Source: a virus. Taken from it: a stretch of 54,711 nucleotides of DNA. The stretch's first letter is position 1. Each line of letters starts with the position of its first letter. The translations under genes were made by a program, and so were the position numbers. The stretch is taken from positions 1-54,711 of IMG/VR virus record IMGVR_UViG_3300019742_000004; one strand, 5' to 3'. A model generated the notes under the pieces. That model did no database searches, had not been told where the DNA came from, and was given only the letters and a program-made list of their open reading frames with translations. Shown here piece by piece: positions 1 through 54,711 of this stretch.

Positions 1-77
1 CAACAGAAATAGGCAAAGACATTTACCGTGTAGATATCAGCGGTAAAATAAATAACTTAAATTACGCACATTATTAA
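1..77 (+). CDS. 3' end of an unidentified protein (partial)
   Basis: The last 24 codons of a gene that enters from outside the window; the frame whose first full codon is at position 3 runs to TAA at 75-77. The residues read like normal protein (for example KDIYRVDISGK). It lies upstream of the lysis-like genes, so it is probably the end of a tail or other late gene, but no family can be assigned from so little. Confidence 0.6.
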   Translation, partial: TEIGKDIYRVDISGKINNLNYAHY

Positions 78-88
78 AATTTATTACT

Positions 89-175
89 ATGCCAATTGTA
101 AAGCCACCAAAAATACCTCCAACAGAGCTAGAGGGAGATGAAGTATCAGATGAAGATAACGTAGATAATGGTTAA
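89..175 (+). CDS. 28-residue proline-rich/acidic small protein
   Basis: A small frame beginning ATGCCAATTGT and overlapping the next gene by 8 nt. It starts MPIVKPPKIPPTELE and has an acidic tail. The start resembles the N-terminus of the 157-residue protein at 36575 (MPIIKPTPPQKELE), so it may be a shortened paralogue or share an N-terminal signal. The function is unknown. The tight junction with the next gene supports translation. Confidence 0.5.
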   Translation: MPIVKPPKIPPTELEGDEVSDEDNVDNG

Positions 176-548
176 TTTTATAAAGAAATACTATTTATAT
201 TTAGTGATAGGGCTTTACTTAGCTCTATCATTATTATACATTAATAAAGCTGAGTATAATATATGCTGGTCTGCATTCGGATATCTTACAGATAATATAT
301 TTATAATATTATTAATTATTTATCTTATCCCAAGACTAAAAGACACAAATTTAATGGTGTTTTCGTGCTTTATACCTGCTTATTTTATAATAAATTCAAT
401 TTTGGTGATTATCGGAAGTATAGTATCTAATGATATGAATGAATTTTTTAAATATGGTGATTCTCCAATAACTATTAATATAACAGTTGGAACAATGGTA
501 TTAATATTTATATTGTATCTATTGGGTAAAAAACATAAAATAATATGA
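168..548 (+). CDS. Small multi-pass membrane protein (lysis region)
   Basis: 126 residues with about four hydrophobic segments (roughly residues 9-27, 41-57, 62-85 and 105-120) and a basic C-terminus (GKKHKII). It overlaps the following spanin-like gene by 4 nt (ATGA junction), so the two are probably translated together. By position it may be a lysis accessory or holin-like membrane protein, but no recognised motif shows this. The position argument is inference. Confidence 0.7.
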   Translation: MVNFIKKYYLYLVIGLYLALSLLYINKAEYNICWSAFGYLTDNIFIILLIIYLIPRLKDTNLMVFSCFIPAYFIINSILVIIGSIVSNDMNEFFKYGDSPITINITVGTMVLIFILYLLGKKHKII

Positions 549-850
549 AAGAATGGGTTAAAAATCTACAATTAAACATGGGTACAATTGTAGTTGTAGC
601 GTTATTATCATTCGTAGCAAGTATTTTTTTATACAACGTATCATCCAGCAACGAAAGAGCTGTTAGGCTGTATCAACAGACACAAGAGGAAATTAAGAAA
701 AAAGTAAGTACAGAAGTGTACGAAGCAAATAGAAGAACACAATCTGTTATAGATAAAACACAGAATGACAAAATACAAGCATTGGAAGATAATTTAAAAG
801 ATGATATTAAAGAGATAAAATTAGGTATGCAAGAATTGAGAGATAAGTAA
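545..850 (+). CDS. Spanin-like membrane-anchored coiled-coil protein
   Basis: 101 residues: one N-terminal transmembrane segment (about 14-31, TIVVVALLSFVASIFLY) followed by a long charged coiled coil to the end. This is the topology of Rz-type inner-membrane spanins, which link inner and outer membranes during lysis of Gram-negative hosts. The gene sits between two membrane protein genes and its stop abuts the next start. No lipoprotein o-spanin partner was recognised, so the function is inferred from topology and position. Confidence 0.65.
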   Translation: MKEWVKNLQLNMGTIVVVALLSFVASIFLYNVSSSNERAVRLYQQTQEEIKKKVSTEVYEANRRTQSVIDKTQNDKIQALEDNLKDDIKEIKLGMQELRDK

Positions 851-1239
851 TGTTTAATATATTTAATAAAGTAAAAGGCGCAGGGATAACGGAAATAATG
901 AAAGGAGCTAAAGAGTTAGCCGATGAATTATTTACCACTAAAGAAGAGAAGCAGCAATTCTTATTAGATGCTTACAAAGAAGTTTCTAAAGATCGTCAAT
1001 CAGCTCGAAATATGTTTATTCACGATAGTTGGTTACAAAAGTCTTTTGCTATTTTATTTCTTGCATGCTGGCTTGTATTAACGTACTTATTATTAAATCA
1101 TTTTGTGGTAGGTAAAGTAGATCTTAAAGAATGGCAAATAGCCTTATTAAGTACTATATACGGAGGTATTAACACGAAATTAAATACTATTATAGATTTT
1201 TTATTTGGAGGTAGCGCGGGAGTTGATAAATCAAAATGA
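850..1239 (+). CDS. Putative holin (3-TM type)
   Basis: 129 residues. An amphipathic N-terminal half with a KDRQSARNMF stretch is followed by hydrophobic segments (about 65-85 and 95-117) and a Gly/Ser-rich basic tail (FGGSAGVDKSK). This arrangement is typical of phage and GTA-type 3-TM holins, which form the membrane lesion that starts lysis. It is the last gene of the lysis-like cluster and is followed by a terminator. Family assignment is from motif style only. Confidence 0.65.
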   Translation: MFNIFNKVKGAGITEIMKGAKELADELFTTKEEKQQFLLDAYKEVSKDRQSARNMFIHDSWLQKSFAILFLACWLVLTYLLLNHFVVGKVDLKEWQIALLSTIYGGINTKLNTIIDFLFGGSAGVDKSK

Positions 1240-1309
1240 TTTCACTATATTTACACAATCATATCGTAATACGATGTTTAGTTTGTGAAGATTTCATATC
1301 TCTTTACTG

Positions 1310-1342
1310 CCCAGATTCATCACTTCGAATCTGGGTTTCTTA
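1310..1342 (+). terminator. Rho-independent terminator after the lysis genes
   Basis: CCCAGATTC - 8-nt loop - GAATCTGGG followed by TTTCTTA. A perfect 9-bp stem with a short T-rich tail, 70 nt after the holin stop codon. The same CCCAGA/TCTGGG stem arms recur at 15809-15873. Confidence 0.75.
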
Positions 1343-1502
1343 TTTATATTGCTTCTTAATAATAGAATTCTTAATTTCACAACTCAATATTAACTATTAG
1401 ACTAGATCAATAGTATCAACCTAAACAAACAAAAAAGATATGAAGTAGTTAATTAAATGGTTTAAATCGGACTTACCAACCACATAAATGAATTAGAGAT
1501 AC

Positions 1503-1530
1503 AAAGCCGCCAATATAGTGCGGTTTTTTT
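1503..1530 (+). terminator. Weak terminator-like hairpin
   Basis: AAAGCCGC - loop - GCGGTTTTTTT: a short GC stem followed by seven T. The 480 nt between the holin gene and the gene at 1720 hold this hairpin, two related stretches starting ACCACATAA at 1479 and 1679, a promoter and a micro-ORF, but no larger gene. Confidence 0.4.
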
Positions 1531-1538
1531 GTACCCCT

Positions 1539-1643
1539 TATTTATATTCATTCTAAACACTTTTATACTTAGATTTGTGTAAACAAAAAAATAATAGGTA
1601 TGTATAAAAAGCGACGACGCAGGAGGAGAAATGAAGCCATAAC
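1539..1643 (+). repeat. Left copy of 105-bp inverted repeat (promoter + micro-ORF)
   Basis: This 105-nt stretch is repeated in inverted orientation at 37721-37825 with only three mismatches. It contains a complete phage promoter (1551-1577) and the start of an arginine-rich micro-ORF (1600). The copies are 36 kb apart and point towards each other. Homology continues weakly past the end of the repeat (a shared GTTGCT...GATGAA stretch). Confidence 0.9.
1551..1577 (+). promoter_or_regulatory. Phage-specific promoter (TTCTAAAC class)
   Basis: TATTTATATTCA precedes TTCTAAAC (1551-1558), then 11 nt, then TAGATTTG (1570-1577), which fits the Bacteroidota -7 consensus TAnnTTTG. The start-to-start distance of 19 nt is the same in all six copies of this motif in the window. 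It would drive the micro-ORF at 1600 and the cassette genes from 1720. Confidence 0.75.
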
Positions 1644-1671
1644 GGTACGGTTGTATATTATCGGTTGCTGA
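1600..1671 (+). CDS. Arginine-rich 23-residue micro-ORF
   Basis: Starts MYKKRRRRRRNEAITV and ends at TGA 1669-1671. The ATG lies about 23 nt after the promoter -7 box, so it would be the first frame on the transcript. The minus-strand copy at 37714-37764 begins MDKKRRRRGRNEAITV, which shows the peptide start is conserved between the two repeats. It could be a leader peptide or a small nucleic-acid-binding peptide. Translation is not proven. Confidence 0.45.
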   Translation: MYKKRRRRRRNEAITVRLYIIGC

Positions 1672-1719
1672 TGAAGTGACCACATAAGTTGATTAGAATT
1701 ACTAACCGCCCAAACTTAG

Positions 1720-2061
1720 GTGCGTGGGCAAAAACTTTATGAAGCATTAGCATATGCTTATGAATTACTAAAAGAACAATCAGAAACAGGACACTACCCA
1801 GTAAGTGCACTTGCTGAAAATGGGGGTAAAGGTTATGAACCAATTACAAAAGTATTGAAAGAGTGTGAGGGCGAATATTTGAACGAGAGTAGCGGTTTGC
1901 ATTTACAACGTGTTAACGGCTGGCTTGAATTTTACGGAAACGAGCAGTTGTTTAATGACATGGCTAAACTTAATTGCCCTTGCAGATTTGATGATGGTAG
2001 CCAATGTAGATATAATGAAGAACACCCAATGGCAAAGCTAACGCACTTTAAAATAGTGTAG
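1720..2061 (+). CDS. Hypothetical 113-residue protein
   Basis: Starts at GTG 1720; a TAG lies directly upstream in frame and there is no in-frame ATG early in the gene. The helical N-terminus (ALAYAYELLKEQ) is followed by a C-terminal part with Cys and His residues (CPCRFDDGSQCRYNEEH) that might bind metal. It is not recognised as a known family. It is the first full gene of the hairpin-separated cassette region. Confidence 0.65.
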   Translation: MRGQKLYEALAYAYELLKEQSETGHYPVSALAENGGKGYEPITKVLKECEGEYLNESSGLHLQRVNGWLEFYGNEQLFNDMAKLNCPCRFDDGSQCRYNEEHPMAKLTHFKIV

Positions 2062-2079
2062 CTTGCCGTTAACGTGATT

Positions 2080-2103
2080 GGTATATAAACAAAATTTATT
2101 CAC
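2080..2103 (+). repeat. Left arm of perfect 24-bp inverted repeat
   Basis: GGTATATAAACAAAATTT... (24 nt) is exactly complementary to 2417-2440. The two arms flank the gene at 2131-2424. Directly after the left arm lies a separate 12-bp palindrome, GGCAAATTTGCC (2104-2115), of the type that can be an operator. Confidence 0.85.
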
Positions 2104-2130
2104 GGCAAATTTGCCACAAAAGATATTAAA

Positions 2131-2424
2131 ATGAAAGAACGTTTAAAATTACTACGTGCGGAGGCAAGCGACCTCCAAGAAAAACTTAGTAACAACAGTA
2201 AAGAACAAACAGAATTGATGATTGCTATTTACAAAGACGATACTAAGCTTGCTGTGGGCGATAAAGTGCTTGTTGACGGCAAAAAGAAAGGTGTAATCGA
2301 AAGCTTTGTCAGAAAATACAGTGAGGTTATGCCTAATGTGCAGTATTACAAGAAAGACGGAACGCTTGGTAAGAGATATGAGCGTGTGTGGGGTTTTCAG
2401 AAAATAGAAAAACTTAGTGAATAA
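2131..2424 (+). CDS. Hypothetical protein with coiled coil and KOW-like segment
   Basis: 97 residues. Residues 1-35 form a charged amphipathic helix, probably coiled coil; the rest contains LAVGDKVLVDGKKKGVIESF, which looks like a small beta-barrel of the KOW/SH3 type. That reading is weak. The gene sits exactly inside a perfect 24-bp inverted repeat (2080-2103 and 2417-2440), and its stop codon lies within the right arm, so the gene and repeat form one unit. Confidence 0.65.
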   Translation: MKERLKLLRAEASDLQEKLSNNSKEQTELMIAIYKDDTKLAVGDKVLVDGKKKGVIESFVRKYSEVMPNVQYYKKDGTLGKRYERVWGFQKIEKLSE

Positions 2425-2440
2425 ATTTTGTTTATATACC
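2417..2440 (+). repeat. Right arm of perfect 24-bp inverted repeat
   Basis: The exact reverse complement of 2080-2103; it includes the last codons and the stop of the enclosed gene. An RNA spanning both arms could fold into one very long-range stem, or the DNA arms could serve as inversion or insertion ends. Confidence 0.85.
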
Positions 2441-2442
2441 TT

Positions 2443-2526
2443 GTTGTGGTGTCGTTGCTTCTTTTGAAAGCGTGATGACGTTCAATGATTGCATATACTT
2501 ATTTATTATTTGCAATGCACCACAAC
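2443..2526 (+). repeat. Long imperfect hairpin at gene boundary
   Basis: GTTGTGGTGTCGTTGC (from 2443) pairs with GCAATGCACCACAAC (to 2526): nine perfect outer pairs, then a bulge and four more, around a loop of about 50 nt. It fills the gap between the genes at 2131 and 2582 together with the right arm of the inverted repeat. It belongs to a set of similar hairpins at gene borders in this region. Confidence 0.6.
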
Positions 2527-2581
2527 GACTCGCATATGAGCCGTTTGGATTTAATAGTAAAAATTTCAAAAACATACAATA

Positions 2582-2938
2582 ATGAATGAAGAGAAAAAAG
2601 ATAATAACCGCACCGAAGCCCAAATGACTTATGATGCATTGTTAGCTACCGTTAAGTGCGGTGGGCTTTCAATCGATGAACTAAAAAGACTAAGAAATGC
2701 AGTGGTTGAAAAGGAAACAGAAAACTACCACAGCACAAGGAAGCTTATATATGAAATTGCATTAACTGACGATATGAGCCACTGCTTTAAAAAGCGTGAG
2801 GATGCAATTGAATACTTAACTACCGACCTTGAAGATAACGCAGAAGATTACTTTAACGAAAGTTCGGTTAGATTACGTGCGAGGTGGCTTGATATAGAAA
2901 CCTACAATGATTATAATGACCACTGGCTTGAAGTTTGA
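2582..2938 (+). CDS. Hypothetical 118-residue protein
   Basis: Acidic, mostly helical, no recognised domain. It contains IDELKRLRNAVVEKETENYH in the middle and ends NDHWLEV. The ATG at 2582 follows A-rich sequence as at most genes here. The following 165 nt (2939-3103) hold no clear gene; a fragment beginning ATGGTAGCTAACG is too short to judge. Confidence 0.65.
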   Translation: MNEEKKDNNRTEAQMTYDALLATVKCGGLSIDELKRLRNAVVEKETENYHSTRKLIYEIALTDDMSHCFKKREDAIEYLTTDLEDNAEDYFNESSVRLRARWLDIETYNDYNDHWLEV

Positions 2939-3103
2939 GCGGTGGCAATGGTAGCTAACGAAAAAGTATATGATTTCGAGCCGATAAATGGCACGACCTT
3001 ACGATAACAGATAAAGTAAATTAAAGATTATAAACAAACAAGATAGCACTAACACGGCTTGAATTATATACGGTGTTGTGCATCTTTTAAAAATGCGGAA
3101 ATA

Positions 3104-3310
3104 ATGAACGAAATTTATAGTGTAAAAGACAAATTGCCAGAGGTTGAATGTGGTAGCTACTTAGCTTATGCACCGCAAAGTTTCCCAAAAAATAGCCGAT
3201 GGGTAGTAGCTGAATATTATGATGATTCAAAAGGTTTTTATAGTGAATCAGGTGAGTTTTTTATGGATGACGTTACACATTGGTGTGAACTTCCAAAAGA
3301 ACCGAAATAG
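3104..3310 (+). CDS. DUF551-like small protein
   Basis: 68 residues from the ATG at 3104; a TTG 45 nt upstream is also open but less likely, because ATG is the usual start here. The C-terminus VTHWCELPKEPK closely resembles the end of DUF551 proteins (VTHWMPLPEPP type), short proteins of unknown function that are common in phages and bacteria. The family resemblance is from memory of the motif. Confidence 0.65.
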   Translation: MNEIYSVKDKLPEVECGSYLAYAPQSFPKNSRWVVAEYYDDSKGFYSESGEFFMDDVTHWCELPKEPK

Positions 3311-3326
3311 TAGCATTTTTTATTGT

Positions 3327-3392
3327 GCACAACGGTGGCAATAAGATTAAGCGTAGCGACCCGTAGGGTTAATTTTATTGCGTGTTGTGTGC
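3327..3392 (+). repeat. Long imperfect hairpin at gene boundary
   Basis: GCACAACGGTGGCAATAA pairs with TTATTGCGTGTTGTGTGC, closing a loop of about 30 nt that also has TTAA arms. It lies directly downstream of the DUF551-like gene and resembles the attC-like elements at 11840 and 23223 in shape, though not in sequence. Confidence 0.6.
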
Positions 3393-3451
3393 TGTATAGC
3401 GACTTATCCCACGAATGATAATTAAATGTACTAATGTAAAAATATTTTAAA

Positions 3452-4348
3452 ATGTGCGATGGCAAAAATGGCTTTGAAAAAGCCAAAAATAAAGACCTTT
3501 TTGGTAATGAAATAATAACTAACCCATTATTGCGAGATAAATTTATTGAGCCACCTTTTTCTATTTTAGATAGTAAAAGTGGAAGTTGGAAAAAAAGGCG
3601 TAATTTATGGAAAAATATAGGCATAAAAAGTGAAGTTGGCAGAGATGTTAAAAGTATTGGATTATCTAAAAGTATATTAAATATTGGTAAAAATCATAAA
3701 GTGCATGAAGGTACTAGTATTTTTGACCCTGCATTGTGTGAAGTGATATATCATTGGTTTATTCCAAAAAATGGTAATATATTAGACCCTTTCGCTGGTG
3801 GTTCTGTACGTGGCATCGTTGCTAATTATTTAGGATATAAATATACAGGCATTGATATAAGGCAAGAACAAATAAATAGCAATAGGGAGCAAGCTATTGA
3901 TATACTTGACATAAATAACCAACCTCAATGGTATGTTGGGGATAGTAACGAAGTATTGAATGAATTTAACACTTCTTTTGATTTTATCTTTAGTTGCCCC
4001 CCTTATGCAGATTTAGAAGTTTACAGCGATTTGCATGGTGATATTTCAAATATGAATTATGTTGAATTTATGAAAGCATATGAAGAAATAATTGCAAAGA
4101 GTTGTAATTTATTAAAAAGCGGTGGTTATGCATGTTTTGTAGTTGGTGAGGTTAGAGATAAAAAAGGTAATTACATAGGATTTGTCCCAGATACAATTAA
4201 TGCATTTAAGAAATGCGGAATGAAATATTATAATGAAGGTATTTACTTGCAAGGATTAGCAGGTGCTTGTATGACCGCAGGGAAGCAAATGGAATCTTCT
4301 AAAAAATTAAGAAAAATACACCAGAACATATTAATATTTAAAAAATAA
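3452..4348 (+). CDS. Site-specific DNA methyltransferase (N6-A/N4-C type)
   Basis: 298 residues. Motif I (SAM binding) is LDPFAGGSVRG at about 111-121 and the catalytic motif IV is SCPPY at 181-185; GIDIRQEQ at 133-140 fits motif II. The order I then IV fits gamma- or alpha-type amino methyltransferases. No restriction nuclease is adjacent, so it is probably an orphan methylase that modifies phage DNA against host restriction. A 100-nt spacer with a hairpin precedes it and a 49-codon gene follows after 4 nt. Confidence 0.85.
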   Translation: MCDGKNGFEKAKNKDLFGNEIITNPLLRDKFIEPPFSILDSKSGSWKKRRNLWKNIGIKSEVGRDVKSIGLSKSILNIGKNHKVHEGTSIFDPALCEVIYHWFIPKNGNILDPFAGGSVRGIVANYLGYKYTGIDIRQEQINSNREQAIDILDINNQPQWYVGDSNEVLNEFNTSFDFIFSCPPYADLEVYSDLHGDISNMNYVEFMKAYEEIIAKSCNLLKSGGYACFVVGEVRDKKGNYIGFVPDTINAFKKCGMKYYNEGIYLQGLAGACMTAGKQMESSKKLRKIHQNILIFKK

Positions 4349-4352
4349 AATT

Positions 4353-4502
4353 ATGACACGTTTAACAAGATTACAAAAACACGGATGGAATGTAGTTAAT
4401 TATATGAGTGGTAATGGTTGCCAAGCAACCAAAAACAACGGATTAACTAAAATTACAGGGAAAAGCATTACTGATTTGCATAGACAAATATTTTGTTATT
4501 AA
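4353..4502 (+). CDS. 49-residue basic small protein
   Basis: Begins MTRLTRLQKHGWNVVNYMSG and ends FCY; it starts 4 nt after the methyltransferase stop, so it is probably in the same transcript. Basic, with no known domain. Just after its stop, TGGCTTT/AAAGCCA (4503-4519) forms a small stem without a T tract. Confidence 0.55.
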   Translation: MTRLTRLQKHGWNVVNYMSGNGCQATKNNGLTKITGKSITDLHRQIFCY

Positions 4503-4548
4503 TGGCTTTTTCAAAGCCAAGAGGGAGGGAAATTTTAAAATATTTTGG

Positions 4549-4596
4549 GCAATATGGTACAATCTTTAATAAATGTACGGAACTAAGCCATATTGC
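4549..4596 (+). repeat. Imperfect hairpin at gene boundary
   Basis: GCAATATGG (4549-4557) and CCATATTGC (4588-4596) form a perfect 9-bp stem with an inner GTAC pair around a 30-nt loop. It is one more member of the gene-border hairpins between 2.4 and 4.9 kb. Confidence 0.55.
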
Positions 4597-4626
4597 ATAC
4601 AACGTAAATAATAAATACAGTACGAC

Positions 4627-4875
4627 ATGAAAGCAGAATTATTTGATATATTAACGGACGTTGAAAAGGGCAGAATTACCGCCACCGTAGCCACTACAAA
4701 AGTATTGGATTTATTTAGTGTTAGCGGTAGTATTGGTGATATGATCGAGGACAATAGAACTAGATGCCCTAAATGCAAAAGTCCAAACATAGATCTTCCG
4801 CTAAGACTTACAAATTGGAGCAATACAGGCAAAGCAAAATGCCAAGAATGCGGTAATGAGTTTCACGACTTCTAA
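4627..4875 (+). CDS. Zinc-ribbon small protein
   Basis: 82 residues. Two knuckles, CPKC (about 48-51) and CQEC (about 73-76), form a classic four-cysteine zinc ribbon in the C-terminal half; the N-terminal half is helical. The partner (DNA, RNA or protein) is unknown. An inner stretch of the gene (GTTAGCGGTAGTATT from 4718) is complementary to the sequence at its stop (AATATTACCGCTAAC), giving a 15-nt inverted repeat with one mismatch. Confidence 0.75.
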   Translation: MKAELFDILTDVEKGRITATVATTKVLDLFSVSGSIGDMIEDNRTRCPKCKSPNIDLPLRLTNWSNTGKAKCQECGNEFHDF

Positions 4876-4876
4876 T

Positions 4877-4926
4877 ATTACCGCTAACTACCCGATAAGT
4901 ACACATAAACATAATTACCTAACAAC
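4877..4926 (+). repeat. 50-nt direct repeat, copy 1 (next to recombinase gene)
   Basis: Identical over 50 nt to 24525-24574 in the same orientation. It starts ATTACCGCTAACTACCCG and ends CCTAACAAC. It lies between a Cys-rich small gene and the start of the tyrosine recombinase gene (14 nt away). The second copy also follows a Cys-rich small gene. A degenerate third version (CTAACTAGTCGATAAAAACAC) is at about 12207. Confidence 0.9.
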
Positions 4927-4940
4927 TAGATAAATAAAAC

Positions 4941-5756
4941 ATGAGAAACTCTATACCTATTAGAAATTTAGAGGAATATATGTTTATAAAACAATATTCT
5001 AAAAATACTGTTGATAATTATATATCATGTATAAAAAATGTCTTGAAAAACTCTAACAAAGATGTATACCATTTAACAGTAGATGACTTTAATAATTATA
5101 TTATTAAAAGCAATAAATCATCTAGTTTTAATAACCTAGTTGTTAGTTCAGGTAAACTATTTTTTTATTATGGATTAAAAAGAAAATCAAATAATAAATT
5201 TTTACACAGACCTAAAAAATCTAAAAAAATAATAGAAATTTTAACACAAAAAGAAGTATGGAGTATTATAGATTCTATTAATAACATAAAACAAAAAAGT
5301 ATTATATCTGGTATATATCTTCATGGCTTAAGAATATCAGAGGTTCTGAATTTAAAGTACGAAAACATAGATAGACACAGAAAACTATTGACTATTAGAG
5401 AGGCTAAAGGTAAAAAAGATAGATTAGTCCCTTTAAATAAATTTTGGCTAGAGCACTTAGAAGTATATGCTAAGAAAATGAATCATAAAAAAGGTTATAA
5501 TGAACCAATATTTACTCCTTACTCTTTATCATCTATCAGAAGTACTTTAAAAAAGTACGCTAAAAAGGTAGGAATAAGAAAGAAAATATACCCTCATTTA
5601 CTTAGAGATACTTACGCGAGTCATTTATTACAAAGCGGCTTTGATATTTCGTTAATTCAAGAAATATTAGGTCATTCAAAAATATATACGACAAGGAAAT
5701 ACATACATTTTTCAGCGGTGAATATATCGGCTGTGTGCCTTAAGAAAGTAATTTAA
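4941..5756 (+). CDS. Tyrosine recombinase / integrase
   Basis: 271 residues with an N-terminal SAM-like core-binding domain (about 8-85) and a C-terminal catalytic domain (about 100-265). All catalytic positions are visible: R131 in HGLRISEVLNL, a Lys at about 158 in EAKGKKDR, H219 and R222 in HLLRDTYASHLL, H245 in LGHSK, and nucleophile Y254. It cuts and rejoins DNA at specific sites, for integration, excision, dimer resolution or inversion. The 50-nt repeat just upstream is a candidate substrate site. The size fits XerC/D-like and small phage integrases. A TTCTAAAC-class promoter follows the gene. Confidence 0.9.
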   Translation: MRNSIPIRNLEEYMFIKQYSKNTVDNYISCIKNVLKNSNKDVYHLTVDDFNNYIIKSNKSSSFNNLVVSSGKLFFYYGLKRKSNNKFLHRPKKSKKIIEILTQKEVWSIIDSINNIKQKSIISGIYLHGLRISEVLNLKYENIDRHRKLLTIREAKGKKDRLVPLNKFWLEHLEVYAKKMNHKKGYNEPIFTPYSLSSIRSTLKKYAKKVGIRKKIYPHLLRDTYASHLLQSGFDISLIQEILGHSKIYTTRKYIHFSAVNISAVCLKKVI

Positions 5757-5761
5757 ATTCA

Positions 5762-5788
5762 TTCTAAACTAAAATAGAACTAATATTG
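5762..5788 (+). promoter_or_regulatory. Phage-specific promoter (TTCTAAAC class)
   Basis: AATTTAAATTCA precedes TTCTAAAC (5762-5769), then 11 nt, then TAATATTG (5781-5788). The predicted transcription start is about 6 nt past the -7 box, so the ATG at 5793 would be at or next to the 5' end; the first gene may be translated from a nearly leaderless mRNA. It drives the recombination module. Confidence 0.65.
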
Positions 5789-5792
5789 TGAC

Positions 5793-5966
5793 ATGAAAAA
5801 ATACAGAAGAAAATACCCGAATGGGGTACTAGGCTCCCAATTCTACTCTAAAGAAGAATTAAGCAAGTTTAAAATTTGTTTTGGAGCTGATAGCTTAATA
5901 GAATACGATAAAGGGGATAAGACAGGTAAAATATACAAAGTATGGGAACTATGCGACGTAAAATAA
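5793..5966 (+). CDS. 57-residue hypothetical protein
   Basis: Reads MKKYRRKYPNGVLGSQFYS and ends WELCDVK; it overlaps the next gene by 25 nt. No domain is recognised. The position directly behind a promoter and the protein-like composition support it as a gene, although the ATG is very close to the predicted transcription start. Confidence 0.55.
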   Translation: MKKYRRKYPNGVLGSQFYSKEELSKFKICFGADSLIEYDKGDKTGKIYKVWELCDVK

Positions 5967-6286
5967 AAGAAGTATTAAAAGCCGCTATCGAAGGATTAGA
6001 CTTTAATAGCGTGCAAATATTAAACTACGCTACTTTCATCTTATCAATAAATATAGATAAAGTAGAATTTACATACACTCGATCTCACACGACTAAGCAC
6101 TTATCGCTAGACTTAACAGGCGACATACAAATAAATAAATTCGAAGGCTACGCGAATGTAAATGTAGACGATTTAGAGTTATTTGTTTGGGATACTGACG
6201 GAGACCCAGAGCCTCACGACTTCGAGATGGTTGATGTATGTGAATTACTAACAGATTATATTAATGATAACTTAGAATCATTCTAA
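5942..6286 (+). CDS. Hypothetical acidic 114-residue protein
   Basis: Starts at ATG 5942 or 5951, both overlapping the upstream gene. An N-terminal helix (IKEVLKAAIEGL) is followed by mixed beta sequence and an acidic middle (WDTDGDPEPHDFE). Not recognised. It is followed by a strong inverted repeat. Confidence 0.65.
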   Translation: MGTMRRKIKEVLKAAIEGLDFNSVQILNYATFILSINIDKVEFTYTRSHTTKHLSLDLTGDIQINKFEGYANVNVDDLELFVWDTDGDPEPHDFEMVDVCELLTDYINDNLESF

Positions 6287-6288
6287 AC

Positions 6289-6323
6289 TACCTATAAGCT
6301 ATGTAATGTAACTTATAGGTAGT
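6289..6323 (+). promoter_or_regulatory. 11-bp perfect inverted repeat (terminator or operator)
   Basis: CTACCTATAAG - 13 nt - CTTATAGGTAG between two genes. There is no long T tract, but TAGTATATTTA follows immediately, so this may be an operator beside a -7-like box for the recombination genes rather than a terminator. Confidence 0.55.
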
Positions 6324-6347
6324 ATATTTAAACTAAAATAATGAGAT

Positions 6348-6845
6348 ATGAGTAAAACACACTACAGAAAAGTATTTAAATCAGATCATCTAGGACAAGC
6401 TGACTTAGAAGATATGATAGAAGAAGGTAAAAGATTAGTATTTACCATAAAAGAAGTAAGGCAAGAAATAGGCGTTTCGGTTGCTGGCAGAACAGGCAAT
6501 CATAATATAGCTTATTTCGTTGAACCTATCAAACCATTAGTGTTAAATGCTACTAATAGTAAAACAGTTAGAGGATTTAACCAGAACAGCCCGTTTGTTG
6601 AGGATTGGGGTAATACATTAATTGAACTATACATTGATACTAATGTTAAAATGAAAGGCGAAATAGTTGGAGGCGTGAGGATAAAACCAAAACAACCAGC
6701 GATAACTAAACCTGAAATCACACCAGATAGTGCAAAATGGAAAGACGCTGTAGCTTATTACGAAAAACATAAATGCTTTACAGGTGTGCTAAAACATTAT
6801 ACCCTATCCGAGGCTAACCAAAAAAAGATAAAAGATGAAGCTTAG
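6348..6845 (+). CDS. Recombination-module hypothetical protein
   Basis: 165 residues; it overlaps the exonuclease gene by 11 nt. The N-terminal half contains beta strands (KRLVFTIKEVRQEIGVSVAG), and the C-terminal region has KWKDAVAYYEKHKCFTGVLKHY, a helical segment like those in proteins encoded just upstream of YqaJ nucleases in Bacteroidota phages. It may help load the exonuclease or bind DNA; this is inferred only from position. Confidence 0.7.
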   Translation: MSKTHYRKVFKSDHLGQADLEDMIEEGKRLVFTIKEVRQEIGVSVAGRTGNHNIAYFVEPIKPLVLNATNSKTVRGFNQNSPFVEDWGNTLIELYIDTNVKMKGEIVGGVRIKPKQPAITKPEITPDSAKWKDAVAYYEKHKCFTGVLKHYTLSEANQKKIKDEA

Positions 6846-7488
6846 ATACGATATAGCTCAGAACTCTGAAGAATGGTACGATATAAAGCTGGGTAAATTC
6901 TCAGCTTCTATTGCTGGTGACTTGCTAATGGATAAAAAAAACAAAGGTTATTCAAATCTTATAAAAAAAATATCTGAAGAGCGAATGACGGGAGAAGCTT
7001 GTGAAAGTAATAGCTTTAAAGGTAATGCATTCACAGAAAGGGGTCATGAATTTGAACCAATAGCCAGAGAAGATTATGAAATAAGAACATTTAACGAAGT
7101 TAAAATAATAGGCGTTATTGAGCGAGATGATTGGTGTTTGTGTTCTCCAGATGGTTTGATAGACGATAACGGATTACACCAAATTAAATGCCCTATATTT
7201 AATACACAAAGCGAGTATCTATATACATATAATAAATACAAGGATACATTAACTGCGAATGAATTAATGTGTAAAATATCATCTACATATTATAAACAAA
7301 TGCAGTTTGAATTATTTGTATCAGAAAGAGAATACAATATATTTACTTCGTATCACCCTAAATTAGCCGCAATAGATATTATAATAACTAGAGATGAAGA
7401 TATGTTAAGGGCTATTGAATATAGATTGATAGAGGCAAAAGAAGAAGTAGTAAAAAGAATTGAATTATTAAAATCTTATAAAAACTAA
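6835..7488 (+). CDS. YqaJ/lambda-type exonuclease
   Basis: 217 residues of the YqaJ viral recombinase family: EEWYDIKLGKFSAS at about 12-25, GNAFTERGHEFEPIARE at 63-79, SPDGLID at 104-110, LHQIKCP at 114-120 and YYKQMQFELFV near 152. It should digest one strand of dsDNA ends for recombination with the SSB encoded downstream. The motif usually reads E-x-K after the SPDG aspartate; here position 116 is Gln (HQIK), so the usual metal-binding Glu is missing. Confidence 0.85.
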   Translation: MKLRYDIAQNSEEWYDIKLGKFSASIAGDLLMDKKNKGYSNLIKKISEERMTGEACESNSFKGNAFTERGHEFEPIAREDYEIRTFNEVKIIGVIERDDWCLCSPDGLIDDNGLHQIKCPIFNTQSEYLYTYNKYKDTLTANELMCKISSTYYKQMQFELFVSEREYNIFTSYHPKLAAIDIIITRDEDMLRAIEYRLIEAKEEVVKRIELLKSYKN

Positions 7489-7491
7489 AAC

Positions 7492-7857
7492 ATGAAATTC
7501 AAAGTATCATTTAAAAAAGAAGTAGAAGGTAAAATAAAGGCTGTATGGGTATTAATAAGCTCCGATACTTACGGACATGCCGAAGAACAGTTTTTCAATT
7601 ACTGCGAAGAACACGAAATACCTATGTCGTTAGGTGAGTATAAAATAGTACCCACGAAAATAACAGATATTATAGTAAATAAAGAGTGTAGCAACTGGTA
7701 TTTAATCACCTACGTAGACACATGTGACGACAAAGAAGTATCATTTCAAGCGTTAATCGAAAGTGACAACGATATAAACGCCCGCAAGGAGATTGAAGAA
7801 ATAGTAAACGTTAAGAGTACGGTATCAACAAAATATATAGATGTAATATGTCAGTAA
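7492..7857 (+). CDS. Hypothetical protein, possibly DUF4494-like
   Basis: 121 residues between the exonuclease and SSB genes, overlapping the latter by 10 nt. The segment VWVLISSDTYGHAEEQFF recalls DUF4494 proteins of Bacteroidota phages, which have a conserved Ser/Thr-x-(S/T)-E-A-E pattern there. The assignment is tentative. The close packing suggests a role in the recombination module. Confidence 0.6.
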   Translation: MKFKVSFKKEVEGKIKAVWVLISSDTYGHAEEQFFNYCEEHEIPMSLGEYKIVPTKITDIIVNKECSNWYLITYVDTCDDKEVSFQALIESDNDINARKEIEEIVNVKSTVSTKYIDVICQ

Positions 7858-8255
7858 ACAAAGTAATTTTAGTGGGTCGAGTTGGTAAAGATCCTGAAAT
7901 AAAGTATTTAGACGGAGGTACTGCGGTTGCAAACTTTCCTCTAGCAACAAGTGAAAGCTACAAAGATAAGAGCGGCGAAAAAAAAGAAGTAACTGAGTGG
8001 CATAATATATCTATTTGGAGAAGTCTAGCCGAAGTTGTAGAAAAGTATGTTAAAAAAGGTAGTCTTCTATATTTAGAAGGTAAAATTAAAACAGAAACAT
8101 ACGAAAAGAACGGCGAAAAAAGATATTCAACAAAAATAGTCTGCAATCAAATGCAAATGCTAGGAGGCAACCAGACCAAGGAGCAAAAGCCAGCGGATAG
8201 TTTTGATAACGAACCTACGCCGCCGCCAGACGACATAAATGAATTTCCATTCTAA
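7848..8255 (+). CDS. ssb: Single-stranded DNA-binding protein
   Basis: 135 residues. The OB-fold N-terminus is typical (VNKVILVGRVGKDPEIKYL, WHNISIWRSLAEV, KGSLLYLEGKIKTETYE). A short Pro/Asp-rich linker leads to an acidic tip ending DDINEFPF, the conserved tail that recruits replication and recombination partners. It protects ssDNA during phage replication and works with the YqaJ nuclease encoded just upstream. Confidence 0.95.
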   Translation: MSVNKVILVGRVGKDPEIKYLDGGTAVANFPLATSESYKDKSGEKKEVTEWHNISIWRSLAEVVEKYVKKGSLLYLEGKIKTETYEKNGEKRYSTKIVCNQMQMLGGNQTKEQKPADSFDNEPTPPPDDINEFPF

Positions 8256-8324
8256 AACGGTAAAATAAATTATTTTAATTTCTTCCTTTTTAGTAATTTT
8301 GGAGGGAATTAATATTAATAGCCT

Positions 8325-8828
8325 ATGGATACATTAATTTGCACTTTATGTGCGATAGAAAAGCCATTTAATGAGTTCTACAAGAACAAAGGAATGCCTT
8401 CTGGTTACGCTAACCAATGTAAAGAATGCGTAAAAGCAAGGTCTAAAAAAAGAGAGGAGGTGTTAAGGCAAAATCCTGAATGGGTAGAGAAGGAAAAGGC
8501 TAGAGCAAGGGATAAATACAGAAGACTAGGATATAACCATAAGCAAAAAGAATGGGACAAAAAAAGGCCATGGACTAAAATATATGTTTACAAAAACATA
8601 AATAGAGACCTTAAAAGAAAAGGTTTGTTGAATGATTCCCAAACTGCTCACCACTGGAACTATAATCTCCTTAAAGATGTATTTATTTTAAATAAAAAAG
8701 TTCACAGAAAACTACATAGGTTTATCAGGATAGACGAAGAGACGTTATGTTTTAGGACAATAGAAGGTAATTTATTAGACACTAGAGATAAGCACCAAAA
8801 TTATATTAATATAATAGAAAAATTATAA
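8325..8828 (+). CDS. HNH endonuclease with N-terminal zinc finger
   Basis: 167 residues. Cysteines C6, C9, C32 and C35 make a zinc finger; a basic linker follows. The nuclease part has HHWNYN at 109-114 and VHRKLHRF at 126-133, an HNH-type active-site pattern. It may be a free-standing homing endonuclease. It has its own short upstream region with a TAATTTTG box (8294) and a strong terminator after it, as expected of an inserted mobile gene. Confidence 0.75.
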   Translation: MDTLICTLCAIEKPFNEFYKNKGMPSGYANQCKECVKARSKKREEVLRQNPEWVEKEKARARDKYRRLGYNHKQKEWDKKRPWTKIYVYKNINRDLKRKGLLNDSQTAHHWNYNLLKDVFILNKKVHRKLHRFIRIDEETLCFRTIEGNLLDTRDKHQNYINIIEKL

Positions 8829-8882
8829 ACTTAATTTTTTAATTAACTTATAAACAAAAATAAAGCTAGGCGGGACTAGCGG

Positions 8883-8917
8883 AAAGCGGCGGGTTTATAA
8901 CTTTGCCGCTTTTTTTT
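8883..8917 (+). terminator. Rho-independent terminator
   Basis: AAAGCGGC - 14 nt - GCCGCTTT followed by a run of T to 8917. Strong stem and T tract; it closes the recombination/HNH transcript just before the next promoter. Confidence 0.85.
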
Positions 8918-8926
8918 GTTTAATGT

Positions 8927-8956
8927 TTTGTAATTTCATAAAAAGTATTAACTTTG
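8927..8956 (+). promoter_or_regulatory. Bacteroidota-type promoter
   Basis: TTTG at 8927-8930 and TAACTTTG at 8949-8956 match -33 and -7 boxes (22 nt start to start). The promoter lies between the terminator and the KilA-N gene and argues for the ATG at 8980 rather than 8923 as its start. Confidence 0.7.
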
Positions 8957-8979
8957 TGAATATATCAATACACAAAAAT

Positions 8980-9684
8980 ATGAAGCATACATTAATGGAA
9001 AGGCCTTTAATGGGCAGTATGATAAGGCAAAGGGTAGATAATGAAATGCTATGCCTTACTGACTTATCAAGAATCTATGAAGCTGAAAGGGTTAAAAATG
9101 GATGGGTTGAAAAAAGATTAGACTGGTTTTTTAATAACGATTCTGAACAAGAGTATATTATAGAATTACTTGATTTACAGGGATGTTTCATAAACGTGAA
9201 AAAATTAACGTTTATGGATCAAGTTAAAAATCAAGGTCTTGTTAAATCTTTGAAATCAATAGGCCAATATAAGACAGGCGGTAGAGGTGAGAACAAAGCA
9301 GTATATTGTAATCCTTATATTTTTGTTGCTGTAGCTCAATGGTTGAATCCTAAATTTAGAGCGAAAGTTACAATGTGGGTAACCGATCAGCTTATTCTTA
9401 ATAGAATTGAAGCAGGAGCAAATTACAATACTCTTTGTGATTCTATAAAAGAAAAGATTCTTCCGCAAAGCAGTGATAATTCAAAGAAATTTATATTTTC
9501 TAACTTCGCTAAACTTATTAATAACCATGTATTCGGTAAGCATGACAGCGATTTAAGACACATAGCCAGTAAAGAACAGTTGACTAAACTAAGAGACACA
9601 GAAATAGAACTAACTACACTTATAAATGTAGGGTTTATTTCATCTTATCAAGAGGCTAAAGAATATTTAAAAAATAAGATATGA
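8980..9684 (+). CDS. KilA-N domain protein
   Basis: 234 residues from ATG 8980; an upstream ATG at 8923 would place the start inside the promoter. The KilA-N pattern is clear: DNEMLCLTDLSRIYEAER early on, then GGRGENKAVYCNPYIFVAVA and WLNPKFRAKVTMWVTDQLI. KilA-N is a DNA-binding domain common in large DNA phages. The C-terminal 80 residues are helical and may bind a partner. Its precise role is unknown. Confidence 0.85.
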   Translation: MKHTLMERPLMGSMIRQRVDNEMLCLTDLSRIYEAERVKNGWVEKRLDWFFNNDSEQEYIIELLDLQGCFINVKKLTFMDQVKNQGLVKSLKSIGQYKTGGRGENKAVYCNPYIFVAVAQWLNPKFRAKVTMWVTDQLILNRIEAGANYNTLCDSIKEKILPQSSDNSKKFIFSNFAKLINNHVFGKHDSDLRHIASKEQLTKLRDTEIELTTLINVGFISSYQEAKEYLKNKI

Positions 9685-10070
9685 AAAAAATAATCATTAC
9701 TCATTTATGGGTTATAGGTTTTGGTTGGGAAAACACAATTTACTCAACAGAAGATTTCAATAATGTGATGGAACTAAATAAAATAGATAATAAATTTTAC
9801 GAGTTCGAAGCAACACAAGGAGGTAAATCCTATTTATTAAAAGGTTATTATGTTAAAGATGATGAAATAGTAGATACTCAGTATGAATATACTAAAGAGT
9901 TAAATAACGAAAGAATATGCGACCAATGTGGATCAGAAATGAAAGAATTAAAAAAACCGCGTAAAAAGTATGGCAAGCATAATACTATATACAAATGTAC
10001 TTATTGCGATCATACACATAGAAAGAGAACACAAAACGAAATACTAAGAGATAAAGGATTAAGAGAATGA
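9681..10070 (+). CDS. Hypothetical protein with C-terminal zinc ribbon
   Basis: 129 residues, 4-nt overlap with the KilA-N gene. CDQCGSEM and CTYCDHTHRK in the C-terminal third form a four-Cys zinc ribbon with extra His. The N-terminal part is beta-rich (THLWVIGFGWENTIYS). Function unknown. Confidence 0.7.
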   Translation: MKKIIITHLWVIGFGWENTIYSTEDFNNVMELNKIDNKFYEFEATQGGKSYLLKGYYVKDDEIVDTQYEYTKELNNERICDQCGSEMKELKKPRKKYGKHNTIYKCTYCDHTHRKRTQNEILRDKGLRE

Positions 10071-10168
10071 ACAAACTAAAACAGCAATTCAAGTCACTAA
10101 CCGACAACGAGAAAAAGGTTATACGCAAATATTTAGACAAAGAAGTTTATAACGAGTTAAATAGTTAA
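10067..10168 (+). CDS. 33-residue helical small protein
   Basis: MNKLKQQFKSLTDNEKKVIR..., overlapping the previous gene by 4 nt (ATGA). Highly charged and helical. The overlap and tight packing support translation; no function can be assigned. Confidence 0.55.
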   Translation: MNKLKQQFKSLTDNEKKVIRKYLDKEVYNELNS

Positions 10169-10170
10169 TT

Positions 10171-10251
10171 ATGGAAGAAATTATACAACAAGCTCAGGCA
10201 GATAACAGTAAATTACTAGGTGTAAGATATAGTGATAAATTACCTTTTTAA
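10171..10251 (+). CDS. 26-residue small protein
   Basis: MEEIIQQAQADNSKLLGVRY...; starts 2 nt after the previous stop, and its stop abuts the next ATG. It could be a real micro-gene or a translational spacer in the operon. Confidence 0.4.
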   Translation: MEEIIQQAQADNSKLLGVRYSDKLPF

Positions 10252-10671
10252 ATGGCATTCTACGACTTAAAAGAAGACAGCAAGGTAGAACAAATAACTA
10301 ACTACCTTGCTAAACTTATATCAGATAAATCCACGGTAGAACTCAGGAGGGTAAAGCCTAAAAGAACTAATAGTCAAAATGCGTATTTACATGTACTTTT
10401 TACGCTATGGGGACTAGAACACGGCTATACTGTTGAAGAAGCAAAAACAAACGTAAAAAGACACTTTCACAATATATTTGTTTACGAGAAGAAAGGTCAT
10501 AAATACCTAGGCCGTACAAGGGATATGGACACAAAACAAATGACTGATTTTATAGACCAATTTCGTAATTGGTCAGCTTCAGAAGGGTATTATTTACCTA
10601 GTCCAGACGAATACAAAGGCAAGTACGCCTACTATCAGAATATAATTGAAATTAATAAGGAGTTTTTATAA
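10252..10671 (+). CDS. NinB-like recombination protein
   Basis: 139 residues with the NinB-style pattern: basic start of the core KRTNSQNAYLHVLFTLWGLE (about 37-56), then EEAKTNVKRHF, and FIDQFRNWSASEGYYLPSP near 101-119. NinB (Orf) proteins bind ssDNA and assist phage recombination. It is followed directly by NinG-like and VRR-NUC-like nuclease genes, the usual company of NinB. Confidence 0.7.
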   Translation: MAFYDLKEDSKVEQITNYLAKLISDKSTVELRRVKPKRTNSQNAYLHVLFTLWGLEHGYTVEEAKTNVKRHFHNIFVYEKKGHKYLGRTRDMDTKQMTDFIDQFRNWSASEGYYLPSPDEYKGKYAYYQNIIEINKEFL

Positions 10672-11030
10672 TGAAATTTAAAACAGTTAGTGAGTTATTT
10701 AAACATATTAGCGAAACAAGGGAAATGAAGAGCCAGTTATCGGGAGATCCGTTATTAAATACTAATCATAGTTTACATCATTGGCAATATTTACATATCC
10801 TATCTAAAAATTCGCATACGTTATGGAAAACTGATGAAAGAAACGTAATTCTTGGTACAGTAGAAGAGCACAATAATCAAGAAAGTAACGAAACATTTAA
10901 GCTTATACAGGCAGCAGCAAAAAGGCGTTATATGATAGAAAACGAGGGTAAAAATTTCCCTTTAGACCAGCCTTTTGATTGGTTATTTATGGATAGTGAG
11001 GAAATCAAAACACTTAAAGCTTATGAGTAA
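10671..11030 (+). CDS. HNH / NinG-like nuclease
   Basis: 119 residues. HHWQYLHILSKNSH (36-49) and DERNVILGTVEEHN (55-68) form an HNH-type metal centre with H37, H42, N58 and H67. The layout resembles NinG/Rap-type recombination nucleases but without the usual zinc-binding cysteines. It overlaps the preceding gene by 1 nt and the next by 8 nt. Confidence 0.7.
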   Translation: MKFKTVSELFKHISETREMKSQLSGDPLLNTNHSLHHWQYLHILSKNSHTLWKTDERNVILGTVEEHNNQESNETFKLIQAAAKRRYMIENEGKNFPLDQPFDWLFMDSEEIKTLKAYE

Positions 11031-11298
11031 AAGATTCGCTAAAGTAGACAGCAACCAGCCGCAAATAGTCAAGGAACTACGAGAAAAAGGATATACAGTT
11101 AAACATCTACACGAGCTTAAAAACTTCGTTGATATAACTGTAGGACACAAAGGAGTTAATTATCTATTCGAGATAAAACCCGATAAGTCAAAAAAACTAA
11201 CCCCCGGGGAACAAAAGTTTTTCGATGAATGGACAGGCCAAAGAGATGTGATATACTGCGCTCAAGACGCTATTGATATAATAGAAGGGAATAAATAA
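11023..11298 (+). CDS. VRR-NUC-type nuclease
   Basis: 91 residues from ATG 11023, within the end of the previous gene. The PD-(D/E)xK core is visible: NQPQIVKELREKGY, D37 in NFVDITVGHKG, and E50-x-K52 in LFEIKPDK, then LTPGEQKFFDEWTGQ. VRR-NUC domains cut branched or flapped DNA. It probably resolves recombination intermediates with the NinB- and NinG-like proteins. Confidence 0.8.
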   Translation: MSKRFAKVDSNQPQIVKELREKGYTVKHLHELKNFVDITVGHKGVNYLFEIKPDKSKKLTPGEQKFFDEWTGQRDVIYCAQDAIDIIEGNK

Positions 11299-11351
11299 TT
11301 ACTTAGAACCATTATAAATAAGGACATAATGGTTTTATTTTTCTCTAAATA

Positions 11352-11383
11352 GTTGCAATGTACGCAACGGTTAACTATATTTG
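11352..11383 (+). promoter_or_regulatory. Promoter overlapping a GTTGC-N7-GCAAC palindrome
   Basis: GTTGCAATGTACGCAAC (11352-11368) and the -7 box TATATTTG (11376-11383). The palindrome covers the -33 region and starts exactly 24 nt before the -7 box. The same spacing recurs at 12467/12491 and 26337/26361, so it is a shared operator or an extended -33 element. Confidence 0.75.
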
Positions 11384-11418
11384 TAATGTAATAATTCATA
11401 AACGAAAAATATAAAGAG

Positions 11419-11592
11419 ATGAGAGCAACAGTATCATATTCAGAAAGCGGAAAAATTCAAGTTTTTACAACTAAAGAATTAAAAGGAAGAGGAGTTAGAA
11501 ACATTGGTTTAAAATCTAACGGTGAAACTCGTTACTTACTAACACAAAAGGCTTACGATAAAATACAACACCTTTGCGAATGGATTGGATAA
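11419..11592 (+). CDS. 57-residue basic small protein
   Basis: MRATVSYSESGKIQVFTTKE..., ending HLCEWIG. First gene behind the palindromic promoter, with the usual gagATG start. Beta-rich start, helical end; unknown family. Confidence 0.65.
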   Translation: MRATVSYSESGKIQVFTTKELKGRGVRNIGLKSNGETRYLLTQKAYDKIQHLCEWIG

Positions 11593-11762
11593 AATTAAAA
11601 GAGAAGTTCCCGAATAGCTATAAGTAAATTCGGGAATTTTCTGAAAAAACAAATACAATAGGAAGAACGTGTCTTTATAGGTTTTTAAAATCAAAAGGTT
11701 ATCCTGATAGTTTTATTTTAACAAAATATCTGAAAGAGTACGAGAATGATAATACTAAATAA
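11580..11762 (+). pseudogene. Small gene interrupted by in-frame TAA
   Basis: ATG 11580 opens MDWIKLKEKFPNSYK, then TAA at 11625-11627, and the same frame stays open for 44 more protein-like codons (TCLYRFLKSKGYPDSF...) to TAA 11760-11762. It overlaps the previous gene by 13 nt. The stop lies in a hairpin (TTCCCGAAT/ATTCGGGAA followed by TTTT), so the alternative is a terminator inside a dead gene. I favour a decayed gene. Confidence 0.45.
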
Positions 11763-11841
11763 ATACACGCCAGAAGCATACGGAAACCTTAAAACACTAT
11801 GCGATGCTTTAAAAGTAAGTTACTACACTTATAAAGCATAA
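11746..11841 (+). CDS. 31-residue small protein
   Basis: MIILNKYTPEAYGNLKTLCD..., ending SYYTYKA; overlaps the interrupted frame before it. The C-terminal part (KTLCDALKVSYYTY) looks like one helix pair of an HTH. Its stop codon touches the attC-like hairpin at 11840. Confidence 0.45.
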   Translation: MIILNKYTPEAYGNLKTLCDALKVSYYTYKA

Positions 11842-11931
11842 CGTAGATGCGGTATGAGTAGGCCGCTTTGTAGACTGCTCAAAATTTAGTAATAGCCTTG
11901 ATAGCGGCTTACTTATGACCGCTTGTTAGGC
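11840..11931 (+). repeat. attC-like hairpin, copy A
   Basis: Outer arms AACGTAGATGCGGTATG and TTATGACCGCTTGTTAGGC are nearly the same as at 23223-23320. The stem GCGGTATGAGTAGGCCGCT pairs with AGCGGCTTACTTATGACCGC. The 3' end GTTAGGC fits the integron R' box GTTRRRY. It starts at a stop codon and ends 17 nt before the next ATG, as a cassette recombination site would. Confidence 0.6.
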
Positions 11932-11948
11932 ACAGTACGATACTGAAA

Positions 11949-12197
11949 ATGGAAAATTACATAGTGACACTAAAGAGAAGAACAACTCTAAAATGCTTTA
12001 GGAATAGGATTTTAAAAATGAGATTCGGGTTAAATAAAATCGAACATAGGAACTTTAGTAGACTTGATAACGGTTTGAAAAGAGGACACTTAAAATCCGT
12101 TGGTTCAAGAGAGCTATACAGGATATTGAATAGGTACATAAATATGAGTAACGAAGAGTTGTTTTGTAGCGATATATTTCTACTTGAGATAAAGTAG
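11949..12197 (+). CDS. Hypothetical basic 82-residue protein
   Basis: Very basic N-terminal two thirds (TLKRRTTLKCFRNRILKMRF) and a helical C-terminus. It follows the attC-like hairpin and precedes the HTH regulator gene. No domain recognised. A degenerate version of the 50-nt repeat follows its stop (about 12207). Confidence 0.6.
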   Translation: MENYIVTLKRRTTLKCFRNRILKMRFGLNKIEHRNFSRLDNGLKRGHLKSVGSRELYRILNRYINMSNEELFCSDIFLLEIK

Positions 12198-12276
12198 TAT
12201 TGTGTCTAACTAGTCGATAAAAACACCTTTACCACCAGCTAACCCTTTAACTTACAAGCAACAATACAGTATAAAT

Positions 12277-12456
12277 ATGAAACTAAAAGACAAGATAATT
12301 AAAAGCGGTCTTAGTAACTATTACATAGCACAGCACTCAGGTATAAACAAATCAACAGTAGGTCGTATAAGATCAGGTATAATAAGATACCCGAGAGATG
12401 AAACAGCCGAAGCTATAGAAAAGGCTATTAAGAATCATTCTAAACAGCAAAAATAA
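12277..12456 (+). CDS. Small HTH (Cro-like) regulator
   Basis: 59 residues; a helix-turn-helix spans about 13-34 (NYYIAQHSGINKSTVGRIRS), with a short basic tail. The size is Cro-like. Its stop is 11 nt from a GTTGC-N7-GCAAC palindrome over a promoter (12467), and the same palindrome lies at 11352, so it is the best candidate for the regulator of those promoters. The pairing is inferred from adjacency. Confidence 0.75.
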   Translation: MKLKDKIIKSGLSNYYIAQHSGINKSTVGRIRSGIIRYPRDETAEAIEKAIKNHSKQQK

Positions 12457-12466
12457 ACGCAAATTA

Positions 12467-12498
12467 GTTGCAAGGCTCGCAACTAGGTATTATATTTA
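12467..12498 (+). promoter_or_regulatory. Promoter overlapping a GTTGC-N7-GCAAC palindrome
   Basis: GTTGCAAGGCTCGCAAC (12467-12483) with the -7 box TATATTTA (12491-12498), 24 nt start to start as at 11352. It lies between the HTH gene and the gene at 12528. Confidence 0.75.
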
Positions 12499-12527
12499 CA
12501 GTATAGAAATTCAAAAAAAACAAAGAG

Positions 12528-12821
12528 ATGAGACTAAATACAAAAAACAAAAGCACAAGGTTCATGAATGGCAACATTGATGTCGATGGCGTTATTTTAG
12601 ATATTCTTATAGAAGAACATGGTCACGCCGCTGTATACTCATCTAATATTGATTTTAGTGAAGCAATTTACTCAAATGGGTTTATTGAAGCTATAGAGGA
12701 TGATAAAATACCTATGTTAAAATTATATCCAACTGATTCACATAGATTTTATAATGAATTAAGTGAATATCATCATATTATTGTGAATGACGAATGTTAT
12801 AATGTATATTTTAAAAACTAA
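12528..12821 (+). CDS. Hypothetical acidic 97-residue protein
   Basis: First gene behind the 12467 promoter, gagATG start. Mixed alpha/beta, acidic, no recognised motif. It is followed after 10 nt by another orphan gene. Confidence 0.65.
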   Translation: MRLNTKNKSTRFMNGNIDVDGVILDILIEEHGHAAVYSSNIDFSEAIYSNGFIEAIEDDKIPMLKLYPTDSHRFYNELSEYHHIIVNDECYNVYFKN

Positions 12822-12831
12822 ACATAAGATT

Positions 12832-13167
12832 ATGAAAACTTCAACAAAAAATTACGAACATGAATTAAAATGGTTTAACAATCTAACATCTAAAAACAAC
12901 GAATCAGTATCACATGTTTATTATATACAAGATATCCAGACAATAGAGATGCTTAACAAGTATTTTGAAGATTCAGGAGGAGAGCAGAAGTCTGCTATAT
13001 GGGTAGATATAGACGGCCTTATAACTAAGGCTAGTATTGATTGCACTAAAGAAGGTTGTAATTGTTCAGGATCATGGAGTGAAGAGTACTGTGAGCATGA
13101 AGAGGAAGATTTTTATTTCAATTACGAAGATTTATTTAATATTCTTAGTTTACGATATAAACATTAG
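12832..13167 (+). CDS. Hypothetical protein with Cys-rich acidic C-terminus
   Basis: 111 residues from ATG 12832; an upstream ATG at 12787 lies inside the previous gene. Towards the C-terminus, CTKEGCNCSGSWSEEYCEHE supplies four Cys and a His that may bind metal. A terminator follows its stop. Function unknown. Confidence 0.65.
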   Translation: MKTSTKNYEHELKWFNNLTSKNNESVSHVYYIQDIQTIEMLNKYFEDSGGEQKSAIWVDIDGLITKASIDCTKEGCNCSGSWSEEYCEHEEEDFYFNYEDLFNILSLRYKH

Positions 13168-13176
13168 TCACTCCAG

Positions 13177-13200
13177 CCCCGCTCTGAAACAAAAGCGGGG
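13177..13200 (+). terminator. Terminator-like hairpin
   Basis: CCCCGCT - 10-nt loop - AGCGGGG, directly after the preceding stop codon. A strong GC stem, but followed by AATTGG instead of a T run. Confidence 0.6.
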
Positions 13201-13230
13201 AATTGGTGGTAAAACTAAAAAACTTTTGAT

Positions 13231-13515
13231 ATGAAAGATTTATATTATTTCGAAAAAGAAAAAACTTTAATTTGGATAACTGGATACGGTAGTTTTAATA
13301 ATTTAAAAGATAGATTCGAACACTACAGTGAAAAAGCAGACATCCTCAGTAAATTAATAAACAGAGATACTAATGATGTATGCCATTTGTTTATAGAAAA
13401 TTCATCTAGATTCGAAAGAATGAATTGCTTTTATCTACAAGGTGTAACAGAAAAACCAGAAGAAGCAATGGAAATGTGTGAAGATTGGACTGTAAGTAGT
13501 TGGATAAGGAGGTAG
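13231..13515 (+). CDS. Hypothetical 94-residue protein
   Basis: Starts at a gatATG. Aromatic-rich N-terminus (MKDLYYFEKEKTLIWITG) and a C-terminus with MCEDWTVSSWIRR. Not recognised; packed 3 nt before the next gene. Confidence 0.65.
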   Translation: MKDLYYFEKEKTLIWITGYGSFNNLKDRFEHYSEKADILSKLINRDTNDVCHLFIENSSRFERMNCFYLQGVTEKPEEAMEMCEDWTVSSWIRR

Positions 13516-13518
13516 CTT

Positions 13519-13773
13519 ATGAAGCTTAAAATAATACAAGTATGTCAAAAGTTCCAGATTCAGGAACGAATACCCTGCACTAACGTATTCCTAAAAGCAA
13601 ATATCAGCGGTGTAATAAACTCATTTTCTAATATACCAGCCGCTTTAAGAATAATAAAGAAAAAGTACGGATACAAAGGAGAAGAACTAAAAATAATTAT
13701 TGATTATGGAGTTAATAAAGATAGGATTTTCGCAGGAGAGACTAATAAAACTATTCCACGCCAGAAAAGATAG
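13519..13773 (+). CDS. Hypothetical basic 84-residue protein
   Basis: Starts 3 nt after the previous stop. Contains ALRIIKKKYGYKGEELKIII. Its last third overlaps the next small frame in another register. Unknown function. Confidence 0.6.
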   Translation: MKLKIIQVCQKFQIQERIPCTNVFLKANISGVINSFSNIPAALRIIKKKYGYKGEELKIIIDYGVNKDRIFAGETNKTIPRQKR

Positions 13774-13849
13774 TGAAATAAAACTAAACGTAACTAAAGC
13801 CGATATAATAAATGCAAAGTATGGTTTTAGCAAAATATCTAAAAACTGA
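13706..13849 (+). CDS. 47-residue basic small protein (overlapping frame)
   Basis: MELIKIGFSQERLIKLFHAR... starts inside the previous gene and runs 76 nt beyond its stop to TGA 13847-13849. The residues beyond the overlap (KADIINAKYGFSKISK) look like protein. It is moderately supported. Confidence 0.4.
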   Translation: MELIKIGFSQERLIKLFHARKDSEIKLNVTKADIINAKYGFSKISKN

Positions 13850-13855
13850 AATTAT

Positions 13856-13978
13856 GAAATATTCATTAACAGATTAGCTTTTATAAGCCAGAAACTTATA
13901 CAGTTATGTTATATAAAAGGAAAAGATCTTTCCGAAAGCGAATACAGAACACTAGAAGAGAACAACTATTTAATTTAA
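13856..13978 (+). pseudogene. Frameshifted small gene
   Basis: A well-placed start (attATG AAA TAT TCA) runs into TAG after seven codons (MKYSLTD), but another register carries a protein-like stretch with no start of its own (CYIKGKDLSESEYRTLEENN) that ends 4 nt before the next gene. One indel near 13870 would join them. It reads as a recently broken gene, or a sequencing error. Confidence 0.4.
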
Positions 13979-13982
13979 TGTT

Positions 13983-14177
13983 ATGGAAAAAATAACTCTA
14001 AAAGAAGTAAACGCAATTAATGAGATTTTATACCAACAAGTAGAAGCTTTACAGAAATACGAAGGTGACGACATCACAACCTCATGTAACGCTATATTAA
14101 GCGCAATTCAGCGTAACATCAAGTATTTTACCGATCAAAATCTTAAGAAGGATGGGAATAAAACAAGTAATTCTTGA
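13983..14177 (+). CDS. Hypothetical helical 64-residue protein
   Basis: Helical throughout (LKEVNAINEILYQQVEALQK), with a polar tail; it overlaps the next gene by 26 nt. No family recognised. Confidence 0.6.
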   Translation: MEKITLKEVNAINEILYQQVEALQKYEGDDITTSCNAILSAIQRNIKYFTDQNLKKDGNKTSNS

Positions 14178-14352
14178 TTACGTATCAAGTAAACAAAACA
14201 AAGAACACGGAGTAAGTAGAACTAGGATATTTAACTATTTTAATAATATTTACACCCGTGACGAAATATCACAATCAATAAGCGAGTTACAAACCGAAAA
14301 ATTAATGAGATATGAAAACCCAACAGGACAAATCTACACGACTGACATGTAG
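14152..14352 (+). CDS. Winged-helix-like small protein
   Basis: 66 residues: IKQVILDYVSSKQNKEHGVSR, then RIFNYFNNIYTRDEISQSIS and ELQTEKLMRYENPTGQIYTT. The order helix, helix, helix, then a beta hairpin ending in a turn is that of a small winged helix (DNA binding). The reading is structural inference from pattern. Confidence 0.6.
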   Translation: MGIKQVILDYVSSKQNKEHGVSRTRIFNYFNNIYTRDEISQSISELQTEKLMRYENPTGQIYTTDM

Positions 14353-14488
14353 ATCATTAGCATTATTTAGATCAAAAAGAAAAGAGCTAGCGATGAAAGG
14401 CATAAAAGCGATATACGCTGGTGAATCAAAAGACGCACCAGAAGAGTTAAAACAAAAGGGCGACTTGAGGTGGTTGGTTGTTTGGTAA
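14312..14488 (+). CDS. 58-residue basic small protein (overlapping frame)
   Basis: Starts at gatATG within the previous gene, or possibly at ATG 14393. The second half (MKGIKAIYAGESKDAPEELK, ending LRWLVVW) is protein-like and non-overlapping. Unknown function. Confidence 0.45.
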   Translation: MKTQQDKSTRLTCRSLALFRSKRKELAMKGIKAIYAGESKDAPEELKQKGDLRWLVVW

Positions 14489-14531
14489 CGACTATAAAAT
14501 AAAAACACCTTTTAATCTAAAAAAACAAGAT

Positions 14532-14708
14532 ATGAAAAATAAATTTCCAGAAAATAAAAAACTTAGCATAAAATACAGGTGCAAAGAAGACGGCGGTGTA
14601 TATTCTGCCGAACAAGCAAGTAATATGCCTAACAATCATTTCAGGTTAATAACTGAGAAAGGCAAAGAAATTGGTGAATTTGTAAAATGGAGTGATGAAA
14701 CTAACTAA
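14532..14708 (+). CDS. 58-residue hypothetical protein
   Basis: From ATG 14532 (gatATG); the frame is open further upstream but lacks a good start. Contains YRCKEDGGVYSAEQASNMP. It overlaps the methyltransferase gene by 14 nt. Confidence 0.55.
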   Translation: MKNKFPENKKLSIKYRCKEDGGVYSAEQASNMPNNHFRLITEKGKEIGEFVKWSDETN

Positions 14709-15483
14709 AAAACAAATAAAAGCACACGAAGAGGCTTGCAAGTTACTAGAGAAAGATAAATTAACTTTTGAAGATAAGATTTATGTTTTAGATAATTGGC
14801 AAGAAGGAGCTAATAACGTTAATAGTGTAGCGGGTGCTTTTTTTACACCTTGGAAATTAGCAAGAGATTTTAAATTAGCTGTATATTCAGATAAGAGAGT
14901 TATCGATCTATGCGCAGGAATAGGTGCTTTGTCTTTATTCATGGTAGAGCATGCCAAATGGGAGCAGAAAGTACCTGAAATAGTATGTTTAGAACTTAAC
15001 CACTCTTACATAGAAGTAGGTAAAAAAATAGTTCCTGAAGCAACTTGGATACATGGCAGCGTATTAGATCCTGAACTTATAAACTCATTAGGTCATTTTA
15101 CGCAAGCTATTTCTAATCCTCCTTTTGGAAGTATTAAAACAGGATCAGAATATAAGAAGTTTCTAAAATATAAAGGCTCGCAATTCGAGCTGAAAGTTAT
15201 AGAGATAGCTTCGCAGATCGCGGATTTTGGAAGTTTTATAATTCCCCAAATGAGTACACCTTATAAATATTCTGGAAATAACGGAATGTACGAAATGAAA
15301 GGAGATGAAATGCCACAAAAAGTTAAAACATTTATAGATCAAACTAAACTAGAGTATGATTTCAATTGCGGTATTGATACAGAGCAATATATAAACGAAT
15401 GGAAAGGCGTATCACCGATGTGTGAAATAGTTACTTTTGATTTCACACAAACTAAAAAAGCAATCCAACAAACATTATTCTAA
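14695..15483 (+). CDS. N6-adenine-type DNA methyltransferase
   Basis: 262 residues from ATG 14695. It has FTPWKLA (50-56), motif I DLCAGIGALS (71-80), an acidic SAM ligand in CLELNHS (98-104), and motif IV NPPF (141-144), the hallmark of amino methyltransferases of the N6-adenine class. No obvious target recognition domain is present, so it may be a small stand-alone modification enzyme. It is the second methylase in the window and unlike the first in sequence. The last base of its stop codon is the first base of the next ATG. Confidence 0.85.
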   Translation: MKLTKKQIKAHEEACKLLEKDKLTFEDKIYVLDNWQEGANNVNSVAGAFFTPWKLARDFKLAVYSDKRVIDLCAGIGALSLFMVEHAKWEQKVPEIVCLELNHSYIEVGKKIVPEATWIHGSVLDPELINSLGHFTQAISNPPFGSIKTGSEYKKFLKYKGSQFELKVIEIASQIADFGSFIIPQMSTPYKYSGNNGMYEMKGDEMPQKVKTFIDQTKLEYDFNCGIDTEQYINEWKGVSPMCEIVTFDFTQTKKAIQQTLF

Positions 15484-15761
15484 TGGCAACAGATAAACAA
15501 CATTATAATTCAATTGTTAAGCGAGGTCTTATAAACGACAAGACAAGTAAACAAGACTTCAGAAAACAAATCATAGAAGAATTTCAAGAGCTAATAAAAG
15601 AACTCTACTACAACATAGATAATGATAAATTAAACGCAAAAGAGATACAAGAAAGCGTTGATTTAGTGCAAACTATAAAGAATATGTTTATCTATTTTGA
15701 CGTAGATTACAACACAGCTTTAGAAGTTAATATTAATCACCAACTAAGCCGTAAAGACTAA
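15483..15761 (+). CDS. MazG-like NTP pyrophosphohydrolase
   Basis: 92 residues, all helical. EEFQE (32-36) and ESVD (57-60) fit the ExxE...ExxD metal-binding pattern of all-alpha NTP pyrophosphatases (MazG/dUTPase-2 superfamily). Such phage enzymes hydrolyse NTPs or alarmone-like nucleotides. It is translationally coupled to the methyltransferase by a 1-nt overlap. The substrate is unknown. Confidence 0.65.
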   Translation: MATDKQHYNSIVKRGLINDKTSKQDFRKQIIEEFQELIKELYYNIDNDKLNAKEIQESVDLVQTIKNMFIYFDVDYNTALEVNINHQLSRKD

Positions 15762-15771
15762 TTTATATTTG

Positions 15772-15798
15772 TTCTAAACAACTAAATCACGATATTCG
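15772..15798 (+). promoter_or_regulatory. Phage-specific promoter (TTCTAAAC class)
   Basis: AATTTATATTTG precedes TTCTAAAC (15772-15779), then 11 nt, then GATATTCG (15791-15798), a weak -7 box at the conserved spacing. The sequence around it, including a following ATGAATTA, is similar to the promoter at 22214. Confidence 0.6.
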
Positions 15799-15808
15799 TA
15801 ATGAATTA

Positions 15809-15873
15809 GAAACCCAGATGTGAAATATAATTTTAACATTATAGATTCAGTTTAAGACTTCTGGGTTTCTTTA
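15809..15873 (+). terminator. Long-loop hairpin, terminator or attenuator
   Basis: GAAACCCAGA (15809-15818) pairs with TCTGGGTTTC (15860-15869), followed by TTT. It starts about 10 nt after the -7 box of the promoter at 15772, so it lies at the start of that transcript and could act as an attenuator. The arms match the terminator at 1310. Confidence 0.5.
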
Positions 15874-15884
15874 AAAACTAAGAT

Positions 15885-16283
15885 ATGGAAAAGCCAACAG
15901 TTGAATACAGAATAAAGATAAAAGATAAATTTATAGATCTTAGAGAGTTTCAAAGCGTAGAAGGAGTAACAACAGAATTCAACGTACATGGGATTTATGA
16001 CCCAATTCATTCACTAAGTTTTAGATACATAAAAGATATACCTGCAAATAATCCTTATTCTCACGTAGAGGAATTAAATACTGCAAAACCTAGGTATCAT
16101 GTAATAGATTTTACATGGAGTGATTTAAAATTAAAAGGCAAAAATAAAAGAGCTGGCTTAAGCATGATGACAGAGATAATGTCAAAAGCAATTAGTCATT
16201 TAGCCGATGATTTACAAGAAAGAATTGATATTATTAATTCATATGAGGAAATAGATATTAATAATTACACAATGATAGAATAA
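15885..16283 (+). CDS. Hypothetical 132-residue protein
   Basis: Beta-rich N-terminal half (PTVEYRIKIKDKFIDLREF) and helical C-terminal half (MTEIMSKAISHLADDLQERI). gatATG start; its stop overlaps the next ATG by 1 nt. Not recognised. Confidence 0.65.
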   Translation: MEKPTVEYRIKIKDKFIDLREFQSVEGVTTEFNVHGIYDPIHSLSFRYIKDIPANNPYSHVEELNTAKPRYHVIDFTWSDLKLKGKNKRAGLSMMTEIMSKAISHLADDLQERIDIINSYEEIDINNYTMIE

Positions 16284-16471
16284 TGGCTAAAGAAATATTG
16301 TATAAAGACGAATATTGTGAGGTTATATTTAAATATAATACAAGAAAGGTCATAATAGGCAAAAATATACTATCTTACTTTAAGTCAAAACATAGATCTT
16401 TTTACGCTAAAACAAGAGAAGAAGCTATTTCAATAGCTGAGAAATTCCTGAATAAAAAAATAAACACATGA
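16283..16471 (+). CDS. Hypothetical basic 62-residue protein
   Basis: Beta strands followed by a helix (AKTREEAISIAEKFLNKKIN), a pattern of small phage DNA- or protein-binding proteins. Coupled to both neighbours by short overlaps. Confidence 0.6.
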   Translation: MAKEILYKDEYCEVIFKYNTRKVIIGKNILSYFKSKHRSFYAKTREEAISIAEKFLNKKINT

Positions 16472-16650
16472 TAACTAAACATCTAATCCAATTACGCTAC
16501 AACGCAGGGTATACACAGAAAGAAGCGGCTGAACTGGCAGGTATTAGAACAGAAACTTTAGCATGCTGGGAAGTTGAAAGATACTCCCCATCTGTCAGAA
16601 AATTAAACGAGTATTTGAAAATATATAACAAACAACTTATTATAAAGTGA
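16468..16650 (+). CDS. XRE-family HTH regulator
   Basis: 60 residues. The HTH is plain: YTQKEAAELAGIRTETLACW with EVERYSPSVRKLNEYLKI after it. It is probably a DNA-binding regulator of early phage genes. 4-nt overlaps on both sides place it in an operon. Confidence 0.8.
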   Translation: MITKHLIQLRYNAGYTQKEAAELAGIRTETLACWEVERYSPSVRKLNEYLKIYNKQLIIK

Positions 16651-16844
16651 AATTAACAGGAAAAATACACGCAGGAAGCAACGAACTAAAGCAACTACAA
16701 ATGTCTTCTGAGTTAGAAGTAATAGATGTTAGAAATGTAATATTCGCTTGCTCGGATGCTTTAACTGTACTAAAAACTAAACCTAGGACACGTGTCATAC
16801 TAGGTAAATCAGTTAGAAAATTAATTGAAATATCATATAAATAA
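16647..16844 (+). CDS. Hypothetical 65-residue protein
   Basis: GTG start overlapping the HTH gene stop (GTGA), so it is translationally coupled. Contains ALTVLKTKPRTRVILGKSVR. Function unknown; possibly a partner of the HTH protein. Confidence 0.55.
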   Translation: MKLTGKIHAGSNELKQLQMSSELEVIDVRNVIFACSDALTVLKTKPRTRVILGKSVRKLIEISYK

Positions 16845-16872
16845 CTTGGTATTTTTTAGTAATCAGCGCAAA

Positions 16873-16902
16873 AGAGAGGTGTAGGGGTATACCTCTCTTT
16901 TT
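16873..16902 (+). terminator. Rho-independent terminator
   Basis: AGAGAGGT - 10-nt loop - ACCTCTCT followed by TTTT. Perfect 8-bp stem at the end of the small operon. Confidence 0.85.
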
Positions 16903-16916
16903 AAAAAATTAGAGAT

Positions 16917-17204
16917 ATGAAAATAAAAGAAAAGGTACGTCACATTATAAGTGAAGTATGTACACACTGGATATGCGTAGATGATAACGAGTTAGAAAAA
17001 GTTTCTGCCTACTTAGCTGTAGGTATACAGAAATTAATAGACGAGGATGGTAATAAAAAAACTAACTGGTTAATAAAGCATCGTAAATCAGGAATTGTGA
17101 GAGAGTTTAATGATATAGTACTAGATGAATTAATTGATAATATAATGAAATTGCCGGATAGTGATTTAGCTAGTTATATGGTATGTGAACAAGTTTTAGA
17201 ATAA
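16917..17204 (+). CDS. Hypothetical 95-residue protein
   Basis: Helical N-terminus with HWICVDDNELEKVSAYLAVG and an acidic C-terminus. gatATG start just after the terminator. Not recognised. Confidence 0.65.
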   Translation: MKIKEKVRHIISEVCTHWICVDDNELEKVSAYLAVGIQKLIDEDGNKKTNWLIKHRKSGIVREFNDIVLDELIDNIMKLPDSDLASYMVCEQVLE

Positions 17205-17210
17205 AAAGAT

Positions 17211-17996
17211 ATGATACAAATTAAAACATTTAGAAAAAATGCAAGTGACAAATCTGTAAATGATTTCCTTGCAAATAATCAAGGCTCTAAGATAGTATGT
17301 TATGATCCTATTAGGGTTGAGTATGAAGAGATGAGTAAATTAGAATTACCTTCTGCTGAATTTGTATCAGCTAATGTGATATATATGTACATATAGTTTA
17401 CAAGCGAAACTACATCATCTTTCAGAAGTAAATATAATACAGCATACTATTGTTCTGATTATGAAGAAACAAATTGCGATAATTGTGATAAATATTGTTT
17501 AAATGCTATTAACGAAAAACAGTTAACGTATACTAAAACATATTTATTTAATAGAATAACGGAATTTGTAGATTATTGGCTAATAACTAACCAAAAAGGC
17601 GAATACGTAAAAGTTTTTCGAGATAATGAAAACACAATTGAAACTAATGTAAAATATATACCTAGTTATTGTACAGGATTTAATAATGTAAGATTATTAA
17701 ATAAAAGTTTTGAATTTACTGGCGAAGACTGCGGTGATTTAGATAGGTATAAATTATGTGATAATAACTCTTTTATGAGTGAATTAATATCTATAGAAAA
17801 TTTTATACATACATCACCAACTATTTCATACAATGAGAGGACAAAGTCATTTCAATCAATTAGTAACTCAATTGATAGAGTAGGTCAAAATATACGTCAT
17901 GGGCTTATTGAAAATGGAGAAGATATAGCTAGTGCCACTATTCGAGCCTCTAATATACAAGCTAGTGCTACTAGAAAATATTTACGTAGAAAATAA
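17211..17996 (+). pseudogene. 261-codon gene interrupted by one in-frame TAG
   Basis: ATG 17211 opens 61 codons to TAG 17394-17396; the same frame then stays open for 199 codons to TAA 17994-17996. The stretch after the TAG has no Met until 17775, yet reads as normal protein with several cysteines (CSDYEETNCDNCDKYC). Either one gene broken by a nonsense mutation, or UAG readthrough. The C-terminal 73 codons from ATG 17775 (RVGQNIRHGLIENGEDIASA) could also be made alone. No family recognised. Confidence 0.7.
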
Positions 17997-18010
17997 TTTA
18001 AAACTAAAAC

Positions 18011-18322
18011 ATGACAGAAAAACCAATACACTACAGCCAACTTGATCTACTCAAACGACAAGGCGATTCTGTTGTAATCTTCGAAGACACTTTAAGCAGA
18101 GCAGCAATACGGCATTACACGGATAAAAAAAAGTTCTTTGTTAAAATACAACGAATAGCAGTAGTTACAACAACTTCAGAAGGTTCCACCTGTAGAAATG
18201 CTTTTGAGGTAATAAGGAAGGAAAGTGAATGTAAACACCTTAGGGAGTTTGTTAAAAATACAAAACATTATACATTAGAGTTTTGCCCTACGTGTAAAAA
18301 ATATTTTGAAATAAAACGGTAA
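18011..18322 (+). CDS. Hypothetical protein with Cys pairs
   Basis: 103 residues. Beta-rich middle; C, H and C residues in RKESECKHLREF and FCPTCKKYF suggest zinc binding in the C-terminal third. Function unknown. Confidence 0.65.
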   Translation: MTEKPIHYSQLDLLKRQGDSVVIFEDTLSRAAIRHYTDKKKFFVKIQRIAVVTTTSEGSTCRNAFEVIRKESECKHLREFVKNTKHYTLEFCPTCKKYFEIKR

Positions 18323-18337
18323 TTTAAAATAGATGAT

Positions 18338-19405
18338 ATGGCAAATTTTAAAATAACAGGCGAATACATTACTGATAACTCTCGTAAATTATGGCTACAA
18401 GGAGATTATAAAGATGCAATATCATTTGTAGAAAGCTCTGTTCCGGAAATGAATAAAGTTCAGATAATAAGCCTAATCGAGTATGACATGAAGCTTTCCG
18501 GAGTTAATGAATTAGATTTTGTGAAAGATGAAAGGAATAAACCTAATTATTATCCATTATTTAACGATATCATAGGATTTGCTCAAAACGCTAGAACTGT
18601 AATTGACGACATACAAAATGACCATAGATTAGAGGCTAATAACATAATAAATGAATTCAATAGTTTTGAAGGTTTAGTTAGTAATAAAAATTATCAAGAT
18701 AGGTGTTGTGATTTAGCAAGGAGATGGTTTAATATATTGCCAGAAGTACGTCTTGAAATGAACCGATTTGTTCCGTATTATTTATCATTGTATTTAAGAC
18801 AAGTTAGTAAACTTGATTATAAATCTTTTAATGATAAATACGAGAAAGACGGTCTTTTTAAAACTAGACTTGGTGGATGGGGTGTTATTTCTCATAAATC
18901 TATAATATTATCTATATTTGGAGATAAAAAATTTATTTTTTTTACAAAAAAAGGTAGAGACACTTATGACAGAGTGTGCGATGATTTATTTATATATGGA
19001 GAGGAGAGAGAGTCTATATATAATGACTTAAAAAATCTTCATACAAGAATTACAAAACCTATTAATAAATATCAAGAAAAAGAAAAGCCTTTAATAAAAA
19101 CAAAAGCATCTAAAGATTATATTTTCGGATGGATATCTAAAGATGGATGGGTTTATCCATGTGATTATCTAAAACACAGTATTACTTCTTATCGTATTTT
19201 AAATGAAATACATTATAAAAAAACTACCTACACTACATCTGAACACGATTTAGAAAAATTAGGATATGTGAGAGTGCATATAAGGGATGATAATCCTGAT
19301 TATATATTATTCTCTCATATGGATAAAATAACCACGCATCAACAAAAAAGGATAGATGAATATAAAAAATATCATAATATAAAATATAATAATTATAGAT
19401 ATTAA
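18338..19405 (+). CDS. Hypothetical 355-residue protein
   Basis: The largest orphan gene of the early region. The C-terminal third is rich in Tyr, Trp and Lys (FGWISKDGWVYPCDYLKHS, then LEKLGYVRVHI) and ends in an extremely basic, Tyr/Asn-rich tail. The codon use is very AT-rich, more so than in its neighbours. No domain recognised. Confidence 0.7.
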   Translation: MANFKITGEYITDNSRKLWLQGDYKDAISFVESSVPEMNKVQIISLIEYDMKLSGVNELDFVKDERNKPNYYPLFNDIIGFAQNARTVIDDIQNDHRLEANNIINEFNSFEGLVSNKNYQDRCCDLARRWFNILPEVRLEMNRFVPYYLSLYLRQVSKLDYKSFNDKYEKDGLFKTRLGGWGVISHKSIILSIFGDKKFIFFTKKGRDTYDRVCDDLFIYGEERESIYNDLKNLHTRITKPINKYQEKEKPLIKTKASKDYIFGWISKDGWVYPCDYLKHSITSYRILNEIHYKKTTYTTSEHDLEKLGYVRVHIRDDNPDYILFSHMDKITTHQQKRIDEYKKYHNIKYNNYRY

Positions 19406-19487
19406 TATAATTAAATTAAAATACCTATATTTGTATTACCGCTTGAAAGGGCGGTTTTAAAATAAAAACTAAATAACATTGTAAAGC

Positions 19488-19667
19488 ATGAAGTTAATTA
19501 AAACAAGCGAAAAAGTATTAATTTGGTTGCATAGAGAGGAAAAAACACAAAAATGGCTAGGAGATGAATTAGGAGTTACTAGGCAGGCAGTAAGTCAAAA
19601 AATAAAAGATAATATATTCACTGTAGGCGATATATTAAAATTAAAATCATTAGGCTGCAAATTATAG
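19488..19667 (+). CDS. Small HTH regulator
   Basis: 59 residues; a clear helix-turn-helix TQKWLGDELGVTRQAVSQKI at about 20-39, followed by a short helix. A possible -7 box (TATATTTG, 19426) and a small hairpin (ACCGC/GCGGT, near 19439) lie upstream. It probably controls the replication genes that follow. The stop is about 70 nt before the next ATG. Confidence 0.75.
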   Translation: MKLIKTSEKVLIWLHREEKTQKWLGDELGVTRQAVSQKIKDNIFTVGDILKLKSLGCKL

Positions 19668-19735
19668 CCTTTTTTAGCTTTAAAAAATAACATTGTCAAC
19701 TAATTATAATAATTAATAAAAAAGTAAATAATATT

Positions 19736-20371
19736 ATGGCAGAAGGTAAGAAAGGATTTGTATTATATGCTGATATTATACATACAGTTAAAAAACTGCC
19801 AAATGATAAAGCAGGCGAGTTATTTAAGTTTATTCTAGACTATGTAAATGATAAAAACCCTAACACAGATGACCTTATAACTCAACTTGCTTTTGAACCG
19901 ATAAAACAAAGTTTAAAACGTGATTTAGAAAAATATGAAGCTAGATGTAAAAGAAATAAAGAGAACGGTAACAAAGGCGGTAGGCCACCTAGGAAACCGA
20001 CTGAAGAAATAATTAACCCAAAAAAACCCACTGGGTTAAATGGGTTACAAGATAAACCCAAAAAACCCGATAGTGATACAGATAGTGATAGTGATATTAT
20101 ATATTCTTTCGATGACTTTTGGAAAAAGTATCCTAAGAAAGTAGGTAAAAAGGATTGCGAAAAAATCTTTTCAAAATTAAAGGATAGTGAATTACAAAAA
20201 ATAAAAGATACTTTAGATTTATTCATTACTTATAAGCCTTTCGAATCATATAATCATCCTAATCCTAAGTCATATCTTAATCAAAAACGCTGGGAAGACG
20301 AAATAAGTACAGAATCGACAGTAAGTAATAAACCTAAAACAGTAGTAACTATAAATAAACCTGTTAGATAA
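19736..20371 (+). CDS. Replication protein (DUF6291-like), helicase partner
   Basis: 211 residues. N-terminal half has the DUF6291 look (GFVLYADIIHTVKKLPNDKA then GELFKFILDYVND, EPIKQSLKRDLEKYE). A Pro/Lys and DSDTDSDSD linker leads to a C-terminal helical region (FDDFWKKYPKKVGKKDC, NPKSYLNQKRWEDE) typical of phage replication initiator or helicase-loader proteins. Its stop overlaps the ATG of the helicase gene by 1 nt, so it is the likely helicase loader or origin protein. That role is inferred. Confidence 0.75.
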   Translation: MAEGKKGFVLYADIIHTVKKLPNDKAGELFKFILDYVNDKNPNTDDLITQLAFEPIKQSLKRDLEKYEARCKRNKENGNKGGRPPRKPTEEIINPKKPTGLNGLQDKPKKPDSDTDSDSDIIYSFDDFWKKYPKKVGKKDCEKIFSKLKDSELQKIKDTLDLFITYKPFESYNHPNPKSYLNQKRWEDEISTESTVSNKPKTVVTINKPVR

Positions 20372-21753
20372 TGAATGATTTAGGCAAGATACCACCGCAA
20401 GCTATAGACCTAGAAGAAGCTGTTCTTGGAGCTTATATGATAAGTAGTGAAGCTATATTAAATACGATTGACTTAATAACTCCTAGTCACTTTTATAAAA
20501 ATAATCACGTAGTTATATGTTCAGCTATATATGATTTATATAAAAATAATAAGCCTGTAGATATTTTAACCGTAGTGGAATATCTAAAAAATAAAGAACA
20601 ACTAGAAAACGTAGGAGGTGTGTCAAAAATAGCTGAATTAACGGATAAAATAGACGCCCCTAGCAATGCAGAGTATTACGCCAGAATTATATCAGAAAAA
20701 TACATAAAAAGAGAATATATAAGAATAGCTCATGAGTTGCAAAAAAAAGCTTTTGACGATAGTGAGGATATGAGCGATATAATAACTTATGCAGAGAAAT
20801 CAATATTATCAGTTTCAGAGCAATTAAGTGTTTCTGAACCGCAATTTATAGAACAGTCTTTACCGTCTACTTATCAGCTTATAAAAAAAGCACAAGAAAG
20901 GGCGCAAAATGGAGAGTTTACAGGTATACCAACTGGGTTACGAAGATTAGACGAGATTACAGGAGGTTGGCAAGATACAGATTTAATAGTATTAGCAGCA
21001 CGCCCAGCTATGGGTAAAACAGCCGTAGCAATGTATTTTGCTAAAGCAGCTACTACATACGAATTTCCTACGCTATTTTTTAGTTGTGAAATGAGTGTAG
21101 ATCAGTTGAATTCAAGATTGATATCTGGTAAAACTGAATATACACCTAGTGAGCTTAGAACAGGTTCATTTATGGATTTAGAACAAATAAAAGATGCTGT
21201 AGATATTTTAAGCCAAAACAAAATAATGGTAGATGATACAGCGAATATAAATATTCATGAACTATGTGCTAAGGCAAGAAGAGCTAAAAAAAAGAGCGAA
21301 ATAAAACTAATAATAGTTGATTATATACAATTAGTAACGGCAGGAAAAGAGTTTTCTGGAAATAGAGAGCAAGAGGTTAGTTATATTTCAAGGACATTAA
21401 AAGCATTGGCTAAGGATTTAAGAGTACCAGTTATTGCATTAGCTCAATTAAATAGGAGTTTAGAAAATAGGCCAAATAAAAAACCACAAAATTCTGATCT
21501 TAGAGAATCTGGAGCTATTGAACAAGATGCTGATATGATAATGTTTGTACACAGACCTATAGTTTACGGAGAAGATACAATGATGGTTAATAACGGGCAT
21601 GAAGAAATAGAAATAGCTTCTGAAGGTGTAGGTATGATACCAATTACTAAGAATAGACACGGAATGCTTGACGATGTAATGTTTAACCATAACATAGGTA
21701 TGACTGACTTAAATAACTTTAATTTTGATAATAGTAACGAACAAATATATTAA
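20371..21753 (+). CDS. dnaB: Replicative DNA helicase (DnaB family)
   Basis: 460 residues, full length. N-terminal domain about 1-150 (IPPQAIDLEEAVLGAYMI), RecA-type ATPase about 180-440. Walker A ARPAMGKTA (210-218), catalytic Glu in SCEMS (238-242), Walker B IIVDYIQLV (314-322), Gln switch LAQLNRSLE (357-365), and DLRESGAIEQDADMI (376-390). Unwinds DNA ahead of the phage or host polymerase. No phage polymerase or primase is seen, so host enzymes are probably used. Confidence 0.95.
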   Translation: MNDLGKIPPQAIDLEEAVLGAYMISSEAILNTIDLITPSHFYKNNHVVICSAIYDLYKNNKPVDILTVVEYLKNKEQLENVGGVSKIAELTDKIDAPSNAEYYARIISEKYIKREYIRIAHELQKKAFDDSEDMSDIITYAEKSILSVSEQLSVSEPQFIEQSLPSTYQLIKKAQERAQNGEFTGIPTGLRRLDEITGGWQDTDLIVLAARPAMGKTAVAMYFAKAATTYEFPTLFFSCEMSVDQLNSRLISGKTEYTPSELRTGSFMDLEQIKDAVDILSQNKIMVDDTANINIHELCAKARRAKKKSEIKLIIVDYIQLVTAGKEFSGNREQEVSYISRTLKALAKDLRVPVIALAQLNRSLENRPNKKPQNSDLRESGAIEQDADMIMFVHRPIVYGEDTMMVNNGHEEIEIASEGVGMIPITKNRHGMLDDVMFNHNIGMTDLNNFNFDNSNEQIY

Positions 21754-21780
21754 AATAGACTTAACCAAATAAAAAGAATT

Positions 21781-22203
21781 ATGAAAGAAATAAAATACAA
21801 TGCAGGAGACTTCGTTTATGACGACGAAAACAAAATATGTAGAATAAGCACCTCATATACTGACAAGAAAAAGAACTACGAAGGATATTCAAGAAACGAA
21901 GATATACAAGTAGAATATAACGATTCTGAAAACATTTATCTATCTAAAGTAGTTAATCCAATTCCTTTAAACGAGGAGTTGCTTTTGAAGTGTTGGTTTG
22001 AGAAGTATTCAAAAGACCATTTTATACTTAATGGAATATTAGGTACAAGGAAAATACACGCTTATACGTGTGAAAATAATATTTCTTTCGAGTTAGGCAA
22101 CCGAAGCGGATATAGTTTCGGACAACCTAAAGTGAAACACCTCCACCAACTCCAAAACCTATACTACGCCTTAACCCAAGAAGAACTACCCATCAACCTC
22201 TAA
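21781..22203 (+). CDS. Hypothetical phage protein of Bacteroidota type
   Basis: 140 residues. Beta-rich, with the C-terminal signature VKHLHQLQNLYYALTQEEL, a motif I recall in many orphan genes of Bacteroidota phages. The function is not known. It follows the helicase gene. Confidence 0.65.
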   Translation: MKEIKYNAGDFVYDDENKICRISTSYTDKKKNYEGYSRNEDIQVEYNDSENIYLSKVVNPIPLNEELLLKCWFEKYSKDHFILNGILGTRKIHAYTCENNISFELGNRSGYSFGQPKVKHLHQLQNLYYALTQEELPINL

Positions 22204-22213
22204 TTTATATTTG

Positions 22214-22240
22214 TTCTAAACAAATAAAGCCGTAATATTG
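22214..22240 (+). promoter_or_regulatory. Phage-specific promoter (TTCTAAAC class)
   Basis: AATTTATATTTG precedes TTCTAAAC (22214-22221), then 11 nt, then TAATATTG (22233-22240). It is nearly identical in its upstream part to the promoter at 15772, and is followed by the same ATGAATTA. It drives the genes from 22264. Confidence 0.7.
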
Positions 22241-22263
22241 AAATGAATTAAAAAACCAAGGAT

Positions 22264-22617
22264 ATGAATGACGCATGGATAGACGATAAAGGAAGGTTAA
22301 TCGAGGTAAGTACACATAATAGATATGCTAGTGAACTACTTGAGAAAGAAATGGGGTTCGAAGAATTGTATGAATACCTTGAAAACAACGATATAGAATA
22401 CCCGTATCAACTTTTACACAAGAGAGGATGGGTGAGAGTCAAAGTTTATAGTGCAGGTAGAATACAGATATTAGGTGACTGCATAGATTTAACTAAACAA
22501 ATGCGAAATACTATTGACCCAGCTATGAACGATAGACAATTAAGAGTAGCTAAACAACTTTGTAGAGAAGTAGGAATGGATTTTCACAACGCAATAAACG
22601 ATCGTAGATTTTGGTAG
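22264..22617 (+). CDS. Hypothetical 117-residue protein
   Basis: Contains ELYEYLENNDIEYPYQLLHK and WVRVKVYSAGRIQILGDC; the C-terminus (MNDRQLRVAKQLCREVGMDF) is helical. First gene behind the 22214 promoter. Not recognised. Confidence 0.65.
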   Translation: MNDAWIDDKGRLIEVSTHNRYASELLEKEMGFEELYEYLENNDIEYPYQLLHKRGWVRVKVYSAGRIQILGDCIDLTKQMRNTIDPAMNDRQLRVAKQLCREVGMDFHNAINDRRFW

Positions 22618-22632
22618 ATTAAACTTTTAACC

Positions 22633-23007
22633 ATGAAAAAACTAAAAACAAGCATACATAAATACAGAGACAAAGCCAGAATACAAAATCACATCGACAC
22701 TGTTGTAATAAGCGGCCAAATTTCGATTCAAAAGATAGTTATGGTAGTATGTGACTATTTCGGGGTTGGAGTTGAAAAAATAGGTGTTAAAACAAGGAAG
22801 CGTGAAATACTTCAAGCACGGCAAATAGCTCATTATTTTTGTAAAGAATTAATTCCAGATTTAACCTACGAAAAAATAGGTCAGCAAATAGGAGGTAAAG
22901 ACGGATGTACAGCAAGGTGGAGCAGGGAAGAGGTCGTAAAAAGAATCGAGACAGAACCAGAATTCAGAAAAGCAATAGAAGAAATTGAAGATAAATTAAA
23001 ATCATGA
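22633..23007 (+). CDS. DnaA domain IV-like DNA-binding protein
   Basis: 124 residues. IVMVVCDYFGVGVEKIGVKT then RKREILQARQIAHYF, ELIPDLTYEKIGQQIGGKDG follow the DnaA C-terminal HTH pattern; DnaA usually continues with HSTVxHA where this has CTARWS. There is no AAA+ domain. It may bind DnaA-box-like sites and act in origin recognition or host replication control. It lies three genes after the helicase. Confidence 0.75.
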   Translation: MKKLKTSIHKYRDKARIQNHIDTVVISGQISIQKIVMVVCDYFGVGVEKIGVKTRKREILQARQIAHYFCKELIPDLTYEKIGQQIGGKDGCTARWSREEVVKRIETEPEFRKAIEEIEDKLKS

Positions 23008-23186
23008 AACCAGAGTATAAAAATTTTCTAGGTACACTAGTACTATCAGTAATAGTTTTAATTTTAATCTTTAAATTGTTAAAAATGGAAGAAGAAGAAA
23101 AAGTAGTAAACGAAGAAACAACAGAAACTACACAAGTAGAAAGTAATGACTCTGATTCAGATCATGTGACAGATGTGTTGTGGTAA
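23004..23186 (+). CDS. Small single-pass membrane protein
   Basis: 60 residues: one transmembrane helix (about 9-27, LGTLVLSVIVLILIFKLL) and a Glu/Thr/Asp-rich tail outside it. 4-nt overlap with the DnaA-like gene. Unknown role at the host inner membrane. Confidence 0.65.
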   Translation: MKPEYKNFLGTLVLSVIVLILIFKLLKMEEEEKVVNEETTETTQVESNDSDSDHVTDVLW

Positions 23187-23196
23187 GGTAAAAACG

Positions 23197-23220
23197 CCCC
23201 TCTCTGGAATATGGGAGGGG
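23197..23220 (+). terminator. GC-rich hairpin after operon
   Basis: CCCCTC - 12 nt - GAGGGG, 10 nt after the previous stop. No T tract follows; instead the attC-like element starts at once. Confidence 0.5.
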
Positions 23221-23222
23221 TT

Positions 23223-23320
23223 AACGTAGATGCGGTATGGTTAATAAAAAGCAACCACCGCAGCAGATTCAAAGCATTAAACTTCATTTGCTTTTTATTA
23301 ATTATGACCGCTTGTTATAC
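23223..23320 (+). repeat. attC-like hairpin, copy B
   Basis: The outer arms AACGTAGATGCGGTATG and TTATGACCGCTTGTTA are nearly the same as at 11840-11931, but the inner stem differs: GTTAATAAAAAGCAA here pairs with TTGCTTTTTATTAAT. Thus the fold is conserved while the inner sequence is not, as in integron attC sites. The interval 23187-23427 holds this, a GC hairpin and a promoter, and no gene. Confidence 0.65.
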
Positions 23321-23370
23321 CCCGTTTTTGTGGGGTGGACGAAAATAATTTACAGAAAAGTTTATTTTTA

Positions 23371-23402
23371 TTTGGTAGTTAATACAGAAAACTGTATATT
23401 TG
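23371..23402 (+). promoter_or_regulatory. Bacteroidota-type promoter
   Basis: TTTG (23371-23374) and TATATTTG (23395-23402), start-to-start 24 nt. Drives the small genes from 23428. Confidence 0.75.
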
Positions 23403-23427
23403 AAGTGTAATTTAAAAACTACAAGAT

Positions 23428-23595
23428 ATGGAACGTAGAATTAAACCAGATGTACAGATAAAATTAGAACCAATGGAGTACATAAAAAGAAACGCAAAAA
23501 CGGAACACCATTTTAAGGGCGTACCAAAGAAATACAAGGTGAAAACTATTGAAAATGGAGAAGTTAATTATTACAAAAGTGGACTTGAAGTATGA
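23428..23595 (+). CDS. 55-residue basic small protein
   Basis: MERRIKPDVQIKLEPMEYIK..., ending YYKSGLEV. First gene behind the 23371 promoter (agatATG), 4-nt overlap with the next gene. Confidence 0.65.
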   Translation: MERRIKPDVQIKLEPMEYIKRNAKTEHHFKGVPKKYKVKTIENGEVNYYKSGLEV

Positions 23596-23747
23596 GCAAC
23601 TTAATTAAATGGAGCGAACTGAGCCGCATATTAAGCGGTTCGGATAACTCTATAAGACCAAATAAAATACCAAAGAAATACGAACGCAAGGTTAAAAGAT
23701 TACTTCGTTTGCTAGATGCGTGGGAGCGTTTGGCAAATGGGGTATAA
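23592..23747 (+). CDS. 51-residue small basic protein, paralogue of 32019
   Basis: LIKWSELSRILSGSDNSIRP then NKIPKKYERKV. Very similar to the protein at 32019-32174 (WSEVSRMLSG...IRPNKIPKKY). The pattern looks like a small DNA-binding helix pair and recurs in Bacteroidota phages. It may be a small regulator. Confidence 0.65.
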   Translation: MSNLIKWSELSRILSGSDNSIRPNKIPKKYERKVKRLLRLLDAWERLANGV

Positions 23748-23852
23748 CGATTAATTATATGGGTAGTGCAACCCTCTAAACTGCACGAAAGTTGATTAAA
23801 TGTAGAACCGTTCCCGTTTTATTTTTTGAGCGTGGGCATAAAATTAAATAGA

Positions 23853-24119
23853 ATGAATGAATTTAAAGAGAAAAACCCAGAAATGTACGAAGAAATGGTT
23901 AACCAAATTTGCGATAGAATTGGTTGTGACCCTGATGAAGTAAAAGAAGCTAAAAATGTTAGAGATGATTTAGGCTTTGATTCATTAGATGAAATTGAGA
24001 TGATAATGGATTGTGAGCAAATGTTTGGTATTACCATAACTGACGATGAAGCCGAAGCCACAAATGGGGATATGCTTGAAATATGCAACGGGTTACAGCG
24101 TGCGGTGGAGAAAAAATAA
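23853..24119 (+). CDS. Acyl carrier protein
   Basis: 88 residues from ATG 23853. Acidic four-helix ACP pattern: DRIGCDPDEV, DDLGFDSLDEIEMIM with the phosphopantetheine attachment Ser44 in DSLD, then FGITITDDEAEATNGDM in place of the usual FxIxIPDEEAE. Length and motif fit type II ACPs of fatty acid synthesis, modified by a host AcpS. No other lipid genes are nearby. Either it diverts host acyl chains, or it binds a host ACP partner. The upstream 105 nt contain no gene. Confidence 0.85.
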   Translation: MNEFKEKNPEMYEEMVNQICDRIGCDPDEVKEAKNVRDDLGFDSLDEIEMIMDCEQMFGITITDDEAEATNGDMLEICNGLQRAVEKK

Positions 24120-24168
24120 AACTTGCACAAACGCTGATTAAACGCACGTTGCATTACCTATATAATGT

Positions 24169-24250
24169 GTTAGCAGCTGGCTTTACTTCTTAAATGTGGT
24201 AAAGCTAGAAAACAAGCATAGGTATTAATTTATTTAAGCTTGCCGCTAAC
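24169..24250 (+). repeat. Nested hairpin in the 24120-24307 gap
   Basis: GTTAGCAGC (24169) pairs with GCCGCTAAC (24242-24250); inside, GGCTTTAC pairs with GTAAAGCT. The 188-nt gap between the ACP and Cys-rich genes holds this element and no gene. The orientation of GTTAGC/GCTAAC is opposite to that in the 11840 and 23223 elements. Confidence 0.5.
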
Positions 24251-24307
24251 GGTGTGAGTATGTTTAGTTGCGATACTGAACACAAAACTTAATTAAATAT
24301 TGATACT

Positions 24308-24535
24308 ATGAATAAAGCAGAAAGATTATTAAAAGGACTGAAACCGCAATTAAATATACTTGATGTTAGCTGTAGTTCTTTGAGACACCCAAAATGCAAA
24401 GGATTTAAAACGCCTGATGTTGGGTGGGGCAGTGACTATGATTGTGGTTACGACACTACAATAGACTGTGATGAATGTAAATATGGAGGCGGTAGAAAAG
24501 ACCCAGAAGCTAAATGTAATACGAATTACCGCTAA
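24308..24535 (+). CDS. Cys-rich small protein
   Basis: 75 residues. Seven cysteines, with the CDECKYGGG and CNTNYR regions at the C-terminus; probably binds zinc or forms disulfides. It ends within the 50-nt direct repeat, as the Cys-rich gene at 4627 ends right before its copy. Confidence 0.65.
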   Translation: MNKAERLLKGLKPQLNILDVSCSSLRHPKCKGFKTPDVGWGSDYDCGYDTTIDCDECKYGGGRKDPEAKCNTNYR

Positions 24536-24574
24536 CTACCCGATAAGTACACATAAACATAATTACCTAACAAC
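24525..24574 (+). repeat. 50-nt direct repeat, copy 2
   Basis: Identical to 4877-4926, same orientation, 19.6 kb away. The last codons of the preceding gene lie in it. In the first copy a recombinase gene follows; here the downstream sequence diverges after a few similar A-rich bases. Confidence 0.9.
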
Positions 24575-24646
24575 CAAGCAAATAAAATAGCATTTTGACA
24601 TGATATCCTCTAAACCATGTCAAGATATAGAGCTTATTTATATTGA

Positions 24647-24673
24647 TTCTAAAAGATAGGTTTTATATCTTAG
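24647..24673 (+). promoter_or_regulatory. Phage-specific promoter (TTCTAAAC class)
   Basis: TATTTATATTGA precedes TTCTAAAA (24647-24654), 11 nt, then TATCTTAG (24666-24673). Most divergent of the six copies but with the same spacing; drives the genes from 24693. Confidence 0.55.
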
Positions 24674-24692
24674 CATTCTAAAATATACAGAT

Positions 24693-24869
24693 ATGATACA
24701 AATAGCAAGCTCAAAAACAAAACTAGATATGATAAGCGATGTCGAAGAAGAATTAAACTTTGAAATACTAAAATACTGCTGTAAGGGATGGAAAGTATTT
24801 AAGCCAACTTACCTGTATTACTCAACAGATAATAAAAGGTATAGATACAAAGCAGAGCTGAAGAAATAG
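24693..24869 (+). CDS. 58-residue basic hypothetical protein
   Basis: MIQIASSKTKLDMISDVEEE..., then YCCKGWKVFKPTYLYYS. agatATG start behind the 24647 promoter. Unknown function. Confidence 0.6.
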   Translation: MIQIASSKTKLDMISDVEEELNFEILKYCCKGWKVFKPTYLYYSTDNKRYRYKAELKK

Positions 24870-24902
24870 GATAATTAATTAATAATTAGTAAATTGCATA
24901 AG

Positions 24903-25064
24903 ATGGAAGACTTTAAAAAACTGATTAGTTCTCTGGATGTGATTAAACAAGAGCTAATTATTTTAAACAAGAAGATAAAAGAATCTTCACAGGCTACAAA
25001 AGAGCTGGAAATCGAATTAAATAAAATAACAAATAGACCGCTATGGATGCGGTTGATATATTAA
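24903..25064 (+). CDS. 53-residue coiled-coil protein
   Basis: MEDFKKLISSLDVIKQELII... is one long amphipathic helix, ending LWMRLIY. agATG start. Probably an oligomerising partner protein. Confidence 0.6.
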   Translation: MEDFKKLISSLDVIKQELIILNKKIKESSQATKELEIELNKITNRPLWMRLIY

Positions 25065-25074
25065 AATTAGAGAT

Positions 25075-25317
25075 ATGAAAGATCATTTAGGAAATGAATG
25101 GATTAAAAGTGATAGACCTTTAAAGGATTACCCTACTGGAACTAAAGCTAAAGCCGATGGTGGAGGGTATTGGGTTAAAAACGAAAGAGGCTGGAGTTGG
25201 TCTAATAGTAGCGCAACTTTTCCTACTCCGGGAGGAGATTGGAACGGGCATGTATCCTTGCCAAAAACTGTTTTTGAACAATTGCCTGATGGCGATTTAA
25301 CAGGTTTAACTAAATAG
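25075..25317 (+). CDS. Hypothetical Gly/Trp-rich 80-residue protein
   Basis: Contains GGGYWVKNERGWSWSNSS and FPTPGGDWNGHVSLP. Beta-type composition; gatATG start. Not recognised. Confidence 0.6.
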   Translation: MKDHLGNEWIKSDRPLKDYPTGTKAKADGGGYWVKNERGWSWSNSSATFPTPGGDWNGHVSLPKTVFEQLPDGDLTGLTK

Positions 25318-25319
25318 AT

Positions 25320-25811
25320 ATGAAATTAGAATTAAAACATTTAGCACCTTATTTGCCTTATGAGTTAAAGCTTAAAGGTAACGATGGTATTTACACATTA
25401 ATAGGACTAAGAAGCCCTTACAAGACAAACGATAAATGCTTTTTAACAGGTGAAGTAAGATATGAGAATACGACTAAAATCAGAAGTCACGTATTTAACA
25501 CTTCTAGTAAGGAAGAAGATATATTAATACCAATACTTCGTCCTTTATCCGGTCTAACAAAAGAGATAGAGGTTAATGGATACAGGTTTGTTCCTATTGA
25601 GGGAATTGATCAATTGTTCGGTGATTATAATACTAGTTATGAAGTTAGTCGCAATGGAACTTCAATATTTGAATACAAAGAAACCAGTATTTATACATTT
25701 TATAACGTTAATTGCTTCCCATGGTTTATTATCCAAAAACTCCACGAGTGGCACTTTGACACAAACAACTTAATAAAAGAAGGTCTAGCGATAGATATAA
25801 ATACATTGTAA
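25320..25811 (+). CDS. Hypothetical protein of Bacteroidota phage type
   Basis: 163 residues. LKHLAPYLPYELKLKG at the start, ILRPLSGLTKEIEVNG in the middle and LHEWHFDTNNLIKEGLAIDI at the end form a conserved-looking pattern that I recall from orphan genes in Bacteroidota phages and prophages. The function is not known. It starts 2 nt after the previous stop. Confidence 0.65.
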   Translation: MKLELKHLAPYLPYELKLKGNDGIYTLIGLRSPYKTNDKCFLTGEVRYENTTKIRSHVFNTSSKEEDILIPILRPLSGLTKEIEVNGYRFVPIEGIDQLFGDYNTSYEVSRNGTSIFEYKETSIYTFYNVNCFPWFIIQKLHEWHFDTNNLIKEGLAIDINTL

Positions 25812-25813
25812 TT

Positions 25814-26077
25814 ATGAGTAAAATGAAAACAATTTAGTTCATAGATGGTTCTGTAACTAATTTTGTTAAAACTATGGATTCATCCCATTTAAAATCAACT
25901 ACAAATAAAGCCGAAGCTGGTGTGTTTACCGAAAGAATGGCTAAAGAAGCAATCGATGAATTCTGCAACTCTTTTGAAGAATATTCCCCGCGTGATTTTT
26001 ACATAGAAACATGGAGATGTCCTTTTGAGAGTGAAATCTTAAGAAAGAAATATAGTTTAAATAAAGATCAATTATGA
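25814..26077 (+). CDS. Small protein with an in-frame TAG near its start
   Basis: ATG 25874 opens 67 codons (MDSSHLKSTTNKAEAGVFTE...). In the same frame a well-placed ATG at 25814 gives MSKMKTI, TAG (25835-25837), then FIDGSVTNFVKT up to the Met at 25874. Either the true start is 25874, or the gene was longer and has a nonsense codon. Acidic C-terminal part; stop overlaps the next ATG by 4 nt. Confidence 0.5.
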
Positions 26078-26289
26078 CCCATAAAACCAAGAAAAACCAA
26101 AATACAGCAATGGAAAACGTATCTAAAGAGGTGACAAGAATCTCTGACGAGCATAAAATAAGCAAGCTAGTAGAAGACTCTAAGAAACTCATAGACACTT
26201 TAGAGCTAGACAAATCAACTGCCGATTTGATAAAGCAGCAATTTGATTATAACGGAGAAATGAGTTTGTTAATAATAGAGAAAATGTAA
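26074..26289 (+). CDS. Helical 71-residue protein
   Basis: Charged helical sequence (VTRISDEHKISKLVEDSKKL). ATGA overlap with the gene before. Probably a small coiled-coil partner protein. Confidence 0.6.
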   Translation: MTHKTKKNQNTAMENVSKEVTRISDEHKISKLVEDSKKLIDTLELDKSTADLIKQQFDYNGEMSLLIIEKM

Positions 26290-26336
26290 TATATATTACA
26301 AAACAACAAAATAACTGATAAAAAAACAGAAAAAAA

Positions 26337-26368
26337 GTTGCAAAGTCTGAAACAAAAGCCGATATTTG
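26337..26368 (+). promoter_or_regulatory. Promoter with GTTGCAA -33 element
   Basis: GTTGCAAAGTCTGAAAC (26337-26353) and GATATTTG (26361-26368), 24 nt apart as at 11352 and 12467. Only the left half of the palindrome is intact, so GTTGCAA itself may be the -33 recognition element. Confidence 0.6.
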
Positions 26369-26401
26369 AAGTATAATAATTACAAACAAACACACAGAGA
26401 T

Positions 26402-26812
26402 ATGACACGTAAAGCGATAATGGCAGCAGCACACAAACAAGCAAAACAAGCTCAATATTATAACGGTGGTAGTTATGTAGTTTATTTATCTTTCTTCTTA
26501 AAAAAAGAAAACTGGAACATGCAATTAATCCAAGAACTTAGCGCCGAAAAAGAAGTATTTACATTGTCTATCCCTTACAACTCAAAATCTGCAAGAAAAG
26601 AAGCGAAAGAAATGGGAGCAAAATGGAATCCAGAAACTAAGGTTTGGTTGTTAGAGTGTACTAGAGAAGATGTTGGCTATAGCATGTATTTAGAAAAATA
26701 TTTGGTTAACAATGCAGTTGTAAGCGATAAAAAAGAGGGTAATTTCGGGACAGGATGCGTTACAACTTATGCAAAAGCTATGAAATACGGATATGATGCT
26801 ATAGAAAGATAA
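26402..26812 (+). CDS. DUF5710-like protein
   Basis: 136 residues from gatATG 26402. IPYNSKSARKEAKEMGAKWN followed by PETKVWLL is the DUF5710 motif (a small domain in which a substrate-like sequence reads AKxLGAxWD-x-W). Its function in phages is unknown. N-terminal part is Ala/Gln-rich and basic. Confidence 0.7.
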   Translation: MTRKAIMAAAHKQAKQAQYYNGGSYVVYLSFFLKKENWNMQLIQELSAEKEVFTLSIPYNSKSARKEAKEMGAKWNPETKVWLLECTREDVGYSMYLEKYLVNNAVVSDKKEGNFGTGCVTTYAKAMKYGYDAIER

Positions 26813-26838
26813 TACTTATAATATTTAAAATTACAGAT

Positions 26839-27123
26839 ATGAAAACTTTAGAAAATTTAAAATCAGAATTTTTGAACGAGAAAATGACATTATCAGAAAT
26901 GGACTCTATTTTTTGTGGTCAAAAAGATTCACAATCTATTTTTGGATGCGATGAAGGTACAGAACTGATTGAAGGTGAAACTGGAAACTTTTCCTACCCA
27001 TGCGAATTTAACGAAATAGGCATTTGTGTAGAGTACAAGTTTGTAGATTTTAAATATACAGATGAAGACTCTGCCGAATTACTAAAAAAAGAAGTTATTA
27101 TAACAGATATTTGGGAGCATTAA
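26839..27123 (+). CDS. Hypothetical acidic 94-residue protein
   Basis: Helical start (LENLKSEFLNEKMTLSEMDS), then acidic beta-rich part with GETGNFSYPCEFNEIGICVE. gatATG start; one nt before the next gene. Not recognised. Confidence 0.65.
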   Translation: MKTLENLKSEFLNEKMTLSEMDSIFCGQKDSQSIFGCDEGTELIEGETGNFSYPCEFNEIGICVEYKFVDFKYTDEDSAELLKKEVIITDIWEH

Positions 27124-27124
27124 A

Positions 27125-27322
27125 ATGAAAACATTAATAAAACAACAACTAAAGCAGCTTGGAATAAAACAAGCTGCTTTTTGCGAAGAACACGGTTATA
27201 AATACAAAGACTTTTCGACAAAAGTAACTCGTATGCAAACTCGTATAACTAAAATTAACGAGTTTTTAAGGCCGTTAAAATTGAAATTAATTATTATTGA
27301 ATTAAAGGACATGGAGAAGTAA
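27125..27322 (+). CDS. Small HTH-like protein
   Basis: 65 residues. LGIKQAAFCEEHGYKYKDFS matches an HTH with an unusual second helix, and the basic end RPLKLKLIIIELK is like those of the XRE-type proteins here. Probably a DNA-binding regulator, less certain than those at 12277, 16468 and 19488. Confidence 0.55.
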   Translation: MKTLIKQQLKQLGIKQAAFCEEHGYKYKDFSTKVTRMQTRITKINEFLRPLKLKLIIIELKDMEK

Positions 27323-27349
27323 GGGTGTAATCATTTTAATAATTAAGAT

Positions 27350-27457
27350 ATGAACTACGTAGAAAAAGCAAAACAAGCAGCGGATAGAGTAAACAAAATC
27401 TGCGAAAAGAACTTAGAGAAGTTTAATTATGTTGCGGATAAGTTGAAAACTAAATAA
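27350..27457 (+). CDS. 35-residue helical protein
   Basis: MNYVEKAKQAADRVNKICEK..., agatATG start, one nt before the next gene. Helical and basic. Confidence 0.5.
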   Translation: MNYVEKAKQAADRVNKICEKNLEKFNYVADKLKTK

Positions 27458-27458
27458 T

Positions 27459-27674
27459 ATGAAATACATAACAAGAACTTATGACGACAACGAGAATATA
27501 AACGAAGACCAACTTGAATTAGTTGTAGAATTAATTACATTCTCAGCGGTTATGAATAAGCAGAAGTTCTACACTAATTATAAAAGTATACGCGAAAAAG
27601 AACCTTATTTATTAGGATATAGGTTCGGCTGTAGACTTCCTGATATTTCTATATGTACTATATGCGCGCCTTAA
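27459..27674 (+). CDS. Hypothetical 71-residue protein
   Basis: Acidic N-terminal half and a C-terminus with GCRLPDISICTICAP. Starts 1 nt after the previous stop. Unknown. Confidence 0.55.
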   Translation: MKYITRTYDDNENINEDQLELVVELITFSAVMNKQKFYTNYKSIREKEPYLLGYRFGCRLPDISICTICAP

Positions 27675-27714
27675 CTTGCATAAATCACTAATTTTAACTA
27701 AATTGCAAATCTAA

Positions 27715-27819
27715 ATGCTACCTATACAAGAAATAATACCATACACCGAAATACTCCAAATACAGGAGTACGAGAGAGTATTGATAGGTAGATGTTATTA
27801 TAAACATGAATTGATATGA
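27715..27819 (+). CDS. 34-residue small protein
   Basis: MLPIQEIIPYTEILQIQEYE..., ending CYYKHELI; ATGA overlap with the next gene supports it. Confidence 0.5.
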   Translation: MLPIQEIIPYTEILQIQEYERVLIGRCYYKHELI

Positions 27820-28085
27820 ACATACATTCTATAAAAACAGAAGATCAATTATGTGACTTAGGTGATATATGGAGAAATAGAGCTTTTAAACTAAATCCTA
27901 TCTGGCAAAACGAAGATGAATCGCAAGAAAGAAGAGCTAAAGCATTTGCTATATGGTCTAGGCTCCTAAGAAGAATTCAGGCAATAGCTAAACATATTCA
28001 AAGCAGTAGATATGTTGGTTATCCAAAAAAGCAATCGCAAATTATTGAATTAAGTAAAGAAGAACAAGTAGTACCAAATACGTAG
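27816..28085 (+). CDS. Hypothetical basic 89-residue protein
   Basis: Contains LGDIWRNRAFKLNPIW and KAFAIWSRLLRRIQAIAKHI. Helical and basic in the centre, acidic at the C-terminus. Coupled to the upstream micro-gene. Confidence 0.6.
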   Translation: MNIHSIKTEDQLCDLGDIWRNRAFKLNPIWQNEDESQERRAKAFAIWSRLLRRIQAIAKHIQSSRYVGYPKKQSQIIELSKEEQVVPNT

Positions 28086-28089
28086 ACTA

Positions 28090-28203
28090 ATGAAAATAAT
28101 CCTAGGCATAGTACTAATACTAGTAATAACTGCTCTCTGGACAAGAGCAGTAGAGAACAAGAGAAGAAATAAAATAAAGAAGTTTGAAGAACTAAAGAAA
28201 TGA
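28090..28203 (+). CDS. 37-residue membrane micro-protein
   Basis: One N-terminal transmembrane helix (MKIILGIVLILVITALW) and a basic cytoplasmic tail. 4-nt overlap with the next gene. Confidence 0.55.
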   Translation: MKIILGIVLILVITALWTRAVENKRRNKIKKFEELKK

Positions 28204-28535
28204 GAAAAGCAAAAAGACAATTATTAAAACAACAGGTTAATGCATTGAACAGCTTATACAGTATATGTAGAACAACTGCTAAGCCATGGAACGTAAATCA
28301 TATCCCGCTTAATACATTTAAAAACATCTGTGATTTAGGTAAAATTAAGCCAAAGACAGATGAAAAATCAATTCTTGCGTTATCACAAGCGTTTAATAAT
28401 ATGATAGATAGCATATACAAAGGCGCTGAAGCAGAATGTAAAGAACATGCTACTAAACACGTCCCTTTAGTTGTTATTAAACAGATGATTGATGTAACCA
28501 TCCAAGGACTAAAAGAAGGAGCTAAACAACAATAG
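28200..28535 (+). CDS. Hypothetical helical 111-residue protein
   Basis: Helical and basic at the N-terminus (KAKRQLLKQQVNALNSLYS). No motif recognised. Starts in the ATGA overlap with the membrane micro-gene. Confidence 0.65.
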   Translation: MRKAKRQLLKQQVNALNSLYSICRTTAKPWNVNHIPLNTFKNICDLGKIKPKTDEKSILALSQAFNNMIDSIYKGAEAECKEHATKHVPLVVIKQMIDVTIQGLKEGAKQQ

Positions 28536-28537
28536 AT

Positions 28538-29059
28538 ATGAAACATATTAAATACCTACTAAACGAACTAATAAAAAAAGACAACGAGCTTAAGAAGGTT
28601 AAAGAGCAGTTTGATAAGTTAGACTATGAACACAAGAAGAAAGACGCTGATTATAAATTAGAGCTAGAAAAGCTTAAAGATGTAATTATTGCATCTAATC
28701 AAGATAGAGTTAGAGAGATTTTTAAGAAGCACGAAGAAACACCATTTGGAGCTATAATAGCAGCAGTAGAGTGTTTTAAGATTGCCGTAGATACAGCTAA
28801 TAAGTTAAAAAAAGAACCTGCACTAATAATTTCAAGCGATATACAAGACAAGTTTATTAAATTCCTGAAGGATGAAGGAGTATATGAGGAGTTTAAAGAG
28901 AAGACTGATGCAGTTGATGATGAATTTCATTTAGATTTTGAACAACTTTTAATCATCACAGATCCGTTGCGGTATACGCATGAAGCATTCTATTGGGGAA
29001 ATGAAAGTAAATGGGCAGATTTAAATGCAAAATGGGAAGAAATATTAGAAAACAAGTAA
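28538..29059 (+). CDS. Coiled-coil protein of 173 residues
   Basis: The first 60 residues are a charged coiled coil (KKDNELKKVKEQFDKLDYEH), followed by a helical domain and an acidic end with HEAFYWGNESKWADLNAKWE. Function unknown; starts 2 nt after the previous stop (gatATG). Confidence 0.65.
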   Translation: MKHIKYLLNELIKKDNELKKVKEQFDKLDYEHKKKDADYKLELEKLKDVIIASNQDRVREIFKKHEETPFGAIIAAVECFKIAVDTANKLKKEPALIISSDIQDKFIKFLKDEGVYEEFKEKTDAVDDEFHLDFEQLLIITDPLRYTHEAFYWGNESKWADLNAKWEEILENK

Positions 29060-29069
29060 AAAAACTAAA

Positions 29070-29108
29070 GCTCCGTGAATCAATCAGTTAGTTAGGTTGT
29101 CTCACGGG
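29070..29108 (+). terminator. Hairpin after 28538 gene
   Basis: CTCCGTGA - 23 nt - TCACGGGG (one G-U pair). No T tract; a weak terminator or RNA-processing hairpin. Confidence 0.4.
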
Positions 29109-29125
29109 GTGGATAAAAGAAAGAT

Positions 29126-29326
29126 ATGGAAGACGAAAAAGACTATAAAAGAATAGAAATAACTGACAGCAAAGAAGAAGATGTGGTTATAGAAGGAAAA
29201 ACTACTGTAACATTAAAATCTATATCCGGAAAGGTGGTAGAAGGACTAACAGAGTTAGTTATAAATAATAAAATAAGGAATCTTAGAGAAATAAGTAAAG
29301 GAGTTTATGAAGTAATAGAGATATGA
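29126..29326 (+). CDS. Hypothetical 66-residue beta-rich protein
   Basis: Lys/Glu-rich start, then beta strands (VVIEGKTTVTLKSISGKVVE). gatATG start and 4-nt overlap with the next gene. Confidence 0.6.
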   Translation: MEDEKDYKRIEITDSKEEDVVIEGKTTVTLKSISGKVVEGLTELVINNKIRNLREISKGVYEVIEI

Positions 29327-29571
29327 AAAAAATAGGAAAAGAACATTACAGACTATCAACAGGAAAAGACATATTCCCTAATTGCGGTTATATTGGCTTA
29401 TGTATAGATGATGATCATGCAAAAATAAGTACAGGCTACGACAGTAGGTTAACTACAGATGATGAAGAACACGACGACTTAACTATAGAGGAAAAACTAG
29501 AATTAGCTGCGTTTATGGCTGGAGAATGGAGTAAGTACAGGCGTAAGTTAGATGAACAAAAGATTGGATAG
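29323..29571 (+). CDS. Hypothetical acidic 82-residue protein
   Basis: Contains DIFPNCGYIGLCIDDDHAKI and an acidic patch (TTDDEEHDD) before a helix (LAAFMAGEWSKYRRK). Not recognised. Confidence 0.6.
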   Translation: MKKIGKEHYRLSTGKDIFPNCGYIGLCIDDDHAKISTGYDSRLTTDDEEHDDLTIEEKLELAAFMAGEWSKYRRKLDEQKIG

Positions 29572-29576
29572 TGGTC

Positions 29577-29732
29577 ATGGAGGATAACGAACTAGTGAAG
29601 CAATATCAAATAAATGTTATAGAAGCTATAACCAATAATGACTTAAAGCAATATAACGAAAACATGATACTGCTAGAAAAAGAAGTTATAACAGGTAATC
29701 AGTTTAGAAAGATTAGACGTAAAAACAAATAA
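29577..29732 (+). CDS. 51-residue helical small protein
   Basis: MEDNELVKQYQINVIEAITN..., ending in a basic patch (FRKIRRKNK). Five nt after the previous stop and 32 nt before the terminase small subunit. A real AAAGGAGG Shine-Dalgarno-like sequence follows it, belonging to the next gene. Confidence 0.6.
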   Translation: MEDNELVKQYQINVIEAITNNDLKQYNENMILLEKEVITGNQFRKIRRKNK

Positions 29733-29764
29733 AACCATGAAAGAAAAGGATAAAGGAGGTTAAT

Positions 29765-30148
29765 ATGAAATATGAAGAAAATGATATTTTCGATAAAGCA
29801 ATAAAAGCAATAAAAGAAAACAACCTATATTTTATTGATGAAATTATAACTTATCTACCATGTGGCAAGACAACTTTTTATACTTTATTCCCTGCTGATT
29901 CGGACAAATTGAACCTTATAAAAGAAGCAATAGATGTTAACCGAGTGAGTACTAAGGTAAAGATGCGTAAAAAGTGGTACGATTCTGACAACGCTACATT
30001 ACAAGTAGCTTTAATGAAGCTTATTTCATCCGATAAAGAAGCTCATAGGCTAAATGGTACTAAGCAAGAAATAGATCACACAAGTAAAGGAGATAAAATA
30101 AACAATACTATCACAATAGGCTATAAAGATATTTCAGAAAAAGAATGA
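29765..30148 (+). CDS. terS: Terminase small subunit
   Basis: 127 residues. Helical N-terminal DNA-binding half (YLPCGKTTFYTLFPADSDKL), then SDNATLQVALMKLISSDKEA and HRLNGTKQEIDHTSK, a pattern of small-terminase C-terminal halves. It selects phage DNA for packaging. Preceded by a strong AAAGGAGGTTAAT ribosome binding site, rare in this window, and overlapping the large subunit gene by 4 nt. Confidence 0.8.
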   Translation: MKYEENDIFDKAIKAIKENNLYFIDEIITYLPCGKTTFYTLFPADSDKLNLIKEAIDVNRVSTKVKMRKKWYDSDNATLQVALMKLISSDKEAHRLNGTKQEIDHTSKGDKINNTITIGYKDISEKE

Positions 30149-31521
30149 ATCTAGATATAGACCCAAGGCTATTTAACCCGTTGTATTGGCATATACTAGA
30201 TGCTATGAGCGATGAAGACATAAGAATGATCCTATTAATGGGTGGTTCTTCTTCTGGTAAGAGCTATTCATACTCCCAAGCTGTCAATATAGATACATTG
30301 CAAAACCCATCAAACACAATGATGATGAGAAAATACAATGTAGATATAAACGATAGTATATATGCAGATGTAAAAGGGTTCGGGTCTAAGCTAAACAAGT
30401 ACACTAATAACTATGAGTTTATCCGAGGCTTAGCCCGTATAGGTAGTTCACAAGTAAAATTTAGAGGGTTAGATGATTCTGAGCGTATAAAGGGTTTAGC
30501 GTCTTACAAAAGGGTTATACTTGACGAGCTTAATCAATTTGCTAAAGCTGATTTAGACCAGATAAAAAAGAGGTTAAGAGGTATGCCCGGACAGCAAATA
30601 CTAGCAAGCTGGAATCCTATAAGTACAGAGCATTGGGTTAAAAATGATTTAGTTGATTTAGAATACTGGGAAGACTTACCAACAGAATTAGAAGGCAATA
30701 AGCTGTCTGCTTTATATACTGGGCAAGAAAGAAAAGATATTCCTGAAGAATATCAAGAATTGTTTGACGGGAAACCAAAAACACATTCATACAAAAAGAT
30801 TAATAAAAAGGGTAATATACTGCTTATAAAATCAACTTTTAGAGACAACTTCTGGGTATGTGGTCACCCTTCAGGCAAGGAATATGGTTACTTTGATAAT
30901 CACGTATTAGATAACTTTCTACACGATAAAATACACAACCCTGTAGATTATGATATATACGCTAATGGAGAATGGGGAGTTATCACAGATAAATTAATAT
31001 TTCCTAAACTTAATTACTGCGAGAAAGTACCAGAGAATGCAAAGCGTATACCTACAGGATTAGATTTTGGTTATAACCCAGATCCTACAGCGGCAGTTGA
31101 TCTATGGATAAGGGGTAACGAGGTATACATAAAAGAAAGGTTATATAAAACTAATCTTAACTATAGAAAGAGTGATGTTGACGATAGTATACAGGAAGAA
31201 CTTGAGAAAAGCAAATTCGATAAATCACAACTAATAATCTGTGAATCAGCGGAGCCAAGAGGTAAGCGCGAATTAATGGAAGCAGGATTTAACATATGGG
31301 CTACATCAAAAAAATCTGGGTATAAAATCGAGATGATAAAAATAATGCGCTCATATAGTATATTTATAGTAGGTGACTCACCTAATGTAAAAAAAGAATG
31401 GTCAACTTATGAACGCGCTGAAGACAAACAAGGAACTATATTACCACAACCAAAAGACGGTAATGACCACACAATAGACGCAACTTTTTATGTATTCCTG
31501 ATGCGTAACAAACTATGGTAA
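30145..31521 (+). CDS. terL: Terminase large subunit
   Basis: 458 residues. ATPase: Walker A GGSSSGKS (33-40), Walker B RVILDELNQF (123-132), coupling ASWNP near 154-158. Nuclease (RNase H-like): TGLDFGYNPDPTAA (304-317), IICESAEPRG near 364-373, and DHTIDATFY (441-449), supplying three acidic residues. It packages DNA into the prohead and cuts it. Coupled to TerS by overlap. Followed by 75 nt without a gene. Confidence 0.95.
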   Translation: MNLDIDPRLFNPLYWHILDAMSDEDIRMILLMGGSSSGKSYSYSQAVNIDTLQNPSNTMMMRKYNVDINDSIYADVKGFGSKLNKYTNNYEFIRGLARIGSSQVKFRGLDDSERIKGLASYKRVILDELNQFAKADLDQIKKRLRGMPGQQILASWNPISTEHWVKNDLVDLEYWEDLPTELEGNKLSALYTGQERKDIPEEYQELFDGKPKTHSYKKINKKGNILLIKSTFRDNFWVCGHPSGKEYGYFDNHVLDNFLHDKIHNPVDYDIYANGEWGVITDKLIFPKLNYCEKVPENAKRIPTGLDFGYNPDPTAAVDLWIRGNEVYIKERLYKTNLNYRKSDVDDSIQEELEKSKFDKSQLIICESAEPRGKRELMEAGFNIWATSKKSGYKIEMIKIMRSYSIFIVGDSPNVKKEWSTYERAEDKQGTILPQPKDGNDHTIDATFYVFLMRNKLW

Positions 31522-31595
31522 ATACAAAAATTAGTATCACAAGCGCGGAGAATAACACAAATTTTTGTATATTTACTTGAACTAAAATTATAGAT

Positions 31596-32000
31596 ATGGA
31601 ATACACGTACAGCCAAAAAAAGGAAGTTGTAAGAAAGCTATTAAATAACTCTCAAGAAGATAAAGAGTTCTTACAGGGTTTTAACGATAATAATATAGAC
31701 GGCACTTACAATCCTTCTAAACCTATATGGTTAATGAGTGACATTGAAAAAGCGATACAGTGCTCAGCTTATTGGGGGTACATGATAGGTAAAGGAACTT
31801 TTAAAAAAGAAGATTACATGCCTTCTACAGATGAATCTATACATAATTCAAGGAATGGCAGTTTATTTGTTTGGTTTTTGATAGCACTATTTGCGTTTAT
31901 AATAATAGCAGGTGCATCATCGTTTATGAGTAACGATAATAAAACACCTAACCAAATAAAGCAACAGGAGTACGAAACAATAGGTTACCCTAGGTATTAA
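31596..32000 (+). CDS. Membrane protein of 134 residues
   Basis: A soluble N-terminal part with IEKAIQCSAYWGYMIGKGTF, one transmembrane helix (about 91-109, LFVWFLIALFAFIIIAGA), then a short Asn/Gln-rich tail. gatATG start; a TATATTTA box at 31568 may be its promoter. Role unknown. Confidence 0.7.
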   Translation: MEYTYSQKKEVVRKLLNNSQEDKEFLQGFNDNNIDGTYNPSKPIWLMSDIEKAIQCSAYWGYMIGKGTFKKEDYMPSTDESIHNSRNGSLFVWFLIALFAFIIIAGASSFMSNDNKTPNQIKQQEYETIGYPRY

Positions 32001-32018
32001 TTAAACATTAGTACCTAG

Positions 32019-32174
32019 ATGAACAATCTAATAAACTGGTCAGAAGTAAGTCGGATGTTATCAGGAAGCGCACAGAACATCAGGCCTAATAAAATTCCTA
32101 AGAAGTACGGTTACAAGATTAAGATATTGCAAGCGTTAATTGAGACTTGGGTTAAACTTATAAAAGAAAACTGA
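32019..32174 (+). CDS. 51-residue small basic protein, paralogue of 23592
   Basis: LINWSEVSRMLSGSAQNIRP then NKIPKKYGYKI. About half of its residues match the protein at 23592-23747, clearly by duplication. A small regulator is one guess. Confidence 0.65.
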   Translation: MNNLINWSEVSRMLSGSAQNIRPNKIPKKYGYKIKILQALIETWVKLIKEN

Positions 32175-32175
32175 T

Positions 32176-32538
32176 ATGAGTAATAAATGGGATTATAAGC
32201 CTAAAAGAATTAATATAAAGCCTATAGTATTTGGTAATATAGAGGTAAGTAAGTTATTGCATGATTTAATAATTCTGGGAAAAGAAAGAAGAGATTGTGA
32301 AATATCACATGTAATCGGAAAAGCCAACAAAGATATAGAATCTATGTTTTTGGTTGCTGTAAACGGGCAGTTTGTTTGGGTAGATGATAATACAGATATA
32401 CCTAACGTATCGCCTGACACCGAAGAAGAAGACAAGAAACGACAAAATAAATTCTTTGCTTCGAAAAAGGAAGAACGAAATAATCATAAACATAAGCAGT
32501 CGTGTGCTAAAGCTAAACGTAAACGTAAAAAGAAGTAG
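32176..32538 (+). CDS. Hypothetical protein with very basic tail
   Basis: 120 residues. Mixed N-terminal domain (VFGNIEVSKLLHDLIILGKE), then an acidic stretch (TEEEDKK), then a Lys/Arg-rich tail (AKAKRKRKKK). The tail suggests nucleic acid binding. Confidence 0.65.
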   Translation: MSNKWDYKPKRINIKPIVFGNIEVSKLLHDLIILGKERRDCEISHVIGKANKDIESMFLVAVNGQFVWVDDNTDIPNVSPDTEEEDKKRQNKFFASKKEERNNHKHKQSCAKAKRKRKKK

Positions 32539-32540
32539 GC

Positions 32541-32705
32541 ATGAAAAAGACACAAAGCGCTTTCGATTGGTGGGATAATTTACCTGATAGTAGTATGGAA
32601 GTAGAAAATAAAAAGGGCTTAGCTTATTTATTAGATACGACACCTGAAAATATTACAATTGGACAAATAAAATTACTACATAAAATAAGAGATAAAAAGA
32701 AGTAG
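32541..32705 (+). CDS. 54-residue hypothetical protein
   Basis: MKKTQSAFDWWDNLPDSSME..., with a C-terminal helix (IGQIKLLHKIRDKKK). Two nt after the previous stop. Unknown. Confidence 0.6.
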   Translation: MKKTQSAFDWWDNLPDSSMEVENKKGLAYLLDTTPENITIGQIKLLHKIRDKKK

Positions 32706-32707
32706 AT

Positions 32708-33109
32708 ATGAAAGAAACTAAACAAGATTTAAAAGACAACCTAGACGACTATCCAGAGAAGAGGATAATAGAAGGAAAACAACCAGAATCACTAAAGCAA
32801 TTCAAAATTTACAAAACCAAATTCGGTTGGGTAGTATCTGAAGCTAGGAAGATAGTTAAAAAACGTTGGTTTAGGGATGATGTAGTAAGCTGGGAATATG
32901 AAGTTATTAGCGCTGCTGGTAAATTTATAATACCTATAATATACAGGCAAAGAACGCTTAATCCTTTTTATAATTCACGGCATACACCTTTCAGAACTAA
33001 AGAAAAAGCTGAGGAATGGTTAAGGGATATAGTTAAGCAACGAAGAGAAAAGGCAGTAACTTCGGAAGAACCAGAAATATATTTTAATGAAAAAGATTTA
33101 ATAAAGTAA
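32708..33109 (+). CDS. Hypothetical 133-residue protein
   Basis: Charged start, then a beta-rich WW-like or WGR-like centre (FKIYKTKFGWVVSEARKIVK; WFRDDVVSWEYEVISAAG) and a helical basic end. agatATG start. Followed by a strong terminator. Confidence 0.65.
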   Translation: MKETKQDLKDNLDDYPEKRIIEGKQPESLKQFKIYKTKFGWVVSEARKIVKKRWFRDDVVSWEYEVISAAGKFIIPIIYRQRTLNPFYNSRHTPFRTKEKAEEWLRDIVKQRREKAVTSEEPEIYFNEKDLIK

Positions 33110-33118
33110 ACATTAATT

Positions 33119-33147
33119 AAAGCTTCTCAATAACGAGGAGCTTTTTT
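33119..33147 (+). terminator. Rho-independent terminator
   Basis: AAAGCTTCTC - 6 nt - GAGGAGCTTT followed by TTTT (one mismatch). Separates the early/terminase transcript from the surface-protein genes. Confidence 0.85.
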
Positions 33148-33196
33148 ATTACAAATAATTTAATTAAGAAACAATATAAATAACGAATTAATTGCT

Positions 33197-33204
33197 TAAC
33201 TTTG
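33197..33204 (+). promoter_or_regulatory. Promoter -7 box before the surface-protein genes
   Basis: TAACTTTG, the same form as at 8949, 28 nt before ATG 33232. No good TTTG -33 box lies 22-24 nt upstream, so a phage factor may be needed; the evidence is one box only. Confidence 0.45.
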
Positions 33205-33231
33205 TATAGTTAATTAAAAATCTATGCAGAA

Positions 33232-33699
33232 ATGAAAGCAAGAGTATTATTAATACCAGACCTAGATTTTACAGGTACATTTCCAACAGCACAAGCCTCT
33301 ACTACTAAAGGTAAGTGGGTAAAATTAAACGCAACTACTTACGAGATAATTGATGATTTCAGTTATTTTAATGTATTTTCTGTTCAGGCAATTTCCGATC
33401 CTAGCGATCAAATGGATCAGTCGGCAACGGTGAATTTTAAAGCTAGTAACTTTACACCTTTCTCTAATCCAGACAACAGCTATTCTGGCACTGACAGAGA
33501 AGTAGATAGAACACAGGCGTATGATTATTTCGCAGATTATGTTAATACATTAGGAGATAATGTAACCTTAACAGTTTCAGCAGTGCCTAGCGCGACAATG
33601 TACGGGCAAGGCGAAGTATTCCCGTTTAAAATGATAAAAGTTCAAGTAACAAGCACAGCTACAACAGGTAAATTACAATTCGAATTTGCACAGAAATAA
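33232..33699 (+). CDS. Probable virion surface protein
   Basis: 155 residues, beta-rich, Thr/Ser-rich. Contains YNVFSVQAISDPSDQMDQSA and a C-terminus TTGKLQFEFAQK. Reads like a small tail- or head-associated fibre subunit. First gene of a cluster of surface-type proteins placed between terminase and portal. No named family. Confidence 0.6.
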   Translation: MKARVLLIPDLDFTGTFPTAQASTTKGKWVKLNATTYEIIDDFSYFNVFSVQAISDPSDQMDQSATVNFKASNFTPFSNPDNSYSGTDREVDRTQAYDYFADYVNTLGDNVTLTVSAVPSATMYGQGEVFPFKMIKVQVTSTATTGKLQFEFAQK

Positions 33700-33701
33700 T
33701 T

Positions 33702-35603
33702 ATGGCAACTAAAGATAAATACAGAAAGTTATCTGGTACTGCCTTATTTGCTAATCCTTGGAATAGATTCGAATGTGTAGAGCAAGCGGTTGTATTCGAT
33801 TTACCCGAAGAGTTCCCTGACGGTCATTGGGGTTGGTGGAGTAAGAAAGGGGAGCGGAAAGAAATTCCTTTTGAATCTGTAGCTATATTAGGTAACGGAA
33901 CTGTACAGGTAGACTTCACGCTTGCCAGAGTTGGGGAAGGTTTTAGTTATTTTGATGGTACAACTACGCAAAACGATACAGTACCAGCAGGAGGTGTTTG
34001 GACGGTACCTAATACTGTTAAAGTAAACACATTTACTACCTTAGATGGCAATATTTGGAACTTAGAAAATACAGATCAGCCGCGCATTTGGTGCGTAAAC
34101 GCCTTAGCCGCTCCTTTAGATATAGTAAACGTATCTATTGTAACGGATATAGTAACTGATAATAGATTCATAAGTTATGCTAATGAATACGGTTACAAGT
34201 TATCAGGTAGTGAAATTATACCGCCTTATATTGTAGATGGCAAAGCAGTAAGTGCAGCAGATGGAGGTGAATTAACTAACAAAGGTGCTGTTAGATATCC
34301 TGTAAAAGCAGCTAGTAACGCTTGTATAATAGGTGACACTGTGGCTAAACTACAGTTTAAGGCTTCTCAAGATGGAGAGACTTTAACTTACAGAAACGCG
34401 GAAACAAAAGTAGAAACATCTGTAACTTATAATCATGCAACCAATTGGCTAATACCTTCTGTTTATATAGATTTAATTAAATTTTCTGGAGGGTCAGAGT
34501 ACCATTGCGCAGAAGTTGAGGGAGATACGATATCGGATATTGTAAATAATAATGATGGCTTATTCGTAACTGCTACTTTAGCTGTAAATAGGACAGATAA
34601 CGACAAAGCGGAGCCTCATAATACAAATAATGGATTTAGTCAGAAGTTAGTTTGCGAAACTGTGGGAACTACTTCTATACCATTTGCAGCAGATTTGAGT
34701 ACTCAGGAATATACGTGGGAAGTTGATTTTAAATTTCCTACTTATGCCTCGTCTAGTCAGCGCATAATTTATCTGAATCCTAGGACAATAACGGGTGGTG
34801 GTGGGTCTATTCCTCCAACGGATTTTTATGGTTTGGGTTCCCATACGTCAAATGTATTACGATTTTTTAAATGGAATGGAACTGTATTCACAGTATTATG
34901 GAGTACTGATATAAATTATTTAACGGATGGAGAAAAATATAGAATAAAAGTTGTGAGAACTGCATTAGGTGAGTTCACAACCTATATTAAAGGAGGTATT
35001 TACACAAATTATACCTTGGTTGTGCCAAGTTCAGGTACAAACCCCGTAGTAGATACAACTTATACTTCAAGTAATTTCGTGTCCTTTGATTTAGATACTG
35101 GAGACGAAGTAAAGAACCTTTCGATAAACTCTAACCATCAAAACCTAATGGCAACTACAGACGGAACAGGCACTTACTCTAAAGTAAGGATTTCAGCTAA
35201 AACCTCAGTGTTAGATGTAGAAGGGGATGAATTAAGCAATCCTGCTGGAAAATGGCATAATAGAAGCGAAAGCACACTACTATGGCACCCATGCTATAAT
35301 ACAACTGAAATAGACGCTACTCTAAGCGTACCATTCTTAACTAGCGACGGAGTAACACCTGTAGAAAAATCTTATGCAGATTTCGAAGCTGAGGGAGGTA
35401 ATGTATATAATGAGAATCAAATATTTTACAACCTAGATTATTTAAGGGAGATAGTTAGTTTTGAGAAGGATGCAAAAGATAATTCATTTAATTGTTTTGT
35501 AAGAGCATTGTTAAAAATAAGGGCAATTGAACCTTTATTAGATGAGTTTGGAGAGGTATATGTAGATGAATTTGGAGAAAAATATTATGTAATTTTATAT
35601 TAA
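33702..35603 (+). CDS. Large adsorption-type protein with LamG-like domain
   Basis: 633 residues. N-terminal half beta-rich (FDLPEEFPDGHWGWWSKKGE near 25-44). About 335-470 forms a concanavalin/LamG-like jelly roll (YTWEVDFKFPTY, DGEKYRIKVVR, FTTYIKGGIYTN). C-terminus has LLDEFGEVYVDEFGEKYYVI. Such domains bind glycans, so this is a candidate fibre or host-recognition protein. Coupled 2 nt after the previous gene. The domain call is by pattern. Confidence 0.65.
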   Translation: MATKDKYRKLSGTALFANPWNRFECVEQAVVFDLPEEFPDGHWGWWSKKGERKEIPFESVAILGNGTVQVDFTLARVGEGFSYFDGTTTQNDTVPAGGVWTVPNTVKVNTFTTLDGNIWNLENTDQPRIWCVNALAAPLDIVNVSIVTDIVTDNRFISYANEYGYKLSGSEIIPPYIVDGKAVSAADGGELTNKGAVRYPVKAASNACIIGDTVAKLQFKASQDGETLTYRNAETKVETSVTYNHATNWLIPSVYIDLIKFSGGSEYHCAEVEGDTISDIVNNNDGLFVTATLAVNRTDNDKAEPHNTNNGFSQKLVCETVGTTSIPFAADLSTQEYTWEVDFKFPTYASSSQRIIYLNPRTITGGGGSIPPTDFYGLGSHTSNVLRFFKWNGTVFTVLWSTDINYLTDGEKYRIKVVRTALGEFTTYIKGGIYTNYTLVVPSSGTNPVVDTTYTSSNFVSFDLDTGDEVKNLSINSNHQNLMATTDGTGTYSKVRISAKTSVLDVEGDELSNPAGKWHNRSESTLLWHPCYNTTEIDATLSVPFLTSDGVTPVEKSYADFEAEGGNVYNENQIFYNLDYLREIVSFEKDAKDNSFNCFVRALLKIRAIEPLLDEFGEVYVDEFGEKYYVILY

Positions 35604-35607
35604 AGCT

Positions 35608-36096
35608 ATGCCTATACTTACACAAGATGAATATATAAATACTAAGACAAAAGTTAGATTCGGAGGATATTTAGCTACTGTATTTGGACCATATTCAATG
35701 ACCGCAGGAAGTCCAGTTAAAATAGCTAATCTCTTGAATATTCAGCCTGATGATGCAGATCATGTGGAAGGAATTACAGTATCAAATGGACGTCTCACAA
35801 ATGCTTCAGGCTATAAAATAGAGCTATCTGTTAATGTATCTATGTCGGCGAGTTCTTCAAATCCTAATTTAGTTCTTAAATTTACAGGATGTGTAAATAC
35901 TACAGCTATAACAGCAAGTACTAGTATAAGAACTATTGGTACAGGTGGAGATATAGGAGCAGTTCCTTTAATCCATCCCTTTATTTTAAACGATGGAGAT
36001 TATCTAGATCTTCAGGTTGAAGCAGATGCAAACACAAGCCTGACTATTGAATCTATGTCATTTGATGCATTCGCTAAGAAAATATTTTTACCTTAA
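35608..36096 (+). CDS. Surface protein, tandem paralogue 1 (jelly-roll-like)
   Basis: 162 residues. Starts MPILTQDEYINT and ends with GDYLDLQVEADANTSLTIES, the strand pattern of a TNF/C1q-like jelly roll. The next gene has the same start (MPILTQEEY) and a similar C-terminal strand pattern, so the two arose by duplication. Probably virion surface or fibre head proteins. Confidence 0.6.
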   Translation: MPILTQDEYINTKTKVRFGGYLATVFGPYSMTAGSPVKIANLLNIQPDDADHVEGITVSNGRLTNASGYKIELSVNVSMSASSSNPNLVLKFTGCVNTTAITASTSIRTIGTGGDIGAVPLIHPFILNDGDYLDLQVEADANTSLTIESMSFDAFAKKIFLP

Positions 36097-36106
36097 AAAT
36101 TAAGAT

Positions 36107-36568
36107 ATGCCTATATTAACTCAAGAGGAATATAGTTTAATAATAAATAAGTCATATACAGCGCTATATGTAACTACACCTGAACAAGTTACTATAACGG
36201 CGGGTACTCCGGAAAGCCCCTCGTTAAACATATCAGAAATATCAGGCAATTTATTTGATTACATAGGAGGTAGTTTAAAATATATAGGTGAATATCCTAT
36301 AACTGTTAAGATAGATGGATCTGTGAGCATGACAGGAAGTTCAAGCGGTATAATAGTTAAGCTATATTATGGTAAAAATGGATCTATTGACGCTAGAACA
36401 GAAATGAATAAAAAGATATTAACAGGCTCGGATGTGATTGTAGTCCCTGTTAATGGACAGTTCGATCTAGTAACCAATGATACTTTAGATTTTTTAATGG
36501 ATACAAGTACTAACGCCACCATTACGATAGAAAAAGCGTTCTGGAATATAACTACAGTAAATATATAG
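36107..36568 (+). CDS. Surface protein, tandem paralogue 2 (jelly-roll-like)
   Basis: 153 residues. Same MPILTQEEY start as its neighbour, then diverged strands and NDTLDFLMDTSTNATITIEK in the place of the paralogue's GDYLDLQVEADA segment. Likely the same fold and location, with diverged surface. gatATG start. Confidence 0.6.
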   Translation: MPILTQEEYSLIINKSYTALYVTTPEQVTITAGTPESPSLNISEISGNLFDYIGGSLKYIGEYPITVKIDGSVSMTGSSSGIIVKLYYGKNGSIDARTEMNKKILTGSDVIVVPVNGQFDLVTNDTLDFLMDTSTNATITIEKAFWNITTVNI

Positions 36569-36574
36569 CATATT

Positions 36575-37048
36575 ATGCCAATAATTAAACCAACACCCCC
36601 ACAAAAAGAGCTTGAATGCGTTCAGAATGTGTGCAAGAAAGAAGTAGCTGACGAAGTAAAAGTATGCTATACCAGCATAGGCGAAATAGTCCTGAGAGAT
36701 TTGATAACAAATGATGTAGAAACAACTCAAATGTATATAGGTATAGAGTTGCCAGCTTCGCAAATAAACGATGCTGTACCTGTAGGATTGCCAAGTTCGA
36801 CTATTATAGTCGAAGAAGTAGAGAGGCAAAAAACTTGGGCAGAGTATTGCACTATGGGCAGGAAAATATTATCTACTGATGAATCTACTTATTTACTATT
36901 CTTAGGTGTATTCGATCAACACGGAAATACACAGGAAGTTACTTGGGAACAAGTAAAATCATACTATTCCGAGTTTGTTGATCTGTTAGCCCCGAAGGAA
37001 TTTGAAGAGCTAAGGACTAGTTCTAAATATAAAAAGGAACCTGTTTAG
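36575..37048 (+). CDS. Hypothetical 157-residue protein of the surface cluster
   Basis: Starts MPIIKPTPPQKELE, like the 28-residue protein at 89. A conserved-looking C-terminus has TWEQVKSYYSEFVDLLAPKE. Two Cys pairs near the N-terminus. Ends in a terminator. Confidence 0.6.
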   Translation: MPIIKPTPPQKELECVQNVCKKEVADEVKVCYTSIGEIVLRDLITNDVETTQMYIGIELPASQINDAVPVGLPSSTIIVEEVERQKTWAEYCTMGRKILSTDESTYLLFLGVFDQHGNTQEVTWEQVKSYYSEFVDLLAPKEFEELRTSSKYKKEPV

Positions 37049-37064
37049 TAGGTTCCTTTTTTTT
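37031..37064 (+). terminator. Bidirectional terminator
   Basis: AGGAACCT - 7 nt - AGGTTCCT with A-rich left flank and eight T on the right. It can end the plus-strand surface-protein transcript and the converging minus-strand operon. Confidence 0.85.
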
Positions 37065-37085
37065 ATAATATTTAGTTATTTCTAA

Positions 37086-37328
37086 TTAAAGATTATTTAC
37101 TATTTTAAACAAATCATCTATTTCTATTGGTTCTTTAAGTTCTTTACATGTATCATCCAATTTTTTAAAGCATTCACATAGCCTTTTGTACAAAATATTA
37201 CGTGTCTCATTTTGCATATCAAACAACAAATCGTTAACAGCGTGATCACCTTTTATTAGTCTATATTCTTTTTCTTTTTCAGTATACTTTGCTACTAAAT
37301 CAACTAAGTCGTCAGTGTCTAATTCCAT
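37086..37328 (-). CDS. Minus-strand helical 80-residue protein
   Basis: Acidic, helical (MELDTDDLVDLVAKYTEKEK...). Second of the two genes of the only minus-strand operon. No domain recognised. As it is expressed from a copy of the early-type promoter, an early host-takeover or regulatory role is possible, but this is inference. Confidence 0.65.
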   Translation of the reverse strand: MELDTDDLVDLVAKYTEKEKEYRLIKGDHAVNDLLFDMQNETRNILYKRLCECFKKLDDTCKELKEPIEIDDLFKIVNNL

Positions 37329-37351
37329 ATCATTTAAGTTATTAATAAAGA

Positions 37352-37612
37352 CTACACTCGTTTAAATTCATAGTTTATATCTTTATTTACGTGCTGCGTA
37401 AAAATTACATCATATTTAGGTACAGCATCGCCTTCTTTCAGCTCGTCAAACATTTCAGAAACACCATATATATACCAAGTGTCATTTTCCCAATACCTAA
37501 ACTCTATGTGAGTCGGGCGAAAATCTTTCATAAATACATATAATCTTGCCCAATCATTTACATATAATTGATTGCTAATTTTTACTAATCCTTTATTCAT
37601 TTTTTTATCCAT
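37352..37612 (-). CDS. Minus-strand hypothetical 86-residue protein
   Basis: Start ATG 37612 (MDKKMNKG) or four codons later. Aromatic-rich (FRYWENDTWYIYGVSEMFDE). First larger gene behind the micro-ORF of the minus-strand promoter. Not recognised. 23 nt separate it from the next gene. Confidence 0.65.
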   Translation of the reverse strand: MDKKMNKGLVKISNQLYVNDWARLYVFMKDFRPTHIEFRYWENDTWYIYGVSEMFDELKEGDAVPKYDVIFTQHVNKDINYEFKRV

Positions 37613-37681
37613 GCAAAGTCTTTTCTTGTGTTTGTCGCTAATTATTTCTATATTTTAAAGTTTGTATCTCGCATTATCTTT

Positions 37682-37714
37682 GGTAAGTTATTCATCAAGC
37701 AACGGCAACTTACC
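37682..37714 (-). promoter_or_regulatory. Hairpin after the micro-ORF (attenuator-like)
   Basis: On the minus strand GGTAAGTT - 17 nt - AACTTACC begins right at the stop codon of the arginine-rich micro-ORF. Micro-ORF plus hairpin before two genes recalls leader-peptide attenuation; it has no T tract. Confidence 0.5.
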
Positions 37715-37764
37715 TAAACAGTTATGGCTTCATTTCTCCCCCTGCGTCGTCGCTTTTTATCCAT
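37714..37764 (-). CDS. Arginine-rich 16-residue micro-ORF
   Basis: MDKKRRRRGRNEAITV, ending TAG. Same position relative to the promoter as the 23-residue micro-ORF at 1600, with the first 16 residues differing at two places. Candidate leader peptide. Confidence 0.45.
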   Translation of the reverse strand: MDKKRRRRGRNEAITV

Positions 37765-37825
37765 ACCTATTATTTTTTTGTTTACACAAATATAAGTATA
37801 AAAGTGTTTAGAATGAATATAAATA
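37721..37825 (-). repeat. Right copy of 105-bp inverted repeat (promoter + micro-ORF)
   Basis: Reverse complement of 1539-1643 with three mismatches. Includes promoter 37787-37813 (minus) and most of the micro-ORF. The 63 nt to the right hold the divergent portal promoter. Confidence 0.9.
37787..37813 (-). promoter_or_regulatory. Phage-specific promoter (TTCTAAAC class), minus strand
   Basis: On the minus strand TTCTAAAC (37813-37806) then 11 nt then TATATTTG (37794-37787), the best -7 match of the six copies. It drives the minus-strand operon. Confidence 0.75.
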
Positions 37826-37833
37826 GAGGATGT

Positions 37834-37865
37834 TTTGTAATTTAGAATAATTATATATAATTTTG
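37834..37865 (+). promoter_or_regulatory. Promoter for the head-tail operon
   Basis: TTTG (37834-37837) and TAATTTTG (37858-37865), 24 nt start to start, followed 23 nt later by the portal ATG. Divergent from the minus-strand promoter at 37787-37813, 20 nt away. Confidence 0.65.
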
Positions 37866-37887
37866 AGTGTTAAATATACTTGCATAA

Positions 37888-39294
37888 ATGAATTTTTTTG
37901 ATAAGATAGGCATTCGTAAGAGAAAAAAATCCGAGACGGTCAATAAACAATCGGCGAGTATACCGTATATAGACATCACAGGCGGTTCAATGTCAGCTAA
38001 TTGGCTGAGCTTAGGTGGCTCTTCTGAACTGAATAAAGCTTATATGAACCCCGCAGTACAACCAGCCGTAAATATCTGGGGTTCTGCTGTTTCAAACATG
38101 AAGCGCTCAATTAAGAACTTGAAAAGTGGTGAAGTATATAACAGTGAAACTATAATTAAAGCGCCTGAAGAAATTCAGAATCTATATAGGTTATTAAAAC
38201 AACCTAATCCTTTTATGTCAGAAGCTGAATTACTTAACTTTAGAACTATTACACAGAAAGTTAACGGGAATTCATATACGTATTATAGACCGTACACAGG
38301 ATTCGAAAGCTTAGATAAGCTGAGATTAAAAGATTTAACAGCTATTTATTCTTTGTGGCCTCAGTTTGTAAAACCATTGGTGCCAAGTAATCCTGAATTA
38401 TTCCCCGCTGAATTAAGCGAAACAATAAAAGGTTATGCTTTTGTGAGCGGGATGTATAAGAAAGAATTTGGCTCGCATTTAGTAATGCATGCCAATGAGG
38501 TAAATCTAACAATGACAGCGGGATTAAATGATAATCCTTATAAGGGAATGTCACCTTTACTTCCTCAGAAAATGCCTATTTCGAATATTGAAGCGGCTTT
38601 AGAAAGTAGAAATGTGTTCTATAACAACCACGGAATGCTAGGTATTATCTCATCTGACAAGCAAAATGCAGGGGATAAAATGCCAATGTTGCCAGCCGAA
38701 CGAGAGCAGTTCGATAAAGATTTAGAAGGATTTGGCACAAAATACGGACAAAGTAAGTACTATATAACTAACGAGTCTATTAAGTACACGAATATGGCTA
38801 TGTCACCAAATGACTTAGGTTTATTCGAAGAAATATGGAATAGCTCTATAATGATCGGTAACGGTTTAAGAGTGCCTAAAAACTTAATAGAAACTTATTT
38901 ACAAGGCGCTACTTTCGATAATCAAAATTTAGCATGGTTAAGATTCTATCAAGATAGCGTAATACCTTTCGCGCAAGGAATGAATCAAGCTGAGACCGAA
39001 AAACTAGGCTTAAGAGAATTAGGTTACGAAATAATAGGTTCATTCGATCATTTACAAGTACTTCAGAAAGACGAGAAACAAGCAGCCGAAACAAAGGCTA
39101 AGAATGTTGAGGCAACTATTAAGGCATTCGAAAAAGGAGCGGCAACAATAGCGGATATTGCACAGGCTAACGGTTTAGAATCTGACGACGACAGGACAAT
39201 ACTTGACTTATCACCAGAAGAGAGAGCAATCGTACTAAATACTAAAGCAAATGGCACTAACGAAGGAGCAACTAGCACAGATGGAGAAGCTTAA
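37888..39294 (+). CDS. Portal protein (HK97 type)
   Basis: 468 residues. Typical portal features: start near VQPAVNIWGSAVSNMKRSI, the central beta and helical wing, NGLRVPKNLIETYLQGATFD at 330-350, NQNLAWLRFYQDSVIPFAQG, and an Ala-rich C-terminal helix. Forms the dodecameric ring for DNA entry. First gene of the head operon and next to protease and capsid. Confidence 0.85.
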   Translation: MNFFDKIGIRKRKKSETVNKQSASIPYIDITGGSMSANWLSLGGSSELNKAYMNPAVQPAVNIWGSAVSNMKRSIKNLKSGEVYNSETIIKAPEEIQNLYRLLKQPNPFMSEAELLNFRTITQKVNGNSYTYYRPYTGFESLDKLRLKDLTAIYSLWPQFVKPLVPSNPELFPAELSETIKGYAFVSGMYKKEFGSHLVMHANEVNLTMTAGLNDNPYKGMSPLLPQKMPISNIEAALESRNVFYNNHGMLGIISSDKQNAGDKMPMLPAEREQFDKDLEGFGTKYGQSKYYITNESIKYTNMAMSPNDLGLFEEIWNSSIMIGNGLRVPKNLIETYLQGATFDNQNLAWLRFYQDSVIPFAQGMNQAETEKLGLRELGYEIIGSFDHLQVLQKDEKQAAETKAKNVEATIKAFEKGAATIADIAQANGLESDDDRTILDLSPEERAIVLNTKANGTNEGATSTDGEA

Positions 39295-39343
39295 AGACAA
39301 AAAAGATAAGTCTTTAAATGATAATAAAATAGTCAAAAAATAA
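39251..39343 (+). CDS. 30-residue micro-ORF overlapping the portal 3' end
   Basis: MALTKEQLAQMEKLKDKKDK... in another frame, overlapping the portal end by 44 nt and ending 2 nt before the protease ATG. It closes the only gap in this gene string. Helical, charged. Confidence 0.4.
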   Translation: MALTKEQLAQMEKLKDKKDKSLNDNKIVKK

Positions 39344-39345
39344 TT

Positions 39346-40167
39346 ATGGACAAGTTAAATATACCTGAATTTAAAGACAAGAAAGAGCTATTTAAGTTTC
39401 TTGTCGAGAATAAAAGCACTTTAGAGGCTCAGAAAAAAGCTGAAACAAAACATGCTGATTCAGTTATGTTTATCATGCCTTCTAATAGTAAAAAAACAGC
39501 CAATAAATCAGAAGCGAATATAGATAGCATAGATGAATTAAAAGTTAAGGTAGTTATTAATACGACTAATTTAATAGACTCGCATTCAGATATGCACGTA
39601 CCAGGTATATGGGACAAATCTTTAAAAGAGAATAAAAGCATAATGCACTTGCAAGAGCATGTTAATAAATTCGATCATTTAATTGCAGATAGCGAAGATA
39701 TAACGGCATACACTCAGAATTACACATTCAAAGAGCTTGGTTTTGATATAGAAGGAAAGACACAAGCGTTAGTATTTGAATCTACTATAAGAAAAGATGT
39801 AAATCCTTATATGTTTAAGCTTTATTATAACGGTAGGGTAAAAGAACATAGCGTTGGGATGCGTTATGTAAAATTAGTAATGGCTGTAAACGATGAAGAT
39901 TGGGGTGCTGAATTTGAAGCGTGGGAAAAATATTATCCAGATGTTGCTAATAAAGAAGTAGCAGATGCTCAAGGTTATTTCTGGGTAGTAAAAGAAGCTA
40001 AGGTGGTTGAGGGATCCGCAGTATTAAAAGGCAGTAATTATGCAACCCCAACATTAACAGTAGAAAGTAAAAACGAGCCGCTGAAAGGCACTCACAAAGA
40101 TAATAATGAGCCGTCAATCGACACTCAAGAAGTAAAGCAATTAATTAGTAATTTTAAAATTTTTTGA
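39346..40167 (+). CDS. Prohead protease (HK97 / S78 type)
   Basis: 273 residues. Protease core about 65-180: VKVVINTTNLIDSHSDMHVP, catalytic His105 in HLQEH, and Ser169 in EHSVGMRY. It cleaves the capsid N-terminal delta domain during head maturation. One nt before the capsid gene. Confidence 0.85.
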   Translation: MDKLNIPEFKDKKELFKFLVENKSTLEAQKKAETKHADSVMFIMPSNSKKTANKSEANIDSIDELKVKVVINTTNLIDSHSDMHVPGIWDKSLKENKSIMHLQEHVNKFDHLIADSEDITAYTQNYTFKELGFDIEGKTQALVFESTIRKDVNPYMFKLYYNGRVKEHSVGMRYVKLVMAVNDEDWGAEFEAWEKYYPDVANKEVADAQGYFWVVKEAKVVEGSAVLKGSNYATPTLTVESKNEPLKGTHKDNNEPSIDTQEVKQLISNFKIF

Positions 40168-40168
40168 A

Positions 40169-41701
40169 ATGAATGAAGAATTAAAAAAAGAATTTGACGG
40201 TCTTTTGTTAAATGTAAAAGAACAAGTCAAAACCCAACTTGAGGATGTTACTAAAAATTTAGAAGGTAATGACCAGTTGAAAGAAAATCTTTCTAACCTT
40301 GAAAAAGGTTTAGAAAAAGTGACTGAGCAAGTTAAAAACTTGACTGATAATAATGACATGGCTAAGTTAAAAGAAGCTATGGAAGATATCGAGAAAGTAG
40401 TTCAAATGCAAGCTACACTTATTGATGCTAATAAAAATAAAAATTCAAGCGGTCTTGAGGTAGTTACATTTAAAGACTTAGCAGATAAGTTCACTGATTC
40501 AGATGCTTATAAAAATTACCTAGCGAATCCTAATGGTAATTCTCAGAAAATGGAGCTTAAAGATGTTTCCCTTTCTGGTAATTATATCGGCTTTGCAAAT
40601 AAACCGGCTACATTAACCGATCAAACAGGTGTGGTAGTTATACAGCCTTATCAGGAAAACAACATTAGAGCAAGAGATTTAATGCCTACAAGCCCTATTG
40701 ATGTTCCTTTTGTAATCTCTGAAGAGATTGTTGATTGGGTTAATACTATTGATGTTAATTCTGAGAATGGCACTTTGGTTGAATTTGATTTCAAGGCAGA
40801 ATATAAGACATTTGAGAAAAAGAGAATTGGTGCTTATACTAAGATATCTAAAGACATGATAGAGTCAAGACCTTTTATTGTTTCTCAGGTTCAAAACGTA
40901 TTGCCTCGTAAGTACTACTACAAAGAGAATCAAGAAATGTTTAGAGGCTCAGGCACAGGCAATCACTTGCAAGGTATTTTCACAAATGCTAATGTAAGAA
41001 CTTTTGCATTAAATGGAACTTTCGCAGCTGGTTCTATTGCCTCTGTATCTTCTTTCGGAGATGGTAGTTCTGTATTGATAGAATTCACTAACGACCATAA
41101 GTTATGGGAAGGATATAAATTAACTATTGCTAATGCAACTGAAGCCACATACAATGATGCTTTTAATGTACATGTACATACTAAGAAAAAAATTGTTATT
41201 GAAGTAGCATATGTTGTAGAGGCTGATACCTCAGCATGGACAGGTACATTTGAGCATCCAAGATATAAGAAAGTATTTAATCCTAATATCGGGGATGTTG
41301 CTAGTAACGCTATGAGAGCTTTAAATCAAGGCTTTAACAAAACTACTGCTATTCTAATCAATCCTTATGATGCATCAGATTTGAATGATTTGAAAGACAC
41401 AACAGGTCAATACGTTATGAAATTTGTAGACACACAAGGTAACGTAGTTATCAATAGAGTTCCTGTTGTTGAATCTGACGCTGTAACTATTGGTGAAATT
41501 TGGCTAGGTGATTTCGCTGGTTCTGCTGCTGTATTTGATTATAAAGATTTGGAAATGTACATGAGTACAGATGTATCTTACCAGCTTAATAATCAAGTAG
41601 CATTGATACTAGAGGCGCATGTTATATTAGCTAATTATAATCCATTAATGTTTATGAAGGTTAATATTGCTGGCGCGAAAACAGGTTTATCAGACGCTTA
41701 A
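40169..41701 (+). CDS. Major capsid protein (HK97 fold)
   Basis: 510 residues. Residues 1-95 are a coiled-coil delta domain (scaffold) likely removed by the protease; the mature part starts near SSGLEVVTFKDLADKF. The P- and A-domain patterns are visible: NIRARDLMPTSPIDVPF, KKRIGAYTKISKDMIESRPF, KYYYKENQEMFRGSGTGNHL. A segment at about 285-350 (FAAGSIASVSSFGDGSSVLI) looks like an inserted surface domain. Builds the icosahedral head. Confidence 0.9.
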   Translation: MNEELKKEFDGLLLNVKEQVKTQLEDVTKNLEGNDQLKENLSNLEKGLEKVTEQVKNLTDNNDMAKLKEAMEDIEKVVQMQATLIDANKNKNSSGLEVVTFKDLADKFTDSDAYKNYLANPNGNSQKMELKDVSLSGNYIGFANKPATLTDQTGVVVIQPYQENNIRARDLMPTSPIDVPFVISEEIVDWVNTIDVNSENGTLVEFDFKAEYKTFEKKRIGAYTKISKDMIESRPFIVSQVQNVLPRKYYYKENQEMFRGSGTGNHLQGIFTNANVRTFALNGTFAAGSIASVSSFGDGSSVLIEFTNDHKLWEGYKLTIANATEATYNDAFNVHVHTKKKIVIEVAYVVEADTSAWTGTFEHPRYKKVFNPNIGDVASNAMRALNQGFNKTTAILINPYDASDLNDLKDTTGQYVMKFVDTQGNVVINRVPVVESDAVTIGEIWLGDFAGSAAVFDYKDLEMYMSTDVSYQLNNQVALILEAHVILANYNPLMFMKVNIAGAKTGLSDA

Positions 41702-41710
41702 TATTAATAC

Positions 41711-41728
41711 GGAGGGCTTCGGCTCTCC
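41711..41728 (+). terminator. TTCG-loop hairpin after capsid gene
   Basis: GGAGGGC TTCG GCTCTCC, 9 nt after the capsid stop. A stable UUCG tetraloop without T tract: a partial terminator or mRNA-stability element that could set a high capsid-to-connector ratio. Confidence 0.6.
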
Positions 41729-41743
41729 TAGTAATCTTTAATT

Positions 41744-42157
41744 ATGAAAATTACATTTGAAGGTACAGATAGTAAAATTAAAAACTTTCTAAGATGCTAT
41801 GGGCAATGGTTAAAGGTTCATTGCATCAAAATAGTCGAACCCTCGGAGCCAGACAACTCTGAACTCGAAAACAATATTGCTGAAAATGAATCTGATAAAG
41901 TTGAAATGACGGCTAAAATCGAGGAGTTAAACAGCTCTTTAACTGAATTAGACGCTTTAAAAGATAAAAACGAAGCTTTAAAACTTGAAGTCGAAAGACT
42001 TGCGCAAGCTAATAAACAAGAGGCTGATAATTCAAGCGTTGAAGAGTTAGAAAGGCAATTAGCAGATACTAAGGAAGAATTAAGACTTTCTCAAGCTAAT
42101 TTAGCAAATTACAAATCTAAGCTTAAAAAAGCAAACGAGAAACTTAAGGAAGAATGA
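41744..42157 (+). CDS. Coiled-coil head-region protein
   Basis: 137 residues; from about 50 on a long heptad-like coiled coil (LKLEVERLAQANKQE, LADTKEELRLSQANL). A possible scaffold, decoration or connector partner. 4-nt overlap with the next gene. Confidence 0.65.
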   Translation: MKITFEGTDSKIKNFLRCYGQWLKVHCIKIVEPSEPDNSELENNIAENESDKVEMTAKIEELNSSLTELDALKDKNEALKLEVERLAQANKQEADNSSVEELERQLADTKEELRLSQANLANYKSKLKKANEKLKEE

Positions 42158-42774
42158 TAAACACAGTTGCAGATTTTACAGGAGATTATAACCTTACTCA
42201 ATTATCTCTAGAAGAACCAGATTTACAAGAGGTTATTAACGAGGAAGAAATAAGAGTATTGACTGATATTATGGGTGGTCATGAGTTTAGATTATTAGAA
42301 GAAGATCTAGATGTTGACGGAATCCCACAGACTCAGAAATACATTGATCTTATCGAAGGCTCTAAGGAATATACTGTAAAAGATGTTGACGGTGTTGAGC
42401 ATACTTTGGAATGGGGAGGGTTAAAAGAAACACTAAAGGGTTATTGTTATTTTGCTGTATTGCACTATCAGAAAAGTTTTAACACTGGAAGCGGGGAGGT
42501 TCAATTGCTAGGTAGCGAGACAGACCGACCAAGCACCGGAAAGGCTAAGACGGCAAGAAACAAAGCAGCGAGACTAACAGGTAAAGACCTTAGAGAGTAT
42601 ACATGTGATAAATCTTTAGGTATAGTTTCTATTAATTCACAACCATACGACGCTAAGAATTATAACTGGTATTGGGAATATGCAATTGAGAATACTTTTT
42701 TTAACTATATGTTAGCTAATATTAGCGATTTTCCGAAGTGGACATTTAAACAACAGGATATAATAGTATTTTAA
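42154..42774 (+). CDS. Head-tail connector protein
   Basis: 206 residues. Helical N-terminus (VINEEEIRVLTDIMGGHEFR), YCYFAVLHYQKSF and a C-terminus YMLANISDFPKWTFKQQDII. It occupies the place of the adaptor after capsid, and the style resembles head-tail adaptors of Bacteroidota phages. Stop overlaps the next ATG. Confidence 0.65.
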   Translation: MINTVADFTGDYNLTQLSLEEPDLQEVINEEEIRVLTDIMGGHEFRLLEEDLDVDGIPQTQKYIDLIEGSKEYTVKDVDGVEHTLEWGGLKETLKGYCYFAVLHYQKSFNTGSGEVQLLGSETDRPSTGKAKTARNKAARLTGKDLREYTCDKSLGIVSINSQPYDAKNYNWYWEYAIENTFFNYMLANISDFPKWTFKQQDIIVF

Positions 42775-43301
42775 TGGCGTTGTCAAGAAACATAAATAAT
42801 TTGCAGGATGTTGATATAATTGCGTATCTAACGGCTTTATTTAATACTTACAAAACTGAGCAATCGGTTACGTGTTCGTTTTTGAATGGGATGTTAAAAG
42901 ACGTGGTTAGTGAGTTGCAGAAAAAAGAAACGTATCCAGCAATGTTATTCATAGAACCAATAGAGGAAAATTATGATTATGACCCTAATAGCTCAAGGTT
43001 TCAAAGCACGTCTATTAAAATGATTGTAACTGCGCCGATAAACTGGTCAGATTGGTCTACTAATGAAATTCATACAAATACATTAAGCGGGTTAAAAGCT
43101 ATTGCGTTTGGTTTTCAAAAATATCTATTAAATGATAAGTCTATAGATAGTAAGAAATTACAATATAGAACTAAATCATACACTCATTACAGGCTAGCCT
43201 TACAAGACGGTAATCGAAAAGCAATAATTTTTGATAAAAATAGCGCTGTAGAAATAAATTTCAATTTAGAATTTACAAATAAATTTAAAACTTGTTCATA
43301 A
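42774..43301 (+). CDS. Tail completion / neck-type protein
   Basis: 175 residues. By position (between connector and major tail protein) and mixed alpha/beta sequence (MLFIEPIEENYDYDPNSSRF) it is probably a neck or tail-completion protein. Sequence alone does not show this. Confidence 0.6.
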   Translation: MALSRNINNLQDVDIIAYLTALFNTYKTEQSVTCSFLNGMLKDVVSELQKKETYPAMLFIEPIEENYDYDPNSSRFQSTSIKMIVTAPINWSDWSTNEIHTNTLSGLKAIAFGFQKYLLNDKSIDSKKLQYRTKSYTHYRLALQDGNRKAIIFDKNSAVEINFNLEFTNKFKTCS

Positions 43302-43302
43302 A

Positions 43303-44217
43303 ATGGCATGTGATAACAATATTAATGACTTATTTGCTTCAGATTGTCCTTTTGGATTAAAAGTAGCATCTAAATTATTTTTCCAGCCTATCAAGGATAG
43401 CGCGGGAGCACGTAACGGATTTGATACCGTAGCTGATTTCACATTAGCAAATATCAATACAGCATTAGCAGAATCGGATCAGTTTGCTAGGTTCTACCCT
43501 GCTGACGGTGAGTTAGAAAACGTAGAAGACACTAGAGGAGATAGCACTACTCAGGAGTTTAATTCTGGTAATATTGCTTTTATCGCTCAAGGGCCACGTA
43601 CTTTCACGGCCATTTATTCTAATGCGAATCCTCAACTGATTGACCAGTTCAATAGCTTGACTTCGTTAAACATGGGATTCACATACGCCGATACTGATGG
43701 TAATTACGTGTATCAAACAGATCCTGCTACACATAAAAAAGTATATCCTATTAATATTCTTAAAGGATCGCTAAGAGCTACTATGATACCTGCAACTGAT
43801 ACGACTGTATCGGCTGTTCAGATTCAATTTACTATTCCTAAAACTGTTGATGATTCATTAACGAGAGTAATTCCTAGAGATACACACGGAATTGATTTAT
43901 TTAATGATGTAAACGCACGTAAGCAAGTATTTACACCAGCATTTACAGCGGTAGCAACTAAGACTACCATTGAGTTAACTACTAAGTATGATGCAGCAGT
44001 AACAGGATTATTATTAGCTGATTTTGCTTTGTATAATAATACCCAATCAGCGGCAGTAACTATAGATTCTGTTAATGAGGTTTCAGATGGTGTATATGAG
44101 TTGAATCATGCGGTTGGTGTTGTTTCTACTGATGTACTTCAACCTACTATAACATTCAACCCAACGACTACTTATAACTTTGATTTGGTTAACGCTTCAA
44201 CTGTAACTGTAGCATAA
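43303..44217 (+). CDS. Major tail tube protein
   Basis: 304 residues, beta-rich. Tube-like domain up to about 210 (NSGNIAFIAQGPRTFTAIYS; ILKGSLRATMIPATDTTVSA), then a C-terminal Ig-like domain (TKTTIELTTKYDAAVTGLLL). Followed by the chaperone-like genes and the tape measure gene, the usual siphovirus order. Confidence 0.75.
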   Translation: MACDNNINDLFASDCPFGLKVASKLFFQPIKDSAGARNGFDTVADFTLANINTALAESDQFARFYPADGELENVEDTRGDSTTQEFNSGNIAFIAQGPRTFTAIYSNANPQLIDQFNSLTSLNMGFTYADTDGNYVYQTDPATHKKVYPINILKGSLRATMIPATDTTVSAVQIQFTIPKTVDDSLTRVIPRDTHGIDLFNDVNARKQVFTPAFTAVATKTTIELTTKYDAAVTGLLLADFALYNNTQSAAVTIDSVNEVSDGVYELNHAVGVVSTDVLQPTITFNPTTTYNFDLVNASTVTVA

Positions 44218-44393
44218 TGCTAGATAAAGTATTTGATAAAGAGCAAGCTTGCAAAATGACCGAAAGCGAGTTTTGCAAGCGTTACGCAGGAAATAGATAT
44301 CTAGTTAGAAATAAAATAGATATCAAAGAAGCGTACAAGGAGCTAACGAAAGACAAGAAAAAGTCTAACAAAAATAAGGAGGGGGATAAATAA
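44217..44393 (+). CDS. 58-residue small protein after tail tube gene
   Basis: MLDKVFDKEQACKMTESEFC..., very basic Lys-rich end. ATG overlaps the tail protein stop (TAATG). Its stop lies in the terminator hairpin. It may be a small tail assembly factor. Confidence 0.6.
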   Translation: MLDKVFDKEQACKMTESEFCKRYAGNRYLVRNKIDIKEAYKELTKDKKKSNKNKEGDK

Positions 44394-44407
44394 TATCCCC
44401 TTTTTTT
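44382..44407 (+). terminator. Rho-independent terminator
   Basis: GGGGATA - 5 nt - TATCCCC followed by seven T. Strong; overlaps the last codons of the small gene and the upstream of the next, so it should lower expression of the tail-assembly genes relative to the tail tube. Confidence 0.85.
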
Positions 44408-44409
44408 AA

Positions 44410-44865
44410 ATGAATAAGATTAAGAAAATATTAGAGAATCTAAGAACTTTCGATCTATCAGAGTCGATAGAAAAGTCTATTGAAGAGAACGAAGATTTAA
44501 TAATAGATGAGAATATAGCACAAGTAAGAGATTACGGTATAGATGGTTCAAGTCAATCTATAAGTGCGGAAAATCCATATACAGAATTCACTATACAGGC
44601 TAAGGCAGAAAAAGGGACATTAACTAGCAATAACCCTAGTATAGTAAACCTAGAAGACGAAGTAAATTATCATAATAAAAAGAAACTAATAAAAAATGGC
44701 AACAGTCACGACATCGAAAGCTTGGATGAAAAAAATGATGACCTCGTTAAAAAATACGGGGAAGAGATCAATCAGCTCGAAGACTCAAGACTCTACGGAA
44801 TTGTTAAAGAAACAATCTTATTCGACGCTAGAGCAGATTTCAGAAAAGTGCTGGACGTCAATTAA
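44410..44865 (+). CDS. Tail assembly protein 1 (chaperone position)
   Basis: 151 residues. Helical acidic N-terminus (LENLRTFDLSESIEKSIEEN), later KKYGEEINQLEDSRLYGIVK and FDARADFRKVLDVN. It holds the place of the first tail assembly chaperone before the tape measure gene. The last 170 nt overlap the next gene in another frame. Confidence 0.6.
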   Translation: MNKIKKILENLRTFDLSESIEKSIEENEDLIIDENIAQVRDYGIDGSSQSISAENPYTEFTIQAKAEKGTLTSNNPSIVNLEDEVNYHNKKKLIKNGNSHDIESLDEKNDDLVKKYGEEINQLEDSRLYGIVKETILFDARADFRKVLDVN

Positions 44866-45298
44866 TGAATTACCATTTTATAACTACAGATTAATTAGAG
44901 AAGAAGATAATATAAAGCATTTACTCAAAGAGAAAATAGAGATAAATGAAGATAATATAAAGCACTTACATACTATTAACGAGAACATTGAATCTGAAAT
45001 GATCGATGTATTCGGGGTTAGTAAGTCATATCATAGGAAATTTAAACTAAAGAATAAATTAAAATCACTTGAACTAAAATTCATCGCTACATCAGATAGA
45101 ACACTATTAACTGATATTTATATACTAAGAAAGCAAATTGAAGAAATTAAAGACGGAAAAGAGCAAGATTTATACGAGCTAGAAAGAGTTATAAATCGAC
45201 ATTATAAAATGACATTAGATGTCCGTGCAACTTCTACTAGACAGATATACGGATACATAGAAGATATTAACAAGGAAATAAAGCGCAATGGCAGATAA
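44696..45298 (+). CDS. Tail assembly protein 2 (overlapping frame)
   Basis: 200 residues if it starts at ATG 44696. Residues from about 52 (CWTSINELPFYNYRLIREED) and DVFGVSKSYHRKFKLKNKLK look like a known Bacteroidota phage tail family. The first 56 residues are dual-coding with the previous gene. It could also be expressed by a +1 (or -2) frameshift from it. Overlaps the tape measure ATG by 11 nt. Confidence 0.6.
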   Translation: MATVTTSKAWMKKMMTSLKNTGKRSISSKTQDSTELLKKQSYSTLEQISEKCWTSINELPFYNYRLIREEDNIKHLLKEKIEINEDNIKHLHTINENIESEMIDVFGVSKSYHRKFKLKNKLKSLELKFIATSDRTLLTDIYILRKQIEEIKDGKEQDLYELERVINRHYKMTLDVRATSTRQIYGYIEDINKEIKRNGR

Positions 45299-48200
45299 AG
45301 CAATTACAGGTAAGGATATATTTGATGGCGATGTATCGAGTCTTGAGAGATTAGAAAAATCACTAAAAGAAATAGATATTGTAATAGACTCGCTTAACCA
45401 AAGCGCAGGGGAGTTAAGCAAGGATTTTGAGAATCTAGCTAAATCATCAAAGGTTAACAGCGATGCAATAAAAAAGGCTAACTTACTGAATCGTGAGGCT
45501 GAAAAATTAGAAAGAGAGCGAATAAAAACACTTAAAATTCAAGAAGGATTAAATAGAGAGCGCGAAAAGACTATTCAGGCCATAGCAACTACTCAGCAAA
45601 AAAAGAATGCTTTAGCAGAGCAGGAGCGTAAAATAGGTGAGCGATTAGAAAAGCAAAATAAAAGCTTAAATTCAGAATACAAAAAGCAAAGTGCTACCCT
45701 TACTAAACTAAGAAACGAGGCAAAAGATTTAGCTCTAACTTTAGGCCAAGATTCGAGAGAGTTTAAAAAAGCAGCTAAAGAAGTTCAGAATTTAGATAAG
45801 AGATTAAAATCTATCGATACCGAACTAGGGCAATCACAAAGAGAAGTAGGTAACTACGGTAAGGCATGGAGTAAGGCTACTAAGTTAATTGGTGGAGGTT
45901 TAGCCGCTGTTGGTATAACTCAAGGACTTGGAGTGGTTAAAGACGCTCTTACAGATGCCGTAAAAGTAACCGCAGAGTTTGGAGAAAAAGTAAGTTTCTT
46001 GGGTGCTGTTTCTGGAGCTTCAGTGTCAGAACTTAAAACGTTAGAAAAACAAGCCTTAGAACTAGGACGAACTACTCAAAGAAGCGCGGGAGATGTAGCA
46101 CAATTACAGGTTGAATTATCGAAATTAGGATTCACAGCAAAATCAATTGAAGACGCAACAGAGGGAATATTAGAGCTTTCAATCGCGACAGGTGAGGACT
46201 TAGCAGATTCAGCAGCAGTAACAGCAGGGGTTTTAAATGCATTTCAAAAAGACGCTTCTGAAACTGGAGAAGTTGTAGATATAATGGCGAAAGCGTTTAG
46301 TTCATCCGCTTTAGATCTACAGAAGTTCAAGGTAGCTATTGCGCCAGTCGCACCAGTGGCTAATCAAGCGGGAGTAAGTTTAGAACGCGTAACAGCTGAA
46401 TTGGGTATATTAGTAGATAGAAATATAGATGCAAGTTCAGCAGGAGCGGCATTAAGAAATATATTCTTAGACCTATCTGCTTCGGGAATGGACTACGACG
46501 AAGCACTTAGACAAATTCGTGAATCTAGCGACTCGAACGCAGCAGCTTTGGAATTATTCGGTAAACGAGGTGCAGCAGTAGCTTCTATCTTAGCAACTTC
46601 ACAGCCGGCAATTGAAAAACTAACAACCGGATTAGAAAATAGTGCGGGAGCAGCTAAACGAATGAGTGATATTTTAGCCGATAACCTAGAGGGCGACTTT
46701 AAAGCAAGTGCATCTGCTTCAGAAGGTCTGCAAATCTCGCTAGGTAAAAGGCTGGAGCCGTCGTTGCGAAAGGTAACAAAAGCGTGGACAAATATAAAAA
46801 TAGCAACGGCTGAATTTTTGGAGTTATCACCTGAAAAAGAAATAGAAAAAGAGCGTGAAGAAGTATTTAAGCTAACAGGAATAATCCAAAACAACAATGT
46901 AACACGCGAAGAACAGAACGCGGCATTAGAGAAACTACAACAAATAGCGCCTGAAGTCGCAAAAGGCGTAAGTTTAGAAACTAAAAACTACGAATTATTA
47001 AACGACCAATTGCGTGTATATCTTCAGAACGTTATAAAACGAATAGCCTTAGCTAATCTAGAAAAAGAGCGTGAAGAAGAATTAGCAGAAATCGCGGATA
47101 TAAGAATAAAACAAGGGCAAAATATAATAGCGGCCTTAGAAGCTACAACGACTGTTAATAAGGAGTTTGTGTCTTCCGAAACAGACGTCCAAAAAAAGCT
47201 TAAAGAAACAATTATCTTATTACAAGAGGAAGTTGACAGACAAGAAGAAGCTGGCGAGGCAGGCGAAAAACTTGTAACTCAAAGAGGTGCTATAATAGAT
47301 AGCAGAACAGATGAGCAAAAGGCATTACAAACTTTAATAAATAACTATAGTGCATTTAACAGGCTTGAAGAAGAAGCTAACGAAATAAGTAGAGAATCAA
47401 TTGATCCACTTAATAAAAAAATAAATGTACTAAATGACTTATTAAGCGTAACAAAAGAACCTGTAGATACTGACATAATAAACGTCGAGGAAGATTTAGC
47501 TAATTTCGATGAATTAGTAGCTACGTCTTCAGAAGCTATAGAAGAAATTAACAAAGAAGTTGAAAAAGGACAAAAAGAATTTCTTAAAATAGAAGGTAAG
47601 AGGCTTGCGGAGTTTAAGCGTATTCAAGCTTTGCTAGATAGCATCCGTAAAGAATCAGGAGAGCTCGACATAGAATTAGTAAGAAATCAATTTGACAAAG
47701 AAGAAAGATTAGCGGAAGTATTTTATAAATTAAAGCTTGATGAATTTGAAATAAATCAAGATGAATTAACAGCAAAAGCAGAAGAAAGCGCCGAGCAATT
47801 AACTACAATTGAAAGAGCTAAGTATACATTATTGCTTCAGTTACAAGAGGAATATCTAAATAAAGTAGAACAAAACGACCTAAATAGAGCGTTATCAGAT
47901 TTAGAAAATCAACAAGCTTTAATTGACGAAAAAATATCTATACTATCTAGTTTAGATGTGTATAACGAAGAGGCGTTTACTGAGCAAATAGCAGCTGAAG
48001 AAGAAAGATATGCTTTAGAAAGGCAAGCATTAGCAGGACAAAATGAAGCTTTAGAAGCAGCGGCTGTTGAGCATAATGCTAAAATGAGGGAATTAGGCAT
48101 ACAAGAAACTGATGCAAAACAAAAAGAATTAGAAAAAATAAATGAATTAGAACAAGCTAGAATCGGAGTGATAAGAGCAGGCTCACAAACGTTAAGAACA

Positions 48201-48779
48201 ATAGCGGGTGAAAACTCTGAAATTAGCAAGGCGTTATTTTTATTCGAGCAAGGACTAGCAATTGCTAGTATTGTAAAAGATACACAGGTAGCTAACGCAG
48301 CAGCTACAGCCGCTTATGCTCCTCTAGGGCCATTAGGGGTCGCTCCATTAGCCGCAACAATAGCGACAAATAACGCTAATATGACAACTGGAATCATAAC
48401 AGTAGCGACTCAAACAGTAGGTGAATTAGCATTTAAAGACGGGGTAATAGGCTTTAAAGGTGAGGGGACAGAAACGAGTGATAGTAACGTGGTAAGAATA
48501 AGTAATGAGGAATCTATTATTAAAGCTAGAAGCTCTAAGCAATCAACTAAATTACTTACAGCAATTAATGACGGCATAATATCAGATAAAGATCTATCTA
48601 TGTTCTCAGACTACGAAAATTTGAAAGCATCACAAAATAACGTTATCTTTAAAACCTATAGGATGGAAAGAGAGCTAAGCGAGATAAAAGCTATTTTGAA
48701 AGGACAGCCTATAATTATTCCGTTGGGAGGGCACAAAGAGCGTTACCACAACGGCGAAACTGAAACATTTCTACAATGA
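45288..48779 (+). CDS. Tail tape measure protein (TP901 type)
   Basis: 1163 residues. N-terminal coiled coil (1-195), a Gly/Ala hydrophobic segment near 200-220, then the TP901 core about 250-480 (RSAGDVAQLQVELSKLGFTA, ERVTAELGILVDRNIDASSA, GAALRNIFLDLSASGMDYDE). A long coiled coil runs to about 970, followed by an Ala-rich hydrophobic stretch and a charged end. It sets tail length; at about 0.15 nm per residue this would suggest a tail of roughly 170 nm (inference). Confidence 0.95.
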   Translation: MADKAITGKDIFDGDVSSLERLEKSLKEIDIVIDSLNQSAGELSKDFENLAKSSKVNSDAIKKANLLNREAEKLERERIKTLKIQEGLNREREKTIQAIATTQQKKNALAEQERKIGERLEKQNKSLNSEYKKQSATLTKLRNEAKDLALTLGQDSREFKKAAKEVQNLDKRLKSIDTELGQSQREVGNYGKAWSKATKLIGGGLAAVGITQGLGVVKDALTDAVKVTAEFGEKVSFLGAVSGASVSELKTLEKQALELGRTTQRSAGDVAQLQVELSKLGFTAKSIEDATEGILELSIATGEDLADSAAVTAGVLNAFQKDASETGEVVDIMAKAFSSSALDLQKFKVAIAPVAPVANQAGVSLERVTAELGILVDRNIDASSAGAALRNIFLDLSASGMDYDEALRQIRESSDSNAAALELFGKRGAAVASILATSQPAIEKLTTGLENSAGAAKRMSDILADNLEGDFKASASASEGLQISLGKRLEPSLRKVTKAWTNIKIATAEFLELSPEKEIEKEREEVFKLTGIIQNNNVTREEQNAALEKLQQIAPEVAKGVSLETKNYELLNDQLRVYLQNVIKRIALANLEKEREEELAEIADIRIKQGQNIIAALEATTTVNKEFVSSETDVQKKLKETIILLQEEVDRQEEAGEAGEKLVTQRGAIIDSRTDEQKALQTLINNYSAFNRLEEEANEISRESIDPLNKKINVLNDLLSVTKEPVDTDIINVEEDLANFDELVATSSEAIEEINKEVEKGQKEFLKIEGKRLAEFKRIQALLDSIRKESGELDIELVRNQFDKEERLAEVFYKLKLDEFEINQDELTAKAEESAEQLTTIERAKYTLLLQLQEEYLNKVEQNDLNRALSDLENQQALIDEKISILSSLDVYNEEAFTEQIAAEEERYALERQALAGQNEALEAAAVEHNAKMRELGIQETDAKQKELEKINELEQARIGVIRAGSQTLRTIAGENSEISKALFLFEQGLAIASIVKDTQVANAAATAAYAPLGPLGVAPLAATIATNNANMTTGIITVATQTVGELAFKDGVIGFKGEGTETSDSNVVRISNEESIIKARSSKQSTKLLTAINDGIISDKDLSMFSDYENLKASQNNVIFKTYRMERELSEIKAILKGQPIIIPLGGHKERYHNGETETFLQ

Positions 48780-51700
48780 ACAAATACAAAATATTCATCC
48801 AAGGTACTCATGAGCTAAGTGCTAACTTTAAAGATTTAATTATCAAAAAAGAGCGTACAAACGTACAAGATAGGCTTACTTTAGAGAACACAATTACAAT
48901 AGGAGGGAATGAACTTGGCGACGACTACGATTATCTTCGTAGTAGAATGGATGCAGGTAAAATAAGTTTCAAAATACAAGAATATAACGGTATTTTATAC
49001 GAAGATATCGCTTACGGGTATTTACAATTAGATGCAGATTGGGACGACACAAAGAAAATAGTAGTAACGCAGGTAGAGAGTTACAATGAGTACACAAAAT
49101 TAGACGATTCAAAAGATTACGAGTATTCGTGTGAGCAAAGAGCTATTTTAAGCCCTACTAATATAACAAATTTCGGAACTAAATTTTCTACTAAGTTTCC
49201 GTTTACGCCAGTAAAGTACGATGAAATTGAACGTGTAGAGGGCAATGCATCGGGGGCTATTGATCCAGATGGTGCATTCTGGAATAACACACCGTCGGGT
49301 TATCAAGAATTATTTAACGGCAACACTGATAAAATAAACAGAAATGAAACATGGTATGGCGCAAGATGGAATAACAATAACATCGAACCTTATGTTCATG
49401 TAAAATTCAAAACACCTCGGGCAGTAAAAGAAATAAGATTATACGCGGACAGTAAGTGGGATCTTAAGCAAGGAGTAGTAGTTCTGTATGATCCTAGCGG
49501 GTTTAATGTCGGTAGTTACGCTACGGCTCCAATCCCTGAAGACCCTACATTTGTACCGCACGAGCAAATACATACATTTACAAACGAAGTTTATAACGTA
49601 TTATCAATTGTAGTTACATACGATAACTTAGTAGCTGCTGATGACTGGTACGAACCGATAGAATATAAGATATACACAGACCACGACGAGTCTTCCGAAA
49701 CAACAGATATAGTTTACGGCACAAAAAACAACTTCATAGGAGCCAAGCCTTTCAGAATGGTGCTTGCTGATATGTTAAATGACATTGACGAGATTCTAGG
49801 TGGTACAGAATTTTTCAAATGGAATGATATCTTAAGAAATAACTTTCGGAATTTACTATTAAAACTAGAAGGCACAGAACTATTTGACGCTCTTGTAATC
49901 CCTTCTGAAGTACTGACTGGAGACGACGGAGACCCTACAACATTTACAACGGGAGATGTTATAAATATGTTAGGGGAGATATTCCACAAGTACTTAAGAA
50001 TTGAGGGTGATCTATCTTCAGGCGCTACAACAGCTTTTACAAATGGGCAAGCCGAGTTAATGAAAGTAATAGATATTGATTACTCGGTTATAGGAAAAGA
50101 TTTAACCAACTACAAAAGTCGAAATTGGTCAGAAATTCAAAGCCAGTTTACCAGTTCGGCTCTGGCAAAACCTCGAAGACTAGTTTATGACCAAACAAGT
50201 AAAAATGATTTGTTCGGTTCTGGAAGAATTGACTTCAAGCAAGCGCCAACTTTCACGGAAGATCAAGATGTAGATTTCGGGGCTTGGGAGTTCGATATCA
50301 TGGATGTGTTACTTAGGCCAGATCAGTATTCAAGTAAAATATTCTTAGCTGATTGTACAGCAACTCTAACAGGAGCGAATAAATATCAAGATTTTAGTAA
50401 TACTTCAACAGATTTACTTCTAAACGGCTCTACGTGGACAAACACCTCGCTAACTGATTTGGATTTAACAAATAATTCTAGTTCACCTATTGAAATAACA
50501 ACTAACCTAATAAGTCTAACTGCTGGTGACTCTATAAGAATAATTAGCAACACAATAAATAATATACGTGTTAGAATATGGAATACAGCGGAATTCGAAT
50601 ATTATCATTACATAAACACAGTTGATGGTGTAGCCGAATTCACGGTAGGCGTAACAGGAAATTACAGGGTTAAACTATCAATTCCTACGGGCGTATCGTT
50701 TATTAGGGATTTCGAAATTAAAACGGTCGAGTACGAGATAAACGAAGTTAGCGGCGAAGTGAATAAAAACTTCTCTATGAATAACTTACTAGTAAACAAT
50801 ATCGCTGAAATGCCTTATTCGCCGTGTGATGTTCAGTTCTTAAAGGTCAACAATAACTGGCAGACAACCGATGTACTAAACGCACCTTTGAAGCCAGATA
50901 AACGAATAGCACAACTAGAATTCCCTGTGCCTCCAGAGGTTGAAACGTTCCCTATATTAACTACAGAAACTTGGTTACGAGGACTTATAAATTTAGACAC
51001 TTCATTTAAGACAGATTTAGGCACGGTACAACCGCTTTCAATATCTCGAATAGCTAACGAAGGTAACTTTATAAACTTAGACGGTTATTTATATCAAGAC
51101 CCTTACATAGATATAAGAGACTTTAGTTATTCTGGAGATTCAAATGTTTTTACAGATCAAGACACAGACCCTACTTGCTTTAATTTTAAGAATTCATTCC
51201 TATACATCGGAGGAAATACAAACAAAAAGATCTATAAATACTACATACCTTTTAATCTAAGTAACCCGACTTACTTTAATGATTTTCTAGATGTTTCAGG
51301 AGAGGTAACAGGCACAGGTTTTCTGGCTGATTTTAAATTTAACAGAACTGGAGATTCTGTTTATGTAGTTGACAGTGCTCACAATATAATATTTCAGTAT
51401 TATTTATCGACTCCTTATCAGCTATCAACAGGTAGCTATTCAGGTAAAAGTTTTACTCTAACAACCCCTTTTATAAATAGCTTTGAGTTAAATACAAAAG
51501 GAGATAAATTCTATCACATTGAACCAGCACCTATGCCAAATCTAGGTAAGGCTCATCAATATTATTTCGGGAATGAAGATATAAGCACCGCTATTAATAC
51601 AGGAGAGATATTGAATTTTGGTGATGAATCGGAATATAGCGACGGACTTAGTTTAGATCCAGCAGGTAAAAATTTAATAACAATAGGGGTTGAAGAAAAA

Positions 51701-51874
51701 AAACTATTCCAATATAGACTACCTACTTCCGATACGTTAACTGGCGGTACTTACATGGATAGATTCTTAGACATAAGCAGCCAATGTACTACGCCTACTA
51801 AAATAATCTTAGATAACGACGAGATTTACGTGCTAGACTCTAGTAATTATACAATTTTTAGGTATAGTAGATAA
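48776..51874 (+). CDS. Large tail tip / baseplate protein
   Basis: 1032 residues, 4-nt overlap with the tape measure. N-terminal Dit-like beta part (KDLIIKKERTNVQDRLTLEN), a discoidin-like segment near 200-240 (RAVKEIRLYADSKWDLKQGV), helical middle, then beta-rich C-terminal with a repeated pattern like a beta-propeller (FNRTGDSVYVVDSAHNIIFQ; LDPAGKNLITIGVEEKKLFQ). Probably joins tail tube to receptor binding proteins. Confidence 0.7.
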   Translation: MNKYKIFIQGTHELSANFKDLIIKKERTNVQDRLTLENTITIGGNELGDDYDYLRSRMDAGKISFKIQEYNGILYEDIAYGYLQLDADWDDTKKIVVTQVESYNEYTKLDDSKDYEYSCEQRAILSPTNITNFGTKFSTKFPFTPVKYDEIERVEGNASGAIDPDGAFWNNTPSGYQELFNGNTDKINRNETWYGARWNNNNIEPYVHVKFKTPRAVKEIRLYADSKWDLKQGVVVLYDPSGFNVGSYATAPIPEDPTFVPHEQIHTFTNEVYNVLSIVVTYDNLVAADDWYEPIEYKIYTDHDESSETTDIVYGTKNNFIGAKPFRMVLADMLNDIDEILGGTEFFKWNDILRNNFRNLLLKLEGTELFDALVIPSEVLTGDDGDPTTFTTGDVINMLGEIFHKYLRIEGDLSSGATTAFTNGQAELMKVIDIDYSVIGKDLTNYKSRNWSEIQSQFTSSALAKPRRLVYDQTSKNDLFGSGRIDFKQAPTFTEDQDVDFGAWEFDIMDVLLRPDQYSSKIFLADCTATLTGANKYQDFSNTSTDLLLNGSTWTNTSLTDLDLTNNSSSPIEITTNLISLTAGDSIRIISNTINNIRVRIWNTAEFEYYHYINTVDGVAEFTVGVTGNYRVKLSIPTGVSFIRDFEIKTVEYEINEVSGEVNKNFSMNNLLVNNIAEMPYSPCDVQFLKVNNNWQTTDVLNAPLKPDKRIAQLEFPVPPEVETFPILTTETWLRGLINLDTSFKTDLGTVQPLSISRIANEGNFINLDGYLYQDPYIDIRDFSYSGDSNVFTDQDTDPTCFNFKNSFLYIGGNTNKKIYKYYIPFNLSNPTYFNDFLDVSGEVTGTGFLADFKFNRTGDSVYVVDSAHNIIFQYYLSTPYQLSTGSYSGKSFTLTTPFINSFELNTKGDKFYHIEPAPMPNLGKAHQYYFGNEDISTAINTGEILNFGDESEYSDGLSLDPAGKNLITIGVEEKKLFQYRLPTSDTLTGGTYMDRFLDISSQCTTPTKIILDNDEIYVLDSSNYTIFRYSR

Positions 51875-51893
51875 TAATTGTTAAATTTACACC

Positions 51894-54065
51894 ATGAGCG
51901 GAAACGTACACATACTACTTGACGAACTACAAGACGAACAACTAGGTTCAGAATACGGAGGAAACAATACAACAAACTTGTTTACTTACCCTAAGTTTCC
52001 GAAGTTTTTTGTTAAGTTAAGTGGCACGGTTACAGAGTTTAATATACGAAAATACAGGGCAACAGGTGGTGAATATATTAAAGTTACTGAATTCATACCT
52101 ACAACTAGTACTTCTGTTCTTGGCGATTATATAGTTTTTCAAGGGCAAGAAATTTCACCTAGTTTGTCGAATGAATTAGGCTCAGGATACTTTAATTATT
52201 ATTTCAAAGTTGACGGCGTAGCTTATAAAAGTGGAATGTTTCATTTAGGAGGCTACGAAGTGGCAATACCTATAATAATGACAGTAAAAGATCCTCACGA
52301 CAACTTACAGGAAGGTGTGGTTATAAAACTAAACGATAGCATATTAGGCACAACAAATGCAAGCGGTGAAGCTTCAATATTTGCTAACGAAACAGATGAA
52401 ATAGAACTATATAAAAATGGTTTTTTCACTAAGTTGTACACTCTTACAGGTGATACATCACAGGAAGTTTCGATGAGTTACGCAATTGGCGAAACTATAC
52501 AGATAGGTACGCAGATATGGGCTAAGCGTAATTTAGATATTGACGATCTACAGGGAGGTATTGACTTCCCGAATAATGACGTAAATAACATAGAGACATA
52601 TGGTTTGTTGTATAATTTTAACTCAATTGAAAGACTAGTCCCTGTGATAGCTTCTTTCGATATACCTTCGTATAATGATTATGAAGTATTGCGTGATTTT
52701 GTAGGGAGTAATATAGAAGGTAAGGTTTTAAAAGAAGCAGGAGATAACACGTGGCTGACAGGGAATTCAGGGACAAATGACTATGGCTTCGCAGCTAGAG
52801 GAGCTGGATTAGTATATAATGGATCGTTTTTAAAATTTAAAGACACAGTATATTATGGCACAGCTAACAGGGATAGATCCAGAAATTACCAATACAATAC
52901 AGATATAGGATCGTATAGCACACCTACTTTAACTTGGTATATAAGTTATAGACTTAAAAAAGCATCAACACCCGCAACATTCAACTTCTCAATCTCAGTT
53001 AACAGCTCAGGCGCAGCCGTGCAAGGAGCAACTGTAACAGTAGAAGGGAATGAATACACGACAGATATAAACGGTCAAGTACATCTACAAGAGTACAAAA
53101 CATCTGTAGATTACAGTATTTCAAAAGTTGGATACACTACACAAGCGGGAACGATAGATACAACAATAGAATATACTAAGATTGTTACGTTACCGTCAGA
53201 AACTTACGATTGGAGACTTAAAACAACAGGCAATACGACATCATTAAACGGAATAGCAGTAAACAATAATAATATAGTAAGTATTGGAGGGTCGCAAGTA
53301 TATGTAATAAGTAGTGACGCTGGTGAAAACTGGACGCTTGGAACTATAGGCTTTGGGTTATCATATAATGATGTTTATATGATAAATGCCACAGCATTTG
53401 CATGTGGTGAAGCTGGCAATATAGCTAAATCTACTGATTCTGGCGCAAATTGGACAGATGTGTCTGGAAGTTCAGGAGTTAATAACGCTGTATATATGGA
53501 AAGCGAAAGCATTGTATATGTAGTAGGCAGTAACGGAGGGGTAGGAGTTATAAGAAAAACTACAAACGGAGGCGCAAACTGGACAGATATCTCATTAGTT
53601 ACATCAGACACAAGATTAAATAGCGTTTGTTTTAAAAATACAAACACAGGATTAACAGTAGGTGAGAGCGGTATAATTTACAAAACTACAAACGCTGGTG
53701 TTAATTGGAATTCAATAACCTCACCTACTTCAGATGAATTATTAGGAGTAGAATATGATGGAGTAAATAAATGGATAATATGCGGAAGATTAGGTGTAGT
53801 ATATACATCAATAGATGATGGTGCGAATTGGGTAGATATAAGCGAGGTAACTGCGGAAGATTTTGAAAACGTATCTAGCAAAAACACCGACAACATTTTT
53901 ATAGCTAATTCAGACGATTCAAATATAATTTACGAAAGAGTTGGTAGTGCGTGGGATAAAAAGGAGATTATAGGGGAGAGGGCGATGGATATACAAATGG
54001 TATCAAATAACTTAGGATATGCTTGCTTGCAAAGTGGAGATATTGTAAAATATAGTTTAGAATGA
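51894..54065 (+). CDS. Receptor-binding candidate with FISUMP and YCF48/BNR-like repeats
   Basis: 723 residues. N-terminal about 1-190 beta-rich with an Ig-like segment; about 200-355 FISUMP-like domain (IQIGTQIWAKRNLDIDDLQG, NTWLTGNSGTNDYGFAARGA); about 360-430 a carboxypeptidase-regulatory-like domain (GAAVQGATVTVEGNEYTTDI); then five repeats of the type SxDxGxNW to the end, e.g. STDSGANWTD, TTNGGANWTD, TTNAGVNWNS, SIDDGANWVD, a YCF48/BNR-type propeller. Candidate for binding host-surface glycans. Confidence 0.75.
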   Translation: MSGNVHILLDELQDEQLGSEYGGNNTTNLFTYPKFPKFFVKLSGTVTEFNIRKYRATGGEYIKVTEFIPTTSTSVLGDYIVFQGQEISPSLSNELGSGYFNYYFKVDGVAYKSGMFHLGGYEVAIPIIMTVKDPHDNLQEGVVIKLNDSILGTTNASGEASIFANETDEIELYKNGFFTKLYTLTGDTSQEVSMSYAIGETIQIGTQIWAKRNLDIDDLQGGIDFPNNDVNNIETYGLLYNFNSIERLVPVIASFDIPSYNDYEVLRDFVGSNIEGKVLKEAGDNTWLTGNSGTNDYGFAARGAGLVYNGSFLKFKDTVYYGTANRDRSRNYQYNTDIGSYSTPTLTWYISYRLKKASTPATFNFSISVNSSGAAVQGATVTVEGNEYTTDINGQVHLQEYKTSVDYSISKVGYTTQAGTIDTTIEYTKIVTLPSETYDWRLKTTGNTTSLNGIAVNNNNIVSIGGSQVYVISSDAGENWTLGTIGFGLSYNDVYMINATAFACGEAGNIAKSTDSGANWTDVSGSSGVNNAVYMESESIVYVVGSNGGVGVIRKTTNGGANWTDISLVTSDTRLNSVCFKNTNTGLTVGESGIIYKTTNAGVNWNSITSPTSDELLGVEYDGVNKWIICGRLGVVYTSIDDGANWVDISEVTAEDFENVSSKNTDNIFIANSDDSNIIYERVGSAWDKKEIIGERAMDIQMVSNNLGYACLQSGDIVKYSLE

Positions 54066-54711
54066 AAATAGAAAAAATAACTATATCTAAAGCCCCCGGG
54101 GTAATTCCTGACACGTTCACGGACGAAATGTTTATCGAATCTAGTCTAAGCAAGCAAGACGACAAAATAGACGTAACTAACGATGAATGGCAAGGCGATA
54201 AGAATATAATGGTATTTTATGAAAAAAATAAATGCTATGCCTTTCAAATCATTATGAATCAAGAGCAGTTTGAGAGTTTTCAGCACTTGAGATACGGCTC
54301 AAATATTGATATTTTAACAGATAGAAATCAAACGCATAAAGCGTTTGTAACTAGTTTTAAATCACAGGATACAGAGAATACTTTTTTTAAATTCGTAGAG
54401 GTTGAGTATATCGATCTTAGTACAACTACGTATATTAATTATTTCGATTATGTTAACCACCCTACACAGCTAAATACAATACATACCGAGTTAGAACTAC
54501 AAAACTTTGAAACAGACGGAACTACCCCAAAACCTATAGATGCAAATTGGGGTACATTTGGTAATTCATACAAAGTACAGAGCAATCTATCACCTGATTT
54601 GAAAGGTAATATATCTCAAGCTACAACGAATAACAGGACAGGTGTTGAGGTAGTAGATTTTACAACAATAGGAGATCTTTTAAACCTTAGATTCTATTTA
54701 AACAAGGAACA
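54062..54711 (+). CDS. Tail protein, 5' part (runs off the window)
   Basis: ATG overlaps the previous stop (ATGA). 216 full codons, open to the end of the window. Beta-rich, with NKCYAFQIIMNQEQFESFQH and FFKFVEVEYIDLSTTTYINY. Likely another tail or fibre protein. Joined to position 1 of the window it would shift out of frame. Confidence 0.65.
   Translation, partial: MKIEKITISKAPGVIPDTFTDEMFIESSLSKQDDKIDVTNDEWQGDKNIMVFYEKNKCYAFQIIMNQEQFESFQHLRYGSNIDILTDRNQTHKAFVTSFKSQDTENTFFKFVEVEYIDLSTTTYINYFDYVNHPTQLNTIHTELELQNFETDGTTPKPIDANWGTFGNSYKVQSNLSPDLKGNISQATTNNRTGVEVVDFTTIGDLLNLRFYLNKE

Follow-up and report, generated by a model that had tools for sequence, protein, structure and literature searches.

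A stand-alone acyl carrier protein gene within an attC-like hairpin element of a Bacteroidota-type tailed phage

We identified a complete acyl carrier protein (ACP) gene lying wholly within the loop of an attC-like hairpin element in a viral contig of 54,711 bases and 33% GC, referred to here as the window, meaning the whole stretch of DNA that was analysed. ACPs are the small arms that carry growing fatty acids in the cell. In the reading we favor, with a probability of roughly 0.55, the stand-alone ACP of this Bacteroidota-type tailed phage is accessory cargo of the hairpin element, is loaded by the host, and enters host fatty-acid metabolism. With such an ACP alone, and none of the enzymes, a phage would be able to act directly on the fatty-acid supply of its host. 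The setting of the gene, which the initial annotation missed, matters more than the lone ACP itself: an entire gene within a recurring structured hairpin suggests a route for Bacteroidota phages to gain or swap single accessory genes, and the swapped genes include DNA-modification genes that may help evade restriction.

The record carries genes for a terminase, DnaB, SSB, YqaJ, NinB, KilA-N and a Xer-like recombinase, together with a gene at 3452 that resembles DNA methyltransferases and one at 14692 that more weakly resembles a methyltransferase. In its capsid protein the phage shares 28% identity with Polaribacter phage Freya and 27% with Danklef, and the relatives suggest a Bacteroidota host. 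The nearest relative found, IMG/VR contig 3300019755_000009 (G400), is collinear with the window phage, with identities of 58% for the portal, 66% for the prohead protein and 76% for NinB.

The acyl carrier protein and its relatives

The gene and its modification site are placed as follows.
23853 to 24119, plus strand: acyl carrier protein gene, ATG start, 88 amino acids, Ser44 in DSLD
23982 to 23984, plus strand: codon of Ser44, the phosphopantetheine attachment residue, invariant in relatives

Judged by family models and predicted fold, this stretch of the plus strand encodes a real, intact ACP, as the initial annotation had proposed. The protein passes the curated cut-off of PF00550 (E 2.4e-8, 34.5 bits against 20.8), matches phrog_5934 "acyl carrier protein" (E 2.5e-12), and has as its top PDB match by phmmer (5.8e-13) the acyl carrier protein chain of the AcpS-ACP complex 4dxe. 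The proposed phosphopantetheine serine in DSLD (residues 43-46) and the intact helix II/III pattern were likewise borne out: the predicted structure (pLDDT 72.6, moderate) fits the four-helix ACP fold, with helices at 9-23, 44-58, 64-69 and 74-87 and Ser44 as the first residue of helix II. Foldseek aligned the model to solved ACPs with TM of about 0.7-0.8 and probability 1.00, the best E-value being 1.2e-3 and none below 0.001. The protein is acidic (pI 4.05, net charge -16). An antisense ORF at 23819-24154 on the minus strand is mere overlap and had no independent support.

The protein shares its fold, serine motif and acidic helix II residues with bacterial type II AcpP (PF00550), and in alignment it keeps D43, S44, L45, D46, E49, M52, F58, I62 and D64 of E. 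coli ACP, most of which are known contact positions of AcpS and fatty-acid enzymes. It differs from AcpP in having no fab genes found around it and in a helix III-IV loop two residues shorter than in most ACPs. NCBIfam ACP models also match, the best with E 8e-16, but all remain under their curated cut-offs (57.6 against 71 bits, 53.1 against 92, 47.2 against 70.45, and others likewise); this marks a divergent ACP and not a copy of host AcpP, and by the same equivalog and subfamily models the protein is classed as ACP-family and not as host-type AcpP. Identity to any relative found is about 30-49%, and single-protein scans of IMG/VR and the genome collection returned no close homologue. The initial annotation had named loss of the serine in relatives as a refuting result, and this was not seen: among relatives retrieved without requiring a serine, S44 is invariant, the IMG/VR pattern-search loci having been excluded from this judgment because the pattern demanded DSLD. 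When the window ACP is aligned with eight phage relatives and the E. coli protein, the invariant residues are D39, L40, D43, S44, D46, E49, M52, E55, F58 and D64.

Stand-alone ACPs had been recorded in phages before, including those of Cellulophaga and Olleya. We found ACPs encoded in 26 GenBank phage records and at 336 places in IMG/VR, where some of the ACP-bearing contigs have fab-like genes next to the ACP, resemble bacterial fragments and may be bacterial. The members of PHROG 5934 in Cellulophaga phage Nekkels, Olleya phage Harreka, Brevundimonas phage Bajun and Vibrio phage 1.187.O likewise stand alone in tailed phages and carry the DSLD serine, while being only 31-40% identical to the window ACP. 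All four are annotated as ACPs, and the hosts of Nekkels and Harreka are Bacteroidota. A title-phrase search of the literature found no study dedicated to a phage ACP, and the main text of the Nekkels and Harreka isolation paper leaves theirs unmentioned. In Pseudomonas phage HRDY3 (PQ015379.1, L255), two neighboring genes carry the acyl carrier protein annotation, and one of them is much longer than the other.

The claim that no other lipid gene lies nearby held among the 25 of 44 Pfam families listed for the window's 67 ORFs, and a direct search of the record found no AcpS/Sfp (PF01648). Since neither AcpS nor another lipid gene was found, the prosthetic group and the partners must come from the host. 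AcpS and ketoacyl synthase were each absent from all 16 ACP-bearing phage records checked. Neighbor clustering of 70 viral ACP loci and the window gave no widespread partner gene beside phage ACPs; the clusters were small families of 2-5 loci each, none in common with the window's neighbors, and nothing in the window or around the relatives indicated a specific ACP partner for the roles that the initial annotation had suggested, namely the steering of host fatty-acid or lipopolysaccharide synthesis or the modification of a phage protein. The ACP most likely acts in trans on host fatty-acid metabolism, a role that we infer from the absence of alternatives, because no conserved partner stands beside phage ACPs. 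Host AcpS would load the protein with 4'-phosphopantetheine, and the resulting holo-ACP would join the type II fatty-acid enzymes of the host, where it may add to, divert or buffer acyl chains during infection, presumably to the benefit of the phage. The gene itself probably arrived through recombination of the hairpin element.

The hairpin element and its family

The ACP gene is the sole gene of the element that encloses it.
23745 to 24172, plus strand: attC-like hairpin element with a 19-bp stem and the family motifs, its 375-nt loop containing the ACP gene
23745 to 23772, plus strand: left arm of the ACP element, TAACGATTAATTATATGGGTAGTGCAAC
24148 to 24172, plus strand: right arm of the ACP element, GTTGCATTACCTATATAATGTGTTA

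The evidence for this element is strong. It has the build TAACG...19-bp stem...GTTA, and the stem comprises 17 Watson-Crick and two G-T pairs, the latter at the family's G-T positions. Each family motif occurs once in the window, and the two flank the ACP gene, against an expectation of 0.0 for the left motif, whose spacer had been widened after the ACP copy was seen, and 0.065 for the right (24153 on). The pattern CTAACGGTGTGAGTATG gave three matches, with unrelated surroundings. With nothing but the ACP gene enclosed in an attC-like element bounded by hairpin arms, the reading shifts from a conserved phage function to exchangeable accessory cargo; we read the ACP as such cargo from its position in the element, and its movement is indirectly supported. 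At the equivalent place in G400, after the DnaA-C-like gene, there is a hairpin element with a different 96-aa ORF that has no ACP match. No ACP match was found elsewhere in that contig, which may be incomplete, leaving absence unproven. Unlike the window, the ACP loci of other phages with enough flank to be tested had no element motifs around the ACP. A small ORF is present in two copies, at 23592-23747 and 32019-32174 (MSNLIKWSELSRILSG.. and MNNLINWSEVSRMLSG.., respectively); the latter occupies a position conserved in G400, and the former ends at the left arm of the ACP element.

A scan for the pattern [TC]AACG, spacer, stem, loop, stem, spacer, GTT[AG], with no inner motif, returned seven elements on the plus strand of the window, none on the minus strand and none in ten shuffles. 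Besides the ACP element, the following were recorded.
2070 to 2446, plus strand: second gene-in-loop element, a 26-bp stem around a 97-aa ORF (2131-2424) of no known family
3330 to 3387, plus strand: short, weaker attC-like hairpin from the scan
11839 to 11928, plus strand: geneless attC-like hairpin, arms as in 23222-23317
23222 to 23317, plus strand: geneless attC-like hairpin upstream of the ACP element, arms as in 11839-11928, fold z -3.5
24247 to 24368, plus strand: attC-like hairpin downstream of the ACP element, its loop containing the start codon of a Cys-rich 75-aa ORF (24308-24535)

The element at 2070-2446, with ends TAACG...CTTGTTG, is the strongest hairpin element of the window. 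A further scan element, at 3946-4723, is doubtful and was discounted, since a methyltransferase gene contains its left arm and an alternative left end at 4600 can also pair with its right arm. Applied to Polaribacter phage P12002L and to G400, the scan returned six and three elements, respectively. A total of 69 came from 0.79 Mb of loci and none from 0.27 Mb of shuffles, a biased density in that most of these loci had been picked for holding the motif. Rfam had no match in the window or in eight element-bearing loci.

Two forms of arm recur in other genomes. The elements at 11839-11928 and 23222-23317 have the outer arms TAACGTAGATGCGGTATG and TATGACCGCTTGTTA in common and differ in their inner stems; the left arm of this subfamily occurs in five further viral contigs, the majority of which have the complete element. 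When 395 Bacteroidota-phylum genomes were searched for TAACGTAGATGCGGTATG with up to one mismatch allowed, none had it. The commoner left arm was present in 6 of the 395, against two matches of a reversed control pattern. The second form, TAACGGTnnGnnTATGnGTAGT ... ATTACnnATA ... GTTA, occurs in 51 stretches of viral contigs against about 7 from a crude 4^-17 expectation, and is enriched in viral contigs, the count being imprecise. Its left and right arms pair with a mean local score of 22.0, compared with 15.5 for upstream and 14.8 for foreign controls. At one variable arm position, 33 of 34 copies have a pair (T-A 17, A-T 9, G-C 3, C-G 3, G-T 1), against a maximum of 24 in 2000 permutations. 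The ACP element is a member of this family.

The loops are of three kinds, being geneless, holding a start codon whose ORF crosses the right arm, or holding an entire gene. Many are about 100 nt long and of the second kind, so that a leader is fused to varied proteins: the leader "...KALHIGGV" is joined in frame to different phage proteins (L214, L204, L217, L230, L233, L251 and others), and at L198 the leader MIEQPQKPTLPIHGV is joined to a C5 DNA methyltransferase. Entire-gene loops are few, holding the ACP, the 97-aa ORF at 2131-2424 and the genes of two elements in other loci.
L237, 9644 to 10535: element with an entire DNA methyltransferase gene (N6/N4) in its loop
L192, 1866 to 2778: element with an entire Mom-family gene in its loop

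Alternative explanations

The last two loops bear on an alternative in which the ACP is dedicated to a single modification enzyme of the phage or the host, one that acts on DNA, the tail or surface polysaccharide, and carries its acyl or aminoacyl group for that enzyme instead of for general fatty-acid synthesis. The presence of DNA-modification genes in the loops of the family would suit such a dedicated carrier, as would the window phage's own methyltransferase-like genes. We nonetheless consider it quite improbable, given that no acyltransferase, thioesterase or adenylation-type partner is among the 25 of 44 Pfam families listed for the window and that the ACPs of other phages have no conserved neighbor. 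It is unlikely, if less so, that the ACP is a captured gene presently useless to the phage. A passenger of this kind might well be single-copy, without a close homologue found, unmatched in G400 and located in an exchangeable region, all of which describe this gene; yet the frame is open and full-length, and its conserved positions are retained at only about 30-49% identity, which implies long selection somewhere. ACPs also serve as hubs beyond lipid synthesis, so the protein might act as a decoy that titrates a host ACP-binding regulator or toxin, as in SpoT-like stress signalling. Nothing in the sequence singles out this role, and we regard it as very improbable.

A different kind of alternative concerns the element and not the protein. 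The arms might be RNA control structures, in which a 5' leader pairs with 3' sequence or the early part of the coding region, instead of recombination sites. The two conserved G-T positions would be G-U pairs in a transcript, the left arms often form a local hairpin as well, and in many copies the right arm lies within the first codons of the downstream gene, so we hold this to be possible, and the foremost of the alternatives, while still rather unlikely. RNA control sits poorly with near-identical leaders to which different proteins are fused in frame right after the GTT end, with stems that enclose nothing, a start codon or an entire gene, and with the lack of any Rfam match. It sits poorly, too, with the attC sites that PMC9892861 reports in P12002L, a phage with hairpins of the same build at its methyltransferase genes.

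Comparison with integron attC sites

Qi et al. describe clusters of attC sites in phages; Polaribacter phage P12002L is among these, having DNA methyltransferase genes and two attC sites, of which one was active with IntI1 (PMC9892861). Hairpins of the form TAACG...TTGTTA, with the same build as the window elements, border methyltransferase genes in this phage, and the text consulted does not state which of them were assayed. A variable terminal structure, spacers that stay unpaired and a G that follows AAC are described features of attC sites (PMC2727003). The window elements resemble attC sites and phage CALINs, the latter as in P12002L (PMC9892861), in their AAC...GTT ends, the G after AAC, an unpaired spacer, and a variable stem and loop, and also in carrying small accessory genes and DNA methyltransferases as cargo.

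The likeness has limits. The TAACG...GTTA ends contain the AAC of R'', the GTT of R' and the G after AAC, but the full consensus RYYYAAC / GTTRRRY is not matched by the GTATAAC and GTTAGCA of the ACP element. Where attC sites have extrahelical bases on the R''-L'' arm, the window elements have none that is clear on the left arm; that of the ACP element pairs bulge-free, with G-T pairs instead, and the elements at 11839 and 23222 show, by eye, an extra base on the other arm. An integron places each cargo gene between successive sites, whereas the ACP lies inside the loop. The recombinases differ as well, an integron having an IntI integrase and the window phage the following.
4941 to 5756, plus strand: Xer/XerA-like tyrosine recombinase, matched by an integron-integrase model (integrase_gron) in two separate pieces, below cut-off

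This recombinase is of XerA/XerD type, with relatives in other ACP-bearing contigs (L021, L023, L063, L069). Canonical integron membership was rejected on the misfit of the R boxes, the loop cargo and the lack of IntI; it is for the R-box misfit, the lack of a clear extrahelical base, the loop cargo and the Xer-like recombinase that we name the elements attC-like and not attC. As a tentative generalization, which we think rather unlikely, Bacteroidota phages might carry structure-recognised hairpin cassettes of attC-like build that move single genes as loop cargo (ACP, DNA methyltransferase, Mom-like), while other copies give exchangeable genes a start codon and a short in-frame leader. Their movement might depend on an integron integrase of the host or on the Xer-like recombinase that the phage encodes.
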